This document shows, piece by piece, positions 1 to 64,000 of a stretch of 64,000 nucleotides of DNA. The stretch is from Parvularcula dongshanensis (GTDB lineage Bacteria > Pseudomonadota > Alphaproteobacteria > Caulobacterales > Parvularculaceae): positions 496,001 through 560,000 of the forward strand of contig NZ_JACHOB010000001.1 in NCBI RefSeq assembly GCF_014199615.1, in the 5' to 3' direction. Below the pieces are notes generated by a model. It did no database searches. It had not been told where the DNA came from and was given only the letters and a program-made list of their open reading frames with translations. Position 1 is the first letter of the stretch; every line of letters begins with the position of its first letter. The translations under genes and the position numbers were made by a program.

Positions 1-333
1 CGCGTGACCTTGGGCGTCGAGCGCGCGGCGGAGGGACCCGTCCTCAAGGTCCAGGTCGCCGACGACGGCCCCGGCATTCCCGACGGCAACCTCGAGACGA
101 TCTTCAAGCGCTTCTACACCGAGCGCCCCGCAGGCGCCGACTTCGGCAACAACTCGGGCCTGGGCCTCGCCATCTGCCGGCAGATCGTCGAGAGCCATGG
201 CGGGCGGATCTGGGCCGAGAACCGGATGAACGCGGAGCGCTCGGCGCGGATCGGCGCGATGTTCACCGTGCTGCTGCCGCTGCGGCGATCCGGCCAGGGC
301 CGCAGGGCCGGCGCCGAGCAGGAAGCCGCGTGA
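1..333 (+). CDS. Sensor histidine kinase, C-terminal fragment (ChvG-type)
   Basis: The gene is cut by the window edge; only about 110 C-terminal residues are present and the reading frame is open at base 1. They form the ATP-binding end of a two-component histidine kinase. DDGPGIP is the G1 box, IFKRFYTERP the F box, and NNSGLGLAICRQIVESHGG the G2 box. A short Arg/Gly/Ala-rich tail follows. The next gene, hprK, starts inside its stop codon (GTGA overlap). In alphaproteobacteria the kinase directly before hprK-EIIA-HPr is normally ChvG/BvrS, the envelope and acid sensor partnered with ChvI. The ChvG name rests on this context, since the sensor and dimerisation domains lie outside the window. 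Confidence 0.85.
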   Translation, partial: RVTLGVERAAEGPVLKVQVADDGPGIPDGNLETIFKRFYTERPAGADFGNNSGLGLAICRQIVESHGGRIWAENRMNAERSARIGAMFTVLLPLRRSGQGRRAGAEQEAA

Positions 334-830
334 GGAACGAGGCGCGCGCCCTGCCCGGCACGGCCGTCGCGCTCGCCCTGAAAGACAGAAGCTCCCTACG
401 CGGCGTCCTCGTCACCGGCGCGCCCGGTTCGGGGAAGACGCGTCTCGCCCTCGAGCTGATCGAAGGCTGCCGCTGGGGGCGGAGCCGCCTGATCTCGGAC
501 GACGTCGTCACGGCGTGGGCCGAGGACGGGCGGATCGTCGCCGACGCGCCCGAGCGCCTTTGCGGCCTCGTCGAGCTGCGCGGGACGGGCCTCGCCCGGA
601 TCGAGCCATCGGGACCGACGCCGCTCTTCGCGGTGATCGCGCTCGAGGATCGAGGGCGCCTGCCGCCCGAGCGCCGGGTCCATCCCCTCGGCCCGGACGG
701 CCCCGCCCTGCCGCTCTTCGCCTGGCAGGGGCGGGCGGCGGGCCTTCTGACCTTCCTCCGTTCGGTCGCGTCTGGACATTCGGCGACGGCTGGGCACGAT
801 GCCGTCTCGCCAGGAACAGGAACCCCATGA
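330..830 (+). CDS. hprK: HPr kinase/phosphorylase, short alphaproteobacterial form
   Basis: A 166-residue protein expected to phosphorylate and dephosphorylate the regulatory serine of HPr. The Walker A loop GAPGSGKT is at residues 30-37, followed by a LISDD stretch, and VELRGTGLARI matches the HprK signature region. It has only the C-terminal catalytic domain; Firmicute HprK is about 310 residues, and the short form is usual in alphaproteobacteria. The GTG start at 330 overlaps the kinase stop. The stop overlaps the ATG of the EIIA gene (ATGA at 827-830). This coupling with EIIA and HPr points to a regulatory, non-transporting phosphorelay. Confidence 0.9.
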   Translation: MRNEARALPGTAVALALKDRSSLRGVLVTGAPGSGKTRLALELIEGCRWGRSRLISDDVVTAWAEDGRIVADAPERLCGLVELRGTGLARIEPSGPTPLFAVIALEDRGRLPPERRVHPLGPDGPALPLFAWQGRAAGLLTFLRSVASGHSATAGHDAVSPGTGTP

Positions 831-1246
831 TCGGAATCGTCGTCGTCAGTCACGGCAACCTCGCGCGGGAGCTGATCGCCGCGGCGGAGCACGTGGTCGG
901 TCCGCAGCCCGGCATGGAGGCGGTCTGCATCGGACCGGACGACGACATGGAGCAGCGGCGCGCCGACATCTCGGAGGCCGCGCGCCGCGTCGGCGGCGAG
1001 GACGGGGCGGTGATCCTGACCGACATGTTCGGCGGCACGCCCTCCAACCTCGCCATCGCGGTGATGGAGAAGGCCCGCTCCGAGGTGATCGCGGGCGTCA
1101 ACCTACCCATGCTGATCCGCGTCGCGCCCGAGAGCTTCCGTCGGACGGCGGACGTTCAGGCCGCCGCCGCCGCCGCGCACGAGGCGGGCCGGAAGTACGT
1201 CAACGTCGCGTCCTGGGTGCTGTCGGGGCGGCAGGAAAGCGCGTGA
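827..1246 (+). CDS. PTS EIIA component, mannose family (regulatory)
   Basis: A 139-residue cytoplasmic phosphocarrier of the mannose/fructose EIIA family. The phosphorylatable histidine is His9 in VVSHGNLA, and TDMFGGTPSNLA is the conserved glycine-rich motif of the fold. No EIIB, EIIC or EIID permease genes are nearby, so a regulatory role downstream of HPr is more likely than sugar uptake. Start at the ATG overlapping the hprK stop; its own stop overlaps the GTG start of HPr at 1243. The four overlapping genes are almost certainly one transcript. Confidence 0.92.
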   Translation: MIGIVVVSHGNLARELIAAAEHVVGPQPGMEAVCIGPDDDMEQRRADISEAARRVGGEDGAVILTDMFGGTPSNLAIAVMEKARSEVIAGVNLPMLIRVAPESFRRTADVQAAAAAAHEAGRKYVNVASWVLSGRQESA

Positions 1247-1515
1247 CCGCCGAGGGCCGGGTCACGGTCTGCAACCGCAAGGGCCTTCACGCGCGCGCCG
1301 CCGCCAAGTTCTGTACCTTGGCGGCAGGGTTCGACGCCGCGACCACGGTGACCAAAGATCAGACCACGGTCGGCGGCGCCTCGTTGATGGCGCTCCTGAT
1401 GCTGGGCGCCGCCAAGGGCTCGGAACTCACGATCCGTGCGGAAGGGCCCGAGGCCGACGAGGCCGTCGCCGCCCTGACCGATCTGGTCGAGGCGCGCTTC
1501 GGCGAGGAGGACTGA
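1243..1515 (+). CDS. ptsH: HPr phosphocarrier protein
   Basis: A 90-residue HPr. The EI-dependent phosphorylation site is His16 in NRKGLHARAA. The regulatory serine for HprK is Ser47 in GGASLMALLMLG. Both sites are intact, so this HPr can carry both phosphorylations, consistent with hprK two genes upstream. The GTG start at 1243 overlaps the EIIA stop. Last gene of the operon; a hairpin terminator follows immediately. EI (PtsP or PtsI) is not in the window. Confidence 0.93.
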   Translation: MTAEGRVTVCNRKGLHARAAAKFCTLAAGFDAATTVTKDQTTVGGASLMALLMLGAAKGSELTIRAEGPEADEAVAALTDLVEARFGEED

Positions 1516-1543
1516 CCCCGCCGAGGCGCGTTCGCGGCGGGGT
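1515..1543. terminator. Bidirectional hairpin terminator between HPr and amidohydrolase genes
   Basis: A perfect 9-bp inverted repeat (ACCCCGCCG at 1515-1523, CGGCGGGGT at 1535-1543) with an 11-nt loop fills the 31-bp gap between two convergent stop codons. There is no U-tract, so strength is uncertain, but its position suits a shared terminator. Confidence 0.6.
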
Positions 1544-1546
1544 CCG

Positions 1547-2842
1547 TCAGTCCCGATAGGCGAAGGGCCGGTCCCCGCGCGTCAGGTCCCGGTAGCGCTC
1601 GGTGAGGGCCTTCTGACGGTTCTCGAGGCTCATCTCTTCGCCGTCGATGAAGACCGCGACGGGGTTGCTCGTGACCTCGAGCGGATCGCCGTCCCAGACG
1701 ACGAGGTCGGCCGTCCGTCCCGGCCCGATCAGACCGAAGCGGTCGTCCTGGCCCCAGATGCGGGCGGGACCCATCGTGATCGCCGAGAGCGCCCCGTTAT
1801 AGGACATCCCGTTCGCGACCGCGTTGCCCGCGAGCTGGGTCAAGAGGCCGAGATTGTGCGTGTAGGCGATGTCGTCGTCGTAGAAGGCCACGGTCACGCC
1901 CGCCGCCTCCAGGATCGCCGGCGCCTCGAGCGTCGCGCCGAGCTGCTCGAACTGGTAGGGCAGGTTCTTCACCGGGTCGACGACGACCGGCACGCCCGCC
2001 GCGGCGATCTCCTCGGCGACGAGGTGCGCCTCGGCGGCGCCGTAGATCACGAGGTCGATGCCGTACTCTTCGGCCATCGCCAGCACCCGTTTGATGTCCG
2101 ACGCGCCGTTGACGAAGGCGAGCATCTTCTGCTCGCCGGTCAGCAAGGGCACGAGCGCGGCGGCGTCGGCGGCCGCGAGCCGGCCCGCCTCGTAGGTCTC
2201 GGCGTAGCGGTCGGGATCGTCCTGGTAGGCGCGGGCGTCGGCGAGCGCGCGGCGCAGGCGCGCCATCGCGGCGAGCCGGCTGTCCCCTTCCCGCGCGGCG
2301 CCGGCATAGCCGAGCGACACGGTCTGGGCGACGCAGCGCTCGACGATCGGCTCGTCGCCGCCGGACAGCGTCACGACCATCCCGCAGCCGCCGAAGAGGT
2401 CGTCCCCGGGATCGGGCGCGACGTAGGCCCGGGTGACCCCGGCGGCCCGGGCGACCGGGATCGCGGTCGTCGCCTCGTAGAAGCCGTCGGCCGCGTCGAA
2501 GGAGACCGACAGCCCGACGTCCTCTTCGGCCGAGCGGTCGTTCCCTTCCCGGTTGAGGCCGATCTCCTCGAGCCCGAGCGCCGAGACGGCGGCGAAGAGC
2601 CCCGGCGTGACGTAGCCGCCGGCCGCGTCGATGACCTCGGCGTTGGACGGGATTCGGACGTTCGGCCCCATCGCCTCGATCCGGCCGCGGCGCACGACGA
2701 TGGTGACCCCTTCGGCATCGGCCGGAGACGACGCCGTGCCCGTCATCAGCGCGCGGGCGTTGGTGATGGCGTAGGTCTGCGCCTGCGCGGCGGCGGCGAG
2801 GAGGCTCGCCGACGCGGCGGTTGCGAGGAGCGTTCTGATCAT
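1547..2842 (-). CDS. Exported amidohydrolase-fold protein lacking the HxH metal motif
   Basis: A 431-residue protein with an N-terminal signal peptide (MIRTLLATAASASLLAAAAQAQ) and the imidazolonepropionase/prolidase-like amidohydrolase frame: TITNAR-like start, VIDAAGGYVTPGLF, and the C-terminal GRTADLVVWDGDPLEV. Where active members read TPGLIDxHxH, this one reads TPGLFAAVSALGLEEI, so both metal-binding histidines are missing and no clear later ligand set is visible. It may be a catalytically dead subunit or chaperone of the paralogue encoded just upstream. Start chosen at ATG 2842 because AGGAAGGA lies about 10 nt ahead; another ATG at 2869 overlaps the upstream stop. Probably one operon with 2866-4269. 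Confidence 0.85.
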   Translation of the reverse strand: MIRTLLATAASASLLAAAAQAQTYAITNARALMTGTASSPADAEGVTIVVRRGRIEAMGPNVRIPSNAEVIDAAGGYVTPGLFAAVSALGLEEIGLNREGNDRSAEEDVGLSVSFDAADGFYEATTAIPVARAAGVTRAYVAPDPGDDLFGGCGMVVTLSGGDEPIVERCVAQTVSLGYAGAAREGDSRLAAMARLRRALADARAYQDDPDRYAETYEAGRLAAADAAALVPLLTGEQKMLAFVNGASDIKRVLAMAEEYGIDLVIYGAAEAHLVAEEIAAAGVPVVVDPVKNLPYQFEQLGATLEAPAILEAAGVTVAFYDDDIAYTHNLGLLTQLAGNAVANGMSYNGALSAITMGPARIWGQDDRFGLIGPGRTADLVVWDGDPLEVTSNPVAVFIDGEEMSLENRQKALTERYRDLTRGDRPFAYRD

Positions 2843-2865
2843 GGCGCTGTTCCTTCCTGCCGGTC

Positions 2866-4269
2866 TCATTGCCCGGCCCCGCCGGTGCCGCCATTGCCGC
2901 GCTGCCCGAGCTCGAAGTCGGTCCGCGGGCTGACCGCCGGATCGTTCGCGTCGTACATCAGCGCGCCGTCGATGAAGACCCGTTCGGCCTTGGTGTAGAC
3001 GGAGAAGGGGTCGCCGTCCCAGACGACGAGGTCGGCCATCTTGCCGGGCTCGATCGTGCCGGTCTCGTCGAGGATGCCCATCGCCTTGGCAGGGTTCGCG
3101 GTGATCCAGGCGATCGCCTGCTCGGGCTCGATGTCGATGCCGAAACGCGCCCCGTCCGCCATCGCCTTCGCCGCCTCCTGATTGAGGCGCTGAATGCCGA
3201 GCTCGGAGTCCGAGTGGATGACCGCGCAGCCGCCGGGCTGTGCCACGACGAGGGCGGCGTTGGCGGGCGTCGCGTCGTAGGCTTCGAGCTTGAAGCCCCA
3301 CCAGTCCGCCCAGATCGCGGCGCAGACGTCGTTCTCCGCCAGGAGGTCGGCGACCTTGTAGGCCTCGACCGCGTGGTGGAAGGCCGAGACCTTGAAGCCG
3401 TACTCTTTCGAGAGGTCGAGGATCTGCGCTATCTCGTCGGCGCGGTAGCAGTGCATGTGCAGAAGGACGTCGCCCGACAGCACGCCCGCGATCGTCTCGT
3501 TCGCGAGGTCGCGCGCGGGCGGGTCGCCTTCGGGGTTGTTCTCGTACTTGGTCCAGCCGCGCGCATACTCCTTGGCGGCTTGGAAGCCCTCCCTGTAGCC
3601 GCGCATGTTGCCCATGCGGGTCGAGGGGCCGCCCTGATCGCCGTAGACCCGCTTGGGGTTCTCGCCGCAGGCCATCTTCATGCCGTAGGGCGCGCCGGGG
3701 AACTTCATCGCCTGCACCGTCCGCGCGGGCACGTTCTTGAGCACGACCGAGCGGCCGCCGAACAGGTTCGCCGAGCCCGGCAGGATCTGAAGCGACGTGA
3801 CCCCGCCCGCGAGCGCCCGGGTGAAGCCCGGGTCCTGCGGCCAGACCGAGTTCTCGGCCCAAACGCCCGCCGTGTTGGGCGCGGTCGCCTCGTTCCCGTC
3901 CGAGGTCGAATCGAAGCTCGGCGAGGGGTAGACGCCGAGGTGGCTGTGAATGTCGATGACGCCTGGCGTGATCACCTTGCCGGCCGCGTCGACCTCGGTG
4001 ATCCCCTGCACCTGGCGCACGTCGTCCGCGGCACCGACCCGCACGATGCGTCCGCCCGAGACGGTGACGACGCCGTTCTCGATCCGCTCGCCGGTGCCGG
4101 TCAGGATGGTGGCGCCTACCAGGCTGAACGCGTCCGAGGGGTAGGGCTCATAGGTCGAGGGGAAGGGGTCCGGGTTCGGAAGATCCGCCTTTGGGCCGCC
4201 ATCTCCGCAGGCAGCGAGCCCAACCATCGCGGCGAGCATCAGCCCCGCCGTCCACGCCGATCGTCCCAT
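2866..4269 (-). CDS. Amidohydrolase lipoprotein (imidazolonepropionase/prolidase-like)
   Basis: A 467-residue metal-dependent hydrolase with a lipoprotein signal (MGRSAWTAGLMLAAMVGLAAC, lipobox LAAC), so probably membrane-anchored in the periplasm. Metal-site elements look intact: IDIHSHLG with His108 and His110, LLHMHCYRADE, SAFHHAVEAYK, and a late Asp in VIHSDSELGIQ. PGKMADLVVWDGDPF closes the family pattern. Likely substrates are peptides or amides such as Xaa-Pro dipeptides, which sequence cannot settle. Start at ATG 4269 with GGAAGGG upstream; an upstream in-frame extension lacks a signal peptide. The downstream paralogue seems to have lost these ligands. Confidence 0.88.
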   Translation of the reverse strand: MGRSAWTAGLMLAAMVGLAACGDGGPKADLPNPDPFPSTYEPYPSDAFSLVGATILTGTGERIENGVVTVSGGRIVRVGAADDVRQVQGITEVDAAGKVITPGVIDIHSHLGVYPSPSFDSTSDGNEATAPNTAGVWAENSVWPQDPGFTRALAGGVTSLQILPGSANLFGGRSVVLKNVPARTVQAMKFPGAPYGMKMACGENPKRVYGDQGGPSTRMGNMRGYREGFQAAKEYARGWTKYENNPEGDPPARDLANETIAGVLSGDVLLHMHCYRADEIAQILDLSKEYGFKVSAFHHAVEAYKVADLLAENDVCAAIWADWWGFKLEAYDATPANAALVVAQPGGCAVIHSDSELGIQRLNQEAAKAMADGARFGIDIEPEQAIAWITANPAKAMGILDETGTIEPGKMADLVVWDGDPFSVYTKAERVFIDGALMYDANDPAVSPRTDFELGQRGNGGTGGAGQ

Positions 4270-4357
4270 GCGTCGCCCTTCCGTCTCGTGCTCGGCGCGA
4301 CACTGGCGCAGCGACGTGCCCCTGCCAAGGCGTCGGGCGCAGAACAGGGCCGTCGAC

Positions 4358-4382
4358 GGAACAGGCACCCGCCCCTCGTGTT
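4358..4382 (+). promoter_or_regulatory. EcfG-type general stress promoter candidate
   Basis: GGAAC at 4358-4362 is followed after 16 bp by TGTT at 4379-4382, one mismatch from the alphaproteobacterial EcfG consensus GGAAC-N16/17-CGTT. The distance to the start codon at 4419 suits a promoter for the small acidic protein gene. Confidence 0.45.
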
Positions 4383-4418
4383 CTGGAAACATTGAAGACG
4401 ATACTAGGAGACTTAGAC

Positions 4419-4610
4419 ATGAGCGATCCGCAAGACGCCATGAACGCCTCGCTCGACCACCTGCGCGAGGAAGCGACCGACGACGAACAGCGCGATCAGG
4501 TCGACATCGAGCGCGGCGACGCCAAGAACATGAAGGAAGCGGCCGACGACGCGGATTCCGAGCAAGGGATCGGCGCCGGCGTCAAATCCTCCGGCGACGT
4601 GAAGAACTAA
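4419..4610 (+). CDS. Small acidic hydrophilic protein, possibly stress-induced
   Basis: A 63-residue, highly charged protein with no signal peptide, membrane segment or cysteine. It is rich in Asp, Glu, Lys and Ala (EEATDDEQRDQVDIERGD; C-terminal GAGVKSSGDVKN), suggesting a disordered or helical stress protein. I do not recognise a named family. AGGAG sits 8 nt before the ATG. An EcfG-like promoter upstream supports induction in the general stress response. The gene stands alone between a divergent lipoprotein gene and a GFA-family gene. Confidence 0.7.
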   Translation: MSDPQDAMNASLDHLREEATDDEQRDQVDIERGDAKNMKEAADDADSEQGIGAGVKSSGDVKN

Positions 4611-4653
4611 GGCGTCCCGACGCAAACGGAGAACCGAACGCGAGGAGGCATTC

Positions 4654-5145
4654 ATGCCCATGCTGCTGGAGGGGAAGTGCCGGTGCCACGCGGTCCGGTT
4701 CTCCGTTCGAAGCCATACCCCCGTCCCCTATCAACGGTGCTACTGCCGCATCTGCCGCAAGACGGCGGGCGGCGGGGGCTATGCGATCAACCTAGGCGCG
4801 CTGAACGATACCCTGAGCGTCGAGGGTGAGGAGCACACCGCCGTCTACCGCGCCGAGATCGACCGCGACGGATCTTGCGAGAGGAGTTCCGGCGAGCGGC
4901 GGTTCTGTACCGAGTGCGCGAGCGCCTTGTGGTTGTGGGACCCCAACTGGCCGGACCTCGTCCACCCGTTCGCGTCCGCGATCGACACGGACCTGCCCAC
5001 CCCGCCCTCCAGCGTGCACCTGATGCTGCGCTTCAAGGCGAGTTGGGTCGTCCCGCAGACGGGACCGGAGGATGCCTGCTTCGACCTCTATCCCGAGGAG
5101 AGCATCGCCGACTGGCACAAGGCGCGCGGCCTCTGGGTCGACTGA
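4654..5145 (+). CDS. GFA/CENP-V family zinc protein
   Basis: A 163-residue protein of the GFA family (glutathione-dependent formaldehyde-activating enzyme fold). The Zn-binding cysteines are visible: CRC near the N-terminus (EGKCRCHAVRF), then YCRICRKTAGG, and RRFCTECASALW. The true glutathione-formaldehyde activity is doubtful for most family members; here only a zinc-bound fold can be claimed. Start at ATG 4654 with GAGGAGG 7 nt upstream. It converges on the SMR-like gene at 5151 with only 5 bp between, so transcripts probably overlap. Confidence 0.85.
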   Translation: MPMLLEGKCRCHAVRFSVRSHTPVPYQRCYCRICRKTAGGGGYAINLGALNDTLSVEGEEHTAVYRAEIDRDGSCERSSGERRFCTECASALWLWDPNWPDLVHPFASAIDTDLPTPPSSVHLMLRFKASWVVPQTGPEDACFDLYPEESIADWHKARGLWVD

Positions 5146-5150
5146 CAGCG

Positions 5151-5507
5151 TCAGCTGCGGGACAGAAGGACGATGCCCAGGATGACGAGGCCGACGCCGC
5201 CGAGCTTGGTCAGCGTCGCCTGCTCGCCGAGAAGCGTGATCGAGACGAGCGTGATCCCGATCAGCGCGGCGGAGGTCGTGACCGCGTAGGAGGTCGACAG
5301 GTCGAGGCTGCGCAGCGCCAGCACGTAGGCCCCGAGCAGCGTCATGCCGGACACGCCGGCGATCCAGGCCCAAGGCGAGGCCATCAGCTCGAAGGCGAAG
5401 CCGATCGCGGGGCGGGGCGTCACCGTCTGCATCAGGCGTTTGAGCGAAGCGTTGGTCGCGACGTTCGCGCAGACGGCGAGCCCGACCAGGAACCAAGCGG
5501 GGTTCAT
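5151..5507 (-). CDS. SMR/EamA-like small four-helix membrane protein (possible lipid-sugar flippase)
   Basis: A 118-residue integral membrane protein with about four hydrophobic helices. VCANVATNASLKRLM in helix 1, SYAVTTSAALIGIT in helix 3 and KLGGVGLVILGIVLLSR at the end resemble small multidrug resistance / ArnE-ArnF-type proteins. Its ATG overlaps the stop of the upstream GT-C glycosyltransferase (ATGA), and that gene overlaps the HAD-UbiA gene, so all three are translationally coupled. In this context a role flipping a polyprenyl-phosphate-linked sugar is more plausible than drug efflux. The flippase role is inference. Confidence 0.75.
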   Translation of the reverse strand: MNPAWFLVGLAVCANVATNASLKRLMQTVTPRPAIGFAFELMASPWAWIAGVSGMTLLGAYVLALRSLDLSTSYAVTTSAALIGITLVSITLLGEQATLTKLGGVGLVILGIVLLSRS

Positions 5508-6808
5508 GCAGACCTCTCAAGTCGTGCCAGGATCCGCGGCGCGGCGGCGCAGATCGCGAAGGCGGCGAGCGCCGCGATGAAGGGGTTGGAGGGGTAGTGA
5601 TAGCGGTCGCCCGCCACCACGATGGCGTGGACGCCCGCATAGTAGCCCCAAAGGACCAGGGGCGGCGCGGCGAGCACGGACAGCGCCTCGAGCGGCGCCC
5701 CCGCCTTGAGGCGAGCCGCGCTCCCCCACGCGACGAGGCCCATGCCGGCAAGTCCGAGGGCGAGGATCGCGAGCCAGTAGCCTTGGCTGACGAGCTTGAT
5801 CGGCAGGACCGCCCAGCCGCCGAGGCTCTGGGTGATGCCGGGCTCGTTCCAGGAGACGCCGATGGTCTCGCGCTCATGGGTCTCTAAGAGCTTGACGAAG
5901 AAGCCCTGAACCGTCCGCAGCGGGTTCGCCTTCATGTAGGCGATCGCTTCTTCCTTCAGGACGTGCGCTCGCGCCGTCTCGGACAGACCCTCCACCCGGT
6001 CGGGCAGCGGCATGTAGCCGTAGGTCGTGTCCGGATTGTTGCCCATCCACAGGTTCGGGCCGGCATTGGTCGAGATCAGGACCGGCTCGCCGAAGAGGCG
6101 TTGATTGCGGAGGGTCCAGGGCGCGATCGACGCGCCGGCGACGACGAGCGCGAGCACGGCGAAGAGGACGGGCCGCGCACTCAGGCGGCGCTGCGCGCAG
6201 AACTCGAGGCCGACGAGGAGGACCGGAAGGAGGAGCCCGGTCGGCCGCATGTAGCTCGCCGCCGCGACGAAGAGGCCGGTGAGGAGCGCGAGGGCCGGCC
6301 AGGTTCGGGTGCCGGGGCGCCAGGAGAGGAGCGCGGCGTTGACCGCGAGGCAGAAGAAGAGCTCGCTCTGCATCACGGTGGTGAAGAGGATGAGGCCCGG
6401 CCAGACGGCCGTGAGGACGCCTGCGGTCAGCCCCGCGGCCTCACCGAACCAGCGCCGCGCGAGGAGCGCGGTCGTCGCGACGACGCCGATCCCCGCGGCG
6501 AGGTTCATGACGAGGACGGCGCGCATCCCCTCGCCGAAGAGGGCGAAGCCGAAGGCGTAGGCCGCCGAGGGGCCGACCGGCCAGTAGGCGAAGGGCCGGT
6601 CGGCCACGACCCCGTAGACGCCGTGGCGGTGAAGGTTCAGCGCGCCCTGAAGGTAGATGTTGCTGTCCGAGACCGGAACGATCGGCACGAGGAGCGCCCA
6701 GGCGAGCCGGAGGGCGAGCGCGACGAGGCAGATGAGCGCGACCCGGGCGCCGAAGCTTGCGGGCGCGAGGGAGAGCGGGCGGCGGGCCGCCACCAGCGCC
6801 GCCCTCAC
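5504..6808 (-). CDS. GT-C/GT39-type membrane glycosyltransferase (ArnT/PMT-like)
   Basis: A 434-residue polytopic protein of the ArnT/PMT-2 class, which transfers sugars from polyprenyl-phosphate donors on the periplasmic side. A first hydrophobic helix is followed by the loop PIVPVSDSNIYLQGALNL, holding the acidic residue expected of the catalytic loop. Then come RPFAYWPVGPSAAYAF, many hydrophobic helices, and a periplasmic-like stretch NLWMGNNPDTTYGYMPLP. The C-terminal GDRYHYPSNPFIAAL resembles the end of other family members. Start is GTG 6808, which overlaps the stop of the HAD-UbiA gene (GTGA). Acceptor unknown: lipid A, a glycan or a protein are all possible. Confidence 0.8.
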   Translation of the reverse strand: MRAALVAARRPLSLAPASFGARVALICLVALALRLAWALLVPIVPVSDSNIYLQGALNLHRHGVYGVVADRPFAYWPVGPSAAYAFGFALFGEGMRAVLVMNLAAGIGVVATTALLARRWFGEAAGLTAGVLTAVWPGLILFTTVMQSELFFCLAVNAALLSWRPGTRTWPALALLTGLFVAAASYMRPTGLLLPVLLVGLEFCAQRRLSARPVLFAVLALVVAGASIAPWTLRNQRLFGEPVLISTNAGPNLWMGNNPDTTYGYMPLPDRVEGLSETARAHVLKEEAIAYMKANPLRTVQGFFVKLLETHERETIGVSWNEPGITQSLGGWAVLPIKLVSQGYWLAILALGLAGMGLVAWGSAARLKAGAPLEALSVLAAPPLVLWGYYAGVHAIVVAGDRYHYPSNPFIAALAAFAICAAAPRILARLERSA

Positions 6809-8343
6809 AGCGGGCCCGCCAGGAGCACGCAGGCCGCCGTCGCCGCCGCGCAGCCCCAGCTGATCCGGTCCCTGAGCGCGAAGACGACCGGGTCGTCCGC
6901 CATCTGGCGGCGCCGGGCGAGCATCCACACGCGGGCCACCCAGTAAAGGACGACGAGGCAGACGCCCCACAGCGCGATCGGCGAGGCGTAGAGCGTGCTG
7001 ACGTCCGGCGAGGTCGCGTAGAGCGCGAGCACCAGGACGGAGACGAGGCTGGAGCCGACGCCGATCGCGCCCACCATCTCTCCGTCCTCCGCGTAGTAGC
7101 CACGCCCGGAGATCCGGCCGTCCGCGCTCGGCGTCTTGGTGTCGATCTCGGCGTAGCGCTTCACGAGGGCGAGCCCGAAGAAGAAGAAGACGCAGAAGGC
7201 GATCAGCCAGTCGGACACCATGATGCCGGTCGCGACCGCCCCGACCACGATCCGATAGCCGTAGAGCGAAGCGAGCGTGATGACGTCGACCAGGAGCTTG
7301 CGCTTGAGGACGAAGGAGTAGGTCAGGGTCACCGCGACGTAGCCGCAGAGCATCGCCGTCGACCAAAGCGGCAAGAGGAGGAGGCTGCCGCCGAGGCCGA
7401 GTCCCAGAAGGCCGAAGGAGAGCGCGACCGCGCGGAAGACGGGGATCGAGCCCGACGCCAGCGGACGCGCCCGCTTCGTCGGGTGACGCCGGTCCTGTGC
7501 GAGGTCGAGCGTGTCGTTCCAGATGTAGGTCGCCGAGGCGACCAGCGAGAAGGCGCAGAAGGCGAGCACGGCCGCGGCGATAAGCGCGGGGTCGCCGAGC
7601 TGGTGCGACAGGACGAGCGGCAGGAAGACGAGGCTGTTCTTGACCCATTGATGCGGCCGCATGGCGCGCAGGTAGGCGCGCGCGCCCTCGGCGCCGGTCC
7701 GGGCGCGGGCCTCGAAGTGATGGGCGACCGGCACGTCGCCGGCGAGCCGCCGCGCGGCGGCGGGCGAGGGCGCGACGACCAGCGCGCGGCCCGCCGCCTG
7801 CCACATCGGACGGTCCGCCGGGCTGTCGCCGATGTAGTCGAACTCTGGGCTCAGGCCCTGCGCCGCGAGGTGGGCCCTGACCGCTTCGAGCTTGTTCCGG
7901 CCCTTCAGGTTCAGACTGCCCGTAGACGCGATCACGGCGTCGAAGACGCCGAGTTCGTCGGCGACGGCGCGCGCCACCGCGGCGTCGGCCGCCGTGGCGA
8001 GCACGACGTGCCGATGCTCCGCCTCGGCGCGGACGAAGTCCAAGACCTCGTGGTTCAGGATCGTCCCGATCTGAGGCACGTACCGCTCCGCCAACGCCCG
8101 CTTGAGGGCGGCGCGGCCCTTGAGCGCGGCACCGGCGGCGGGAAGAAGGCCTTCGGGTGCCGTCCGCATCAGCCCCACGGCGCTTTCCGCCAGGGTGTCG
8201 CCGTGAATGAGCGTGCCGTCGAGGTCGACGATGAGTGCCCTGTCGGCCGGGCCGGACGGCGCAGTCGCGCGCGGGACGATGCTTTCAGCCGACGCCTCGG
8301 CGTCGATCAGGTCGAGTCGCTTCATCATGCGGGCGTCCCCCAT
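6805..8343 (-). CDS. HAD phosphatase - UbiA prenyltransferase fusion (DPPR synthase-like)
   Basis: A 512-residue two-domain protein. Residues of about 35-200 form a HAD phosphatase: motif I VDLDGTLIHGDT and the late acidic motif YIGDSPADRP. From about residue 230 a UbiA-type membrane domain follows: LRAMRPHQWVKNSLVF, then the Asp-rich substrate motif NDTLDLAQDRRHPTKRARPL and about eight helices. UbiA members of this type include decaprenyl-phosphate phosphoribosyltransferase (Rv3806c, NoeC), whose product is then dephosphorylated; here the HAD half could do that. Start at ATG 8343; ATG 8328 with GGGGGA ahead is an alternative. First gene of the coupled three-gene cassette. Confidence 0.85.
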   Translation of the reverse strand: MGDARMMKRLDLIDAEASAESIVPRATAPSGPADRALIVDLDGTLIHGDTLAESAVGLMRTAPEGLLPAAGAALKGRAALKRALAERYVPQIGTILNHEVLDFVRAEAEHRHVVLATAADAAVARAVADELGVFDAVIASTGSLNLKGRNKLEAVRAHLAAQGLSPEFDYIGDSPADRPMWQAAGRALVVAPSPAAARRLAGDVPVAHHFEARARTGAEGARAYLRAMRPHQWVKNSLVFLPLVLSHQLGDPALIAAAVLAFCAFSLVASATYIWNDTLDLAQDRRHPTKRARPLASGSIPVFRAVALSFGLLGLGLGGSLLLLPLWSTAMLCGYVAVTLTYSFVLKRKLLVDVITLASLYGYRIVVGAVATGIMVSDWLIAFCVFFFFGLALVKRYAEIDTKTPSADGRISGRGYYAEDGEMVGAIGVGSSLVSVLVLALYATSPDVSTLYASPIALWGVCLVVLYWVARVWMLARRRQMADDPVVFALRDRISWGCAAATAACVLLAGPL

Positions 8344-8384
8344 TTCGTTGCCCGCCTAGATGATACAAGAATCCTACCGTTTGG

Positions 8385-8404
8385 CTGCAGCTTTTCTGCT
8401 GCAG
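8385..8404. promoter_or_regulatory. Inverted repeat upstream of rph and the HAD-UbiA gene
   Basis: CTGCAGC at 8385-8391 and GCTGCAG at 8398-8404 form a perfect 7-bp inverted repeat around TTTTCT, in the 186-bp divergent region between the HAD-UbiA gene and rph. It could be an operator or a small hairpin. The rest of the gap shows nothing else recognisable. Confidence 0.35.
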
Positions 8405-8529
8405 TGCAAAATGAAGCGCGAGCGGGCCCGCGCGAGGCGGCGGCGCACAGGTGAGGATGGGCTGTCGGGCCGGTAGCGCGGTCCGGCATCCATCGCTAAG
8501 GCCGGGCCAAGCATTGCTTCGGAGTCCCC

Positions 8530-9240
8530 ATGCGTCCTACCGGCCGAGCCTTCAACGAGCTTCGAGAGGTCAGCTTCGAGACCGGCTACTCGGCTCATGC
8601 CGAGGGGTCGTGCCTCGTCAAGTTCGGCCGGACCCACGTCCTCTGCACGGCCTCGTGGGACGAGAGCACGCCGCCCTGGCTTCGCGGCAAGGGCAAGGGC
8701 TGGGTGACGGCGGAGTACTCGATGCTGCCGCGCGCGACCCATACGCGCGGTCGGCGCGAGGCGAAGACCGGCCCGTCGGGCCGGACGCAGGAGATCCAGC
8801 GGCTGATCGGACGCTCGCTGCGCGCCGTCGTCGACATGAAGGCGCTCGGCGAGCGGCAGATCCTGATCGATTGCGACGTCATCCAGGCCGATGGCGGCAC
8901 GCGGACCGCATCGATCACCGGCGCCTGGGTCGCCCTTCGGCAGTGCGTCGATTGGGCGATGGCGCAGGGCCTTCTCAAGAACGACCCGATCACGGACTCG
9001 GTCGCCGCGATCTCGTGCGGCCTCTACCAGGGCATGCCGGTCGCCGACCTCGACTATGACGAGGACTCGACGGCGCAGGCGGACGCGAACTTCGTGATCA
9101 CGGGGTCGGGCGGCCTCGTCGAGGTGCAGGGCACGGCCGAGGGCGCCCCGTTCACGCGCGAGCAGTTCGACGCGCTGATGAGCCTCGCCGCCGACGCCTG
9201 CGCGGAGCTGACCGGGCGCCAAAGGACCGCGCTTGCTTGA
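8530..9240 (+). CDS. rph: Ribonuclease PH
   Basis: A 236-residue phosphorolytic 3'-5' exoribonuclease that trims tRNA 3' ends. Family motifs run through its length: [64 protein letters not shown] and [17 protein letters not shown]. Length is standard. Start at ATG 8530. In many alphaproteobacteria rph is divergent from hrcA; here the divergent gene is the HAD-UbiA cassette. The acyltransferase gene starts inside the rph 3' end, so the two are probably co-transcribed. Confidence 0.96.
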
Positions 9241-10228
9241 GACTTACGAGGAGCGGCCCATCGGCGCGCAACTCGGCGCCGATGGGAAGCCATTGAATCC
9301 GGACGACCCGGCCGACGCCGAGATCATAAGGTGGCAGACCACGTCACCCTACTACGTCCCGCCGCATAACGAGCGGCACAAGCACATCGTCGACGTCCTG
9401 ATCCGCGAGCGCGCGAAGCGCCTGTCTTCGTCGCGGTTCTGGCGCTTCTACCGCGTCGGGCTCAACCGGCTCCTTGGCTATCAAGGGGCGAAGCGGATGG
9501 TCGACACGGCGGGGCGGTGGAACGCGACGGACGCCTTCGCCCACGCCTCCTCCCTTCTCGACATGAAGCTCGACGTCACGGGGATGGAGCACATCCCCCG
9601 CGAAGGCGCCTTCATCATCGCGCTGAACCACCCGACCGGCATCGCCGACGGGCTCGCCGTGCACGACGCGCTCGCCCCCGTGCGGCCGGACGTCATCGTC
9701 TTCGTCAACGCCGACGCGATCCGCCTCAACCCCCGCCTGACGGACAAGCTGATCCCGGTCGAGTGGCGGGCGGACAAGAAGTCCCGCGCCAAGTCGCGCG
9801 AGACGCTGAAGGCGACGAACGCGGCCTTCGCGGCGGCGCGCGCGGTCGTCCTCTTCCCCTCGGGCCGCCTCGCCTACATGAACGAGGACAAGCACCTCGT
9901 GGAGCGTCCCTGGCAGCCGACGATCGCCGCGCTCGCAAAGAAGTACGACTGCCCCATCGTCCCTGCGAACCTCGTCAGCCGGAACTCCTGGCTCTACTAC
10001 TGGTTCAACAATGTGGACACGGAACTTCGGGACATGACCCTGTTCCACGAGCTTCTGAACAAGAAGGGCAAGACGTCCCGCATCACGATCGAACGCCCGA
10101 TCGACCCGGACGTCCTGCTCGAGGACAACGAGGCGGCGGCGGCGGAGCTCCGGGCCTATGTCTGCGAAGGCGTGCCCAAGGGGCTCACCTTTGGGGACTG
10201 GCGGGCCGCCGAAGCCGCGTCGGCGTAG
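9233..10228 (+). CDS. PlsC-like glycerophospholipid/lyso-lipid acyltransferase
   Basis: A 331-residue cytoplasmic or membrane-associated acyltransferase. The catalytic block reads [19 protein letters not shown], and [12 protein letters not shown] matches the FPEG-type substrate block. The usual histidine-aspartate pair is spaced HX4D in this superfamily; here it is H-PTGIA-D, one residue longer. A roughly 100-residue N-terminal extension precedes the domain. Probable role: acylation in phospholipid or ornithine-lipid-type synthesis. Start is TTG 9233, overlapping the end of rph, with AAAGGA 6 nt upstream; no better ATG lies ahead of the domain, so a coupled TTG start is reasonable. Confidence 0.82.
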
Positions 10229-10319
10229 TCCTTCGTTTCGGAGAGCGGTCCGATCGCCGACCTCGGGACGTGGGGACGGGTCGTGAGCGCCTCGCTCGAC
10301 GTTCCTGCCGCGTTGCTCG

Positions 10320-10814
10320 TCAGGGGCTCGGCACGGCGGGTTCGCCCGGCACGGTCCGATGGTCCGCGTTCAGGACGAGGCTGCGCACGGTGTGTCCGCC
10401 GTGGTCCTTCAGGTAGACGAAGTTCACCCAAGCGTCCGACATGTCGGCGAGGATGCCGCTCGCGACGATCGCCGCGACCTCGGGGTGCTGCTGATAGATG
10501 AAGACGTAGTTCCCTTCGAGTTCGACACCGACCATTTCGGACGGCGCATCGCCCGCGATCTCGAACCGGTCGCGCGCGTAGAGCGCGAGGCGGGCCTGGT
10601 TCTCGGGGTCCGAGAGGACGGGGTCGTGAACGCCGAGCAGGCGCAGCACCTGTTGGGCGTCATGCGCATGAAGCCGATGGGTGATCGCCATCGTTTCGGT
10701 TCCGTCCCCGGCTTCCAGCACCTGCACGGTCGTCTCGACCTCGGGCTGCCTGTGCGCCGCTGCGGGCGCGATGCCGACGAGGAGGAGGACCACGGTCAGA
10801 AGAAGAGTGCGCAT
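10320..10814 (-). CDS. DUF6702-like exported protein
   Basis: A 164-residue protein with a signal peptide (MRTLLLTVVLLLVGIAPAAA), so exported. The mature part (MAITHRLHAHDAQQVLRLL, then LEGNYVFIYQQHPEV, ending with NFVYLKDHGGHTVRSLVLN) fits the DUF6702 pattern as I remember it: a small beta-rich protein of unknown role. It is separated from the M1 peptidase by an opposite-strand MgtC-like gene. The start codon at 10814 overlaps the apparent start of that divergent gene. The 91-bp gap to the acyltransferase (10229-10319) shows nothing recognisable. Confidence 0.7.
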   Translation of the reverse strand: MRTLLLTVVLLLVGIAPAAAHRQPEVETTVQVLEAGDGTETMAITHRLHAHDAQQVLRLLGVHDPVLSDPENQARLALYARDRFEIAGDAPSEMVGVELEGNYVFIYQQHPEVAAIVASGILADMSDAWVNFVYLKDHGGHTVRSLVLNADHRTVPGEPAVPSP

Positions 10815-11388
10815 GAGAAGCCTTTTCGGGAAGACGAGCCGGACCGAACTAGACCGGGAGGCGTGGTGTCAGGGTTACGAAGTCACAAGGCGAGGCCTCT
10901 CGATAGAAGCGTTCGGCTACACGCAAAGCGAACTCGGCCTGATCCCGACGGCGGTCCGGCTTCTGCTCGCCGCCGCGCTTAGCGGCGCGTTGGGACTGGA
11001 GCGAGAGCGGCGGGAGCGGCCGGCCGGGCTCAGGACCTACATGCTGACGGCGCTCGCCGCCTGCCTGTTCACCCTGATGACGCTCGAGATCAGCCTCGGC
11101 TTCACCCGCGACGACATGGTGGTCGCCGACCCCGTGCGGATCGTCAACGCGGTCACCGCCGGCGTCGCCTTCCTCGCGGCGGGTACGATCATCAGCCGGG
11201 GGCGGCAGGTCGTGGGCCTCACGACCGGCGCCGGCATGTGGATGTCCGGCGCCATCGGGGTCGCGGCGGGCCTCGGCCACTACCCCGCAGCCGCGATGAC
11301 CTGCGTCCTGACCCTCGCCGTCCTGATCGGCCTGAGGCGGATCGAGACGGGGAGCACGAAGCACGACGAGAAGGCTCGAGGGGACTGA
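10813..11388 (+). CDS. MgtC/SapB-family inner-membrane protein
   Basis: Up to 191 residues. The recognisable domain starts near ELGLIPTAVRLLLAAALSGA and continues with the MgtC signature GLERERRERPAGLRTYM. Further hydrophobic helices follow (AVTAGVAFLAAGTIISRG and GLTTGAGMWMSGAIGVAAGL). The family is linked to magnesium limitation, acid survival and control of F-type ATPase. The only standard in-frame start is ATG 10813, which leaves about 40 unconserved N-terminal residues and overlaps the DUF6702 start codon on the other strand. A non-standard downstream start is therefore possible. Convergent with the M1 peptidase, 10 bp apart. Confidence 0.85.
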   Translation: MRSLFGKTSRTELDREAWCQGYEVTRRGLSIEAFGYTQSELGLIPTAVRLLLAAALSGALGLERERRERPAGLRTYMLTALAACLFTLMTLEISLGFTRDDMVVADPVRIVNAVTAGVAFLAAGTIISRGRQVVGLTTGAGMWMSGAIGVAAGLGHYPAAAMTCVLTLAVLIGLRRIETGSTKHDEKARGD

Positions 11389-11398
11389 CGCCGAGGGG

Positions 11399-14065
11399 TC
11401 ACTGAGCGTTCGGCGTCCCCTCCTGCGCGTCCGCCTGTCCTCGCTGGCCTTGCTGCGGCGCCTCGCCGGCGGCGGCAGGCTGATCTTCCGCCTGCGCTGC
11501 GTCAGAAGGCTCACTCGCGCCCTCCGCCGCGTCGCCGGACGGCGCCGCCTGCCCGCCCATGCCTTCGCTGTCGAGGGGCACGGCCTCTTCTTCGCCGGCT
11601 TCCTCGTCCGTCTTCGCATCGCCCTCGAGCTCTTCGAGCGCGCGGGCCATCTGGTTGTCCGGCCCCGAGTAGGAAGACTTGTAGAGCTCGAAGCGCGATG
11701 GCGTCAGCTGTTGCGGGAAGGCGTTGTTGGCGCGGTCCGCGTCCGCGATCTCGTGGTCGTCGTCGATCGAGAAGGACGCGACCTCCTTATCGAGGATCAT
11801 CAGCTTGGTGACGCCCTCCGCGTCGCGCCGCCAGATCTCCGCCGGGATCATCCGCTTCTCGGCGGAACCGTCCGTATAGGTGATGTGCAGCGGGATCGGC
11901 GTGACGAGGCCGCCATGGTTGCGGAAGTCGACGAAGTAGACCCACGAGTCGCGCTCTAGCGCCCGGTCGTAGACCTCGCGTTCCTGGGCTGACAGCCCGT
12001 TCAGGAAGGCCTGGTACTCGTTCCGGTCGGCGTTGTTGGTCTCGAACCGGTCGTTCTCGTTGTAGAAGTCCGAAAGCTGCGGGCGGCGCTGAAGGCGGGT
12101 CTTGCGGCCCTCTTCGCGGTTGCGCCGCTGGATCAGCGGTTCGGGCGTGCCGTCGGCCCGCGCGTCGCGCGCCTGCTGGTTCTCCCGGTCGGGGTCCTGC
12201 GTCGAGATGCGGTAGGCCCGCACGCCGTCGATGCCGACGTCGACGTAGTCCGTGGTGAAGAACCAGCCGCGCCAGAACCAGTCGAGGTCCTTGCCCGAGG
12301 TCTCCTCCATGCTCCTGAAGAAGTCCGCAGGCGTCGGCCGCTTGAACTTCCACCGCCGGGCGTACTCGCGGAAGGCGGGGTCGAAGAGCTCGCGTCCGAG
12401 CACGGTCTCGCGCAGCACGGTGAGCGCCGAGGCGGGCTTCGAGTAGGCGTTGGGGCCGAACTGAAGGATCGAGTCCGAGTTCGTCATGATCGGCACCTGA
12501 TCCGTGCTCGTCATGTAGCCGGTGATGTAGTCGAGGACGTTCGTCTCGCCGCGGAAGGCGGGATAGTCCTCCTCCCACTCCACCTCGGCGACGTATTCAA
12601 GGAAGGTGTTGATCCCCTCGTCCATCCAGGTCCACTGGCGTTCGTCCGAGTTCACCGTCATCGGGAAGTAGATGTGCCCGATCTCGTGGATGATGACGCC
12701 GATCAGGGAGTACTTGACGTCCCGGCTGTAGGTCGGCTCGCCCCCCTCCTCGGCCGCCTCGCCGTCGGGGCGATAGCCGTTGAAGGTGATCATCGGGTAC
12801 TCCATCCCGCCGCGTTCCCAGGTGTTGACGGACTGAGCGACCGGATAGGGATAGTCGAAGGAGAAGCGCGAGTAGACGTCCATGGTGTGGATGACCGCTT
12901 CGGTCGAGTAGCGCGACCAGATCGGCTCGGCCTCGTTCGGGTAGAAGCTCATGGCCATGATCGGGCCGGTCTCGGAGCCCTCCTGCTCGTAGCCCTGCGC
13001 GTCCCAGATGAACTTGCGCGAGGACGCCCACGAGAAGTCGCGGACGTTCTGTGCCCGGAAGCGCCAGGTCTTGCGCCCCTCCGCCGGCGTCGCCTCGTTC
13101 TCGGCGGCCTCTTCGGGGCTGACGATGAAGACCGGGTTCTCGGCCGTCTTCGCCTGCTCGAGGCGCTCGCGCATCTGCGGCGTCAGGACCTCGTTCGGGT
13201 TCTGAAGGACGCCGGTCGAGGAGACGATGTGGTCGTCGGGCACGGTGATCGAGACGTCGAAGTCGCCGAACTCGAGCGTGAACTCGCCCCGGCCCAAGAA
13301 GGGCTTGGTGTGCCAGCCTTCATAGTCCGAATACGCCGCGACCCGCGGGTACCACTGGGCGAGGAAGAAGATGTAGTCCTCGACGTTCTCCTCGGTCGCG
13401 TCGGTGGGGAAGCCCTCATAGCCGCCGCGCCCGCCGATGACGGGCTCGTTGATGATGTTGAAGGACCAGTCGATGTCGATCTGGGTCTGCTCGCCCGCGC
13501 GCAAGGGCTGGGGCAGGTCCACCCGCATCAGCGTGTCGACGATGGTGTAGGGCAGCTCTTCGCCCCGGGCGTTCAGCACCGCCTCGACCTTGTAGCCGTG
13601 GTCGCCTTCGTCGAGCGCCATCTGCCGGGCGAGGGTCGGGTAGGAGAGCTGGTCGCCTTGCGCCTCGGCCTGACGGCGCGAGCCCGAGGTCGCCGCCGTC
13701 TCGGTCTCCCGCGCGAGGGAGCCGTCGGCGAAGCGGTTCTGGTCGAGCTGCACCCAGACGTAGCGCAAGGGAAGCGGCGCGTTGTTGGTGTAGAGGATCG
13801 TCTCGGACCCCGTGATCTTCTTCTCGTCCTCGTCGAGGGCGACGTCGATCACGTAGTCAGCCTGTTGCTGGAAGTATTGCGGCCCAGGCTCTCCGGTCGC
13901 GGCGCGGTAGACGTTCGGGGTGGGCAGCTCCGTGTCGAGCTGCTCGAAGGCCCGGGCCCCCGAACCCGGCCCCGTGAAGGTCGGCGTCTTCTGTGCGAGC
14001 GCGCCCATCGGCACGGAGAGGAGAAGGCTGGCCAGCAACGCGGCCTTACGGGTGGGAAGCGTCAT
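11399..14065 (-). CDS. M1-family zinc metallopeptidase, exported
   Basis: An 888-residue peptidase with a signal peptide ending near GALAQ. The zinc motif HEIGH is at residues 460-464, and the third ligand Glu lies in WTWMDEGINTF, 18 residues on. ERGGMEYPMITF stands where aminopeptidases have GxMEN, so exopeptidase specificity may differ from PepN. The C-terminal 80 or so residues are low-complexity, rich in Glu, Ala, Gln and Gly, likely a disordered tail. Start at ATG 14065 with AAGGGG upstream. Probably acts in the periplasm or outside the cell on peptides, fitting the other exported hydrolases here. Confidence 0.92.
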   Translation of the reverse strand: MTLPTRKAALLASLLLSVPMGALAQKTPTFTGPGSGARAFEQLDTELPTPNVYRAATGEPGPQYFQQQADYVIDVALDEDEKKITGSETILYTNNAPLPLRYVWVQLDQNRFADGSLARETETAATSGSRRQAEAQGDQLSYPTLARQMALDEGDHGYKVEAVLNARGEELPYTIVDTLMRVDLPQPLRAGEQTQIDIDWSFNIINEPVIGGRGGYEGFPTDATEENVEDYIFFLAQWYPRVAAYSDYEGWHTKPFLGRGEFTLEFGDFDVSITVPDDHIVSSTGVLQNPNEVLTPQMRERLEQAKTAENPVFIVSPEEAAENEATPAEGRKTWRFRAQNVRDFSWASSRKFIWDAQGYEQEGSETGPIMAMSFYPNEAEPIWSRYSTEAVIHTMDVYSRFSFDYPYPVAQSVNTWERGGMEYPMITFNGYRPDGEAAEEGGEPTYSRDVKYSLIGVIIHEIGHIYFPMTVNSDERQWTWMDEGINTFLEYVAEVEWEEDYPAFRGETNVLDYITGYMTSTDQVPIMTNSDSILQFGPNAYSKPASALTVLRETVLGRELFDPAFREYARRWKFKRPTPADFFRSMEETSGKDLDWFWRGWFFTTDYVDVGIDGVRAYRISTQDPDRENQQARDARADGTPEPLIQRRNREEGRKTRLQRRPQLSDFYNENDRFETNNADRNEYQAFLNGLSAQEREVYDRALERDSWVYFVDFRNHGGLVTPIPLHITYTDGSAEKRMIPAEIWRRDAEGVTKLMILDKEVASFSIDDDHEIADADRANNAFPQQLTPSRFELYKSSYSGPDNQMARALEELEGDAKTDEEAGEEEAVPLDSEGMGGQAAPSGDAAEGASEPSDAAQAEDQPAAAGEAPQQGQRGQADAQEGTPNAQ

Positions 14066-14310
14066 TCTGCCCCTTGAGAACTGATCTTGGGCGCAGACTG
14101 GCCTCTCGCGCCTGCGAAAGAAAGGGGGGCGAGCTGCTAGGGTTAAGACGCGGCGATGACGGGGGGCCATGTTTTTCGTTGCGCGGCTCGCCGTCTTGCC
14201 TTCCTATCTCTGATCGCGCGCCGCCCCGCGCCCTGGCACCCTCAAGGTGCCTCGTCCTCACATTCCGGCCGCGGGACGGCGCGGCTTCTTCGCGTGAGGA
14301 ACCCTTCAGC
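14066..14310. other. Divergent intergenic region, 245 bp
   Basis: Lies between the M1 peptidase and the SET-domain gene, so it should hold both promoters. A small hairpin (GGCACC 14235-14240, GGTGCC 14246-14251, loop CTCAA) is the only structure I can point to. No RNA gene is recognisable. Confidence 0.4.
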
Positions 14311-14715
14311 ATGATGCTGATCCCCACCTACCTCGCCCCCTCGTCGATCGAGGGCCTCGGCGTCTTCACCCGGGTCCCGATCAAGAAGGGCGACGCCATC
14401 TGGCGTATGGACGAGCGTTTCGACCGGGTGATCCCGGTCTCGGACCTCGAGGACGCCCCAGAAGAGATCCGCGTCTTCCTGGACCGCTACGCCTATCCGC
14501 ACATGACGCGGCCGGGCTTTCTGGTGCTCGACGTCGACGACGGGCGCTACATGAACCACACGGAGACCCCGAACACGAACTTCAGCGGTCCCGAGGTCGG
14601 CTACGCCCTGCGCGACATCGCGGTCGGCGAGGAGCTGACCTGCGACTATCGCGAGTTCCTGTTCGAGGAACCCATCCACCAAGGACCGAGGAACCTGTCG
14701 CTGGTCGCGGCCTAG
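14311..14715 (+). CDS. Small SET-domain protein (putative lysine methyltransferase)
   Basis: A 134-residue stand-alone SET domain. IEGLGVFTRVPIKKGDAIW is the N-terminal strand block, GRYMNHTETPNTNF contains the NHxxxPN motif, and AVGEELTCDYREF has the ELxxDY catalytic block. All core AdoMet and active-site motifs are present, without the pre-SET and post-SET domains of eukaryotic enzymes. Bacterial homologues have unknown protein substrates. Two ATGs in tandem (14311 and 14314) follow GAGGA. The stop overlaps pyrF on the opposite strand by 4 bp. Confidence 0.85.
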   Translation: MMLIPTYLAPSSIEGLGVFTRVPIKKGDAIWRMDERFDRVIPVSDLEDAPEEIRVFLDRYAYPHMTRPGFLVLDVDDGRYMNHTETPNTNFSGPEVGYALRDIAVGEELTCDYREFLFEEPIHQGPRNLSLVAA

Positions 14716-15395
14716 GTCCTGATCTCCGCGACGATGTCCCGGGCGGCGCCGACGGGATCGGCCGCCTGGACGATCGGGCGGCCGACCACCAGACGGTCGG
14801 CCCCCGCCGCGATGGCCTCGGCCGGCGTCGTGATCCGCTTCTGGTCGTCTGCCGCCGCCCCCTTCGGCCTGATGCCGGGGGTGACGATCTTGAGCGTGTC
14901 GCCGAAGCGTTCGCGGATGGCGCGCGCCTCGCCCGCGCTGGCGATGACGCCGTCGGCGCCGTGAACGGCCGCCATCTCGGCCCGACGCAGGACGAGGTCG
15001 AGGACCGAGCCCTCGATGCCGTGCGCGCGCAGCGCCTCACCGTCCCAGCTCGTCAGCACCGTGACGGCGAGGATGTCGAGCGCCGCGTCGCCCCGCCCTT
15101 GGGCCGCGCCTTCGATCGTGTCGGGGTCGGCATGGACGGTCACCATGTCCGCGCCGTTGCGGGCGATGGAGCGCACGCCCCGCTCGACCGTCGCGCCGAT
15201 GTCGAGGAGCTTCGCGTCGACGAAGACGCCCTTGCCGCGGGCGTGCAGGCGCCGGGCGAGCTCGTAGCCGCCCAAGGGCAGGAGTTGATAGCCGACCTTG
15301 TAGACCGAGACGGCGTCGGCGAGCAGCGCGATCAGGGTCTCGGCCTCCTCGACGGAGGGCAGGTCCAGGGCGACGATGAGGCGGGGGTCGGTCAC
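14712..15395 (-). CDS. pyrF: Orotidine 5'-phosphate decarboxylase
   Basis: A 227-residue enzyme that decarboxylates OMP to UMP, the last step of de novo pyrimidine synthesis. Motifs: LIVALDLPSVEEAE at the start; the catalytic Lys/Asp block GVFVDAKLLDIGATV; MVTVHADPDTIEGA; IVTPGIRPKGAAADDQKR for phosphate binding; and DRLVVGRPIVQAADP at the end. Start is GTG 15395, overlapping the stop of nth, so the two are translationally coupled. Confidence 0.95.
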   Translation of the reverse strand: MTDPRLIVALDLPSVEEAETLIALLADAVSVYKVGYQLLPLGGYELARRLHARGKGVFVDAKLLDIGATVERGVRSIARNGADMVTVHADPDTIEGAAQGRGDAALDILAVTVLTSWDGEALRAHGIEGSVLDLVLRRAEMAAVHGADGVIASAGEARAIRERFGDTLKIVTPGIRPKGAAADDQKRITTPAEAIAAGADRLVVGRPIVQAADPVGAARDIVAEIRT

Positions 15396-16078
15396 GGCGC
15401 GGTCTCTTCAGCGGTCTTGGAGGCGGTTTGGGGAGCGGGCGTCTTGTCCTTGTAACCGCAGAGGTCCTCGACGACGCAAGACCAGCATTCGGGCCGCCGC
15501 GCCTTGCAGGTGTAGCGGCCGTGCAAGATCAGCCAGTGATGCGCCGAGTATGCGTATTCGGGCGGCGTTCGCCTCACGAGCCGGTCCGAGACGGCGTCGG
15601 CGGTCTTCGCGGCCGCGAGTCCCGTGCGGTTCGCGACCCGGAAGATGTGGGTGTCGACCGCGATCGTCGGATGGCCGAAGGCGACGTTGCGCACGACGTC
15701 CGCCGTCTTCCGCCCCACCCCCGGCAGGCGCATCAGGTCCTCGCGGCTCGTCGGCACCTCGCCGCCGAACTCTTCCACGATCATGCGGGAGAGGGCGATC
15801 ACGTTCTTCGCCTTGTTCCGCCACAGCCCGATCGTACGGATGTAGGAGGCCAGGCCCTCCTCGCCGAGCGCCAGCATCTTCTCTGGTGTGTCCGCGACCT
15901 CGAAGAGCGGCCGCGTCGCCTTGTTGACCGATACGTCCGTCGCCTGTGCCGACAGCGCGACCGCGACCACCAGCGTGTAGGGGCTGCGGAAGTCGAGCTC
16001 GGTCTTGGGCTCCGGCAGAGCGTCTCGCAGCCGCCGGTAGAACTCGGCGACCGCGGCTTTCGGCAGGGGACGTGGCAT
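15392..16078 (-). CDS. nth: Endonuclease III
   Basis: A 228-residue DNA glycosylase/AP lyase for oxidised pyrimidines. The helix-hairpin-helix LPGVGRKTADVV carries the catalytic lysine, the catalytic aspartate is in AVDTHIFRVANRTGL, and the 4Fe-4S cluster ligands follow the CX6CX2CX5C pattern (CKARRPECWSCVVEDLC). Length is typical. The short C-terminal tail (TPAPQTASKTAEETAP) is unconserved. Start at ATG 16078; gene order nth-pyrF with a 4-bp overlap. Confidence 0.96.
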   Translation of the reverse strand: MPRPLPKAAVAEFYRRLRDALPEPKTELDFRSPYTLVVAVALSAQATDVSVNKATRPLFEVADTPEKMLALGEEGLASYIRTIGLWRNKAKNVIALSRMIVEEFGGEVPTSREDLMRLPGVGRKTADVVRNVAFGHPTIAVDTHIFRVANRTGLAAAKTADAVSDRLVRRTPPEYAYSAHHWLILHGRYTCKARRPECWSCVVEDLCGYKDKTPAPQTASKTAEETAP

Positions 16079-16129
16079 GCCCCCGCCTAGCCCGCTGCGC
16101 GGGGAAGCGGAAGCGGCGGCGCGCCGCTC

Positions 16130-16465
16130 CTAGAGCTTGTCCAACGTGCCCGTGTTCTTCGCGAGCAGGTAGTAGAACGGCACGCGGTGCTTCGATCCGC
16201 GGGCGTCGGCCATCTGCACGCAGACCTCCTGGATCGCGCTCATGATGGCGGCGTCGTCGTGGCTCGCGCCGAGATCCAGCGTCTTCTTCGCGAAGCCGTC
16301 GCGGATCCTCTTGAGCTCGTCTTCGTCCGAACAGGCCACCGTCACGGCGTCGCGGTTCTGCAGCACGATGTTGAGACGGCGCACCAGCGCCTTCACCACG
16401 TCGGCATCGGCGCCGGGGTCGTACTTCCGCACGCGTTCGAGATGCGCTTCGTGGTCGATGGCCAT
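16130..16465 (-). CDS. DUF2853-like conserved small protein
   Basis: A 111-residue soluble protein. Features: HLERVRKYDPGADADVVKAL, VTVACSDEDELKRIRDGFAKK, and a C-terminal RVPFYYLLAKNTGTLDKL. This matches the DUF2853 pattern as I recall it; function unknown. No signal peptide or membrane segment. Start at ATG 16465 with GAGGAGG ahead; an upstream ATG at 16489 has no such site. It stands alone between nth and the DUF2244-like gene, which is divergent. Confidence 0.75.
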   Translation of the reverse strand: MAIDHEAHLERVRKYDPGADADVVKALVRRLNIVLQNRDAVTVACSDEDELKRIRDGFAKKTLDLGASHDDAAIMSAIQEVCVQMADARGSKHRVPFYYLLAKNTGTLDKL

Positions 16466-16587
16466 GACGTTCCTCCTCTGTCCTCTCAACGAAAGTTAAG
16501 CCGTTTCGGACGCGATCGCAAATCGGTGAGGACAGGCCGCGGCGCTTCGCGCGTTGCGGCGACGGCGCGGAGGCGTAAGGCGGCGGC

Positions 16588-17133
16588 ATGGCCCGCAGCG
16601 CGATCATAGAGGACATGCCCCCCGCCGCCGTCGGCAAGGCGGCAGCGAAGCCGCTGGACCCCGTGGCGGCCGAGGACGACTTTCGCTTCCACGCTCTTCT
16701 GTATCCGAACCGGTCCTTGTCGCCGGACGGGTTCAAGCGCGTCTTGGGCGTCGTGATCCTTGCCAATCTGATCAACGCGGTCGTCTACGTCACCCTCGGC
16801 GCCTGGCCGGTCGCCTTCTTCTGCGGCGCGGACATCGTCATCGTCTGGCTCGCCTTCCAAGCGTCCTACGTCTCGGGACGGCGGCACGAGCGGATCATGC
16901 TGACCGAGGACGCGTTGTGGGTCAGCCGCGTCCTGCCGTCCGGCCACGAGACGCGCTGGCGGCTCGACCCCTGGCGGGCCCGCGTTCGGATCGACCGGCC
17001 GGTCCGGCACGAGACGCAGCTCCATCTGTGCCAGCACGGCCGGACGCTGATCGTCGGAAGCTTCCTGAGCCCGAAGGAGCGCGGCGAGCTCGCCGAGGCG
17101 CTGGACCGGGCGCTTCTCGAAGCCCGCGCGTGA
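16588..17133 (+). CDS. DUF2244-like integral membrane protein
   Basis: A 181-residue protein with two adjacent transmembrane helices near residues 50-95 (VLGVVILANLINAVVY and FFCGADIVIVWLAF). A soluble C-terminal region follows, with the ligand-like block HERIMLTEDALWVSRV and ending LSPKERGELAEALDRAL. This matches DUF2244, often found near nth in alphaproteobacteria. Function unknown. Start at ATG 16588 in a 122-bp divergent gap shared with the DUF2853-like gene. Confidence 0.8.
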   Translation: MARSAIIEDMPPAAVGKAAAKPLDPVAAEDDFRFHALLYPNRSLSPDGFKRVLGVVILANLINAVVYVTLGAWPVAFFCGADIVIVWLAFQASYVSGRRHERIMLTEDALWVSRVLPSGHETRWRLDPWRARVRIDRPVRHETQLHLCQHGRTLIVGSFLSPKERGELAEALDRALLEARA

Positions 17134-17205
17134 CGCTTCGGTCAGGCGCGTTTACCTTGGTCGTCCCGGCTCTTATCTGAGGCGGCGACTTCTCTTAGGG
17201 ACCTC

Positions 17206-17748
17206 ATGATCGTTTTCGTCACCGCCTGCGCCGTTCTGCTGGGCCTTTTATGGGCGCTTCATTGGCTTTGGCGCCGGCGCATCGAAGCGGAGCTGACCGA
17301 GGGCGCGGCGGGAGAGTACGAACGCCACCGCGCGCGCGACCCCGAACTGATGGAAGGCATGACGCTCGAGCGGTTCCGCGCGATCTACGCCCGCGTCGAG
17401 CGGCCGCGCTATCCGACCTACCTGCTCGGCGCGATCACCGCCTTCGCCCTCGGCACGCCGGTTCTCTTGGCGCTGATGAGCGGCGCCGCCTACTACGCGC
17501 AGCGGGCGGGCCTGATCGCGCAGCCCGGCGAAGCGGCGAACCGCATCTACTTCTCCGACAGCGGCACGGCGTCGATCGCGCGCCGGGTGAGCCCCGAGGC
17601 GCTCTCCTACATCCTGCAGGGCTGGGCCGGCTTCTACTACTTCTTCGGCCTACTGTTCTTCTGGATCCTCATCGTCGCCGTGGCGATGAGACGGTATCAT
17701 GCCCGGACTCCAGGGTTTCTCCGGGAGGAGGTGTTGCGCTCTCGGTGA
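17206..17748 (+). CDS. Conserved hypothetical membrane protein, three helices
   Basis: A 180-residue protein with an N-terminal helix (FVTACAVLLGLLWALHWLW), a central charged segment (EYERHRARDPELMEGM) and two further helices around residues 75-95 and 145-165 (WAGFYYFFGLLFFWILIVA). I do not recognise a family. Its last 80 bp overlap the end of the convergent zinc-finger gene on the other strand. A 72-bp gap separates it from the DUF2244-like gene. Confidence 0.7.
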   Translation: MIVFVTACAVLLGLLWALHWLWRRRIEAELTEGAAGEYERHRARDPELMEGMTLERFRAIYARVERPRYPTYLLGAITAFALGTPVLLALMSGAAYYAQRAGLIAQPGEAANRIYFSDSGTASIARRVSPEALSYILQGWAGFYYFFGLLFFWILIVAVAMRRYHARTPGFLREEVLRSR

Positions 17749-18073
17749 GGCCGTCGCCGGGGCGCTCCTCGATCGTCTGCTGGCGGTTGCGCTCGCCTTC
17801 CTCGGTCCGCTCGTCCGTGCCGGGGTCGTAGACCTGGCCGGCCCGGGCGGGATCGAGGACGAAGACCCGGTCGCAATACATGCACTCGGCGTAGCCCTTG
17901 TCGCCGATCGTGTAGAAGACGCGGGGATGGCCGAGCGCGCCGCCCGAGCCCATGCAGGCGACGCGGCGCTGATCGGTGAAGGTCACCTCCATCGCGTTTC
18001 GATCGTAGACGATCTCGTCCAAGATCTCGTCGAAGCTGCGCGGCTGGTTGTGGAAGGGCTGCTTGTCGGACAT
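17669..18073 (-). CDS. zf-CHCC (NDUFS6-like) zinc-finger protein
   Basis: A 134-residue protein whose core ACMGSGGALGHPRVFY followed by GYAECMYCDRVFVL gives the Cys-His-Cys-Cys ligand set of the zf-CHCC family, related to the mitochondrial complex I assembly subunit NDUFS6. A role near respiratory complex I is plausible but no nuo genes are in the window. The C-terminal 50 residues are polar and unconserved, and this tail is encoded by DNA that overlaps the convergent membrane-protein gene by 80 bp. Start at ATG 18073 with AGAGGAAA upstream. Confidence 0.85.
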   Translation of the reverse strand: MSDKQPFHNQPRSFDEILDEIVYDRNAMEVTFTDQRRVACMGSGGALGHPRVFYTIGDKGYAECMYCDRVFVLDPARAGQVYDPGTDERTEEGERNRQQTIEERPGDGLTESATPPPGETLESGHDTVSSPRRR

Positions 18074-18134
18074 GGGTTTCCTCTAACCTGGCGGCGGCGC
18101 ACGCATGGGCGCGCCGCCTGTTCGCACCTATCCC

Positions 18135-18353
18135 TCAGCTTCTCAAGAAGGCCTTGAGGTCGTCCGTCAGGCGCTGAGCCCGCGTTGCGAGGAGACCGTG
18201 CGGGGCGCGCTCGTACGCCGCGCCGCGCACGAGCTTCGCCGTCCGGTCGCCCGACGCCCCGACCCGAACGGTCTCTTCGGCGGTGCCGTGGACGATCGGC
18301 GTCGGCACACCGAACGCGTCCAAATCGTCGCGGGAATCGAAGACGGGCACGAG
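18135..18353 (-). pseudogene. Remnant of an alpha/beta hydrolase (chloroperoxidase-like), C-terminus only
   Basis: About 72 codons encode the C-terminal third of a non-haem chloroperoxidase-type alpha/beta hydrolase. FDSRDDLDAFGVPTPIVHG is the strand and acid-residue block, RTAKLVRGAAYERAPHGLL carries the catalytic histidine, and QRLTDDLKAFL is the last helix. Nothing upstream resembles the nucleophile elbow or the cap. A few residues also seem missing before the APHG motif. The remnant lies in the gap before the ABC ATPase gene. I read it as a decayed gene rather than a functional protein. Confidence 0.6.
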
Positions 18354-18474
18354 GCCTCCGCAAGGCTGCTTCGAGGAGAGAACGCGCCGGTCCCCGTTCC
18401 GGTTTCGGCGCCGCACTGCGAAGGCGGGCATCCGCATCGTTGACGCGCCGCACCGCCGGACCGACATGCCGCCC

Positions 18475-19476
18475 ATGTCAGACACCCAAACCCTCCCCGA
18501 CCGGCCCGCCGCCGAGACCGCCAAGGCCCTCGACGCGGCGATCGTCGCGCGCGGCCTGCGCAAGGTCTACAAGGGCAACAAGAAGTCCGGGCCGAAGGAG
18601 GCGCTCAAGGGCATCGATCTCACGATCCCTCGCGGCTCCGTCTTCGGGCTCTTGGGCCCGAACGGCGCCGGCAAGTCGACCTTCATCAACATCCTCGCCG
18701 GCCTCGTGAACAAGACCGAGGGCGAGGTGCAGATCTGGGGCTTCGACATCGACAAGAACCCGCGCCAGTCGCGCGCCTCGATCGGCGTCGTGCCGCAGGA
18801 GCTGTCGACGGACGTCTTCTTCACCCCGAAGGAAGGCCTCGAGATCCAGGCGGGGCTCTACGGCGTGCCCAAGGCCGAGCGCCGGACGATGGAGATCCTC
18901 CGCTCGCTCGGCCTCGAAGAGAAGGCGGACTCCTATGTCCGCTTCCTCTCCGGCGGGATGAAGCGGCGGCTCCTCGTCGCCAAGGCCATGGTGCACGACC
19001 CGCCCGTCCTGATCCTCGACGAGCCGACGGCGGGCGTCGACATCGAGCTTCGCAAGCAGCTCTGGGAGCAGGTCATGCGGCTTCACGACCGCGGCGTGAC
19101 CGTGATCCTGACGACGCACTACCTCGAAGAGGCGCAGGAGCTCTGCGATACGATCGGCATCATCCACCAGGGCGAGGTGAAGACCGTGAAGCCCAAGGAC
19201 GAGCTGATCGCCAGCCTCGACAGGAAGGCGCTGACCATCGTGCCGGAGACCCCGCTGAGCGCGGTGCCCGAGCTCGGCCCGCTATGCGGGGCGGAGCTGC
19301 GCGGCGACACGCTCTACGTCTCCTACCGGCCGAGCGAGACGCGGGTCGCGGACATCCTCTCGGCCGTCAACGAGGCCGGGATCAGCGTGAAGGACCTCTC
19401 GACGGTCGAAGCCGACCTCGAGGACGTGTTCTTGGAGTTGACCTACGGGGCGGATGACAAGGTTGCCGCCCGGTAG
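18475..19476 (+). CDS. ABC-2-type transporter ATP-binding protein (orphan)
   Basis: A 333-residue ATPase: Walker A GPNGAGKS at residues 61-68, signature LSGGMKRR, Walker B VLILDEPTAGVD and a switch histidine in TTHYLEEA. A C-terminal extension of about 80 residues (VEADLEDVFLELTYG at the end) is typical of ABC-2 exporters of the YadG/DrrA type. No ABC-2 permease gene follows or precedes it, so its membrane partner must lie elsewhere. Start taken at ATG 18475; ATG 18466 is also in frame. Neither has a good ribosome site. Confidence 0.88.
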   Translation: MSDTQTLPDRPAAETAKALDAAIVARGLRKVYKGNKKSGPKEALKGIDLTIPRGSVFGLLGPNGAGKSTFINILAGLVNKTEGEVQIWGFDIDKNPRQSRASIGVVPQELSTDVFFTPKEGLEIQAGLYGVPKAERRTMEILRSLGLEEKADSYVRFLSGGMKRRLLVAKAMVHDPPVLILDEPTAGVDIELRKQLWEQVMRLHDRGVTVILTTHYLEEAQELCDTIGIIHQGEVKTVKPKDELIASLDRKALTIVPETPLSAVPELGPLCGAELRGDTLYVSYRPSETRVADILSAVNEAGISVKDLSTVEADLEDVFLELTYGADDKVAAR

Positions 19477-19478
19477 CC

Positions 19479-19493
19479 ATAACATTCGTTTAA
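19479..19493 (+). promoter_or_regulatory. CtrA-like half-matched site upstream of the TonB receptor
   Basis: ATAA-N7-TTAA at 19479-19493 differs by one base from the CtrA box TTAA-N7-TTAA. It is about 58 bp upstream of the receptor start codon, in a position a regulator could use. A one-mismatch AT-rich site can occur by chance. Confidence 0.25.
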
Positions 19494-19550
19494 TCGGGGT
19501 GTGGTAATTCGCTTCTTCAAGACGTCGCCAAGGCGCGAAGGAGCCCCAGA

Positions 19551-21905
19551 ATGCTGCGCCCCCTCTTCCCTGCCGCCCTCGGCCTGCTCGTGACGGTTCC
19601 CGCCGCCGCGCAGGACGAGGAGCAAACCGCGATCGACGCGCTGACGGACGTGATCGTCGTCACCGCGACCAAGAGCGCGAACGCCGAGAACGTGCAGGAC
19701 GTGCCCGTGGCGATGACCGCCTATGGTGAGACGACGCTCGACGCCCTCCACGTTCGCGACCTCGAGGACCTCAGCTTCACCGCGCCCAACGTCGCGCTCG
19801 ACGACATCGGCACGACGCGCGGCACGGCGAACTTCGCGATCCGCGGGCTCGGGGTGAACTCCTCCATCCCGTCCATCGACCCTGCGGTCGGCGTCTTCGT
19901 CGACGGGGTCTACATGGGCGTGAACTCGGGCGTGGTGCTCGACCTCTTCGACCTTTCGTCGGTCGAGGTCCTGCGCGGCCCCCAAGGTCTTCTCTTCGGG
20001 CGCAACACGACCGGCGGCGCCGTGCTCGTGAATACGGGCGACCCGACAGCGGCGCTGCGGGTGAAGGGCCGCCTTGCGACCGAGGCGCCCATCGATAGTG
20101 GCCGGGGCACGTGGAACTCCTACGCCTCCGGGGTCGTCTCGGGTCCGATCGTTCCTGGCGTGCTGCACGGCAAGGTCGGCGCCTACCTCAACAAGGACGG
20201 CGGTTACTTCGAGAACGGCTTCAACGGTCAGGACTTCGGCAAGGCGACGACCACCGTCCTTCGAGGCGCGCTCGAGTTCATGCCGACCGAGCGTCTGACG
20301 CTGCTCGGCAAGATCGAACGTCTCGACGGGGACGGTCAGGGCCCCGCCTTCCAGAACCGCGGCTTTCACGACCGCGACGGCTTCTCCTTCCGGCTCGACG
20401 AGGAAGGCGACGCGAAGAACGAGCATTGGTTCGGGACGCTGAAGGCGGACCTCGAGGTGGACTTCGGCGAGGGCCGGATCACGAACATCTTCGGCTGGCG
20501 CGACGCCGAAGAGACCACGCGCGGCGACCTCGACGCGAGCGAGCGCTTCTTGTTCCACACCGCGACCGCGCTCGATCAGCGCCAGATCTCGAACGAGCTG
20601 CGCTACGCCGGCACGTTCGACCGATGGGACGTGACGACCGGCCTCTACGCCTTCTCACAGGACGTGGCCTATGACGAGGCGCGCTTCCTCGTGCGGGACC
20701 TGCCGTTCAACACGATCGTTCCGGGCGCGGGACGCGTGGACCTGCCCGAAGCACCGAACCCGAACGCGCCGCCGCCCTTCTTCGGCGGGGGTCAGCAGGA
20801 TCACACCGTCTACGGCCTCTTCGGACAGGCGGACTACGCGCTCACGGAACGCCTGACGCTGACAGGCGGGCTGCGGTGGTCGCGCGAAGAGAAGGACGCG
20901 GCCGTCACCTACGTCCGGCCGCGGCCCGAATGCTCCGTCGTCGGCGGGGACTGTCCGACCGAAGGCACCAACCCCTATACGGGCGAACCGAACGGGTTTC
21001 GGGACGAGGACGACTGGTCGAACCTGACGCCGAAGCTCGGCCTGCGCTACCAAGCGACGCCCGAAGCGCTTCTCTACGCCACCTACACGAAGAGCTTCCG
21101 CTCCGGCGGCTACAACTTCCGCATCACCGACGTCGCGCTGTTCCTGGACCGGATCGTCGCCGAGGGGAATGGCGGCGACTTCGCGACCCGCGAAGAGACC
21201 GTGGACGCCTACGAGGCAGGCGCGAAGTTCCAGACCGAGGATCGCCGCCTGACCCTCAACGGCGCCGTCTTCTACACGGACGTCTCGGACATGCAGCGCG
21301 AGGTCAACGTGGCCGCCCCCGGCGCTGCGGTCGTGCAGAACATCGCCAACACCGCCGATGCGGGCATATTGGGCCTCGAGGTCGACGGGCAGGTCGTCCT
21401 GACGGACAGCCTGCTACTGAACGCGAATCTCGGCCTCATCGACGCCGAGTACGACGAGGTCCGATACGACCTGTCGGGCGACGGCGTGGTGGACGGCGTC
21501 GACCTCGGCCTCGACCTGCCGCGCGTGCCGGCGGCGAGCTGGGGCCTCGGCGTGGTCCACGACTTGAGCCTCGGCGATCGCGGGGAAGTCGTCACGCGGA
21601 TAAGCTTCGCGCATCGCGACAGGCTCGCCTACACCGACAGCAACCTCGGCTGGGTTCAGTCGGCGTACAGGCTCGACGCCAACATCGCTTGGCGGACCCC
21701 CTATGAGGGGCTGACCGTGTCGATCTACGGCAAGAACCTGCTCGACGAGGTGCAGGTCGGCAACGACACGCAGCTTCCGGCGGACTTCGGCCTTGGACCC
21801 TACTCGACCGGCGTGCCCGTGCCGTTCGGCTCGCCCGCCGCAGGCACGTCCTCGCCACTCAAGAAGGGGCGCCTCGTCGGAATCGAGCTGACCCTCGACC
21901 GGTAA
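19551..21905 (+). CDS. TonB-dependent outer-membrane receptor
   Basis: A 784-residue receptor. The signal peptide ends near VPAAAQ, the TonB-box region is DVIVVTATKSAN, and the plug domain contains NFAIRGLGVNSSIPSIDPAV, FVDGVYMG and VEVLRGPQGLLFGRNTTGGAVLV. The rest is an outer-membrane beta-barrel, with the standard DVSDMQREV-type strand late and a C-terminal LVGIELTLDR. The sequence resembles the large sphingomonad/caulobacterial receptor class used for diverse organic substrates, rather than classic siderophore receptors. Start at ATG 19551. No transport partner is adjacent other than the orphan ABC ATPase. Confidence 0.93.
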   Translation: MLRPLFPAALGLLVTVPAAAQDEEQTAIDALTDVIVVTATKSANAENVQDVPVAMTAYGETTLDALHVRDLEDLSFTAPNVALDDIGTTRGTANFAIRGLGVNSSIPSIDPAVGVFVDGVYMGVNSGVVLDLFDLSSVEVLRGPQGLLFGRNTTGGAVLVNTGDPTAALRVKGRLATEAPIDSGRGTWNSYASGVVSGPIVPGVLHGKVGAYLNKDGGYFENGFNGQDFGKATTTVLRGALEFMPTERLTLLGKIERLDGDGQGPAFQNRGFHDRDGFSFRLDEEGDAKNEHWFGTLKADLEVDFGEGRITNIFGWRDAEETTRGDLDASERFLFHTATALDQRQISNELRYAGTFDRWDVTTGLYAFSQDVAYDEARFLVRDLPFNTIVPGAGRVDLPEAPNPNAPPPFFGGGQQDHTVYGLFGQADYALTERLTLTGGLRWSREEKDAAVTYVRPRPECSVVGGDCPTEGTNPYTGEPNGFRDEDDWSNLTPKLGLRYQATPEALLYATYTKSFRSGGYNFRITDVALFLDRIVAEGNGGDFATREETVDAYEAGAKFQTEDRRLTLNGAVFYTDVSDMQREVNVAAPGAAVVQNIANTADAGILGLEVDGQVVLTDSLLLNANLGLIDAEYDEVRYDLSGDGVVDGVDLGLDLPRVPAASWGLGVVHDLSLGDRGEVVTRISFAHRDRLAYTDSNLGWVQSAYRLDANIAWRTPYEGLTVSIYGKNLLDEVQVGNDTQLPADFGLGPYSTGVPVPFGSPAAGTSSPLKKGRLVGIELTLDR

Positions 21906-21926
21906 GGCGCGTCACGGGCTGACCTT

Positions 21927-21939
21927 CGTTTCCGAAACG
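21927..21939. promoter_or_regulatory. 13-bp palindrome upstream of 21975
   Basis: CGTTTC-C-GAAACG is a perfect inverted repeat in the 69-bp gap between the TonB receptor and the next gene. It may be an operator for the downstream gene; no regulator can be named. Confidence 0.3.
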
Positions 21940-21974
21940 GTCTAGGCTGGGCGCCACGCAACATACGGTCCGCC

Positions 21975-22508
21975 ATGCCGCTTCTTACGACCCTCGCCCT
22001 GATCGCGCTTCAGGACTCGCTCCTCTCGCCCGTCGAGCAAGGCGTTATGGCCTGCATGGACGTGTCCGACGGCGCCGCGCGGCTCGCCTGCTACGACCGG
22101 ACCGCCCAGCCCCTGCGGCAGATGCGGCAGGACATGCTGCTGCCGCCGCAGCCAGCGCCTGCCCCTTCCGCGTCGGCGACGCCCTACCCCGCGCCCCGCG
22201 CCGCGCCGAGCGCCGGCTCCCCCTACGCCGCGAGCCCGTCGCCTACCCCGCCGCAGCGAAGCGAAGGCCCCGACGGCGCGTTGCCCCAAGACATGCCGGT
22301 CGCCCGGATCGACTTCAGCGCGCGGGACAAAGCCTACATCACGCTCGCCAACGGCGAGGTCTGGCGTCAACTGAACTCGGATAGCACGGACCTTTCCCGC
22401 AAAGTCGACGACATCAAGACCGCGACCATCCGCGAAGGGGCGTTGGGCAGCCGCCGCATGCGCCTGGAGCCGCTCGGGCGGACCATTCGCGTCCGTCAAG
22501 ACGACTGA
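21975..22508 (+). CDS. Hypothetical protein with proline/alanine-rich linker
   Basis: A 177-residue protein. It begins with a short hydrophobic stretch (MPLLTTLALIALQDSLL) that could be a signal sequence, then a Cys-pair segment MACMDVSDGAARLACYDRT. Residues of about 55-100 are a Pro/Ala/Ser linker. The C-terminal domain has KAYITLANGEVWRQLNSD. The ARLACYD block with a conserved Cys pair recurs in exported proteobacterial proteins; no function is known. Likely periplasmic. Confidence 0.65.
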   Translation: MPLLTTLALIALQDSLLSPVEQGVMACMDVSDGAARLACYDRTAQPLRQMRQDMLLPPQPAPAPSASATPYPAPRAAPSAGSPYAASPSPTPPQRSEGPDGALPQDMPVARIDFSARDKAYITLANGEVWRQLNSDSTDLSRKVDDIKTATIREGALGSRRMRLEPLGRTIRVRQDD

Positions 22509-22561
22509 CGCCTTCACGAGCCCGAGCGCGGGGTTTGCTCGGCGGCACCAAGGCCCATCTG

Positions 22562-22576
22562 GAACGTTGAGAGAAC
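22562..22576. promoter_or_regulatory. LexA (SOS) box, alphaproteobacterial type
   Basis: GAAC-N7-GAAC at 22562-22576 is a perfect match to the alphaproteobacterial SOS box (GTTC-N7-GTTC on the other strand). It lies 19 bp upstream of the DUF3072-like start codon, where bound LexA would block transcription. Confidence 0.6.
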
Positions 22577-22595
22577 ATTCTAGATGGAGCTTCCC

Positions 22596-22814
22596 ATGAC
22601 GACGACCGAGCACCCCAAGACCGAAGCCCCCTCCAACGCCCAGAAGGATCCAGACAACTGGACCACCGGCGACGAGGAGATGACCGGCGCCCAGGCGAGC
22701 TACCTTAAGACGCTGAGCGAGGAGGCGGGCGAGGAGTTCGATCCGAAGCTGAACAAGGCCGACGCCTCGAAGCGGATCGACGAGCTTCAGGAGAAGACGG
22801 GCCGAGGCCAGTAG
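22596..22814 (+). CDS. DUF3072-like small protein, probably SOS-regulated
   Basis: A 72-residue polar protein: DNWTTGDEEMTGAQASYLKT, then EEFDPKLNKADASKRIDELQ. This matches the DUF3072 family, which in other proteins appears beside DNA-ligase or phage-like sequences; function unknown. The C-terminal part resembles the small SAP-like helix pair that ends in ASKRIDEL. A perfect LexA box precedes it, so a DNA-damage role is likely. Start at ATG 22596 with GGAG upstream; ATG 22584 is in frame but lacks a ribosome site. Confidence 0.75.
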   Translation: MTTTEHPKTEAPSNAQKDPDNWTTGDEEMTGAQASYLKTLSEEAGEEFDPKLNKADASKRIDELQEKTGRGQ

Positions 22815-22867
22815 GGGCTTCCGCCGCGACGGGTGGCGCGAAGAGCGCCGCGCTCTAGCTCCCGCCG

Positions 22868-23869
22868 ATGCAGCAGGACCAGAGCCAGGCGCCGTCGCCC
22901 GCCCAGACCCCGCCCGCCCCGCCGGCCGACGGCGCCGACCCGAACGGCATCCTTCCCGGTAATACGCCGGTCGAGGCGGAGGGCTTCGTGCCTTTGCTGC
23001 TCGACCGGCTCGTCAGCATGTATGAGAGCTTCGTCCGGCTCCTGCCGCTGCTCGTCGTCGGCCTCATCGTCCTCATCCTCACCTGGGCGCTTGCCGCCGG
23101 GCTTTCGCGCCTGGCGCGAAAAGCGACCCGGCGGGCCGGTACGCGGCGCTCGCTGAGCGACCTCGCCGCCACGCTGACCCGGGTCATGATCTGGGTCCTC
23201 GGCCTTCTGACGACGGCGACGATCGTCTTTCCCTCGCTCGACCCCGCCGCGATCCTGTCCGGCCTCGGCATCGGCGGGATCATCATCGGCATCGCGTTCC
23301 AGGACACCTTCCAGAACTTCATGGCGGGCGTCCTGATCATGCTGCGCCGCTCTATGCGGGTCGGCGACTACCTCGACAGCGAAGGAGTCGAGGGCAGGAT
23401 CGAAGAGATCAACCTGCGCGACACCTACCTGCGCAAGACCGATGGCGAGCTCGTCATCGTGCCCAACAAGCACCTGTTCGAGAACCCGGTGACGGTTTGG
23501 ACCGACCCGGACTTCCGCCGCTACGAGATCGTGGTCGGCGTGGCGTACGACGAGGACGTGGACCAGGCCCGCAGCGTCATCGAGCAGGCGATCGGCGGGC
23601 TCGACCTCGGCAAGTCGCCGAAGCAGCCTCAGGTCTTCGCCAAGGAGTTCGGCGCGTCCTCGATCGACTTCACGGTGCGCTGGTGGGCCGATCCCGAGCC
23701 GGTCGGCTTCCACAAGAGCCGAGACCTGGTCGTCGCCGCGATCAAGCGGGCGCTCGACGAGGCGGGCATCGAGATCCCGTTCCCCTACCGTACGCTGACC
23801 TTCAAGGAACCGCTTCGGCTCGGAAGGCTCACGCCGGACGAGCGGGACGAGCAGAAGGACGGCTTGTAA
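22868..23869 (+). CDS. MscS-family mechanosensitive channel (small)
   Basis: A 333-residue inner-membrane channel. A Pro/Ala/Gln-rich N-terminus (about 40 residues) precedes helices near residues 60-80 and 105-125. The pore-lining helix and beta domain follow: ILSGLGIGGIIIGIAFQDTFQNFMAG, MRVGDYLDSEGVEGRIEEI and DGELVIVPNKHLFENPVTV. Ends with EAGIEIPFPYRTLTFKEPL. Function: release of osmolytes on hypo-osmotic shock. A second, larger MscS is at 46730. Start at ATG 22868. Confidence 0.92.
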   Translation: MQQDQSQAPSPAQTPPAPPADGADPNGILPGNTPVEAEGFVPLLLDRLVSMYESFVRLLPLLVVGLIVLILTWALAAGLSRLARKATRRAGTRRSLSDLAATLTRVMIWVLGLLTTATIVFPSLDPAAILSGLGIGGIIIGIAFQDTFQNFMAGVLIMLRRSMRVGDYLDSEGVEGRIEEINLRDTYLRKTDGELVIVPNKHLFENPVTVWTDPDFRRYEIVVGVAYDEDVDQARSVIEQAIGGLDLGKSPKQPQVFAKEFGASSIDFTVRWWADPEPVGFHKSRDLVVAAIKRALDEAGIEIPFPYRTLTFKEPLRLGRLTPDERDEQKDGL

Positions 23870-23882
23870 AAGAGGCTTTACA
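23865..23882. promoter_or_regulatory. Palindrome TGTAAA-N6-TTTACA upstream of the TraB/GumN gene
   Basis: A perfect 6+6 inverted repeat covers the mscS stop codon and the following bases. It is just ahead of a TTGACT element (23895-23900) and about 52 bp before the next start codon. It stands out in this GC-rich sequence and may be an operator; no regulator is identified. Confidence 0.35.
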
Positions 23883-23933
23883 TGTCGTGTGTCCTTGACT
23901 ACCTTTTCTACGGGTAGAGGAGGAACCGATCCC

Positions 23934-24890
23934 ATGACCAAGATCCGCCACTGGCTCGCTTCGGCGAGCGTCCTGATGCTCGCGGCCTGCGCGCAGAGCC
24001 CTGCCCAACAAGCGGAGGCCGAAGAGAGCCTGCCGCCCTACGAGACGCCGGAGAGCCTCGCCGCCGCGACGCAAGGCGAGTCGGACGTCGCCATGTGGCG
24101 CGTCGGCGACGAGGACACGACCGTCTACCTCCTCGGCACCGTGCACCTCCTGCGCCAGGGGACGGCTTGGCAGAACGACGCCTTCGACACCGCCTTCGCG
24201 GCGGCCGATACGATCTACCTCGAGGCGGACGTGACCTCGCCGGCGGCGCAGGCCGAGATGCAACAACTCGTCCCGCAACTCGGCATGAACCCGCAAGGGG
24301 TGACGCTGTCGAGCTATTATGACGAGGAGGAGCTCGCACAGCTCAACACGGCGCTCGAACCGCTCGGCGTGACGGTCGCCCAGTTCGATCCCTTCAGGCC
24401 GTGGCTCGCCGGGCTGACGATCGGCGTTCTCAGCCTTCAGAAGATCGGCGGCGATCCCGCCGCCGGCGTCGAGATGCTAATCGCGGCGGACGCGGCGGAA
24501 GCCGGCAAGACGATGCGGTTCTTCGAGACCCCGGAGCAGCAGATCCGCATGCTCGCCGAGGGGGAGGACGAAGAGCAGGCCGACTACCTCTTGGAGAGCG
24601 CCGAGGACCTGTCGGACATGGAAGGCTTCTACGCCCGTCTGATCGGCGCCTGGTATGACGGCCGGCCGGACGTCGTCGGGGACACGATGAACGAGGCCTT
24701 CAAGGAAGTGCCGGGCGTCGCCGAGACCCTGCTCTACGCGCGCAACCGCAACTGGGCCGACGAACTCGAGACCCTCATTGAGACCGAAGAGGGCACCTTC
24801 CTCGTCGCGGTCGGCGCCGGGCACCTTGCCGGCGACAACTCGTTGCAGGACTACCTCGAAGAGAAGGGCTACGAGGCCGAACGCCTCTAG
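23934..24890 (+). CDS. TraB/GumN-family lipoprotein
   Basis: A 318-residue protein with a lipoprotein signal (lipobox LAAC near residue 19). The family signature is present: TTVYLLGTVHLL at the front, and VAVGAGHLAGDNSLQDYL near the end, which hold the conserved histidines of the proposed metal site in TIKI/TraB/GumN proteins. Likely a periplasmic, membrane-anchored hydrolase or binding protein; substrate unknown. Start at ATG 23934 with AGAGGAGG upstream. Convergent with coaBC, overlapping by 4 bp at the stops. Confidence 0.85.
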   Translation: MTKIRHWLASASVLMLAACAQSPAQQAEAEESLPPYETPESLAAATQGESDVAMWRVGDEDTTVYLLGTVHLLRQGTAWQNDAFDTAFAAADTIYLEADVTSPAAQAEMQQLVPQLGMNPQGVTLSSYYDEEELAQLNTALEPLGVTVAQFDPFRPWLAGLTIGVLSLQKIGGDPAAGVEMLIAADAAEAGKTMRFFETPEQQIRMLAEGEDEEQADYLLESAEDLSDMEGFYARLIGAWYDGRPDVVGDTMNEAFKEVPGVAETLLYARNRNWADELETLIETEEGTFLVAVGAGHLAGDNSLQDYLEEKGYEAERL

Positions 24891-26095
24891 CCCGGCGCGG
24901 GGCCGAGCGCGCCCGCGATGCGCTCGGCCAGCCTGCGGGAGACCTCGCTCTTGGGCAGGTCTTCCCAGGCCTCGTCGCCTTCGCCGGTGATGAGGGTCAC
25001 CGCGTTCCGGTCGCCGCCCATCGTGCCCGTGCCGGGCGAGACGTCGTTCGCGACGATCCAGTCGCACCCCTTGCGCGCCCGCTTGGCCTCCGCGTGCCCC
25101 AGGACGTCGTCCGTCTCGGCGGCGAAGCCGATGACCAGCGCCGGGCGCCGCGAAGCGTGCCTCGCGATCGAGGCCAGGACGTCGGGGTTCTCGGTCAGGT
25201 CGATGGCGGTGAGGCCGCCGCGCTCCTTCTTGACCTTGTGCTCGGTCTCGTAGGCGGGGCGGTAGTCCGCCACGGCCGCGCAGGCGACGAAGGCGTCCGC
25301 CGGGAGGGCGGCCTCGGACGCGGCGAGCATCTGGCGTGCGGTCTCGACGTGCACGGTCTCAATCCCGCGCGGGTCGGGCAGCGCGGTCGGCCCGGCGACG
25401 AGCGTCACGCGCGCCCCGAGCTGACGGCAGGCGCGGGCGATGGCGTAGCCCTGCTTGCCCGAGGAGCGGTTGGCGACGTAGCGGACGGGGTCGAGCGGCT
25501 CGTGCGTCGGCCCCGCGGTGACGACGACGTGGCGCCCAGAGAGCGCCCCGCCCTCGCCCCTGAGCGCGTCTTCAGCCGCGTCGGCGATCGCGGCCGGCTC
25601 CGCGAGGCGGCCATAGCCGAACTCGCCGCAAGCCATCTCGCCCTTTTCGGGCCCCACGAAGAGGGCGCCGTCGGCCTGCAAGGTCTCGACGTTGCGTTTC
25701 ACGGCCGGATGCTCCCACATCCGCACGTTCATGGCGGGCGCGTAGAGAACGCGCTTGTCCGTCGCGAGGAGGAGGGTGGAGGCGAGGTCGTCGGCGAGGC
25801 CGGTCGCGGCCTTGGCGAGGATGTTGGCCGTGGCGGGCGCGATGAGGACGAGACCCGCCGAACGGCTAAGCTCGATGTGCCCCATCGCCGCTTCGTCCGT
25901 CAGGTCGAAGAGCTCGGTGTAGCACTTGGCGCCCGTCAGGCTGCCGACCGAGAGGGGCGTGATGAACTCCGCCCCGCCGCGCGTGAGGACGCCGGTGACG
26001 CCGATGCCCCGCCGCCGAAGCTCGCGGGCGAGCTCGAGTGCCTTGTAGGCGGCGACGCCGCCGCCGATGACGAGGAGGACGGAACGGGTCGTCAC
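24887..26095 (-). CDS. coaBC: Phosphopantothenoylcysteine decarboxylase / synthetase
   Basis: A 402-residue bifunctional enzyme of coenzyme A synthesis. The N-terminal flavoprotein CoaC domain has VIGGGVAAYKALELAR, PATANILAKAATGLADD, YAPAMNVRMW and the catalytic cysteine in EMACGEFGYGRLAEP. The C-terminal CoaB domain has VVTAGPTHEPLDPVRYVANR, SSGKQGYAIA, and KVKKERGG. CoaB joins cysteine to 4'-phosphopantothenate and CoaC decarboxylates. Start is GTG 26095, overlapping the stop of ubiB (GTGA), which gives the common ubiB-coaBC order of alphaproteobacteria. Confidence 0.95.
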   Translation of the reverse strand: MTTRSVLLVIGGGVAAYKALELARELRRRGIGVTGVLTRGGAEFITPLSVGSLTGAKCYTELFDLTDEAAMGHIELSRSAGLVLIAPATANILAKAATGLADDLASTLLLATDKRVLYAPAMNVRMWEHPAVKRNVETLQADGALFVGPEKGEMACGEFGYGRLAEPAAIADAAEDALRGEGGALSGRHVVVTAGPTHEPLDPVRYVANRSSGKQGYAIARACRQLGARVTLVAGPTALPDPRGIETVHVETARQMLAASEAALPADAFVACAAVADYRPAYETEHKVKKERGGLTAIDLTENPDVLASIARHASRRPALVIGFAAETDDVLGHAEAKRARKGCDWIVANDVSPGTGTMGGDRNAVTLITGEGDEAWEDLPKSEVSRRLAERIAGALGPAPG

Positions 26096-27609
26096 GGCGC
26101 AGTCTCCTCGGTCTTGCGGATGGGCTCGCCCCTGATCGCGGCGGCGAGGCGTTCCACCGTATCATCGGAGAGCCTGAGCCCGCCATTGGCGAGCTGCGCC
26201 GCAGCGTTCTCGGCCGCGGCGGCGAACTCGGGGAAGGCCTCGAACAGCTCGCCGGCCGCCTTCGCGTTCTCGCGGAGGATGCGCAGGGTCGCGCGCGGCC
26301 CCACTCTCCGCGTCACGTAGGACCGCACGATGGGCTCCGCCGCGGCCCAAAGGTCGATGTTGGGGTCGAGGACGCGCGAGACGCCCTCGACCACGACCAT
26401 GGTGCGCTGGAGGAGGACGAGCTCGGTCCGCAGGTGCATGTCGAACACCTCGGTCACGTCGAAGAGCTGCTGGAGGACGCGGGACATGTCCATGTCCTCG
26501 GCCGACTTGCCGAAGATGGGCTCGCCGACGGACCGAAGCGCGGTCGCGAAGGCGCCGACGTCGTAGCGGGCGGGGATCCATCCGGCGTCGAAGTGCGCGC
26601 GGGCGGCGGCCTGGTAGTCGCGCCTGATGAAGCCGTAGATGATGGTCGCGAAGGTGCGCCGGCTCTCCTCGTCCATTCGGCCCATGATGCCGAAGTCGAG
26701 GAGGACGAGTCGCCCCTCCTTGTCCACGAACAGGTTCCCCTGATGCATGTCGGCGTGGAAGAAGCCGTCCTCGAGCGCTGACCTGAGGAAGGTCTGCATG
26801 GCGAGGACGGCGAGGCCCTGCCGGTCGGCGCCGCGGGCGTCGAGCGCGCGGCCGTCGGTGACCGGCGTGCCGTCGATCCATTCCGTCGTCAGCACCCTTC
26901 GCGTGGAGTGAGACCAGTAGGTCTCGGGGATGCGGATGCGCGGCTCGTCCTTCAGGTTGTCCTTGATCTCGGACGCGCTGCCCGCCTCGATACGAAGGTC
27001 GAGCTCGACCTCGGCGGCGGCGGCCAGCGTGTCGATGAAGGCGACGGGCCGCATCCGGCGAGCGGGTTTGATGAGGGTCTCGACGATCTTCGCGCCGAGG
27101 CGGAAGACGCGGAACTCCTTGCGCGCCTTCTTCTCGATGTCGGGCCTCAGGACCTTGACCGCGACCAGCTCGCCCGTCGTCAACCGCGCCCTGTGGACCT
27201 GCGCGATCGAGGCGGCGGCGATCGAGTCCGAGAACTCGGAGAACATCGTCTCCAGCGGCCGGCGGAAGGCGCGCTCGATCTCCGCCTTCGCTTCTTCGGT
27301 CGGAAAGGGCGGCATGCGGTCCTGAAGCTCGGTCAGGTCCTCTGCCATCTGCATCCCGACGATGTCGGGGCGCGTCGCGAGGAGCTGGCCGAACTTGACG
27401 TAGGCAGGCCCCTGCCCCGCCAGCGCGCGCGCGAGGCGCTGGCCGGGGCGCAGGTGCCTGTCCTTCGCCCCGATGCGGCTGACGGCGCCGAAGACGCGCA
27501 CGCCGGGGGGGACATACTCGGCGAACTCCGCCGGGATGAGCGCGTCGTGACGCGCGAGCACGCTGGCGGCGCGGACGAGGCGGAAGATGTCGAGGAGGCC
27601 GCGGATCAT
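26092..27609 (-). CDS. ubiB: UbiB-family ubiquinone biosynthesis ATPase/kinase-like protein
   Basis: A 505-residue protein required for ubiquinone synthesis, of the atypical ABC1/ADCK kinase fold. Features: GPAYVKFGQLLATRPD (KxGQ motif), DSIAAASIAQVHRA, DGFFHADMHQGNLFV (catalytic loop) and LDFGIMGRM (DFG). Its activity is ATP hydrolysis in the COQ complex rather than classical protein phosphorylation. Start at ATG 27609; a TTG at 27645 is also in frame. The usual upstream partner ubiE is absent here; infB lies upstream with a strong hairpin between. Confidence 0.94.
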   Translation of the reverse strand: MIRGLLDIFRLVRAASVLARHDALIPAEFAEYVPPGVRVFGAVSRIGAKDRHLRPGQRLARALAGQGPAYVKFGQLLATRPDIVGMQMAEDLTELQDRMPPFPTEEAKAEIERAFRRPLETMFSEFSDSIAAASIAQVHRARLTTGELVAVKVLRPDIEKKARKEFRVFRLGAKIVETLIKPARRMRPVAFIDTLAAAAEVELDLRIEAGSASEIKDNLKDEPRIRIPETYWSHSTRRVLTTEWIDGTPVTDGRALDARGADRQGLAVLAMQTFLRSALEDGFFHADMHQGNLFVDKEGRLVLLDFGIMGRMDEESRRTFATIIYGFIRRDYQAAARAHFDAGWIPARYDVGAFATALRSVGEPIFGKSAEDMDMSRVLQQLFDVTEVFDMHLRTELVLLQRTMVVVEGVSRVLDPNIDLWAAAEPIVRSYVTRRVGPRATLRILRENAKAAGELFEAFPEFAAAAENAAAQLANGGLRLSDDTVERLAAAIRGEPIRKTEETAP

Positions 27610-27647
27610 GGGGCGGCTTGTGAGGGCAGGAACGCCCCGGAGCAAGC

Positions 27648-27676
27648 GGGCCGGGCGGGAAGTTCCCGCCCGGCCC
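27648..27676. terminator. Strong hairpin between infB and ubiB
   Basis: A perfect inverted repeat: left arm 27648-27659 and right arm 27665-27676 (12 bp, GGGCCGGGCGGG / its complement), loop AAGTT. It lies 10 bp after the infB stop. No U-tract follows in either direction, so it may terminate, attenuate or protect RNA 3' ends. Confidence 0.55.
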
Positions 27677-27685
27677 TGATGCTTA

Positions 27686-30331
27686 TCAGTCGAGCGTCCG
27701 CTCGATGCGTTCCACCTGGAAGCACTCGATGACGTCGCCGACCTTGAGGTCGTCGTAGTTCGCGAAGCTCATGCCGCACTCCTGGCCGGCCGGAACCTCG
27801 TTCACGTCGTCCTTGAAGCGCTTGAGCTGCGACAGCGTGCCCTCGTGGATGACGACGTTGTCGCGGAGCAGGCGGACGGAAGCGCCGCGCTTCACCTGAC
27901 CCTCGGTCACGCGGCAACCGGCGACCTTGCCGACCTTCGACACGTTGAAGACCTCGAGGATCTCGGCGTTGCCGAGGAAGGTCTCGCGCAGCTCGGGGTC
28001 GAGCATGCCCGAGAGCGTGCCTTTGATGTCGTCGATCAGGTCGTAGATCACCGAGTAGTAGCGGATCTCCGTGCCCGAGCGTTCGCCTTCCTGCCGCGCC
28101 TGGGCGTTCGCCCGGACGTTGAAGCCGATGACGGGGGCGCCCGACGCATGGGCGAGTACCACGTCCGATTCCGAGATCGCACCGACGCCCGTATGGAGGA
28201 CGCGGACCCGGACCTCGTCGGTCGAGAGCTTCTGCAGCGAGCCGACGATCGCTTCGACCGATCCCTGGACGTCGCCCTTGATGACGACGGGCAGGTCCTT
28301 GATCTCTGCGTCGGCGAGCTGCGCCATCATCTGCTCGAGGCTGGTCCCGGCGCTCTGCGCGTTCTGCTTCTCGCGCTTCACGCGGGCCCGGTACTCGGCG
28401 ACCTCGCGGGCGCGCGCCTCGCTCTCGACGACGACGAACTGGTCGCCCGGCTCCGGCACGCCGCCGAGGCCGAGGATCTCGACCGGCTGGCTCGGCAGCG
28501 CTTCCTTCATCGGCTTGCCGTTCTCGTCGGAGAGAGCGCGGACCTTGCCCCATTCGGAGCCGGCGACGACGATGTCGCCGCGCTTCAAGGTGCCGGCCTG
28601 GACGAGGAAGGTGGCGACCGTACCGCGGCCCTTGTCGAGCTTGGCTTCGACCACCGAACCGTAGGCTTCGCGGTCGGCGTTCGCCGTCAGCTCGAGGAAC
28701 TCGGCTTGCAGCGCGATCGCGTCGAGGAGGCCGTCGAGGTTGGTCTTCTTGAGCGCGGAGACCTCGACGTCCTGGATGTCCCCGCCCATCGATTCGACCT
28801 GCACTTCGTAGCGCAGGAGGTCGGTCTTGACCTTGTTCGGGTCGGCGCCCGGCACGTCGATCTTGTTGACGGCGACGATCATGGGCACGCCGGCGGCGCG
28901 CGCGTGACTGATCGCTTCTTCCGTCTGCGGCATGACGCTGTCGTCGGCCGCGACGACCACGACGACGATGTCCGTCACGTTCGCGCCGCGCGCCCGCATG
29001 GCCGTGAAGGCCGCGTGGCCCGGCGTGTCGAGGAAAGTGATCTTGTCGCCCGACGGCGCCTCGATCTGATAGGCGCCGATGTGCTGCGTGATGCCGCCAG
29101 CCTCGCCCGAGACGACGTTCGCCTTGCGGATCGCGTCGAGCAGCGAGGTCTTGCCGTGGTCGACGTGGCCCATGATGGTCACGACGGGCGGGCGCGGCTT
29201 GAGCGCCGCGTCGGCCCGGTCGGGCGCGATCAGGCCCTCTTCGACGTCGGCTTCGGAGACGCGCTTCACCGAGTGGCCCATGTCCTCGACGATGAGCTGC
29301 GCGGTGTCCGCGTCGAGCGTGTTGTTGGCGGTCACCATGTGACCTTGCTTCATCAGCTCCTTGATGAGGTCCGTCTGGCGCATCGCCATCCGGCTCGCGA
29401 GGTCCGCGACGGTGATGATGTCGGGGATGACGACCTCGCGGACCTGGGGCTGGTTGGAGCCGCCGCGCTTGGCCCGTGCCGCCTTCTCGCGTTCGCGCGC
29501 CCGGCGGACCGAGGCCAGGCTGCGCTGGCGGTCGTCGTCCTGCAGGGCGTTGGCGATGGTCAGCTTGCCGGTCCGGCGCTTGGGCGCCTCCTTCTTGGAG
29601 GTGTCCTGTCCGCCGAAGCCGCGCTTCTGCTTGATCCGGCCGCCGAGCGCGGAGAGCGGATCGTCCGAGTCCGCCTCGACGGAGGGCGAGTCCTTGCCGC
29701 GGCCCTTCGGCGCCGTGCCGGCAGGCGCGGTCTGCTTGGCTTCCTGGCGGCGCTTGCGCTCAGCCTCCTCGGCGTCGAGCGCCTTGCGGGCCTCTTCCTC
29801 GGCCTTCTTACGGGCCTCGGCCTCGACGGCGCGCTTCTTCTCTTCGGCTTCGGCGGCCTTGCGGGCCTCCTCGAGACGCGCGCGCTCCTCGGCTTCGCGC
29901 TTCTCGCGCTCCTCGCGCTCTTTCGCCTCGCGGGCAGCCTTCTCGGCCTGAATCTTCTTCGCCTGCGCGAGCGCCATCTGACGGCGCTTCGCCTCCTCGT
30001 CGGAGAGGCGGCGCACGACCTTGCCCTGCGGCTTGGGCGGCACGGTGCCGGCACGGCCCGCCGAGGCGGCCGGAGACGGCTTGGGCGTCTCGCGCTTCTC
30101 GACCGGCTTGCTGACTTTGGTCTGCGTGGGCGCGCCGTTGCCGCCGCTCCCGCCGCCCGGGTTCACCACACGGCGCTTCTTGACCACCTCGACGGTCTTG
30201 GTCCGGCCGTGGCTGAAGCTCTGCTTGACCGACCCCGTCTCGGTCGATCCGCGCAGGCTCAACGGCTTCCGGCCTCCGGAGCGGCCCTCTTGTCGTTGAT
30301 CTTGCGGTCTTTCTTGCGTCTCGTCGCTCAT
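27686..30331 (-). CDS. infB: Translation initiation factor IF-2
   Basis: An 881-residue GTPase that brings fMet-tRNA to the ribosome. A long N-terminal region is very charged, with an Ala/Glu/Lys/Arg-rich coiled-coil stretch of roughly residues 115-195. The G domain shows [29 protein letters not shown] and [10 protein letters not shown]; domains II-IV follow, with [15 protein letters not shown] and [20 protein letters not shown] near the C-terminus. Start at ATG 30331 with GACGGAG ahead. Third conserved gene of the nusA-ylxR-infB block, here separated from nusA. Confidence 0.97.
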
Positions 30332-30538
30332 ACGTCTCCGTCAGGACCGCCGAGCGATCCGGATGTCTCAACCCAACAAGGCCGGTGGGCCGCCTGGCCG
30401 TCTCTCATGGCGCCCCGTCAAGCCGGGTCGCCGTGCGCGCCTTACCCTCTGGCGTTGGGCCCCGAAGTCGGGGAAGCGCCCCGATAGACGGGAAAGCCGC
30501 GCTCGTCCACCGTCCCGCGCGTGAAGCTTGCGTGATGC
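30332..30538. other. infB upstream spacer
   Basis: A 207-bp gap between ylxR and infB on the same strand. A short hairpin (CCCCGA 30460-30465, TCGGGG 30468-30473) is present near its middle. It could hold an extra infB promoter or leader; nothing more is recognisable. Confidence 0.3.
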
Positions 30539-31147
30539 TCAACTTTCCACGTGGAACGCGGTCCAAAGCCGCACGGCCTTCAAAGCCGACGACGCCGGAC
30601 CACCGCGCGCGAGCCCGAGATGGACCGCGCCCAGTTCGCCGATCGCGCCGCTCAGCACGTCGCTCTCGACCGGAAGGACGATGTGGGGGACCTGCCCCGC
30701 CGCCGCAAGACGCCCCTTCACCTTCGAGACGCCGTCGGGCGACGCGTCGAGCGGCGTCAGGTAGGCGGAGAGCTTGGAGGCGCGCTCTCTGACCGCTTCG
30801 AAGCCGACATGGAGGACCCCCGCCCGGCGGGCGAGGCCGAGCGCGCGCAACGCCTGGTCCCGCAGGAGGCTCTCGACCTGGTCGGCGAAGGCGTCCGGTT
30901 CGGCCGGAACCTCCGTGGGCGCTTTGAAGGCCCGGGAGAAGGCCTTCTTTCTCGCCGCGCCGACGAGACGGGCGCGCGAGGCGCCGATCCACGCGCCCCG
31001 GCCCGGCAAGCTGCCCCTGAGGTCGGGAACGACCGCCCCGCCGGGCCCCCGCACGAAGCGCAGAGCGAGGGCGCCGGGCGGCAGCGCCTCGCCGGTCGCG
31101 ATGCAGCGCCGGTCGTTATGGCGGGTCTTGTCGATCGAAGCCTCCAA
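30539..31147 (-). CDS. YlxR (DUF448) plus L7Ae-like RNA-binding protein
   Basis: A 202-residue protein. Residues of about 8-70 form the YlxR domain: HNDRRCIATGEALPPGAL, then GAVVPDLRGSLPGRGAWI. From about residue 85 an L7Ae-like domain follows: LRALGLARRAGVLHVGFEAV. This two-domain form is the usual alphaproteobacterial partner of nusA and infB; YlxR influences RNase P and transcription in other bacteria. The C-terminal domain ends with AVHLGLARGGPASSALKAV. The link to nusA is broken here by an opposite-strand UrcA gene. Confidence 0.88.
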   Translation of the reverse strand: MEASIDKTRHNDRRCIATGEALPPGALALRFVRGPGGAVVPDLRGSLPGRGAWIGASRARLVGAARKKAFSRAFKAPTEVPAEPDAFADQVESLLRDQALRALGLARRAGVLHVGFEAVRERASKLSAYLTPLDASPDGVSKVKGRLAAAGQVPHIVLPVESDVLSGAIGELGAVHLGLARGGPASSALKAVRLWTAFHVES

Positions 31148-31403
31148 GCGGTTGGAGGGGCAGCTACGCCCCAGAGGCGGTTCTCGCCAAGTGCGTTCTG
31201 AGCGACGCCGCGCACGCGTCTCTTCCGCCCCGCAACGTCCGCCTACTGTTCTTCGGCGCGCCGCCAGGTCCTGGCAGCGGTCGATCGTTCGAATTCTATA
31301 CTTTGAAATACAGAGGAATTAACCAGGATACTTAAGCACAGGGAAACGCCTCTCTCTTATAACGCCCCCCGTAAACTACAGACCTTCGGGGACAGGACAC
31401 ACC
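31148..31403. other. AT-richer divergent region between ylxR and UrcA
   Basis: A 256-bp region that must carry the promoter for ylxR-infB (leftward) and for the UrcA gene (rightward). The right half is noticeably AT-richer than the surroundings. A candidate UrcA promoter is described separately; I see no clear leftward promoter. Confidence 0.45.
31303..31332 (+). promoter_or_regulatory. Candidate sigma-70-type promoter of the UrcA gene
   Basis: TTGAAA (31303-31308) and GATACT (31327-31332) are spaced by 18 bp, about 70 bp ahead of the UrcA start codon, in locally AT-rich sequence. Confidence 0.4.
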
Positions 31404-31718
31404 ATGAAGAAGATTTACCTGCCGGCTCTTGCCGCGATCGCCACGCTCTCTGCGACCGCTTATGCGGGCGACGTGACCGTCTCGGTTCACTCGGGCGACC
31501 TCGCCTCGGAACGAGGCGTGGCGGAGACTTACGCCAAGATCGAACGGACCGCCGAAGCCGCCTGCGGCACGAAGCGCCGCACGTCCTTGCGGCAACACGC
31601 CGCCGCGGAGCGCTGCCGCGAGGAGCTCGTCGAGGAGATCGTGTCGGGCTTCGACCATCCGGTCCTGACCGCATGGCACGCCGGCGCGGAACGGCCGAGG
31701 CTGGCCCTCGCGGACTGA
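31404..31718 (+). CDS. UrcA-family exported small protein
   Basis: A 104-residue protein with a signal peptide (MKKIYLPALAAIATLSATAYA) and the UrcA pattern: VSVHSGDLASERGVAETYAK followed by KIERTAEAACGTKRRTSLRQ and a second Cys in AERCREELV, likely a disulphide pair. The family is common in Caulobacterales and Sphingomonadales; function unknown. GGACAGGA precedes the ATG. The gene lies on the opposite strand between nusA and ylxR, splitting a normally continuous operon, and ends at a strong terminator. Confidence 0.85.
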   Translation: MKKIYLPALAAIATLSATAYAGDVTVSVHSGDLASERGVAETYAKIERTAEAACGTKRRTSLRQHAAAERCREELVEEIVSGFDHPVLTAWHAGAERPRLALAD

Positions 31719-31750
31719 CGACCCGCCCTACGCCGCCGACCCACAAACGA

Positions 31751-31794
31751 GAAGAGGCCGCGCCCGGCACGAGCCGAGCGCGGCCTCTTCTTTT
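31751..31794. terminator. Bidirectional intrinsic terminator, UrcA and nusA
   Basis: A 13-bp perfect inverted repeat (31751-31763 and 31778-31790) with an inner CGGC/GCCG stem is followed on the plus strand by TTTT. It lies between the convergent stops of UrcA and nusA. Confidence 0.8.
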
Positions 31795-31807
31795 CGCCCC
31801 CGGGTCT

Positions 31808-33373
31808 TCAGGCTTCGGCCGGCTCTTCTTCGACATCCCAGCCGACGCGCGCGCGCGCTTCGGCGATCATCGCCTCGGCCGTCTCGGGACGCACGCGGTA
31901 CTTCTCGAGCATGCCTTCGTAGTGCTTCTTCTCGCCCTCGACCCGCTCGGTCCAGCCGGTCAGGTCGTCGGTGACGCAGCCCGCGAGGTCCTCGACGGTC
32001 TTCACGCCTTCCTCGGCGAGCGCGACCACCATCTTGAGATCGAGCCCCTCGATCGTGAGGAGGTCGTCCTCGACGCCCATCTCGCGCCGCTTCGCGTCGA
32101 GCGCCTGACGCTCGTTCTCGAGCCACTCCTGCGCGCGCGCCTGCAGCTCCTGCGCGGTCTCGTCGTCGAAGCCCTCGATCATCGCGATCTCGTCGAGGTC
32201 GACATAGGCGATCTCCTCGACCCGCGCGAAGCCCTCCGCGACGAGCAGGTTCGCGATCATCTCGTCGACGTCGAGCACCTCCATGAAGAGGGCGGAGCGC
32301 TCGGCGTACTCCTTCTGGCGCTTCTTCGCTTCTTCCTCTTCGGTCATGAGGTCGATCTCGTAGCCGGAGAGCTGCGAGGCGAGGCGCACGTTCTGGCCTC
32401 TGCGCCCGATGGCGAGCGACAGCTGATCCTCGGCGACCACGACCTCGACCCGCTCCATCTCCTCGTCGAGGACGACCTTGGCGACCTCGGCGGGGGCGAG
32501 GGCGTTGACGATGAAGGTCGCGGTGTCCTCCGACCACGGCACGATGTCGATCCGCTCGCCGGCGATCTCCGAGACCACCGCCTGAACGCGGGACCCCCTC
32601 ATACCGACGCAGGCGCCGACCGGGTCGATCGAGCTGTCGTTCGAGTAGACGCCGATCTTGGCGCGGGAGCCCGGATCGCGCGCGACCGCCTTGATCTCGA
32701 TCACGCCGTCATAGACCTCGGGCACCTCCTGCTCGAACAGGCGCGCCACGAACTGCGGATGCGTGCGCGAGAGGAAGATCTGCGGCCCGCGCGGCTCGCG
32801 GCGGACATCCGCGACGTAGGCCCGAACGCGGTCGCCCTGGCGCAGCGGCTCACGCGGGATCTGCTGGTCGCGGCGGATGACCGCCTCGGCCCGGCCCAGG
32901 TCGACGATGACGTGGCCGTACTCGATCCGCTTGATGAGGCCGGAGATGATCTCGCCCTGGCGGTCCTTGAACTCCTCGTACTGGTTCTCGCGTTCGGCGT
33001 CGCGGACCTTCTGGGTGATGGTCTGCTTGGCCGCGAGCGCCGCCACCCGGCCGAAGTCGACGGGCGGCAGGGGGTCGGAGAGGAAGTCGCCGAGCTCGGC
33101 TTCGGGGTTCTGCCGCTGTGCGTCGACGAGGGCGATCTCGGCCGAGTCGTTCTCGACCGTCTCGACGACCTCCATCAGGCGCCAAAGCCGCGTCTCGCCG
33201 GTCTGCGGATCGATCTCGGCGCGGACGTTCGTCTCGGCGCCGTAGCGCGAGCGGGCCGCGCGAGAGAGCGCGTCCTCCATCGCCTCGATCACGATCATCC
33301 GGTCGATCGACTTCTCGCGCGCGACCGCGTCGGCGATCTGCATCAGCTCGATCTTGTTGGCTGTCACGGCCAT
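31808..33373 (-). CDS. nusA: Transcription termination/antitermination factor NusA
   Basis: A 521-residue RNA polymerase-associated factor. The N-terminal domain (MAVTANKIELMQIADAVARE) is followed by S1 (GEIISGLIKRIEYGHVIVDL) and KH domains: DPVGACVGMRGSRVQAVVSE and EDQLSLAIGRRGQNVRLASQ. The C-terminus has the helix-hairpin-helix acidic repeats: VAEGFARVEEIAYVDLDEI and LAEEGVKTVEDLAGCVTDDL. Start at ATG 33373 with GGAAGGA upstream. Follows rimP and a small membrane protein gene; probably co-transcribed with them. Confidence 0.97.
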   Translation of the reverse strand: MAVTANKIELMQIADAVAREKSIDRMIVIEAMEDALSRAARSRYGAETNVRAEIDPQTGETRLWRLMEVVETVENDSAEIALVDAQRQNPEAELGDFLSDPLPPVDFGRVAALAAKQTITQKVRDAERENQYEEFKDRQGEIISGLIKRIEYGHVIVDLGRAEAVIRRDQQIPREPLRQGDRVRAYVADVRREPRGPQIFLSRTHPQFVARLFEQEVPEVYDGVIEIKAVARDPGSRAKIGVYSNDSSIDPVGACVGMRGSRVQAVVSEIAGERIDIVPWSEDTATFIVNALAPAEVAKVVLDEEMERVEVVVAEDQLSLAIGRRGQNVRLASQLSGYEIDLMTEEEEAKKRQKEYAERSALFMEVLDVDEMIANLLVAEGFARVEEIAYVDLDEIAMIEGFDDETAQELQARAQEWLENERQALDAKRREMGVEDDLLTIEGLDLKMVVALAEEGVKTVEDLAGCVTDDLTGWTERVEGEKKHYEGMLEKYRVRPETAEAMIAEARARVGWDVEEEPAEA

Positions 33374-33377
33374 GGGG

Positions 33378-33707
33378 TCAGTCCTTCCACTTGGTCTGGG
33401 CGGGCGGCGCCGCGGCGCTGCCCTTCATCTCGGCGAGCGTCGTCTTCTCGGCGCACCAGCGGCGCCACTCGGCCTGTCGGGGGGTCGTCTGAACGGCGTC
33501 TGTCCCCCGCTGATCGTTCGAGCAGAGACACCGCCGTGCCTCCTCGTCGAAGACGCCGCCATCGTCGGTGCAGCGGTCGCGCAGATTCGTCGCGGCGAGG
33601 AGGATCATGCTGACCATCGTGAAGGTCACGATGCCAAGGATCGACAGCACGGCGGCGACGCCGCGCGTCAGCCGGTGCCGGCGGGGAGCGGACGCCGCGT
33701 CACGCAT
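33378..33707 (-). CDS. Small single-pass membrane protein between rimP and nusA
   Basis: A 109-residue protein with one transmembrane helix (VAAVLSILGIVTFTMVSMIL, about residues 18-37) and a cysteine-containing exported part (RDRCTDDGGVFDEEARRCLC). Not a recognised family. Its ATG overlaps the rimP C-terminus by 8 bp and its stop is 4 bp before nusA, so it is part of the transcript. The three cysteines close together suggest a disulphide-bonded periplasmic tail. Real and translated by context, but its function is unknown. Confidence 0.65.
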   Translation of the reverse strand: MRDAASAPRRHRLTRGVAAVLSILGIVTFTMVSMILLAATNLRDRCTDDGGVFDEEARRCLCSNDQRGTDAVQTTPRQAEWRRWCAEKTTLAEMKGSAAAPPAQTKWKD

Positions 33708-34242
33708 CGTCGTTCGCGGGCGCGCCTTCGGGCGCCCGGCCCGCCGCCTTCGCCCGGCGCAGGCTCTCGGTGACGAGTTCGTCTGTCAGAACGAGCTTCC
33801 CGCTCGCGATCAGGCCGTAAGGAATGACCGCCGTCTCTTCCTCGCCCTCGATGTCGAAGAGGACGTCGCCGTCCTCGACGCCGGCGAGCGTGCCCTTGAA
33901 GCGCTTCTGGTTCTCGACCGCCTGGGTCAGCTCGATCTTGGCGGCGAAGCCTTCCCAGCGCTCGTAGTCCTTGAGCCGGGTGAGCGGCCGGTCGATGCCG
34001 GGCGAGGAGACGACCAGCGTGTAGTTCCCCTCGATCGGGTCGGTCTCGTCGAGCACGGGCGAGAGCGCGCGGGAGAGCTGCGCGCAGTCCTCGGCCGTCA
34101 TCGTGCCGTCGGGCCGCTCGGCCATGATCTCCAGCGTCTTGTCCTTGGACCCTGTCACGCGCAGGCGCACGAGTTCGAAGCCCGCCGCCTCGCAAGTTGG
34201 CTCGACGATCTCTTCCAAGCGCTCTGTCTGCGGTGTGCTCAC
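33700..34242 (-). CDS. rimP: Ribosome maturation factor RimP
   Basis: A 180-residue 30S assembly factor. Features: LEEIVEPTCEAAGFELVRLR at the N-terminus, DCAQLSRALSPVLDETDPI, and the conserved TLVVSSPGIDRPLTRLKDYE in the middle, then an Sm-like C-terminal domain (RFKGTLAGVEDGDVLFDI). First gene of the nusA operon. GTG 34242 is chosen as start, since the upstream in-frame sequence is unconserved and passes through a hairpin. Confidence 0.92.
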   Translation of the reverse strand: MSTPQTERLEEIVEPTCEAAGFELVRLRVTGSKDKTLEIMAERPDGTMTAEDCAQLSRALSPVLDETDPIEGNYTLVVSSPGIDRPLTRLKDYERWEGFAAKIELTQAVENQKRFKGTLAGVEDGDVLFDIEGEEETAVIPYGLIASGKLVLTDELVTESLRRAKAAGRAPEGAPANDDA

Positions 34243-34266
34243 GGCGAAGGTCGGGCCCTTAACGAA

Positions 34267-34292
34267 GAAGGCGGCCCCGGGGGGCCGCCTTC
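34267..34292. terminator. Hairpin in the rimP-nusA leader
   Basis: GAAGGCGGCC (34267-34276) and GGCCGCCTTC (34283-34292) form a perfect 10-bp stem around CCGGGG, 25 bp upstream of the rimP start. It is placed like an attenuator of the rimP-nusA operon or a terminator of a short upstream transcript. No U-tract. Confidence 0.5.
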
Positions 34293-34393
34293 GATGATGC
34301 TCGAAATGCTGCCGATGATCTAGGCAGCGCAGCGCCACTTGTCACCCCCCTTGCATGCTGCGATGCCGCAGCGCGAGCGGAAGGCAGGCATCG

Positions 34394-35341
34394 ATGAGCA
34401 GCGTCGGCGTCATCATCGTGAACTACGGAACGGCGGACCTCGTCCTCGCCGGCCTGGGCGCGACGCGCCGCGAGGCGGCCGCCCATAACGGCTCGCACGT
34501 CTACATCGTCGACAATGCCTCGCCCGGCGGCGACGCCGACAAGCTCGAGGCCGCGACCGCCGGGATGGCGGACGTCACCGTCGTCGCGGCGCCCAGGAAT
34601 GGCGGCTTCGCCTATGGGAACAACCGGGCGCTCGAAGCCGCCGAGGGACGTGGCCACGACGCCTACTTCATGCTGAATCCGGACGCCTATCCGCGCGAAG
34701 GCGCGCTCGGGCGCCTCGTCGAGACGATGGAGGCGCACCCCGACGCCGGGATCGTCGGCGCGCGGGTCGAGAACGAGGACGGCAGCCCGCGCTCCTACGC
34801 CTTCGAGTTTCCCTCCGCCCTCGGCGAGCTCGCCTCGACCTCGGCCCTGGGCGCCGTCCAGCGCCTGACCGGCAAGGTCGCGAAGCCGCAGGCGGTGGAC
34901 GGGCCCGCGCCCTGCGACTGGGTCACGGGCGCGGCCTTCCTCATCAGGCGCGAGGCGATCGAGGCGGCGGGAGAGATGGACGAGGGCTTCTTCTTGTACT
35001 TCGAGGAGGTCGACTGGAACCTCGCCGTGCGCCGCGCCGGGTTCAGCGTGCTGACCGAGCCGCGCGCGCGGGTCGTGCACTACGCGGGCGCCGCGACCGG
35101 TCTTCAAGGCGGCAAGGCCGTCGGAAAGCCGCTGCCGACCTACTGGTATGAGAGCTGGCGGCGCTACTTCGTCAAGAACCACGGCCCCGCCTACGCGGCC
35201 GGCGCGGCGCTTTGCTACCTCGCGGGGACCGTACTCGTCACGGTCAAGGACACGATCGCCGGACAGCCGCGGCGCGGCGGCGCCCGCCTCGGGACCTTCG
35301 CGCGCATCTGCCTGCTCGGCGCCCTTCGGGGCCGCGCATGA
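34394..35341 (+). CDS. GT2-family glycosyltransferase (rhamnosyltransferase-like)
   Basis: A 315-residue inverting GT-A glycosyltransferase. VGVIIVNYGTADLVLAGL is the nucleotide-binding start, VDNASPGGDAD and NGGFAYGNNRALEAA follow, and FMLNPDAYP is at the DxD-like position. DWVTGAAFLIRREAIEAAG and FFLYFEEVDWNLAVRRAGF are typical of rhamnosyltransferase/WbbL-like enzymes. The C-terminal part carries hydrophobic and basic segments that may bind the membrane. Start at ATG 34394. Its stop overlaps the ATG of the ligase-acyltransferase fusion (ATGA), so the two proteins are made together, suggesting glycosylation plus acylation of one product. Confidence 0.88.
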   Translation: MSSVGVIIVNYGTADLVLAGLGATRREAAAHNGSHVYIVDNASPGGDADKLEAATAGMADVTVVAAPRNGGFAYGNNRALEAAEGRGHDAYFMLNPDAYPREGALGRLVETMEAHPDAGIVGARVENEDGSPRSYAFEFPSALGELASTSALGAVQRLTGKVAKPQAVDGPAPCDWVTGAAFLIRREAIEAAGEMDEGFFLYFEEVDWNLAVRRAGFSVLTEPRARVVHYAGAATGLQGGKAVGKPLPTYWYESWRRYFVKNHGPAYAAGAALCYLAGTVLVTVKDTIAGQPRRGGARLGTFARICLLGALRGRA

Positions 35342-37431
35342 GCCGGAACGAGGCCCAGGCCGCCCTCACCCCGAACGAAGCGCTCGGCCGTCCGGTGGTG
35401 GGCGTCGTCGCGGCGAACGGCCCCGAATACGTCCGTACGCTGCTCGGCCTCTTCCGCGACGGGAAGGTCGCGGTGCCGCTGCGCGCCGCGGACGACGCCG
35501 AGCGGCTGAGCGCCACGGGGGCGGAAGACGTCGCCGCACCCGCGCCGGGCGGCGGCTGGATCGAGGAACGCTACGCCGGGACCGGCGAGGACGGCCCCGC
35601 CCTCGTCAGCTTCACCTCCGGAACCGAGGGCGAGCCCAAGGCGATCGTCCTCTCCCACGCCGCGCTCGAGGACGTCGTCGCGCGCCTGACCGAGGCGATG
35701 GGCGCGACCGAGGCCCTTCGCGAGTATGTCGGCGTTCCCGTCACGCACTCCTTCGGCTTCGGCCGCTGCCGCCTCGCCGCGGCCGTCGGCGGCAAGGCCT
35801 TCGTCCCCGAGGGCGGCTTCGACCCTTACGAACTCGCGGCGATGATCGAGGCGGGCGAGGTCAACGCCGTCTCCGCCGTGCCGAGCCTCTGGCGCCTCGT
35901 CCTCGCGCGCCCGGACCTCTTCCGTACGGGAAGCCGGAACGTCCGCTGGATCGAGATCGGCAGCCAGTACATGGCCGCCGACGAGAAGCGCGCCTTGAAG
36001 GCGCTCTTCCCCAGCGCCGCGATCTTGCAGCACTACGGACTGACCGAGGCCTCGCGCAGCACCTTCCTTAGGATCGATCAGGCACCGGACGACCGCCTCG
36101 AGAGCGTCGGGCGCGCCGTCGGCGGCGTCGAGGCGCGGATCGGCGAGGGCGGCAGGATCGAGATCAAAGGCCCCCACCTCGCGAGCGGTCGCCTGACCCC
36201 GGCGGGCATCGTTCCGATCACGCAAGGGGACGGCTGGCTTCGCACCAGCGATCTCGGGCGGATCGAGGACGGTTACGTCTACTACGAAGGCCGCGCGGAC
36301 GACCTCATCAACTGCGGCGGCAAGAAGCTGTCGCCGGACCGCATCGAGCGGGAGGTCGCCCGGCGTCTCGGCGTTGCGGGCGGCTTCGCCCTCGCCCGGC
36401 TGCCCGACGCGCGCTACGGCGAGCGGGCGCTGCTCGCCATCGAGGACGGCGCAGACCTCGACGAGGAGACGCTGCGCGCCGGCATGGCGGAGAGCCTGTC
36501 CGCGGAGGGCGTCGACGCCCGTTCGGTACTGACGGTCACGCGGCTGGCCGCCCTGCCCCGCACGGCGACCGGCAAGGTGCAGCGCCGGCTCGTTGCGCAA
36601 GCCTACCTCGAAGACGAGGCGGCGGCTTCGGCGCCGGTCGCCGCGGACCTGCCGCTCGAAGATCGCCTCGCTTCGCTCTTGGGCGAGGCGCGCCTCGACC
36701 CTTCGCGCTCCCTGCGCGCCTACGAGGCGGACTCGATCACCAGCCTCGAAGCCGCCATGCTGCTCGAGGGGGAGGGCGGGCGGCTGCCCGCGGGTTGGCT
36801 CGACCTGCCGCTCTCCACGCTCCTAGCACGGACAGACGATGGGGGAGCCGAACAGCGTCCCGTCTTCGAGAAGAACGAGGGGCGCACGAACGGCAACCCG
36901 AAGGACATCGGCCTCCTCGCCCTCATCCGCGAGGACTTCCGTACGCATGAGAGCGACCTCCTCTCGCACGGCTTCTGGGCGCTGTTCTGGCACCGCTTCG
37001 CCAACTGGCGCATGGGGGTGCGCTTCAAGCCCGCCCGTATGGTCCTGACCCTGATCTACCGCTTCTCCGTCCACCTCGTGCGCGGCTGGAGCGGGATCAA
37101 GCTCGACTACACGGTTCGGGTGGGCCGCCGCGTCAAGCTCGAGCACTTCGGCGGCATGATCCTCGGCGCGCAGTCGATCGGGAACGACGTCACCATCCGT
37201 CAGAACACGACCTTCGGCGTCGGTCGGCTCTCGGCGCTCGACGAGAAGCCGATCATCGAGGACGGCGTGAACATCGCGACCGGCGCCGTGATCGCGGGCG
37301 GCGTCGTGGTCGGGCGCCACTGCGTCATCGGACCGAACGCGGTCGTCACGGCGGACGTGCCGCCTTACTCCATCGTTCAGGCGGCGCCGGTGGTGGTGAC
37401 CGCGTCCGCGCCGCGTACGAAGCGCAAGTAG
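35338..37431 (+). CDS. Acyl-adenylating ligase - carrier protein - left-handed beta-helix acyltransferase fusion
   Basis: A 697-residue three-part protein. Residues of about 1-440 are an AMP-forming acyl ligase: ALVSFTSGTEGEPKAIVLSH (P-loop), LQHYGLTEASRSTF, LRTSDLGRIEDGYVYYEGR and the catalytic lysine in LPRTATGKVQRR. Residues 440-490 resemble an acyl carrier domain, with Ser466 in ADSITSLEA matching the DSLxxxE phosphopantetheine site. The last 170 residues resemble CysE/WcaF-type hexapeptide acyltransferases (ALIREDFRTHESDLLSHGFW, then IGNDVTIRQNTTFGVGRL and GVNIATGAVIAGGVVVG). One chain could activate, hold and transfer an acyl group. Coupled to the GT2 gene. Confidence 0.85.
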   Translation: MSRNEAQAALTPNEALGRPVVGVVAANGPEYVRTLLGLFRDGKVAVPLRAADDAERLSATGAEDVAAPAPGGGWIEERYAGTGEDGPALVSFTSGTEGEPKAIVLSHAALEDVVARLTEAMGATEALREYVGVPVTHSFGFGRCRLAAAVGGKAFVPEGGFDPYELAAMIEAGEVNAVSAVPSLWRLVLARPDLFRTGSRNVRWIEIGSQYMAADEKRALKALFPSAAILQHYGLTEASRSTFLRIDQAPDDRLESVGRAVGGVEARIGEGGRIEIKGPHLASGRLTPAGIVPITQGDGWLRTSDLGRIEDGYVYYEGRADDLINCGGKKLSPDRIEREVARRLGVAGGFALARLPDARYGERALLAIEDGADLDEETLRAGMAESLSAEGVDARSVLTVTRLAALPRTATGKVQRRLVAQAYLEDEAAASAPVAADLPLEDRLASLLGEARLDPSRSLRAYEADSITSLEAAMLLEGEGGRLPAGWLDLPLSTLLARTDDGGAEQRPVFEKNEGRTNGNPKDIGLLALIREDFRTHESDLLSHGFWALFWHRFANWRMGVRFKPARMVLTLIYRFSVHLVRGWSGIKLDYTVRVGRRVKLEHFGGMILGAQSIGNDVTIRQNTTFGVGRLSALDEKPIIEDGVNIATGAVIAGGVVVGRHCVIGPNAVVTADVPPYSIVQAAPVVVTASAPRTKRK

Positions 37432-38087
37432 GCGGGCGCGCGGCCCTCCCTCAGCGCCTTGGCCTCGTAACGGGTCTGCGGCCAGTCTTCGGGCCGGACG
37501 AGCCAGTCGTCCTGACGCCGGGCGGTCCACCGCAAAGGTCCGCCTTCGGTCCGGGCGCGCTGCGCCTGCATCAGAGCCCAACGGACGTAGTCCGGGATGT
37601 CGGAGGCGACGCGAAGCTCGCCGCCCGGACGAAGAAGCCGCGCCGCCTCGGCCAGAAGGTCCTGGTTCACGATGCGCCGCTTGTGGTGCTTACGCTTGGG
37701 CCAGGGGTCGGGGTGAAGGACGTAGAGCGTGTCGACGCAGCCGTCCGGCATCGCGGCCAGCAGGGGGCGGGCGTCGCCGTGGCAGATGCGGACGTTGCGA
37801 AGGCTCTCCTCCTCGATCTTCGTAAGGAGCTTCGCCACGCCGTTGACGAAGGGCTCGGCGCCGATCGCCAGCGCGTCCGGTCGCCGCGCTGCCTGGTAGG
37901 CCAAGTGCTCGCCGCCGCCGAAGCCGACCTCCAGAAGCACGGGGCCCTCATGGCTACGGACGATCTGCGCCACCGTCTCGGGGCCGACCGAGACGCGCGG
38001 CAGCAAGTCTGACATCAGCCGCTGTTGGCGCGGCTTCAGCGGCTTGTCCTGACGCCGTCCGAAGAGGCGAAGGCGGTCCTCGGTCAG
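37377..38087 (-). CDS. trmB: tRNA (guanine-N7-)-methyltransferase
   Basis: Makes m7G46 in tRNA using AdoMet. [20 protein letters not shown] is the AdoMet site; [20 protein letters not shown] is the TrmB signature. The conserved N-terminal block [18 protein letters not shown] lies upstream of the first ATG (38015), so I extend to CTG 38087, the only plausible initiator after the metK stop and preceded by AAGAGGG. If ATG 38015 is used the protein is 212 residues and lacks that block. The C-terminal 55 bp overlap the convergent fusion gene. Pairs with metK, which makes its cofactor. Confidence 0.85.
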
Positions 38088-39250
38088 AACGCCCTCTTGA
38101 GCTCGTCCGCGAGGTCGGTCTTCTCCCAGGAGAAGCCGCCATCCGCCTCGGGTTTGCGGCCGAAGTGCCCGTAGGTGGCGGTGCGTTCGTAGATCGGACG
38201 GTTGAGGCCGAGATGCATGCGGATGCCGCGCGGGGTCAGGTCCATCACCTCGCGCAGGGTCTTCGCGACCGCGTCCTCGTCCGCCTCGCCCGTCCCGGCG
38301 AAGTCGACGTAGACGGACAGCGGATGGGCGATGCCGATCGCGTAGGAGAGCTGGATCAGGCAGCGCTTCGCGAGGCCCGCCGCGACGACGTTCTTGGCGA
38401 GGTAGCGCGCGGCGTAGGCGGCCGAGCGGTCGACCTTGGTCGGGTCCTTGCCGGAGAAGGCGCCCCCGCCATGAGGCGCCGCGCCGCCATAGGTGTCGAC
38501 GATGATCTTGCGGCCCGTCAGCCCCGTGTCGCCGTCGGGCCCGCCGATCACGAACTTGCCCGTGGGGTTCACGTAGAAGTCGTCCTCCTCGCACATCCAG
38601 CCTTCGGGCAGGACCTCGAGGACGTAAGGACGCACGATCTCGCGCATCTGCGCCTGGGAGAAGCCGTCCTTGTGCTGGGTCGAGACGACGACCGAGTCCG
38701 CGCGCACGGGCCGTCCGTCCTCGTAGCGCAGAGTGACCTGGCTCTTCGCGTCGGGCTCGAGTTCGTGCTGCTGGCCTTCGTGCCGCGCCTTGGCGAGCGC
38801 CCCGACGATGGCGTGAGAGAAGGCGATCGGCGCCGGCATCAGGCTCTCGGTCTCGTCGGTCGCGAAGCCGAACATGATGCCCTGGTCGCCCGCGCCTTCG
38901 GGCTTGCCCTCGCCCTCGTCGACGCCCTGCGCGATCTCGACCGACTGTCCGTGGACGAGCACGTCGACGTCAGCCGTGCGCCAGGAGAAGCCCTCCTGGT
39001 CGTAGCCGATGTCGCGGATCACGCGCCGGGCGGCTTCGACCATCTCGTCGGGGTTCACCGCGGCGGCGCAGCGCGTCTCGCCGGCGAGCACGACCTTGTT
39101 CGTCGTCACCAGCGTCTCGACGGCGACCCGGGCCTCGGGGTCGCGGGCGAGGTGCAGGTCCACGATCGCGTCGGAGATCCGGTCGGCGACCTTGTCGGGG
39201 TGGCCTTCGGAGACGGATTCCGAGGTGAAGTCGTAGATGGTTGCGGGCAT
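38084..39250 (-). CDS. metK: S-adenosylmethionine synthase
   Basis: A 388-residue enzyme forming AdoMet from methionine and ATP. Motifs: [20 protein letters not shown] (ATP site), [41 protein letters not shown] and [19 protein letters not shown]. Start at ATG 39250. The stop overlaps the likely start of trmB. A striking AT-rich inverted repeat 19 bp upstream of the start suggests transcriptional control by AdoMet-cycle status. Confidence 0.97.
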
Positions 39251-39268
39251 GGCGGAGCCTCGTCGAGG

Positions 39269-39290
39269 GATATAAACGGCGCGTTATATC
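39269..39290. promoter_or_regulatory. metK operator candidate (GATATAA-N8-TTATATC)
   Basis: GATATAA at 39269-39275 and TTATATC at 39284-39290 form a perfect 7-bp inverted repeat, AT-rich in a GC-rich genome, located between metK and the divergent gene at 39380. Position and symmetry suit an ArsR-type AdoMet-cycle regulator (SahR/SamR class); that assignment is inference. Confidence 0.55.
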
Positions 39291-39379
39291 GTTCCGATTC
39301 GAGAGGGCAAGCGTGCGGCGACTCCGCTTCGCGCCAAGCTGCTGCTAAACGCCACTATCGAAGGGGCGCGGCCGGGCGA

Positions 39380-39922
39380 ATGAAGCGTTTGAAGTTCGAG
39401 ACCATCGGATCGATCAGCGCGATCGTCGTCGGCCTTGCCGCCGTCGCGGTCAGCTGGGATCAGGCGCGAACGACGCGGCGCCAACAGGAGGCGGCCGTGT
39501 TGCCGCTTCTCAAGATCCAGACCCGTTTCCTCACCGAAGCGGACGGGCGGAGCTTCAGGATCGACATCGCCAACATCGGCACGGGACCGGCCTTCATCGA
39601 GGGAGCGGCGATCGCGTGGGAGGGCGAGCCTCTTACGAACTTCGACGAGCTCGGCGCCGCGACGGCCGCGCTGCGCGGTGAGGAAGGCAGCCTTTGGACA
39701 GCGCCCTTGCAGGGCAACCTCCTGGGGAGCGGGGAGCGGTACACGCTGTTCGAAGCGCGCTGGCCCCCGGGCGACGACGCGGCCACCGCCACGGCGGACG
39801 CCATGTGGCAGTCCTTGAAGGTCGAGGCCTGTTACTGTTCCGTCTACGAGCGGTGCTGGCGGACCGGGATGAATAGGTTCAGCCGTCCGGAGCCTGCGCG
39901 CTGCGAGAGCGGCGAGGAGTAG
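39380..39922 (+). CDS. Hypothetical protein with N-terminal membrane anchor
   Basis: A 180-residue protein. One hydrophobic helix (ISAIVVGLAAVAVSWDQA) anchors it, followed by a beta-rich domain (FRIDIANIGTGPAFIEGAAI) and a cysteine-containing end (VEACYCSVYERCWRTG). Family not recognised by name; similar short proteins with a CYCSVYxxCW block occur widely. Lies opposite to metK and the XRE regulator, so it interrupts the metK-XRE neighbourhood. The start at ATG 39380 has no strong ribosome site. Confidence 0.65.
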   Translation: MKRLKFETIGSISAIVVGLAAVAVSWDQARTTRRQQEAAVLPLLKIQTRFLTEADGRSFRIDIANIGTGPAFIEGAAIAWEGEPLTNFDELGAATAALRGEEGSLWTAPLQGNLLGSGERYTLFEARWPPGDDAATATADAMWQSLKVEACYCSVYERCWRTGMNRFSRPEPARCESGEE

Positions 39923-39927
39923 GCGGC

Positions 39928-40383
39928 TCAGTCGTCTCCGCCGTCATCCTCGCCGAGCGTCTTGACGAGGTCGAGGACGCGCCGGCGCACCTGGTAGTCC
40001 TTGATCTTCGCGAAAGCCCGGCAGAGCTGCATCCCTTCCGGGGTCGAAAGGACCGCGAGGAAGTCCGACTTGTCATCGCCATGGTCCGGATGCGTCTCGG
40101 CGAAGCCGATCATCGTCTCGGGCCCGTCGCCATAGTCGTCATAGAAGAACTGCACGGGGACATCGAGGATGCGCCCGATCTCCCACAGGCGGGCGGCCCC
40201 GATGCGGTTGATGCCCTTCTCGTACTTCTGGACCTGCTGAAAGGTCAGGCCGAGTTCTTCGCCCAAGCGATCCTGGCTGAGGCCTTGCATCATCCGCCTG
40301 AGGCGCACGCGGCTGCCGACATGGATGTCCATGGGGTGCGGGGCCCGTTTGTTCTCCGTGTTCTTCTCAGGCTTGGCGGCCAT
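39928..40383 (-). CDS. XRE-family transcriptional regulator, conserved alphaproteobacterial type
   Basis: A 151-residue regulator with an N-terminal HTH: VGSRVRLRRMMQGLSQDRLG then LGLTFQQVQKYEKGINRIGA, followed by LWEIGRILDVPVQFFYDDYG. The C-terminal part (LCRAFAKIKDYQVRRRVLDL) is a second helical domain. This form is a standard gene beside metK and lnt in alphaproteobacteria, related to SinR-like regulators; targets unknown. Start at ATG 40383 with GGGAGGGAG ahead. Overlaps nothing; lnt follows on the same strand upstream, 40 bp away. Confidence 0.85.
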   Translation of the reverse strand: MAAKPEKNTENKRAPHPMDIHVGSRVRLRRMMQGLSQDRLGEELGLTFQQVQKYEKGINRIGAARLWEIGRILDVPVQFFYDDYGDGPETMIGFAETHPDHGDDKSDFLAVLSTPEGMQLCRAFAKIKDYQVRRRVLDLVKTLGEDDGGDD

Positions 40384-40423
40384 GAGGCTCCCTCCCGTTC
40401 CGTGGGATAAGGGGATGCAGCGT

Positions 40424-41992
40424 TCAACCGCGCCGCGCAAGTCCCGAAGCCCAAGGCGCGACCGCAACCAATGCGAGCAGGATCGACAGAACGGCACCCC
40501 CGAGCCGATCGTATATGGTACGAGGTTTCGCAGGCGGCAGAGCGGCCTCGATGACGCCGGCCTCGTACAAAGGAAGGGCTTCGAGCAGGCGTCCTTGCGC
40601 GTCGATGACCGCCGAGATGCCCGTGTTCGCAGCCCTGACGACGGGCAGCCCGCTCTCGATCGCCCGCATACGCGCAATGGCGAGGTGCTGCTTCGGCCCC
40701 GCCCCGTCGCCGAACCAGGCGTCGTTGGTGACGACGACGAGCCAGTGGGGGCGGTCCCCCTCGGGGTAGAGCTGGCGCGGGAAGACGTCCTCGTAACAGA
40801 TCAGCGGCGCGAAGGGTGCTGGGCCGGCCTCGACCACGGCGGGGCCCGGCCCAGCGGTGAAGCCGCCGCCGCCGACCGGCGACATGGCCGCGAGGCCCGT
40901 CGCCTCGAAGAGCCCTTCGAGGGGCAGGTACTCGCCGAAGGGCACGAGGTGGTGCTTGGCGTAGGTCGCGGCGAGGCGTTTTCCTTCATCGCCGGTCGGG
41001 CCGTAGACCTCGACCGCGTTGAAGAAGTCGAAGCCCGCTTCGGTCTCCTCGGCGCGGATCGTGCCGGTGATCAGCACCGCCTCGTCCGGAAGGCGCCGCG
41101 CGAGGCCTGCCTCGACCTCCGGCTGCTCGGAGAGGAAGGGGAAGGTGTTCTCGGGCCAGACGACGTAGGCGGGCCCTTCGACGTCCGCGGCTGCCGCCGC
41201 CGTCATCTCGAGCGTGCGGCGCAGGTTGATCGCTTGCTTGTCGGGGTCGAGCTTGTCGCGCTGGGGCACGTTGGGCTGCACGACGAGGAGCGTCGCTTCC
41301 GGCGTCGGCGGCGTTCCAGCCGCCAAGAGCCCGACGGCGCCGTAGAGCCACAGCGCGCCGAGCCCGCCGGCAAGGGCGATCCAGGGCCAGCGCCGCGTCA
41401 ATCCGAGGGCGGGAAGCGTCGCGAGGACGACGAGGACGAGGCTCAACCCATAAGGCCCTGCCCAGGCCGCGTTCTGCGCCAATGGCAGCCAAGCCGTCGC
41501 GGACTGGCTGACGAGGTTCCAGGGGAAGCCCGTGAAGAGGTGCCCGCGCAGGAACTCGCAAAGCGCCCAAACGCCGGCGAAGGCGAGGACGCGGCCGATC
41601 CCCGAACGGCCCCACGGACCGCGCCAGGCGAAGACGGCGAGGACGCCGGCGAGCCCGGCATAAAGCGCGAGGAACGCCATCAGGCCCGGCACCAGGACCG
41701 GGATCATCCAGGCGAACTGATCGGCCTGAACGAGGAAGGCGAAGCCGATCCAGTAGAGGCCGAGCAGGTTGGCGCCGAAGCCGAACAAGAAGGTGGCGAC
41801 GAAGGCCGACCGCAAGGGTCTGCCGTGCCGGACGCTGCCCTCGACGAGGAGGAAGAGGCCCGCGAACGCGAAGAGGGCGGGCAGGATGCCGAAAGGCGCT
41901 TGGGCGAGTGCTGCGACCAGGCCCAGTCCGAGGGCGCAGAGCCACCGGCGCCAGCCCGACAGCGCCCGCATTCCTTCCGCCATGCCCGCCAT
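40424..41992 (-). CDS. lnt: Apolipoprotein N-acyltransferase
   Basis: About 522 residues. Catalyses the last lipoprotein maturation step, N-acylating the lipidated cysteine in the inner membrane. About seven hydrophobic N-terminal helices precede a nitrilase domain with the Glu-Lys-Cys triad: VVWPENTFPF, TYAKHHLVPFGEYLPLE and APLICYEDVFP. DAWFGDGAGPKQHLAIARMR is the following conserved block. Several ATGs cluster at the start (42034, 41992, 41983); 41992 is used. Lipoprotein genes in the window (2866, 23934, 63413) would be its substrates. Usually follows corC; here a small cassette lies between. Confidence 0.94.
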   Translation of the reverse strand: MAGMAEGMRALSGWRRWLCALGLGLVAALAQAPFGILPALFAFAGLFLLVEGSVRHGRPLRSAFVATFLFGFGANLLGLYWIGFAFLVQADQFAWMIPVLVPGLMAFLALYAGLAGVLAVFAWRGPWGRSGIGRVLAFAGVWALCEFLRGHLFTGFPWNLVSQSATAWLPLAQNAAWAGPYGLSLVLVVLATLPALGLTRRWPWIALAGGLGALWLYGAVGLLAAGTPPTPEATLLVVQPNVPQRDKLDPDKQAINLRRTLEMTAAAAADVEGPAYVVWPENTFPFLSEQPEVEAGLARRLPDEAVLITGTIRAEETEAGFDFFNAVEVYGPTGDEGKRLAATYAKHHLVPFGEYLPLEGLFEATGLAAMSPVGGGGFTAGPGPAVVEAGPAPFAPLICYEDVFPRQLYPEGDRPHWLVVVTNDAWFGDGAGPKQHLAIARMRAIESGLPVVRAANTGISAVIDAQGRLLEALPLYEAGVIEAALPPAKPRTIYDRLGGAVLSILLALVAVAPWASGLARRG

Positions 41993-42063
41993 CGCCTCTT
42001 GCCCATCGCCCTGTCTACGCAGCGCTGATGCCACGTCGCCCGCGAGAGGTCACCTCGCCATCT

Positions 42064-42107
42064 TGTCAGGTTCTCTTGACAGGGGCGGGTGTCAGGTCTA
42101 CGTGACA
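42064..42107 (+). promoter_or_regulatory. Tandem operator with embedded -35, upstream of the XRE/membrane pair
   Basis: TGTCA-N8-TGACA occurs twice, at 42064-42081 and 42090-42107, both 18 bp long and 26 bp apart. A consensus -35 TTGACA (42076-42081) overlaps the end of the first copy. The pair ends 19 bp before the start codon at 42126, so binding would repress. This is probably the autoregulatory operator of the XRE protein encoded at 42545. Confidence 0.65.
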
Positions 42108-42125
42108 GCCCTATTGGAGGTCCCT

Positions 42126-42545
42126 ATGATCCGTAGCTTCTCGTCGCCCGACGCGACTTTCCTCAAGGCGCCCGCCCGGCGCTACCTCGCCCGCCTGAGC
42201 GGCGTGATGGCGCTCTACTTCGCGGCCCTCTTCGCGATAAACCTGATCCCCTCCGAGGACTGGCCCGTGCTCTTCCGGGGCCTCTTCGTGCTGACCCCCG
42301 CCCTCGCCGCCGTCCTGATCGTGCCGGTGGTCCTGGACCTCGTCAGGTCGCGCGACGAGGTGCAGCAGCGCATCTTCACCGAGGCCTGCCTCGTATCCTT
42401 GATGATCGTCGGCCTCGGCAGCTTCGCCTACGCCTTCTTGGTGGACGCCTTCGGCTGGCCGCAACCGTCCTTGTACTGGGTTTGGCCGGCCTTGATCGGC
42501 GTGACGGGCGCCGCCCAGTGCGTCATCAAGCTTCGCTACCGCTGA
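42126..42545 (+). CDS. Small four-helix membrane protein paired with XRE regulator
   Basis: A 139-residue protein with about four transmembrane helices: GVMALYFAALFAINLIPS, LFVLTPALAAVLIVPVVL, CLVSLMIVGLGSFAYAF and VWPALIGVTGAAQCVIKL. I do not recognise a named family. The ATG at 42126 follows TTGGAGG. Its stop codon overlaps the ATG of the XRE gene (TGATG), which is a common arrangement for a membrane protein and its small HTH repressor of the YozG type. It lies on the opposite strand within the otherwise continuous corC-lnt block. Function unknown; might sense membrane stress or a small molecule. Confidence 0.75.
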   Translation: MIRSFSSPDATFLKAPARRYLARLSGVMALYFAALFAINLIPSEDWPVLFRGLFVLTPALAAVLIVPVVLDLVRSRDEVQQRIFTEACLVSLMIVGLGSFAYAFLVDAFGWPQPSLYWVWPALIGVTGAAQCVIKLRYR

Positions 42546-42781
42546 TGCGGAACGCCCTGCCCGAGCTGCGGGCCGAGCGCGGCTGGAGTCAAGGCGCGCT
42601 CGGCGAGAGGGTCGGGGTGTCCCGCCAGGCGATCAACGCGATCGAGCGCGGCAAGCACGACCCTTCGATCCTCCTCGCCTTCAAACTCGCCCGCGCCTTC
42701 CGCCTGCCGGTCGAGGCGGTCTTCGACCCCGAACTGCCAGAACCCGAACGATTAGAACCCGAACCGTCAGAGGCCGACTGA
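42545..42781 (+). CDS. Small XRE-family repressor (YozG-like)
   Basis: A 78-residue protein that is almost entirely a helix-turn-helix domain: LRAERGWSQGALGERVGVSR then QAINAIERGKHDPSILLAFK. The C-terminal tail is Pro/Glu-rich (ELPEPERLEPEPSEAD). Its start overlaps the stop of the membrane protein gene, so the two are co-translated. The tandem TGTCA-N8-TGACA sites ahead of the pair are the obvious operator. Convergent with corC, ending 4 bp before its stop. Confidence 0.85.
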   Translation: MRNALPELRAERGWSQGALGERVGVSRQAINAIERGKHDPSILLAFKLARAFRLPVEAVFDPELPEPERLEPEPSEAD

Positions 42782-42785
42782 CGGC

Positions 42786-43772
<987 letters not shown>

Positions 43773-43790
43773 TCGTCTCTCTCCTGCCCG

Positions 43791-44260
43791 TCAGTCGGCG
43801 GGCGGCTGGTCGTAAGGGGCGTGAAGGCCCAGGGCCGCCATGGCCCGCGCTTCGAGCGCTTCCATGGCGAGGGCCTCCTCCCCGTCCCGGTGATCATACC
43901 CCAGAAGGTGAAGAAGGCCATGAACGAGAAGGTGGGCCGTGTGATCGAGCGGCGCGACGCCGCGTTCGGCGGCCTCGCGGGCGCACGTCTCCCAAGCCAG
44001 GGCGAGGTCGCCGAGGGGCTGCGCGTCGTCGGGCAGGCCCGGGACAGGCTCGGCGGGAAAGCTCAGAACGTTGGTCGGCCGGTCCTTGCCGCGCCAGTCG
44101 CGGTTGAGCTTGCGGACGGCCTCGTCGTCCGTGAAGAGGACGGAGACCTCGCCGTCCAGCGCCTCTTCGAGGTCGAGCCCGCGAAGGGCTGCGGCGCACC
44201 GTTCGGGCAGCGCATCCGCGCCGTCCGGCCAATCGCCTTCGATCTCGGTCTCGAAACGGA

Positions 44261-44264
<4 letters not shown>
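43791..44264 (-). CDS. ybeY: Endoribonuclease YbeY
   Basis: A 157-residue zinc-dependent rRNA-maturation nuclease. The metal site is HTAHLLVHGLLHLLGYDH (HxxxHxxxxxH). KLNRDWRGKDRPTNVLSFP is the conserved upstream block. Start is GTG 44264, overlapping the stop of ybeZ (GTGA). Needed for 16S 3' end processing and ribosome quality control in other bacteria. Confidence 0.95.
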
Positions 44265-45241
<977 letters not shown>

Positions 45242-45263
45242 TCAGCCCTCAGATAGGAAGCGC

Positions 45264-46643
45264 TCACGCCGCCGCCACCACCGAAAGCCGTCCGGACAGG
45301 CTCATCTGCGCCGCCGCGTCGATCTCGACCGCCGCGATCTGCCCGATGAGCGTCGCCGGGGCGTCGGCGTGCACGGCTTGCAGGTACGGGCTGCGGCCCT
45401 TGAGCTGCCCCTCGTGGCGGCCTTCCGCCTCGAACAGGACCGGCAGGGTCCGCCCGATCTGGGCGCGGTTGAAGTCGAGCCTTTGTTGGTCGAGCAGCGC
45501 CTGGAGGCGGGCCAGGCGCTCGGCCTTCGCGTCCTCGGCCACCTGCTTGGGCATCGTCGCGCCCGGCGTACCGGGGCGGCGGGAGTACTTGAAGGAGAAG
45601 CAGGCCGCGTAGCCGACCTCGCGCGTGAGGCGCATCGTCTCCTCGAACGCCGCCTCGTCCTCGCCCGGGAAGCCGACGATGAAGTCGCCCGAGATCGCGA
45701 TGTCGGGGCGGGCGGCGCGAATGCGCTCGATCAGGCGAAGGTAGTCTTCGGCCGTATGTCGGCGGTTCATCGCCTTGAGGATCTTCGTCGAGCCCGACTG
45801 CACCGGCAGGTGCAGGTAGGGCATCAGCTTCGGCTCCTCTGCGAAGGCGCGGATCAGCGCATCGTCCATGTCGTTCGGATGGCTGGTCGTGAAGCGGATG
45901 CGCTCGATCCCATCGATGAGCGCGAGGTGACGGCAGAGCTGCCCGAGGCCCCACGCCTCTCCGCCGATGCCGGCGGGCGGCGCCCCGCGCCAGGCGTTGA
46001 CGTTCTGACCGAGCAGCGTGACCTCGCGCACGCCTTGGGCGGCGAGCGCGCGGACCTCGCTCACGATGCGGTCGGTCGCGCGGCCCACCTCGGCGCCCCT
46101 CGTGTAGGGCACGACGCAGAAGGTGCAGAACTTGTCGCAGCCCTCCTGCACGGTGACGAAGGCGGAGACGCCAGGCGCGGGCCGCTCGCCCTCGAGCGCG
46201 TCGAACTTCGCCTCGGCCTCGAACTCGGTGTGCAGGACCTCGCCCGCCTCGCGGGCGGACCGCGCGATCAGCTCGGGCAGGCGGTGATAGGATTGCGGCC
46301 CGATGACGAGGTCGACCTGGGGAGCGCGCGCCGTGATCTCGGCCCCTTCCGCCTGCGCCACGCAGCCTGCCACCGCGAGCTTCGAGCCGGGCTTACGCTG
46401 CGCCTTCAGTCGGCCGAGCTCGGAGTAGACCTTCTCCGCCGCCTTCTCCCTGATGTGGCAGGTGTTCAGGATCAGAAGGTCCGCCTGCGACGCCTCTTCC
46501 GTCACGGCGTAGCCCAGAGGGCGCAAGAGGCCCGCCATGCGCTCCGTGTCGTAGGCGTTCATCTGGCAGCCCCACGTCTTGAAGTGCACGCGCTTCGGCG
46601 CGGGAGCGGTCGCGTCTGCCAAGGTAGAGGATGTCGTCGTCAT
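45264..46643 (-). CDS. miaB: tRNA-2-methylthio-N6-dimethylallyladenosine synthase
   Basis: A 459-residue radical-SAM methylthiotransferase for A37 of tRNA. The N-terminal UPF0004 domain has [16 protein letters not shown] and the cysteine NTCHIREKA; the radical-SAM cluster is [20 protein letters not shown] (CxxxCxxC). A TRAM domain follows ([20 protein letters not shown]). First gene of miaB-ybeZ-ybeY-corC. Start at ATG 46643. Confidence 0.96.
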
Positions 46644-46729
46644 GCCGCCGCCCTTAGCGGTAAACCTAGATCATTTACGAGGGGGGCCGCGCTCGCCTAG
46701 CTTGCGGTCCGAGACGAACAGGGCAGACC

Positions 46730-48298
46730 GTGCAAGACAGTCCCGGGACCGAGACGATCACCGTCCCCGCCGACGGCGTCACCATTCAACTTACGCCCGA
46801 AGAGTACGAGGCGTTGTTGGCGCAGCGGGCGGCCGAGGCGCAGGCGGACGCCGCGCCCGCCATCACGCCCGACGCCCAAGCGGACGCGGCCGACATTCAG
46901 AACGACCTCGTCGACGGGGCGGAGGACCTGACGGGCGACGGCTCCGCGATCGCCGACCTTCTCGACGTCGACCGGGTGCAGACCTGGCTCGCCCAGTTCC
47001 TGACCTGGGTCCGCACCGACGTGCTCAACATCAACTCGGCGATCCAGCTCGCCTTGATCTTGGGCGCGATCGGACCCGCGATCATCTTCGGGCCGCGCCT
47101 GAAAGCCTTCATCGCCTCGCACCTTCGCAAGTGGATGCCGGCGGGCATCCTTCGCCGCATCGCCGACGCCGCCGCGACGCTGGCGACGCCGATCGCCGCC
47201 TGGATCACGCTCAGCCTGTCCATGGCGATCCTCCGCGGCGCCTTCGGGCAGCCGGACGGCTTCCTGTCGGCGGCGCAGAGCCTTCTCACCGCCTGGATAG
47301 TCGTCCGCCTCGTCACCCTCGCGATCCGGTCGCCCTTCTGGTCCAAGGTCGCCTTCGTCGTCGCCTGGCCGATCGCGGCGCTCGACGCCTTCGGCGTGCT
47401 CGGCGACGTCTTCGCCTGGATGGACACGGTCTCCTTCGAGATCACGCCGGAGACGCCCGACCACGCCGCCCAGTCCCTCTCGCTCTACGGGGTCCTGCGC
47501 GCGGGCCTGATCTTCGCGATCTTCCTCGTGCTCGCGAACTTCCTCACCGGCCTCCTCGTCACGCGGATGAACCAGACCGAGGAGATCAACGCCTCGCTCA
47601 AGGCGCTGATCGCCAAGGTGATGGGGTTCATCCTGCCGATCATCGCGCTCGTCATGGCGCTCGCGGTCATCGGCTTCGACCTCGCCAGCCTCGCCTTCTT
47701 CGGCGGCGCGATCGGCATCGGCATCGGCCTTGGGCTTCAGAAGATCATCGGCAACTTCCTCGCGGGCTTCACCCTCCTTGCGGACCGCTCGATCAAGCCC
47801 GGCGACGTGATCGAGATCGGCGACACCTTCGGCGCCATCACCGACATGAAGTCGCGCTACGTCTCGATCCGCACGCGCGACGGCAAGGAGCACCTCGTGC
47901 CCAACGCGACCTTCATGGACGAGGGGGTGATCAACTGGTCGCACAACGACAAGGTGGTCTGCTGCTACGCCTCGATGGGCGTCGGCTACGGCACCAAGGA
48001 CATGCACAAGGTCCGAAAGCTGGTCGAGGCGGCGGCGCTCGACACCCCGCGCGTGCTCGCGCGCCCGGCGCCCAAGTGCAACATGACCGAGTTCGGGGAC
48101 AGCTCGGTCAACTTCGAGCTTCGCTTCTGGATCAACGACCCGATGAACGGCGTCTCGAACGTCCGCTCGGACATCCTGTTCCGGGTCTGGGAAGCCTTCG
48201 CCGAGAACGGCATCGAGATTCCGTTCCCGCAGCGCGACCTGCATATCCGGTCCTCGGCCGTCGCCTTCGGAACGGGCTACCGCGAAGCGGCGGAGTAG
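46730..48298 (+). CDS. MscS-family mechanosensitive channel (large)
   Basis: A 522-residue channel. An acidic soluble N-terminus of about 85 residues precedes about seven hydrophobic helices. The pore and beta domain are SLAFFGGAIGIGIGLGLQKI, IGNFLAGFTLLADRSIKPGD and VSIRTRDGKEHLVPNATFMD. The last part reads NGIEIPFPQRDLHIRSS. It shares little outside this core with the smaller MscS at 22868. Start is GTG 46730. Divergent from miaB, 86 bp apart. Confidence 0.92.
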   Translation: MQDSPGTETITVPADGVTIQLTPEEYEALLAQRAAEAQADAAPAITPDAQADAADIQNDLVDGAEDLTGDGSAIADLLDVDRVQTWLAQFLTWVRTDVLNINSAIQLALILGAIGPAIIFGPRLKAFIASHLRKWMPAGILRRIADAAATLATPIAAWITLSLSMAILRGAFGQPDGFLSAAQSLLTAWIVVRLVTLAIRSPFWSKVAFVVAWPIAALDAFGVLGDVFAWMDTVSFEITPETPDHAAQSLSLYGVLRAGLIFAIFLVLANFLTGLLVTRMNQTEEINASLKALIAKVMGFILPIIALVMALAVIGFDLASLAFFGGAIGIGIGLGLQKIIGNFLAGFTLLADRSIKPGDVIEIGDTFGAITDMKSRYVSIRTRDGKEHLVPNATFMDEGVINWSHNDKVVCCYASMGVGYGTKDMHKVRKLVEAAALDTPRVLARPAPKCNMTEFGDSSVNFELRFWINDPMNGVSNVRSDILFRVWEAFAENGIEIPFPQRDLHIRSSAVAFGTGYREAAE

Positions 48299-48381
48299 CC
48301 TCGTCCCGCCGGAGCGACGCCCTAGGTTGTAGAACCAGGGCGAGGCTGCGACCGATGATACGCACGGCCTTGGAGAGGGTG

Positions 48382-48945
48382 ATGGCGAACGAAGACAAGG
48401 CACGCGACGACAAAGCCGACAACGTCGTCGTCCTACGCGAACTCGGCAGGGCCCTTCGCAGACAGGGGCCTCACGTCGACGTCGCCGACCTCGCGAGCGA
48501 GACCGGCCTCGACGAGACGGTGATCCGGGTCAACTTTCCGAAGGGCCGGCAGGACATCATCGACGCGGTGATCGGCGACACCTGCGAAGAGTTCGACGAG
48601 ACCGTCACCAACCCCATGCTCTCCTCCGCCAGCCCTCGCGAGGCGTTGCAAGAAGCGGCGGACGGCCTGTCTGCCTACTATGAGGGCGGCGCGCGGACCT
48701 GCCTCTTCCGGCTCTTCTCCGTCCCCGACGGCACGCCGCACGCGCCGGTCATCAAGGACGCGGCCCAGCGTTTCCTCGATGCGCTCGCGACCGTCTACGC
48801 CCGGGCCGGACGCGAGGAATCGGCGGCGCGCGCGAGGGCGCACCGCACCTTCGCGGAGCTGCAGGGGACGTTGGTTCTCGGGCAGATGACCGGCGACACG
48901 ACGCTGTTCCGCGCCTTCACGGACCAGCTACCCCGAACGGTCTAA
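48382..48945 (+). CDS. TetR-family transcriptional regulator
   Basis: A 187-residue regulator. The HTH is VDVADLASETGLDETVIRVN followed by FPKGRQDIIDAVIGD, one of the less common LmrA/YxaF-like forms. A helical ligand-binding domain follows (EALQEAADGLSAYYEGGART). Start at ATG 48382, preceded by GGAGAGG; ATG 48355 in frame lacks one. It might control the upstream MscS or unlinked genes. Confidence 0.82.
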   Translation: MANEDKARDDKADNVVVLRELGRALRRQGPHVDVADLASETGLDETVIRVNFPKGRQDIIDAVIGDTCEEFDETVTNPMLSSASPREALQEAADGLSAYYEGGARTCLFRLFSVPDGTPHAPVIKDAAQRFLDALATVYARAGREESAARARAHRTFAELQGTLVLGQMTGDTTLFRAFTDQLPRTV

Positions 48946-49003
48946 AGACCCAGCCTGAGAGGAACGATCGAGGCGGCGCCGAACGGCCCCGCCCCGGCCG
49001 GGC

Positions 49004-49396
49004 TTACTTCGCCGACTTCTTCTTGTTCTTCGCGAGCCGCTTGGTGTCGACCTTCTCGGCGATCCTGGCGGACTTACCGCGGCGGGCGCGCAGGTAGTAG
49101 AGCTTGGCTCTACGCACCTTGCCTCGGCGGACGACCTCGATCGAGTCGACCAGCGGCGAGTAGATGGGGAAGACCCGCTCGACGCCCTCGCCGAAGCTGA
49201 TCTTGCGCACGGTGAAGGACTGGTTCAGCCCGCCGCCCTGCCGGGCGATGCAGACGCCCTCATAGGCCTGAAGGCGTTCGCGCGTACCCTCGCGCACCTT
49301 GACCTGGACGCGGACCGTGTCGCCGGGGGCGAAGGCGGGGACTTCGGGCTTCAGCTCGGCGGCGTGCTCCGCCTCGAGTTGCTGGATGATGTTCAT
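49004..49396 (-). CDS. rplS: 50S ribosomal protein L19
   Basis: A 130-residue protein at the 30S-50S interface. Conserved blocks: [60 protein letters not shown], and [20 protein letters not shown]. Basic C-terminal tail ([11 protein letters not shown]). Follows trmD with 19 bp between, as in many proteobacteria. Confidence 0.97.
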
Positions 49397-49415
49397 CGGA
49401 CGTCTTTTCCGTCTC

Positions 49416-50108
49416 TTAGTCGCCGGATTGGACCGCCCTTAGAAGGTCCGGTCGTCGCGCGCGCGTCAATTTCAGAGCCTCTTCCCGCCGCCAGGCCGCG
49501 ATCTTCGCGTGATCACCGGACAGAAGGACGTCGGGAATGGCCCTGCCTTCGAACTCTCTCGGCCGCGTGTAGTGCGGATACTCGAGCAGACCTTGCTCGA
49601 AGCTCTCGTCCTCACGGCTGGCCGGCGCGCCCAATACGCCGGGGATGAGCCGCACGCAAGCCTCCGTGAGCGCTTGGGCCGCAACCTCGCCGCCCGCGAG
49701 CACGAAGTCGCCGATCGAGACCTCTTCGAGGCCCCGCGCCTCGATCACGCGCTGATCGATCCCCTCGAACCGCCCGCAGACGAAGACCGCGCCGGGCCCG
49801 CGCGCGAGGTCGTGCGCGAAGCTTTGCGTGAACGGGCGTCCGCGCGGGCTGAGAAGGAGGCGCGGGCGCCGGTCCGCCTCGACGCTGTCGAGCGTCGCGG
49901 CCAGAACGTCCGCGCGCAGGACCATGCCCGGCCCCCCGCCCGCCGGCGTGTCGTCCACCGCTTTCTGATTGCCGACGCCGAAGTCGCGCGGGTTCGCGAC
50001 GTCGTAGGACCAGTCGCCCTCGCGCAGGCCCCGCCCGAGCACGCCGATGCCGAGCACGCCCGGAAAGGCGTCGGGGTAGAGGGTGACGAAGGTCGCGTGC
50101 CAAGCCAT
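49416..50108 (-). CDS. trmD: tRNA (guanine-N1-)-methyltransferase
   Basis: A 230-residue SPOUT methyltransferase making m1G37. Motifs: [20 protein letters not shown] at the start, [40 protein letters not shown] and [20 protein letters not shown]-like sequence at the knot, and [20 protein letters not shown]. Start at ATG 50108. Upstream are an ABC exporter and 39 bp of spacer; 16S maturation gene rimM, the usual neighbour, is not here. Confidence 0.96.
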
Positions 50109-50147
50109 GGGCGGCAGGTGCCCCGCCGCCTCGCGCCGGTCAACCAG

Positions 50148-51953
50148 TCACGCCGCCACGGACACGGGCGCCGGCAGCGTCTCGCCGTCCTCCGCCTCCG
50201 CGACGAGGCGCGCGAAGAGGCCGCCCTTGGCGAGGAGTTCGCGATAGGTGCCGCGCTCGGCGATCCGGCCCGCCTCGAGCACCAAGATCAAATCGGCGTC
50301 GGCGATGGTCGAGAGCCGGTGTGCGATGGCGAGCGTGGTCCGGCCGCGCCGCGCCTCGTCGAGCGCTCGTTTGACCTTGCCCTCGGTCGCTGGGTCGAGC
50401 GCACTCGTCGCCTCGTCGAGGAGGAGGATCGGCGCGTCCTTCAGGAGGGCACGGGCGATGGCGAGGCGTTGGCGCTCGCCGCCCGACAGGTTCTCGCCCC
50501 GCTCGCCGACGACGAAGCCGAGCCCGCCCGGCTTGCGGCGGACGGCGTCGAGGAGTTCGGCCCGCGCGAGCGCGTCCTCCATCTCGTCCGTGCTGGCACC
50601 CGGCTTGGCGACGAGCAGGTTCTCCGCGACCGAGCGGTTGAGAAGGCCTGCGTCCTGGAAGACGACGCCGAGCGCGGACCGCACGCTTGCGAGGCTGTGC
50701 GCCTTCACGTCCTGCCCGTCGATGAGGATGCGGCCCGATTGCGGGTCGCGGAAGCGTTGGAGAAGCGCGAGCGTCGTCGTCTTGCCCGAGCCCGTCGGGC
50801 CCACGAGCGCGATCGTCTGGCCGGGCTTCGCCTCGAAGCTGACATTCGCGAGCCCGCCCCCGCCGTCGGGGAAGCGGAAGCTGACGTCTTCGAAGCGCAC
50901 CGCGCCGCCCTCGGGGGTGAGTTCGGGATTGCCGCCCGACTCGTCCCCGGTGCGCGCATCGAGGAGATCCGCGAGCGCGCCCAAGGTCGGCGCCTGCACG
51001 AAGATCCGGGTGAGCCCGGAGCCGATCTGGTCGAGCTTGCCGATGATGAGCGTCGCGAAGCCGACGAAGGTGACGACCTCGCCGACGCTCGCCTCGCCGC
51101 GCGAGACGAGGACCGCGCCGATCGTCACCGTGACGATGAGCGCGAGCGTCCCCGCCGAGCGCGTCAGGATGGCGAGCATCGCCCACCAGCCCAGCACTGG
51201 GTACTGCGCCTTGAGGACGTTCCCCGTCATGCTCCGCATCGCCTCCGCCTCGATCGCGAGCCGGCCGAAGGCCTGGACGATCGCGACGTTGGGCACGACG
51301 TCGCCGACCCGGCTGTAGACCTCTTGCACCCGCGCCTCGACCGCGCGCTGGCCCGACTGGGCGTGGCGGGTGACGACCGAGAAGGCGAGCGCGAAGAGAA
51401 GCGCGAGCGCGATCAGAACGACGCTCAGCTTGATGTTGATCGACATGGCGAGCGGCAGAACCAGAAGGACCGCCGCGACGGCGGTCACGTGCTCTCGGAA
51501 GAGGGTGATGGAGACGGCGAAGAGCGCGTCCGAGCCCGCGACCAAGGTACGCAGGATACGGCCCGACCCGCCCCGCTCCGACGCGCGCGGCGGCAGGGTA
51601 ATGACCCGCTCATAGGCGGTGTTCAGGCCCATCACCTTGATCCGGTGGGCGAGCCGGTCGGCGAAGAGCGCCACGACGGCCGATAGGACGATGCCGAGGA
51701 GCCCGAGCGCGCCCCAGCTAAGAGCGGCGGGCAGCGTCGGCTCTTCGCGCGTCAGGCTGTCGATGATGGCGCCGAACAGCGTCGCCTCGGTCAGTTGAAC
51801 GCCGGCGAGGAGGACGCCCGCCGCGATCAGCGTCGCCGCCGTACCGCGCCGCGCCAGGATCATTCCGGAAAGGACACGCAAGGATCGTCTCAGGCCAGCC
51901 GCTTGCGCGGGCTCGCGATCCTTCCGGGTGCCGGAGAGAGAAGCCGTGATCAT
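50148..51953 (-). CDS. ABC exporter, glucan (NdvA/ChvA)-like
   Basis: A 601-residue half-transporter with six transmembrane helices in the N-terminal 340 residues and a C-terminal ATPase. Segment ITLPPRASERGGSGRILRTL, followed by GSDALFAVSITLFREHVTAV, resembles the cyclic beta-1,2-glucan exporters NdvA/ChvA. Walker A GPTGSGKTTTLALLQR, signature LSGGERQRLAIARALL, and Walker B ILLLDEATSALD are intact. The partner glucan synthase NdvB is not in the window. Start at ATG 51953; the in-frame sequence further upstream is not protein-like. Substrate assignment is by similarity only. Confidence 0.85.
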   Translation of the reverse strand: MITASLSGTRKDREPAQAAGLRRSLRVLSGMILARRGTAATLIAAGVLLAGVQLTEATLFGAIIDSLTREEPTLPAALSWGALGLLGIVLSAVVALFADRLAHRIKVMGLNTAYERVITLPPRASERGGSGRILRTLVAGSDALFAVSITLFREHVTAVAAVLLVLPLAMSINIKLSVVLIALALLFALAFSVVTRHAQSGQRAVEARVQEVYSRVGDVVPNVAIVQAFGRLAIEAEAMRSMTGNVLKAQYPVLGWWAMLAILTRSAGTLALIVTVTIGAVLVSRGEASVGEVVTFVGFATLIIGKLDQIGSGLTRIFVQAPTLGALADLLDARTGDESGGNPELTPEGGAVRFEDVSFRFPDGGGGLANVSFEAKPGQTIALVGPTGSGKTTTLALLQRFRDPQSGRILIDGQDVKAHSLASVRSALGVVFQDAGLLNRSVAENLLVAKPGASTDEMEDALARAELLDAVRRKPGGLGFVVGERGENLSGGERQRLAIARALLKDAPILLLDEATSALDPATEGKVKRALDEARRGRTTLAIAHRLSTIADADLILVLEAGRIAERGTYRELLAKGGLFARLVAEAEDGETLPAPVSVAA

Positions 51954-52091
51954 GAGTATCGTCCGGAACAAGACCCGGGCCCCGAGCGCCCTGCCACTGG
52001 CGCTGCCCGTTCGGCCATCACATAGAAACGGCGTTAACGAAGCACAAACCCGTGATGGTTGAACTCTCGTCAGGTCGTGTTGCGAGCTCCG

Positions 52092-52634
52092 ATGGGTCCT
52101 GCCGTCGTTATAATCATCGTGGGACCGTTCGTGCTCGGCCTCGCCGTGGTTGCGATGTGGCTCGCTAGCGTGATCAGTCGTCGCTACCTGCCGAACTCGC
52201 GGGCGGGAGCGCGGCGTATCCTTGTACTGGTCGTGTTTCTGACTGGCCCGGTTGGCATGACCGGTGTCCTCTGGTTGCCTCCATTGCTCGCCGCTTTGAC
52301 ATCGGACGGGCATCGGTTTGAGCGTGTTTTCGGTCAATCACCTTCAAACGCGATCACGCTTGACGCTACGCAGCACAAGAGATCGAACGACTTCGAGCAG
52401 ATCGTCGTTCGGTTTTCGGGTTCTCCAGCTACCATCCTCGACCTCGTTGCGGGCTGGGAAGAGATCGACGAGAACCGACTACCGTCCCCAGGCTACGGCT
52501 GGGACGCGCTATCCACCTGTCCCCACAAGGTCGCGTTTCGGCATAGCGACGGACGTTCGCTCCCGACCAAGAGCTGGGCACTTCTCTGCCTTTCGAACGG
52601 CGCTGGGGTCGGGGCCTTGAGCTGGATCTCCTAG
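52092..52634 (+). CDS. GC-poor orphan protein with two N-terminal membrane helices
   Basis: About 180 residues. Two hydrophobic helices (AVVIIIVGPFVLGLAVVAMW and ILVLVVFLTGPVGMTGVLWL) are followed by a soluble domain (FEQIVVRFSGSPATILDLVA). No family recognised. Its base composition is lower in GC than its neighbours (31 of 60 bases in 52321-52380), suggesting recent arrival or relaxed selection. The start is uncertain: ATG 52092 is used; GTG 52077 and TTG 52059 are in frame. No convincing ribosome site. Confidence 0.55.
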   Translation: MGPAVVIIIVGPFVLGLAVVAMWLASVISRRYLPNSRAGARRILVLVVFLTGPVGMTGVLWLPPLLAALTSDGHRFERVFGQSPSNAITLDATQHKRSNDFEQIVVRFSGSPATILDLVAGWEEIDENRLPSPGYGWDALSTCPHKVAFRHSDGRSLPTKSWALLCLSNGAGVGALSWIS

Positions 52635-52735
52635 CGATCGGCTGAAAACGCGGTCATGGACCTCACGTCCCGTTGACCGGGGACCCTTCTGCCCTGCACC
52701 TTACCGAGGATCGATAAAGCAGGGATTTCCACCGT

Positions 52736-55504
52736 ATGACCAAGGCCCTCCTCGCCGCCGCCCTCCTCGGGACCTCGGCGCTCACCTTCTCCGCCGTCCC
52801 TGCCCTCGCGCAGTCCGGCGAGATCGAGGTCGAGCTGCCCTTCGAGCAGTTCACGCTCGACAACGGGCTGCGGGTGGTCGTGCACGAGGACCGCAAGGCG
52901 CCGGTGGTAGCCGTTCAGGTCATGTACGGCGTCGGCTCCAAAGACGAGCCCGAAGGCAAGACCGGCTTCGCCCACCTCTTCGAACACCTGATGTTCAACG
53001 GCTCGGAGAACTTCGATCAGGACTTCTTCGTCGCGCTCAAGGACATGGGTGCGACCCAGTACAACGGCACGACCAACACGGACCGGACGAACTACTACGA
53101 GACCGTGCCCAGGGGCGCGCTCGACAGGATCCTGTTCCTCGAATCGGACCGGATGGGCCACCTCCTCGGCGCGGTGACGCAGGAGAAGCTCGATAACCAG
53201 ATCGGCGTCGTCCAGAACGAGAAGCGCCTCGGCGAGGACCGACCCTTCGGCCGGCGCATCTGGACCGACATCTACGAGAACCTCTACCCCGTCGGGCACC
53301 CCTACCACCACTCGACCATCGGCTCGATGGCGGACCTCGACGCCGCCTCGCTCGACGACGTGAAGGAGTGGTTCAAGCAGTACTACGGCGCGGCGAACGC
53401 GGTCCTCGTGCTCGCGGGCGACATCTCGCCGGACGAGGCCCGGCCCCTCGTCGAGAAGTACTTCGGCGACATTCCCTCCGGCCCGCCGCTCCTGAAGCCG
53501 TCCGTGAACTCCGTGCCCCTCGATACGAACAAGTACGGCGTGATGCAGGACCGTGTGGCCCAGCCGCGCATCTACCGGACCTACGTTGCGCCCCCCACGG
53601 GCTCGGCGGACAGCCCGCTCCTCGACGCGATGGCGCGGGCCATGGGGGGCGGCAAGACCTCCCGGCTCTACCGACGCCTCGTCGACGACCTCCAGATCGC
53701 GAACTCCGCCTCGGCCTTCTACTCCGAGGACATCCTGTCGGGCGAGATCTTCTTCATCATCGACGCCAAGACCGAAGAGGACATCCCGAAGATCAACCAG
53801 GTCCTCGACGAGGAGATCGCGAACTTCCTTCGCAAGGGTCCGACGCGGGATGAGCTCGACCGCACCAAGACGATCTACCTGGCCTCGGAGCTGCGGGGCC
53901 TCGAAGCGGTCGCGGGCAAGGCGTCGAACCTGGCCCGGGGCACGTTGTTCCTGAACGACCCCGACTACTACACGAAGGAGAACCTAGACCTCCTACAGGC
54001 CGCGACGCCGAAATCGGTGCAGCAGGCCGCCTCGCGCTACCTGACGAACGGCTACTACGAGCTGCAGGTCCTGCCCTTCCCCGACTACACGGCCAGCGCC
54101 GAGGGCGTGGACCGCAGCGAGCTGCCCGCGCTCGACGACGGGGCGGAGGTCAGCTTCCCCGATGTCCAGGAAGCGCAGCTTCAAAACGGCATCAAGGTCA
54201 TCGTCGCCCCGCGGCCGACCGTGCCGGTGGTCGAGCTCGCCGTACAGTTCGACGCGGGCTCCGCGACCTCGAACGTCGGCCTCGGCGGCAAGGACCCGAT
54301 CCCCGGCCTCGCCTCCATGGCCGTGAACCTGATGGACGAGGGGACCGAAGACCGCACCGCGCAGGAGATCGCGTCGGAGGCCGAGGCGCTCGGCGCCGAC
54401 ATCGCGGTCTACAACTCGAAGGACGACAGCAAGGCTTACCTCTCGGCCCTCAAGGTGAACCTGCGCCCCTCGCTCGCCCTGCTGGCGGACCTCGTGAAGA
54501 ACCCGAGCTTCCCGCCCGAGGAGATCGAGAAGCTGCGCAAGCAGACGATCGACGATTTGCGCCAGGAACGCGCCGACGTGCAGGCGCTCGGCTTCCGCGC
54601 CCTCTCGAACGCCGTGTTCGGCGCGGACCACGCCTATGGCGACGTGCCGACGGCTGAAGAAGAGGTCCAGGCGGTCCAGTCCATCACCCGTGACGACCTG
54701 ATCGCATGGAAGAACGCGTGGCTGCGCCCTGAGGACGCGACGATCTACGTTACGGGGGATACGACCCTCGACGAGATCATGCCGGAGCTCGAACGGGCCT
54801 TCGGCGACTTCCGCGGCCAGGGCGAGGCGGCGGAGAAGGACCTCGGCACGTTGCCCGAGGGGCAGACGCCGCGCCTCATCGTCGTCGACAAGCCCGAGAC
54901 GCAACAAGCCCTGATCCTGGCGGGCCGTCCCATCGACCCGTCGGGCGGCGAGACCGACACCGCGCTCGAAGCGATGAACGACGCCTTCGGCGGGAACTTC
55001 CTCAGCCGGATCAACATGAACCTGCGCGAGGACAAGGGCTGGTCCTACGGCGTGCGGTCGGGCGCGTCCGACGCGGTCGGCAGCCGCCTCTTCTACCTCT
55101 ACGCGCCGGTGCAGATCGACAGGACCGGCGACAGCGTGAAGGAGCTCGTCACCGAGATGAAGAACGTCGTCGGGGACCAGCCGCCGACGCAGGCCGAGCT
55201 CGACCAGACCGTCGCGGGCGTGGTCGGCGCCTTGCCGGGCCGTTTCGAAACGGCGCAGTCCGTCCTCTTCTCAATGATGGGCAACGCCGTCCTCGGACGG
55301 CCGCTCGACTACGACGCGGGCGAGGCCGAGCGCTACAACACGCTCAAGACGGCCGACCTCGAAGCCGCGGCGCAGTCCGTGATCGACCCTGACAGCCTGA
55401 CCTGGGTCATCGTCGGCGATTACGACGCGATGAAGGACCAGCTCGAAGGGCTGGACCTCGGCCCCGTCGAAGTCAGAAGCGTCACGGGCGAAGCCGCCGA
55501 CTGA
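52736..55504 (+). CDS. M16-family zinc peptidase, exported, two-domain
   Basis: A 922-residue pitrilysin-class peptidase with a signal peptide ending near VPALAQ. The inverted zinc motif is HLFEH at residues 80-84 in the N-terminal half. NEKRLGEDRPFGRRIWTDIY is the usual second-strand block. The C-terminal M16 half has ELAVQFDAGSATSNVGLGGK but no second HxxEH, as is normal. It probably degrades peptides in the periplasm, fitting the M1, S9 and amidohydrolase genes. Ends at a hairpin terminator. The gap 52635-52735 shows nothing recognisable beyond a possible TTGACC element. Confidence 0.94.
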   Translation: MTKALLAAALLGTSALTFSAVPALAQSGEIEVELPFEQFTLDNGLRVVVHEDRKAPVVAVQVMYGVGSKDEPEGKTGFAHLFEHLMFNGSENFDQDFFVALKDMGATQYNGTTNTDRTNYYETVPRGALDRILFLESDRMGHLLGAVTQEKLDNQIGVVQNEKRLGEDRPFGRRIWTDIYENLYPVGHPYHHSTIGSMADLDAASLDDVKEWFKQYYGAANAVLVLAGDISPDEARPLVEKYFGDIPSGPPLLKPSVNSVPLDTNKYGVMQDRVAQPRIYRTYVAPPTGSADSPLLDAMARAMGGGKTSRLYRRLVDDLQIANSASAFYSEDILSGEIFFIIDAKTEEDIPKINQVLDEEIANFLRKGPTRDELDRTKTIYLASELRGLEAVAGKASNLARGTLFLNDPDYYTKENLDLLQAATPKSVQQAASRYLTNGYYELQVLPFPDYTASAEGVDRSELPALDDGAEVSFPDVQEAQLQNGIKVIVAPRPTVPVVELAVQFDAGSATSNVGLGGKDPIPGLASMAVNLMDEGTEDRTAQEIASEAEALGADIAVYNSKDDSKAYLSALKVNLRPSLALLADLVKNPSFPPEEIEKLRKQTIDDLRQERADVQALGFRALSNAVFGADHAYGDVPTAEEEVQAVQSITRDDLIAWKNAWLRPEDATIYVTGDTTLDEIMPELERAFGDFRGQGEAAEKDLGTLPEGQTPRLIVVDKPETQQALILAGRPIDPSGGETDTALEAMNDAFGGNFLSRINMNLREDKGWSYGVRSGASDAVGSRLFYLYAPVQIDRTGDSVKELVTEMKNVVGDQPPTQAELDQTVAGVVGALPGRFETAQSVLFSMMGNAVLGRPLDYDAGEAERYNTLKTADLEAAAQSVIDPDSLTWVIVGDYDAMKDQLEGLDLGPVEVRSVTGEAAD

Positions 55505-55507
55505 CGA

Positions 55508-55527
55508 GAGGGGGCGAAAGCCCCCTC
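55508..55527. terminator. Bidirectional GNRA-capped terminator
   Basis: GAGGGGGC (55508-55515) and GCCCCCTC (55520-55527) are perfectly complementary with a GAAA loop, between the convergent M16 and PEP-CTERM-like genes. Confidence 0.75.
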
Positions 55528-56203
55528 ACCGCCCACGCGGCCGAAGGATCAAGAACCCCGTACCGAACAGCGCGAACGCGCTGGGCAGCGGTACGGGGTT
55601 CGCCGCGCCTTGAAACTCCACGAACTGCGTGAAGGCTTCGTCCGTCTCGAAGTCGGTGAAGCCGAGCCCGGCGAAGCCTTCGAACACGAGGCTGTCCGCG
55701 TTCAGGAAGGCGATGAAGTCGCCGATCGTCGTGAAGGACGCAGCGGGCACGTCGTCGCCGCTGACCGAGAAGGTCAGCGAGAATCCGTCGCCCGAATCCG
55801 TACCCAAACCGCCCGCGATGCTCGGCGATACGGTGAACCCGCCGACGCCGCCCGACAGGGTGATCGCGCCGTCGGTCGGGTCCGCATCGGTGAACGATCC
55901 GCAGCAGGCCTGGAGCAGGATGCTGCCGTTGCCGCCCGTCCCGGCGATGCCGATGTTCGCCTCGAACAGGTCGTTCGCCGCGGCGAAGGGCAGGTCTGGA
56001 AGGTCCGGCACGTCCGCAAGGCCGAACGCGAACGAGACGGCGTCGCCGGGCAGGAAGTCGTCCTTGAAACCGCTCGCGGCATCACCGCTGCCCGACGTGC
56101 CGGTGACTTCGCCGGCCGCGTCGACGATGACGGCAGCCCCGGCGGCCGGTGGCAGCATGCCGAGCAGACCCGTTAGGGCCAAGATCTTCAGATTACGCTT
56201 CAT
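55526..56203 (-). CDS. PEP-CTERM-like (VPLPSA) exported protein
   Basis: A 225-residue exported protein. Signal peptide near MKRNLKILALTGLLGMLPPA. The middle is Gly/Asp/Phe-rich and beta-like (DAAGEVTGTSGSGDAASGF, CCGSFTDADPTDGAITL). The C-terminus is NPVPLPSAFALFGTGFLIL followed by Arg-rich RPRGR: the VPLPSA motif, a hydrophobic helix and a basic end, as in PEP-CTERM/exosortase sorting signals. An exosortase and an associated glycan cluster would be expected elsewhere in the genome; none is seen here. Cargo function unknown. Confidence 0.8.
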   Translation of the reverse strand: MKRNLKILALTGLLGMLPPAAGAAVIVDAAGEVTGTSGSGDAASGFKDDFLPGDAVSFAFGLADVPDLPDLPFAAANDLFEANIGIAGTGGNGSILLQACCGSFTDADPTDGAITLSGGVGGFTVSPSIAGGLGTDSGDGFSLTFSVSGDDVPAASFTTIGDFIAFLNADSLVFEGFAGLGFTDFETDEAFTQFVEFQGAANPVPLPSAFALFGTGFLILRPRGR

Positions 56204-56282
56204 CTCTCCGGCCTCCTCTCCCGAAAGGCCCCCGGGCGGAAGGGTAAGGCTAGGGCGTTCCGCCGCGCAAGCGCGCCGCGCA

Positions 56283-57335
56283 CTACCGCCGCGCCTGCGC
56301 CGCGATCCTCAAAAGCGCCCGTTCGACGACCTCCTTTTGCGGCGCGCCGGTGCGCTTCGCGGCGAGGTCGGCCTCGAGAAGCGCCTCGGCCGCCGCCTCG
56401 AGCCTGCGCACGTCCCAGCGCTTGAGCTGCTCTCCGAAGGCGCGCTGCTCGCCGTAGAAGACGGGCGGGCGGAGGGCCTTCATCGCCGCGGCCGGGGGCT
56501 GTCCGTTCTCCACCAGCCGCGCGGCAGCGAGGAGGCGGAGAAGCTTTCCCTGCGCGATGCGCAGGATGCCCAGGAGGCTCGCCCCTGCCCCCTCCGCGCG
56601 ATGGAGCGCCTCGGACAGGCCCTTGGCGTCGCCGACCGCCGCGCGTTCCCACACTTCGAAGGTCGCATCCTGCGTGTCGTCGGCGCGGCAGGCCGCGACC
56701 TCCTCCATGCCGATCTGCGCCGGGCCGGCCCGCACGCTCTTCGGTCCTGCGTAGAGGATCAGCTTCTCGATCTCGGAGCGGGTGACGCCGCGGTCGTCGC
56801 CCAGGCGCCCCACGAAGGCCATCAAGGCTTCATCCGTGATCGTCAGGTCTTCTTGGGCGAGGGCGTCCTTGACCGTCTGGACGACGTCGCGGGCGTCGTC
56901 CGCGTAGCAGGCGATGACCGCCGCCCGTTTGCTCTTCTCGCAGGCCTTCCTCAGGCCAGAGGTCTTCTTGAGGTCGCCCGCCTCGATCACGACGACGGAG
57001 GCGGGTTTGACGCTGTCTGCCTCGATCCCGTTCAGGAGGAGGGTCACGGCCTTCGTCACCGGCTCGCCGCCGCCCCTGACCCGGACGAGGCGGTCGCCGC
57101 CGCCGAAGCTGAGCGCCTGCGCCTCGTCGGCGAGCCGTCCGGGTTCGGACAGGTCGCTCTCGGCGAACTCGGTCGCGGCCCAGGGATCGTTCGGGTCGGC
57201 GACGACTTGGCGCCCGATCATCGCCGCGCGTTCGCGCACCAGGCCCTGGTCGGGACCGTAGACGAGGACGACCGGCTTCTCCTCGTGGCGCTTCTGGAGG
57301 AACGCCTTGACGTCGCGGGGCGCGATCGCGGTCAC
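56283..57335 (-). CDS. holA: DNA polymerase III delta subunit
   Basis: A 350-residue clamp-loader subunit that opens the sliding clamp. Features: PVVLVYGPDQGLVRERAAMI at the N-terminus, VVVIEAGDLKKTSGLRKACE, then ALMAFVGRLGDDRGVTRSEI, EIEKLILYAGPKSVRA and the C-terminal GASLLGILRIAQGKLLRLLA. Start is GTG 57335, overlapping the lptE stop, so holA is coupled to lptE. Confidence 0.93.
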   Translation of the reverse strand: MTAIAPRDVKAFLQKRHEEKPVVLVYGPDQGLVRERAAMIGRQVVADPNDPWAATEFAESDLSEPGRLADEAQALSFGGGDRLVRVRGGGEPVTKAVTLLLNGIEADSVKPASVVVIEAGDLKKTSGLRKACEKSKRAAVIACYADDARDVVQTVKDALAQEDLTITDEALMAFVGRLGDDRGVTRSEIEKLILYAGPKSVRAGPAQIGMEEVAACRADDTQDATFEVWERAAVGDAKGLSEALHRAEGAGASLLGILRIAQGKLLRLLAAARLVENGQPPAAAMKALRPPVFYGEQRAFGEQLKRWDVRRLEAAAEALLEADLAAKRTGAPQKEVVERALLRIAAQARR

Positions 57336-57967
57336 GGCCTGCCGATCGCCCCTTCGCCCGCCGGGGCGTCCACGGGGCCGCCGTCATCGTCCAGGACGTC
57401 GTCCTCCTCGTGAAGCGTATCGAGCGGTTCGTCGTCGATGACGGGCGGGAGGGGAACGCTGGAGCCTTCGGGTGCGCGGTCCTTGAGGTAGAGCGCGACG
57501 TCGGTCTCGAGCCTTCGCGCGAGGTCGAGCGCCGCGCGCCGCACGGCGTCCTCGCGCCCTACGAGCGAGGCGTACTGAGAATCGACGACGCCGTAGGAGA
57601 CGATGGTCTGAAGCGAGCTTCTACGCCGGTCGCCGGTCTGCGTGTCCTGCAGCGTGTAGCTGGCGTTGAGGACGTAGTCGTAGCGCGTGGTGTCCGCCGC
57701 CTCTGTCACCGCGACCGCCCGGCGCTGGTCGCGCAGCGCGATGGCGAGGCGGTAGCGCTGGCTCGGCGCGTCGCCCGGCAGCACGTCGCGCAGCGCGCCC
57801 TGGACGTAGTAGGCGGCGTCGGGCGGCCCCTGCACGCCCGTCACCGTCACCTCGCGCATGTCCGACGCGATGCCGGAGCGCCCGCCCGTCGCGTAGAGGG
57901 GCGTGAAGCCGCAGCCCTCGACGAGGAGCGCGAGGCCTGCGAGCGCGGCGATCGCTGCGCGCCTCAT
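57332..57967 (-). CDS. lptE: LPS assembly lipoprotein LptE
   Basis: A 211-residue outer-membrane lipoprotein that plugs LptD. Lipobox in [14 protein letters not shown]; then [20 protein letters not shown], and the repeated strand block [20 protein letters not shown]. The C-terminus is an acidic, unconserved tail ([15 protein letters not shown]). ATG 57967 overlaps the leuS stop. Order leuS-lptE-holA is typical of proteobacteria. Confidence 0.9.
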
Positions 57968-60732
57968 CCCGCCACCACGTTCACGATGCGCCAGCCCGAA
58001 GGCTTGTTCGGCACGGCGATCACCTTTCGGACCTCCTTGCCCTCGAGGAAGCGCACGACCGCTGGCTCTGCGAGCGCCGCGGCCTCGACCGTCTCGCGGT
58101 CGGCGTCGGCCGCGACCGTGACCTCGCCGCGCTTCTTGCCGCCGACCTGGACGGGCACGGTGACGGTGTCGGCTTGGAGGAGCGAAGGCTCGGCGATGGG
58201 CCAGGGCGCATCGCAGACGAGGCCCTGGCCGCCCAAGGCCGACCAGCACTCCTCGGCGAGGTGCGGGCAGAAGGGCGCGACGAGGCGCGCGAGCGCGGAG
58301 AGCGCCTCTGCGGTCTCCGGCGCGGGGGCGTCCTTCAGACCCTTCAGGGAACCTAGGAACTCGTAGAGCCGCGCGATGGCCTTGTTGAAGCGGAAGGCAG
58401 CGATGTCGTCGGTGACGCCCTGGACCGTACCGTGGGTCGCGCGGCGAAGGTCCGACGTGCCCTCAGGCGTCCCCGCCCCGGCGAGCACGCCTTCATGCGC
58501 CGCGCACAGATCGTAGACTCGGTTCACGAAGCGCGAAGCGCCCTCGACCCCGCTCTCGGTCCACTCGACGTCCCGCTCGGGCGGGGAGTCCGACAGCATG
58601 AAGAACCGCGCGGCGTCCGCACCGTACCGGTCCGCGATGGCGTCGGGCGAGACGACGTTCTTCTTGGACTTGGACATCTTTTCGATGGGCAAGATACGAA
58701 CAAACTCGCGAATGGGTTCGCGCTTTCCGCTTCCTGGCGTGAACAGTCTAATCCCTGCCCGACCTTCACGCTTAGCGACGTCAATAACGCCGCGGAAGAA
58801 ATCAGGGTCGTCCGAAAGTTGGTGCTCTTCTCTATTCAATATCACAGGGTTACTCACGCGCTTGGCGTTGTCCCACATACGGCGAAGCTCGCCGTCCGAT
58901 GGCTCAGATCCGTCCCACTTGATAAATTCGACATCATCAGGACTGACATATTGGAATAGGTGGTCTCGATAAGTCTCATGCGTCACCATCCCCTGCGTGA
59001 ACAGGTTCTCGAACGGTTCATCCCGATCCGTATACCCGCAATCCTTCATGTTCCGCATGAAGTAGCGGGCGTAGAGGAGGTGCAGGATCGCGTGCTCGAT
59101 GCCGCCGATGTACTGGTTCACGGGCAGCCAGGCGTCGGCCTCGGCCTTCGCGACCGGCGCGCCTTCGGGCTGAGACGCGAAGCGAGCGTAGTACCAGGAC
59201 GAATCGACGAAGGTGTCCATCGTGTCGGTCTCGCGCCGGGCGGGGCCGGAACAGGACAGGCACGGCACCTCGCGCCAGTCCTTGCAGACGTCGCGGTCCA
59301 GCGGATTGCCCGTCTTCTTGAACTCCTCCGCCGGCACGTCCGGCAGGGTGACAGGCAGCTGGTCCTGCGGCACCGGCACCGCGCCGCAGGCGTCGCAGTG
59401 GATGACCGGGATCGGGCAGCCCCAGTAGCGCTGACGAGAAACGCCCCAGTCGCGCAGACGATAGTTCGTGGTCCCCTCGCCCCAGCCCATCTCCTCGATC
59501 TTGGCGATGGCTGCGGGCAGCGCCTCCTCGACCGGCAGGCCGTCCAGGAAGTCTGAGTTGATGATCGTGCCGGGGTCCGTGAACGCCTCGTCCCCGACCT
59601 CGAACGTCGCGGGGTCCGCGTCCGGCGGGCAGACGACGGGCTTCACGGGAAGATCGTACTTGCGCGCGAAGTCGAGGTCGCGCTGGTCGTGTGCCGGGCA
59701 GGCGAAGATCGCGCCCGTGCCGTAGGTCATCAGGATGAAGTTCGCGACGTAGACCGGCAGCTCTTCGTCCGTGAACGGATGCCGCCCGGTGACCGGCAGG
59801 CGGTAGCCGCGCTTCTCCGCCTTCTCGATCGCCTCCTCCGACGTGCCCGCCGCCTGGCACTCGGTCAGGAACTGGGCGAGGCCGGGGTCGTCATGCGCGA
59901 AGTGCTTCGCGAGCGGATGGTCCGGCGCGACGCCCAGGAAGCTCGCGCCGTAGAGCGTGTCCGGCCTGGTCGTGTAGATCGGCAGGTCGCGCGTTCCCTC
60001 CGGCAGGGCGCCCGCCTGCGCGGTCAGGGGGAAGGCCATCTTCAGGCCCTTGGACTTGCCGATCCAGTTGCGCTGCATCTGGCGCACGTGCTCGGGCCAG
60101 CCTGCGAGCCGCCCGTCGTCGAGCGCGGCGAGGAGGTCCTCCGCCCGGTCGGTGATCTTGAAGAACCATTGGGAGAGCACGCGCCGCTCGACCGGGGCGC
60201 CCGAGCGCCAGCCCTTGCCGTCGATCACCTGCTCGTTCGCGAGCACCGTGTGGTCGACCGGGTCCCAGTTCACCATCGACTCTTTGCGCTCGACGAAGCC
60301 GCGCGAGAGAAAGTCGAGGAAGAGCCGCTGCTGCTGGCCGTAATAGGCCTCGTCGCAGGTCGCGAACTCGCGGGACCAGTCGAGCGCCAGGCCCATGCGC
60401 TGGAGCTGGCCGCGCATCACCTCGATGTTGCCATAGGTCCAGTCGCGCGGGTGCCCGCCCGTCTGCATCGCCGCGTTCTCGGCCGGCAGGCCGAAGGCGT
60501 CCCAGCCCATGGGGTGGAGGACGTCGTAGCCTTGCGCCCTCTTGGTCCGCGCGACCACGTCGCCCATGGCGTAGTTGCGGACGTGGCCGATGTGGATGCG
60601 CCCCGAGGGGTAGGGAAACATCTCGAGCACGTAGTAGGGGTTCTTCGGGTCCTTCGGCGTCGCGAAGCTCTCCGCCTCGCGCCAGCGCGCCTGCCACTTC
60701 TCTTCGATGGGTTTGGGGTCGTACTTCGCCAT
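57964..60732 (-). CDS. leuS: Leucyl-tRNA synthetase
   Basis: A 922-residue class I synthetase. Start [21 protein letters not shown]-type motif [20 protein letters not shown]; editing domain including [25 protein letters not shown] block [20 protein letters not shown]. All catalytic parts appear intact. An internal stretch of roughly residues 563-687, just before KMSKS, is encoded by GC-poor DNA (24 of 60 bases GC in 58921-58980, against 42 of 60 in 58021-58080) with unusual codons such as ATA and AGA, while the frame stays open. It matches the position of the bacterial leucine-specific insertion domain. Confidence 0.96.
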
Positions 60733-60861
60733 TTCGGGCCTTCAGGAACGGTCCCGGCCTTGTTGCGAAAGCGTGAGGGCGAGGCAAGCCAGGAGGCGCG
60801 CAGGGGCAAGCGTCCGCCCCGAGTGCGGTATGAGAAGGTCCGGGGTGTCCCGCGCGCGGCT

Positions 60862-61041
60862 CGCCGCAGCGAAGGGTTGAGTAAGGTTTGCTGCGGCGTG
60901 AAGGGTCCCACACCGTAGCCTGACGCGCGGTACGGAACCCTCCACCTCCCTCGAGGCGATCCGCCGGGGCCGTTCTTCAGCTCGCCCGGCGCGTGTCTGG
61001 CCTGAGGACGTGGGTAGCACTCCATCTACCAGACGCCTCAG
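60862..61041. ncRNA. Candidate structured RNA or leuS leader
   Basis: Three stems: CGCCGCAGC 60862-60870 with GCTGCGGCG 60890-60898 (9 bp, loop 19 nt); AGGGT 60902-60906 with ACCCT 60937-60941 and inner CCGTA 60913-60917 with TACGG 60931-60935; CTGAGG 61002-61007 with CCTCAG 61036-61041 and inner GGTAG 61013-61017 with CTACC 61026-61030. No match to tmRNA, RNase P, SRP, 6S or tRNA hallmarks that I can see. Strand undetermined. Confidence 0.3.
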
Positions 61042-61085
61042 CACGTGGTCCCGCAGCGGCAGGCAAGGGAGACGTCAGCTGTCCG

Positions 61086-61141
61086 CCCCGCCCCGGCCCT
61101 GCCGCGACGAAGGCAGCATGCCCCGGGCGGCAAGGGCGGGG
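61086..61141. repeat. Interrupted inverted repeat (double-stem hairpin)
   Basis: CCCCGCCC (61086-61093) pairs with GGGCGGGG (61134-61141); inner TGCCGC (61100-61105) pairs with GCGGCA (61127-61132). Adjacent to the next hairpin, it may belong to a REP-like element or the S9 gene's 3' end. Confidence 0.45.
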
Positions 61142-61148
61142 ATAAGTC

Positions 61149-61194
61149 GTAGGGCGGTCGCGGCACGCGGCCGCGCGAAGCGCGACCGCCCTAC
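61149..61194 (-). terminator. Strong hairpin after the S9 peptidase gene
   Basis: A perfect 14-bp inverted repeat (61149-61162 and 61181-61194, GTAGGGCGGTCGCG and complement) with an 18-nt loop containing CGCGGCCGCG. It lies 22 bp past the S9 stop. No U-tract; could also be a dispersed repeat. Confidence 0.55.
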
Positions 61195-61216
61195 GGGGAG
61201 GTGAGCGTGGCGGTTC

Positions 61217-63352
61217 TTACCGTTCCAACCCCAGGGCCTCGGCGAAGTAGGCGTATTGCAGCGCGAGGCGCTTCGCCGTCTGGTCGAGGTTCGCCGCCGC
61301 GCCGTGACCGCCCTCGATGTTCTCGTAGTACAAGAAGGGCTGGCCGTTGGCCTGCATCTTCCTCGCCATCTTGCGGGCGTGGCCGGGGTGGACCCGGTCG
61401 TCCTTGGTCGAGGTGAAGAAGAACGGACGCGGATAGTCCTTGTCTTCCTCGAGGTTCTGATAGGGCGAGATCGTCTCGAGGAAGGCGCGCTCCTCGGGGT
61501 CGTCCGGATCGCCGTACTCGCCGACCCAGGAAGCCCCCGCCAGGAGCTTGTCGTAGCGCAGCATGTCGAGGAGCGGCACGCCGATGCCGATCGCGCCGTA
61601 GAGGTCCGGCCGCTGGGTCATCGAGACGCCCATGAGGAGGCCCCCGTTCGAGCCGCCGAGGATGCCGAGCTGCTTCGGCGTGGTGATGCCTCTTTCGATC
61701 AGGTCCTCGGAGACGGCGTAGAAGTCGTCGTAGATCCGCTGGCGCTCGCCCTTGAGGCCGGCCTGGTGCCAGGCGGGACCGTACTCGCCCCCGCCCCTGA
61801 TGTTGGCGATGACGTAGACGCCGCCGCGCTCGATCCAGAGCTTGCCTTGCGTGCCGGAGTAGCCCGGCAGGATCGGCACCTGGAAGCCGCCATAGCCGTA
61901 CTGGATCGTCGGCGCGGGGCCGCCCTCCAGGACGTCGTCCTTCGCGATGACGGTGTAGGGAACCTGCGTGCCGTCCTTGCTCGTCGCCTTGTACTGACGG
62001 ATCGAGACGCCGCCGGCATCGTAGAAGGCGGGACTCGTCTTGATCGCGTCGGGGTCGCCCTTCGCGGGCTTGTAGTAGAGCGTCTCCGGCGTGACCGGGT
62101 CCTCGTGCATGAGGAGCATCTCGCCCGTCGCCTCGTCGACCGAGACGACGTCCGCGACGCCCTTGGGCGGCAGGTCGACGGCGCCTTGGGTCCAGCCGTC
62201 CTCGCCCGGCGTGAAGCTCAGCACACGGCCGTTGATGTCGTCGAGGAGCGAGACGTAGATCCGGCCCGGGCCGGAGGAGACGCCCTGGACAGCCTGCGTC
62301 TTCGACGGCGAGAAGACGAGCTCTGCCGTCTCTGCGGCCGGGTCGTAGGCGACGACCGCGCCGAGGGGGAAGTCCTGGCCGTCATGGGACCAGGGCTCGT
62401 TCAGGCTGACGATGATCTGGCCGTCGAGGTACCCCGCGAGGTCGACCTTGGAGGGGAAGGGAAGCTTCACGAAGCGGCCGTCCGGCCCTCGCAGGTGGTG
62501 CTCGGAATCGTAGAACGTCACCGCCCGGACGATGCCGCCCAGGTGCTCGCCGCGCTCGTGGTCGTAGATCGAGAAGGGCCAGACGCCGACATCAGTGCTC
62601 TCGCCCTCGAAGACGACCGGCGCGTCGGCGATGGGCGTGCCGCGCTTCCAAAGGCGGGTCTTCACCGGGTAGCCGGACTCGGTCGCGCCGTCCGTGCTGG
62701 TGCCGACGAGGAGCGTGTCGGCGTCGAGCCAAGCCGTGGACGCCTTCGCCTCTTCGAGCGTGAAGCCGTCCTGCACGAAGCTGCGGCTCTTCACGTCGAA
62801 CTCGCGCCGCACTGCCGCGTCCGAGCCGCCGCGGGAGAGGGTGAGGAGGCAACGGTCGTAATCGGGCGCGAGGCAGTCCGTACCCTTGTAGACCCAGTTC
62901 TCGCCCTCGTCCTCGGACAGCTTGTCGACGTCCAGGATAACGTCCCAGTCCCCGGCCCCCGCGACGTAAGCCTCGGTCGGCATGCGGCGCCACAGGCCGC
63001 GAACATGCGCCTGGTCCTGCCAGAAGTTATAGGCGTAGTTCCCGCGCAGCGCGGCGGCGGGGATGCGTTCCTCGGAGGTCAGGATCGCCGCGGCCTCGTC
63101 CAGCATGGGCTGGTAGAAGGGGCTCGACTGCAGCTCTTCGAGGCTGCGGTCGTTCTGTCCGCGCACCCAGTCGAGGGCGCGTTCGCCTTCGACCTCTTCG
63201 AGCCAGAGGTAGGGGTCGTCGGAAGTCGTCTCTTGCGTCGTCTCGTTCGTCACGGAGTCCTCGCTCGTCTGAGCCTCGCCCGCGCCGATGGCGGACAAGG
63301 AAAGGGCGGCACCTCCGGTCAGGAGCGCCGCCCTCAGCGTGTTTCGTTTCAT
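61217..63352 (-). CDS. Prolyl oligopeptidase (S9A), exported
   Basis: A 711-residue serine peptidase with a signal peptide (MKRNTLRAALLTGGAALSL and beyond). After an Asn/Thr/Glu-rich linker, DPYLWLEEVEGERALDWV starts the beta-propeller, and the catalytic domain has GGSNGGLLMG (nucleophile Ser568), KDDRVHPGHARKM (Asp) and EGGHGAAANL (His). The family cleaves after proline in short peptides. Start at ATG 63352. It adds to the set of exported peptide hydrolases in the window. Confidence 0.95.
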   Translation of the reverse strand: MKRNTLRAALLTGGAALSLSAIGAGEAQTSEDSVTNETTQETTSDDPYLWLEEVEGERALDWVRGQNDRSLEELQSSPFYQPMLDEAAAILTSEERIPAAALRGNYAYNFWQDQAHVRGLWRRMPTEAYVAGAGDWDVILDVDKLSEDEGENWVYKGTDCLAPDYDRCLLTLSRGGSDAAVRREFDVKSRSFVQDGFTLEEAKASTAWLDADTLLVGTSTDGATESGYPVKTRLWKRGTPIADAPVVFEGESTDVGVWPFSIYDHERGEHLGGIVRAVTFYDSEHHLRGPDGRFVKLPFPSKVDLAGYLDGQIIVSLNEPWSHDGQDFPLGAVVAYDPAAETAELVFSPSKTQAVQGVSSGPGRIYVSLLDDINGRVLSFTPGEDGWTQGAVDLPPKGVADVVSVDEATGEMLLMHEDPVTPETLYYKPAKGDPDAIKTSPAFYDAGGVSIRQYKATSKDGTQVPYTVIAKDDVLEGGPAPTIQYGYGGFQVPILPGYSGTQGKLWIERGGVYVIANIRGGGEYGPAWHQAGLKGERQRIYDDFYAVSEDLIERGITTPKQLGILGGSNGGLLMGVSMTQRPDLYGAIGIGVPLLDMLRYDKLLAGASWVGEYGDPDDPEERAFLETISPYQNLEEDKDYPRPFFFTSTKDDRVHPGHARKMARKMQANGQPFLYYENIEGGHGAAANLDQTAKRLALQYAYFAEALGLER

Positions 63353-63412
63353 TCGAAGGCCCCTCGCATGGTTCGCGAAGAGCCTAAAGGCGCAATGCGC
63401 GGCCTGCCAAGC

Positions 63413-63961
63413 TCAGCGCTCGGCGACCTGGACGACAGGCGCGAGGTTCGCCTCGACCTGAGCCGCGTCGTAAGCCGCGATGGTGTCAGCGGGCTTCTCG
63501 CCGCGGCCGAACTTCACATAGGCGATGGCCGTGTAGCGGTTGCGCTCGCGCAGGTCGAAGTCGTTCGACGGACCCCAGGGGTAGCCGAAACCGTAATAGG
63601 GGAAGGGCCGCCCGAAGCCGTAATAGCTGTACGCGCCCGGCCCGTAAGCACCCGTGCCGACCGAGGTGTAGTTGGTCTGCTTCTCGGTGTCGTCCTTGAC
63701 CACGACGAAGTAGTCGTAGCCGTTCTGGAGCGTCAGCTCCGCCGCACGGTAGAGAAGGTAGTTCTCGACCGTGTCGCGCCCCGTCAGCGAGTTGCCGCGG
63801 AAGGTGATGCGGTAGCGGTCGTCTTCGATCTTCTGGTCGGTGAAGCCGTAGCCCGAGCGGCTGCCCTCGGCGGAGGTGTAGGGGGTGGAGGTCGCGCAGC
63901 CCGCGAGCGTCAGCAGTCCGGCCGCGATCAGCGCGGCTTTCTGTCCTGTGGTCTTGATCAT
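63413..63961 (-). CDS. CC0125/CC1285-like lipoprotein
   Basis: A 182-residue lipoprotein: MIKTTGQKAALIAAGLLTLA followed by the lipobox Cys in LAGCATSTPYT. The core SGYGFTDQKIEDDRYRITF, then RGNSLTGRDTVENYLLYRAA and GYDYFVVVKDD, fits the caulobacterial CC0125/CC1285 lipoprotein family. A Gly/Tyr/Pro-rich stretch (GPGAYSYYGFGRPFPYYGFG) lies at about residues 105-130. Function unknown. Near the window end; its promoter region contains an AT-rich palindrome. Confidence 0.82.
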   Translation of the reverse strand: MIKTTGQKAALIAAGLLTLAGCATSTPYTSAEGSRSGYGFTDQKIEDDRYRITFRGNSLTGRDTVENYLLYRAAELTLQNGYDYFVVVKDDTEKQTNYTSVGTGAYGPGAYSYYGFGRPFPYYGFGYPWGPSNDFDLRERNRYTAIAYVKFGRGEKPADTIAAYDAAQVEANLAPVVQVAER

Positions 63962-63984
63962 CTCGGTCCTCTCCGTTCTGTCTA

Positions 63985-63996
63985 GCTATATATAGC
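63985..63996. promoter_or_regulatory. AT-rich palindrome upstream of the CC0125-like lipoprotein
   Basis: GCTATATATAGC is a perfect 12-bp palindrome 23 bp upstream of the lipoprotein start codon. It may overlap the -10 region or be an operator. Confidence 0.35.
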
Positions 63997-64000
63997 AGGA

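Follow-up and report, generated by a model that had tools for sequence, protein, structure and literature searches.

A single protein of Parvularcula dongshanensis, encoded within the 64,000 nucleotides of DNA analysed here (the window), appears to be a self-contained, carrier-dependent glycan acyltransferase that handles an acyl group other than acetyl, a reading with a probability of about two in three. Its ligase domain would adenylate a small carboxylic acid, which is unlikely to be an alpha-amino acid and may bear a second acidic group, and the acyl group would be loaded onto a phosphopantetheine arm at Ser466. The beta-helix domain, which by analogy with its CysE relatives should form trimers, would then transfer the acyl group from the carrier, with His603 as the base, and the acceptor may be a sugar, produced or elongated by the neighbouring GT2, that offers a hydroxyl or amino group. 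This scheme, in which an acyl group is activated, tethered and then passed to a sugar, was proposed in the initial annotation and is supported by inference from the results given below. If it is right, a single protein covers every step that leads from the free acid to a sugar ester or amide.

The stop codon of the GT2 gene and the ATG of the fusion overlap in ATGA (Table 1), in keeping with the coupling noted earlier; position 34394, from which the locus had been numbered, is the GT2 start, and the fusion begins at 35338. An in-frame ATG is also present at 34355. In all nine family loci the gene immediately upstream of the transferase gene encodes a GT2 homologue. The expected three domains are present on one chain, with AMP-binding (1.7e-30, 106.5 bits, cut-off 29.9) and Hexapep (1.5e-8, 34.4 bits, cut-off 27) scoring above the Pfam cut-offs on the whole protein and PP-binding exceeding its own on the carrier segment alone.

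Table 1. Positions of the GT2 gene, the fusion and its domains and residues in the window
Feature	Position	Strand	Basis
GT2 glycosyltransferase, partner gene, 315 aa	34394..35341	+	PF00535 2.6e-11 (Pfam)
Ligase-carrier-beta-helix acyltransferase fusion, 697 aa	35338..37431 (ATG to stop end)	+	Domains; full-length homologues (G003, G009)
AMP-forming ligase (adenylation) domain, residues ~20-430, short N-terminal part	35395..36627	+	PF00501; Foldseek; model
A3 motif SFTSGTEGEPK, residues 91-101	35608..35640	+	Sequence
A10 lysine K413 in TATGKVQRR	36574..36576	+	Sequence; invariant in 6/6 aligned rows (A3 alignment)
Carrier (PP-binding) domain, residues ~437-496	36646..36825	+	PF00550 on segment; hhalign 4.2e-5 to other carriers
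Ser466, presumed phosphopantetheine site	36733..36735	+	D-S invariant in 8/8 aligned carriers of the clade, window included
CysE/EpsC-type acyltransferase domain, residues 511-697	36868..37428	+	PF00132; helices 526-585, then left-handed beta-helix
His603, equivalent of CysE catalytic His158	37144..37146	+	Invariant in 9/9 rows (A2 alignment)
Pro666, equivalent of CysE Ala222, in IGPN	37333..37335	+	P in 3/3 fusions, A in 6/6 standalone family relatives

The fusion occurs at the same place in three of ten genomes of the genus, and its full-length relatives in the two other genomes (G003 and G009) are 54 and 55% identical to it and have the same neighbours. These diverged homologues show that the fusion is genuine and refute misassembly or an accidental read-through between adjacent genes, which retains a negligible probability. 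The three fusions form one clade in the transferase tree (support 100/98). Among the nine plasmid records with a match, none covers 80% of the fusion, and the whole fusion was found in none. In G004 and G008 the corresponding position is occupied by a GT2 gene and a standalone transferase, and for this reason the ligase-carrier module seems to be a later addition, which would have been joined in frame ahead of an older, GT2-partnered polysaccharide acyltransferase.

The N-terminal region belongs to the AMP-forming (ANL) enzymes, although its N-terminal part is short, the profile match beginning at profile position 159. The domain is modelled with a pLDDT of 83-98 per 10-residue block, except for 70 at residues 91-100. 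The motifs SFTSGTEGEPK, HYGLTEAS, GRADDLINCGGKK and TATGK are present and are taken here to be A3, A5, A8 and A10. The initial annotation left open whether an acyl or an amino-acyl group is activated. An alpha-amino-acyl group is unlikely because Phe139, which we take to occupy the position of Asp235 in the NRPS pocket code (PheA numbering, a mapping on which the test rests), is found in nine of nine ligases of the clade; a ligase of the NRPS adenylation type, specific for alpha-amino acids, is disfavoured on the same mapping. Two arginines, R143 and R240, are also conserved in the pocket as presumably mapped to PheA numbering. The ligase scores 106 bits with TIGR03098, the XrtA-associated ligase family, below the cut-off of 592.

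The carrier segment is short and its family match is sensitive to context. PF00550 falls below its cut-off of 20.8 bits on the whole 697-residue protein (0.0064, 17.2 bits) and exceeds it on the segment alone (21.3 and 21.9 bits), and the carrier segments of G003 and G009 give no PF00550 match even at an E-value of 10. Nevertheless, sequence comparison indicates that the region is homologous to carriers with the GGDSL motif, which is found in four of the eight aligned carriers, and the best 60 of 109 PDB matches of the carrier profile (A8) belong either to acyl carrier proteins or to synthases that bear a carrier. Helices are modelled on the monomer at residues 440-448, 466-480 and 492-496 (block pLDDT 62-84), and Ser466 is placed, with moderate confidence, where a helix begins. 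The earlier choice of Ser466 as the carrier serine, and the carrier fold expected around it, thus agree with the conserved D-S pair, the homology and the model. The organism's own genome yielded just one ACPS-family transferase, which is counted against the carrier-dependent reading.

The C-terminal domain is closer to EpsC and CysE than to WcaF, whose scores are far lower, so that only the first part of its earlier description as CysE/WcaF-type is retained. It matches NF041874 EpsC (1.9e-23, 83 bits, cut-off 150) and TIGR01172 (72.2 bits, cut-off 210.65) below their cut-offs, and PDB entry 1t3d at 3.6e-14; the beta-helix is modelled weakly past about residue 590 (pLDDT 33-61). In CysE, D157, R192 and H193 are serine-binding residues, according to passages of PMC9547175. 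These are replaced by E, E and K in the window protein, and are retained as D, R and H in two Streptomyces CysE controls that lie beside cysteine synthase. Since the serine-binding residues are lost, the fusion is hardly a serine acetyltransferase, and that assignment is rejected. Asp143 of the catalytic dyad is replaced by Lys in the fusions, and the standalone transferase of G021 shows the same replacement. The fusions have in addition lost the C-terminal GxPAR motif and have proline at CysE position 222.

In an alternative reading, the ligase may make acyl-CoA, with CoA thioesters used by the beta-helix domain and the short carrier being vestigial or a linker. The top ligase matches are CoA ligases such as MatB, which is the best Foldseek match of the ligase domain, and the weak or absent carrier matches point the same way, as does a review of acyltransferase-3 (AT3) enzymes, which in the sections drawn on here takes acyl-CoA and not ACP as donor (PMC9558356). 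This is considered unlikely, as the D-S serine persists in all eight aligned carriers of the clade, four of them with GGDSL, the fusions have lost GxPAR and Ala222, and separate ACP genes adjoin relatives of the transferase. It is improbable, too, that the enzyme is an ordinary polysaccharide acetyltransferase whose ligase-carrier part serves an unrelated reaction: the standalone relatives do have GT2 partners and retain GxPA[RK] and Ala222, but the fusion has persisted in three diverged genomes, and other arrangements that bring ligases and carriers together with such transferases occur elsewhere.

The nearest relatives of the ligase-carrier part are fused not to a beta-helix but to a many-helix membrane domain resembling AT3. 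Eight ligases form one clade in a tree from which the N. galegae row was dropped beforehand, and which gives no order of fusions. Two of the five membrane domains match Acyl_transf_3 below the cut-off (3.3e-5 and 0.021) and three give no match to it at an E-value of 10. An R-X10-H motif, described for AT3 in parts of PMC9833829, is present in four of them, with K-X10-H in the fifth. The membrane-domain model has a pLDDT of 49 and no Foldseek match at an E-value of 0.001. One loader thus seems to be attached to two unrelated transferases, a CysE-like beta-helix and a membrane domain resembling AT3 by weak matches. Tentatively, and at somewhat under even odds, the ligase-carrier module may have been plugged into both soluble and membrane glycan acyltransferases, each fed by the carrier and not by CoA, with an acetyl-CoA-type beta-helix enzyme made carrier-dependent by fusion; as far as searched, this would be the first such case.

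Of the described architectures, Pls/PosA is the nearest. Available passages on PosA report a ligase, a carrier, a membrane part and a modelled beta-helix on one chain (PMC10522769), and the same order of ligase, carrier and left-handed beta-helix could suggest an enzyme that links amino acids to one another and has its condensation site in the beta-helix domain. The PosA beta-helices are modelled as packing like sugar-nucleotide acyltransferases (same source), and weak matches to TIGR02353 were obtained with the G009 domain (0.006) and the standalone G004 protein (2.4e-4). However, PosA polymerises L-ornithine and has six predicted membrane helices and three beta-helices, whereas the fusion has one CysE-like unit, a GT2 partner and, on the mapping assumed above, no Asp235-like residue in any of the nine ligases. 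TIGR02353 scores reach 15-20 bits (15 for G009) against a cut-off of 423, and the family is absent among the best 25 of 42 families matched by the C-terminal segment of the window protein. A Pls/PosA-like function is therefore very improbable.

The carrier-dependent glycan acyltransferase proposed here also shares features with other systems. EpsC/CysE/WcaB-type acyltransferases are among the best family matches of the C-terminal part and have the catalytic histidine in common with it, but the fusion has lost the serine-binding residues, bears a ligase and carrier at its N-terminus and scores under the curated cut-offs. The exosortase-A-associated ligase TIGR03098, found with an ACP and the PLP decarboxylase TIGR03099, likewise combines ligase and carrier, whereas in the fusion these parts are joined and no PLP enzyme adjoins. 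In the Dlt system a group is likewise activated, tethered and handed on to a cell-surface polymer, but by separate proteins, with D-alanine as the group and an MBOAT enzyme as the transferase. An AT3 (PF01757)-like domain sits on the same ligase-carrier clade, and the window protein is without one. The earlier statement that no system of this exact make-up is described holds in that no description of the fusion architecture was found in the open-licence PMC literature; the make-up is not without precedent, given Pls/PosA and the gene neighbours in Paracoccus.

On two Paracoccus plasmids, genes for GT61, the transferase, a ligase, an ACP and a PLP enzyme are neighbours, and in Paracoccus aminophilus a TIGR03098-like ligase adjoins a related transferase. 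FkbH and ACP genes lie beside a distant transferase relative in G482 and, judged by gene order and lengths, in G541; an ACP-like frame and a ligase are next to another in G497. Standalone transferase, separate ligase and ACP, one-chain fusion and the same loader on an AT3-like domain form a natural series, which allows one to ask how a CoA-using beta-helix enzyme turns carrier-dependent, and bears on whether AT3 enzymes accept carrier-bound acyl groups, for which acyl-CoA is the donor favoured in the AT3 review.

Pro222 was at first seen in three of three fusions, three of three f2-family loci and none of six standalone family members. Over all rows, which were hand-picked, with carrier-link labels set by the analyst from the genes displayed (the R. 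grahamii row being without neighbour data, a second transferase of the own genome labelled from two neighbours, and two Streptomyces rows lying some kilobases from ligase, HAD-IIIC or NRPS genes), it is present in 6/9 carrier-linked rows and 0/14 not known to be carrier-linked. On a tree from which the Rhodobacter row, having no letter at CysE 222, was dropped, it was gained twice, too few changes for a test, and no significance is attached to it. Pro222 with GxPAR loss fails as a universal sign that a carrier is used, because two Paracoccus carrier-linked transferases keep Ala222 and GSPA[RK] and the Paludibaculum transferase keeps Ala at this position; GxPAR is also missing from the two Streptomyces CysE. 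GT2-transferase pairs lie in polysaccharide clusters of G021, Palleronia and Rhodobacter, the Rhodobacter transferase frame being without most of the beta-helix.

The three-part enzyme proposed in the initial annotation, in which an AMP-forming ligase, a carrier and a CysE-type acyltransferase are joined beside a GT2 glycosyltransferase, is real and rare: the Pfam domains lie on one 697-aa frame, and full fusions are also present in G003 and G009 among the 100 genomes searched, the Parvularcula dongshanensis genome included. With a probability of roughly two in three, the protein is a carrier-dependent glycan acyltransferase partnered by the GT2. On the whole protein AMP-binding and Hexapep exceed the Pfam cut-off; PP-binding falls below it there and exceeds it when the carrier segment is searched alone. 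The GT2 and fusion genes overlap in ATGA, and this plus-strand pair is flanked on both sides by minus-strand genes. The neighbours, which appear to be nusA/rimP upstream and trmB/metK downstream, make the pair a small island amid housekeeping genes. At its 3' end the fusion gene shares 55 bases with the convergent trmB-like gene (window 37377-37431).

In the carrier, Asp465 directly precedes Ser466, the putative phosphopantetheine site, and this D-S pair is invariant in all eight aligned carriers of the ligase-carrier clade, four of which read GGDSL. A G-x-LP-x-x-W stretch is common to the fusions and two plasmid-borne relatives in the carrier alignment. PF00550 is matched by 6/8 carrier rows at E 0.1, and the G003 and G009 carrier segments searched alone gave no match to it. 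When the three fusion carriers were compared profile to profile (hhalign) with seven other carriers, E was 4.2e-5 and the probability 69.7. A PDB search with the eight-carrier profile (E up to 0.01) matched 109 sequences, the 60 listed of these 109 being acyl carrier proteins or carrier-bearing synthases. Structure prediction, suggested earlier for the carrier region, yields helices at 440-448, 466-480 and 492-496 (block mean pLDDT 62-84) with Ser466 beginning the second (AlphaFold2 model of the fusion protein, 31-row alignment, mean pLDDT 81.2). The best Foldseek match of the model is MatB, and the ligase-carrier structures 3rg2, 4iz6 and 4r0m align over 530-599 columns, gaps included, with a query TM-score of 0.37-0.49. 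The genome shows one ACPS-family enzyme, which could load Ser466.

The transferase domain shares the catalytic His of CysE but reads E/E/K at CysE D157/R192/H193, which a passage of PMC9547175 names among the serine-site residues; D/R/H is retained in two Streptomyces enzymes adjoining cysteine synthase. Compared with the six standalone transferases of the family, the fusions have Pro for Ala222 (CysE numbering; Pro666 in the window protein), Glu for Gly (641) and Asn for Asp (645), and lack the GAxAxGxPAR-like C-terminal end; Lys replaces Asp143 in the fusions and one standalone. Pro222 occurs in 6/9 carrier-linked rows and 0/14 others, and is a lead rather than a test of carrier linkage because the set was hand-picked and the tree holds two changes.

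All three fusions share one genomic location and its flanking genes, and so do the standalone transferases found in G004 and G008 (the G008 contig ends soon after); those of G041 and G019 lie near the same genes and those of G021 and G016 elsewhere. The proposed coupling of GT2 and transferase recurs throughout this set, a GT2 homologue lying directly upstream of the transferase in 9/9 of the loci. The transferase subfamily was detected in 9/62 family genomes (E 1e-30), in at least 12/299 Caulobacterales genomes (E 1e-35), three of them distant, and in 1/385 sampled alphaproteobacterial genomes (E 1e-30), namely P. dongshanensis itself. The ligase-carrier clade (E 1e-60) was found in 5/62, at least 5/299 and 1/385, the last again P. 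dongshanensis; in the order and class searches the first few candidates per genome were scored, so misses are possible. Among 72,556 plasmid records nine match the fusion protein at E 1e-20, none covering 80% of it. Since all three fusions group together in the transferase phylogeny (support 100/98), the module was most simply joined to the transferase once, within this genus.

Coordinates of the window gene pair and of related loci
Feature	Coordinates	Strand	Remarks
GT2 glycosyltransferase	34394-35341	+	315 aa
Ligase-carrier-acyltransferase fusion gene	35338-37431	+	697 aa
CysE-like transferase - FkbH-domain protein - ACP row, divergent GT2	L069:8212-11058		
CysE-like transferase - FkbH-domain - ACP row, divergent GT2	L070:8244-11105		gene order and lengths only
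GT61 - CysE-like transferase - ligase - ACP - PLP enzyme	L078:4910-9607		Paracoccus plasmid; ligase TIGR03098-like, PLP enzyme TIGR03099-like
GT61 - CysE-like transferase - ligase - ACP - PLP enzyme	L083:4836-9564		Paracoccus plasmid
Ligase-carrier-membrane fusion	L036:7953-11159		three carriers in a row
Ligase-carrier-membrane fusion	L043:3380-6187		
Ligase-carrier-membrane fusion	L044:5831-8377		
Ligase-carrier-membrane fusion	L073:8971-11442		
Ligase-carrier-membrane fusion	L074:9022-11466		

Transferase relatives also stand beside separate loading genes. Two plasmids of Paracoccus carry consecutive genes for GT61, a serine acetyltransferase, an AMP-binding protein, an ACP and a PLP enzyme, a row that is the split counterpart of the window fusion; the P. 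aminophilus ligase and PLP enzyme come near TIGR03098 (503.8 of 592 bits) and TIGR03099 (360 of 478 bits). In G482 the gene of a more distant transferase comes before those of an FkbH-domain protein (TIGR01686, 288 bits, cut-off 147) and an ACP; G541 repeats this gene order and these lengths, which make its FkbH and ACP presumptive. Both rows look like glyceryl-type loading for a sugar. Downstream of the G497 transferase come a 101-aa ACP-like frame, which has an LDSLD motif and no Pfam match at E 1, then an SDR and an AMP ligase. Polysaccharide clusters in Palleronia and Rhodobacter also contain GT2-transferase pairs, with no annotated carrier within 9 kb on each side, as does one in G021, where a search of five neighbours gave no carrier. 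In Rhodobacter sp. CZR27 the transferase frame (L077:8839-9390) is without most beta-helix repeats, an apparent internal deletion. The annotation knew of no described system of this exact make-up. The open-access literature searched gave no description of the CysE-like one-chain form; the general kind, ligase plus carrier plus acyltransferase for surface polymers, is already known.

The nearest ligase-carrier relatives, from Litoreibacter (L036), L043, L044 and plasmids of Novosphingobium (L073) and Paracoccus zhejiangensis (L074), end in a many-helix membrane domain, for which structure prediction gave a poor model. These domains resemble membrane acyltransferases (AT3) by weak Acyl_transf_3 (PF01757) matches in L073 (3.3e-5) and L074 (0.021), both under the cut-off, with no match at E 10 in the other three, and by R-X10-H at the domain start in 4/5 (K-X10-H in the fifth), a motif that an excerpt of PMC9833829 calls absolutely conserved in AT3 domains. 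Such fusions would combine an AT3-like enzyme and its acyl loader in a single chain. The eight ligases group together with 100/100 support, without resolution of the internal branching order. The nine ligases of the clade share the pocket code F G R L/Q I/L/M I H R S/T K (the final K position lies outside coverage in the Neorhizobium galegae piece), at positions presumably equivalent to those of PheA. On PheA numbering Asp235 is absent and Arg stands at 239 and 330 in 9/9, which suggests a small acid outside the alpha-amino acids, one that may bear a second acidic group. The window ligase is short at its N-terminus (35338-35610), its Pfam match starting at profile position 159 of 384; that of the scanned relatives starts at 137-158. 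A TauD-type dioxygenase gene directly precedes the ligase-carrier-membrane gene in two loci (L036:7009-7941, L043:6191-7135) and may act on the acid or on the loaded acyl group. In N. galegae (L075:8962-11181) the ligase and the carrier-membrane part occupy separate frames, and the gene therefore looks broken or the record erroneous.
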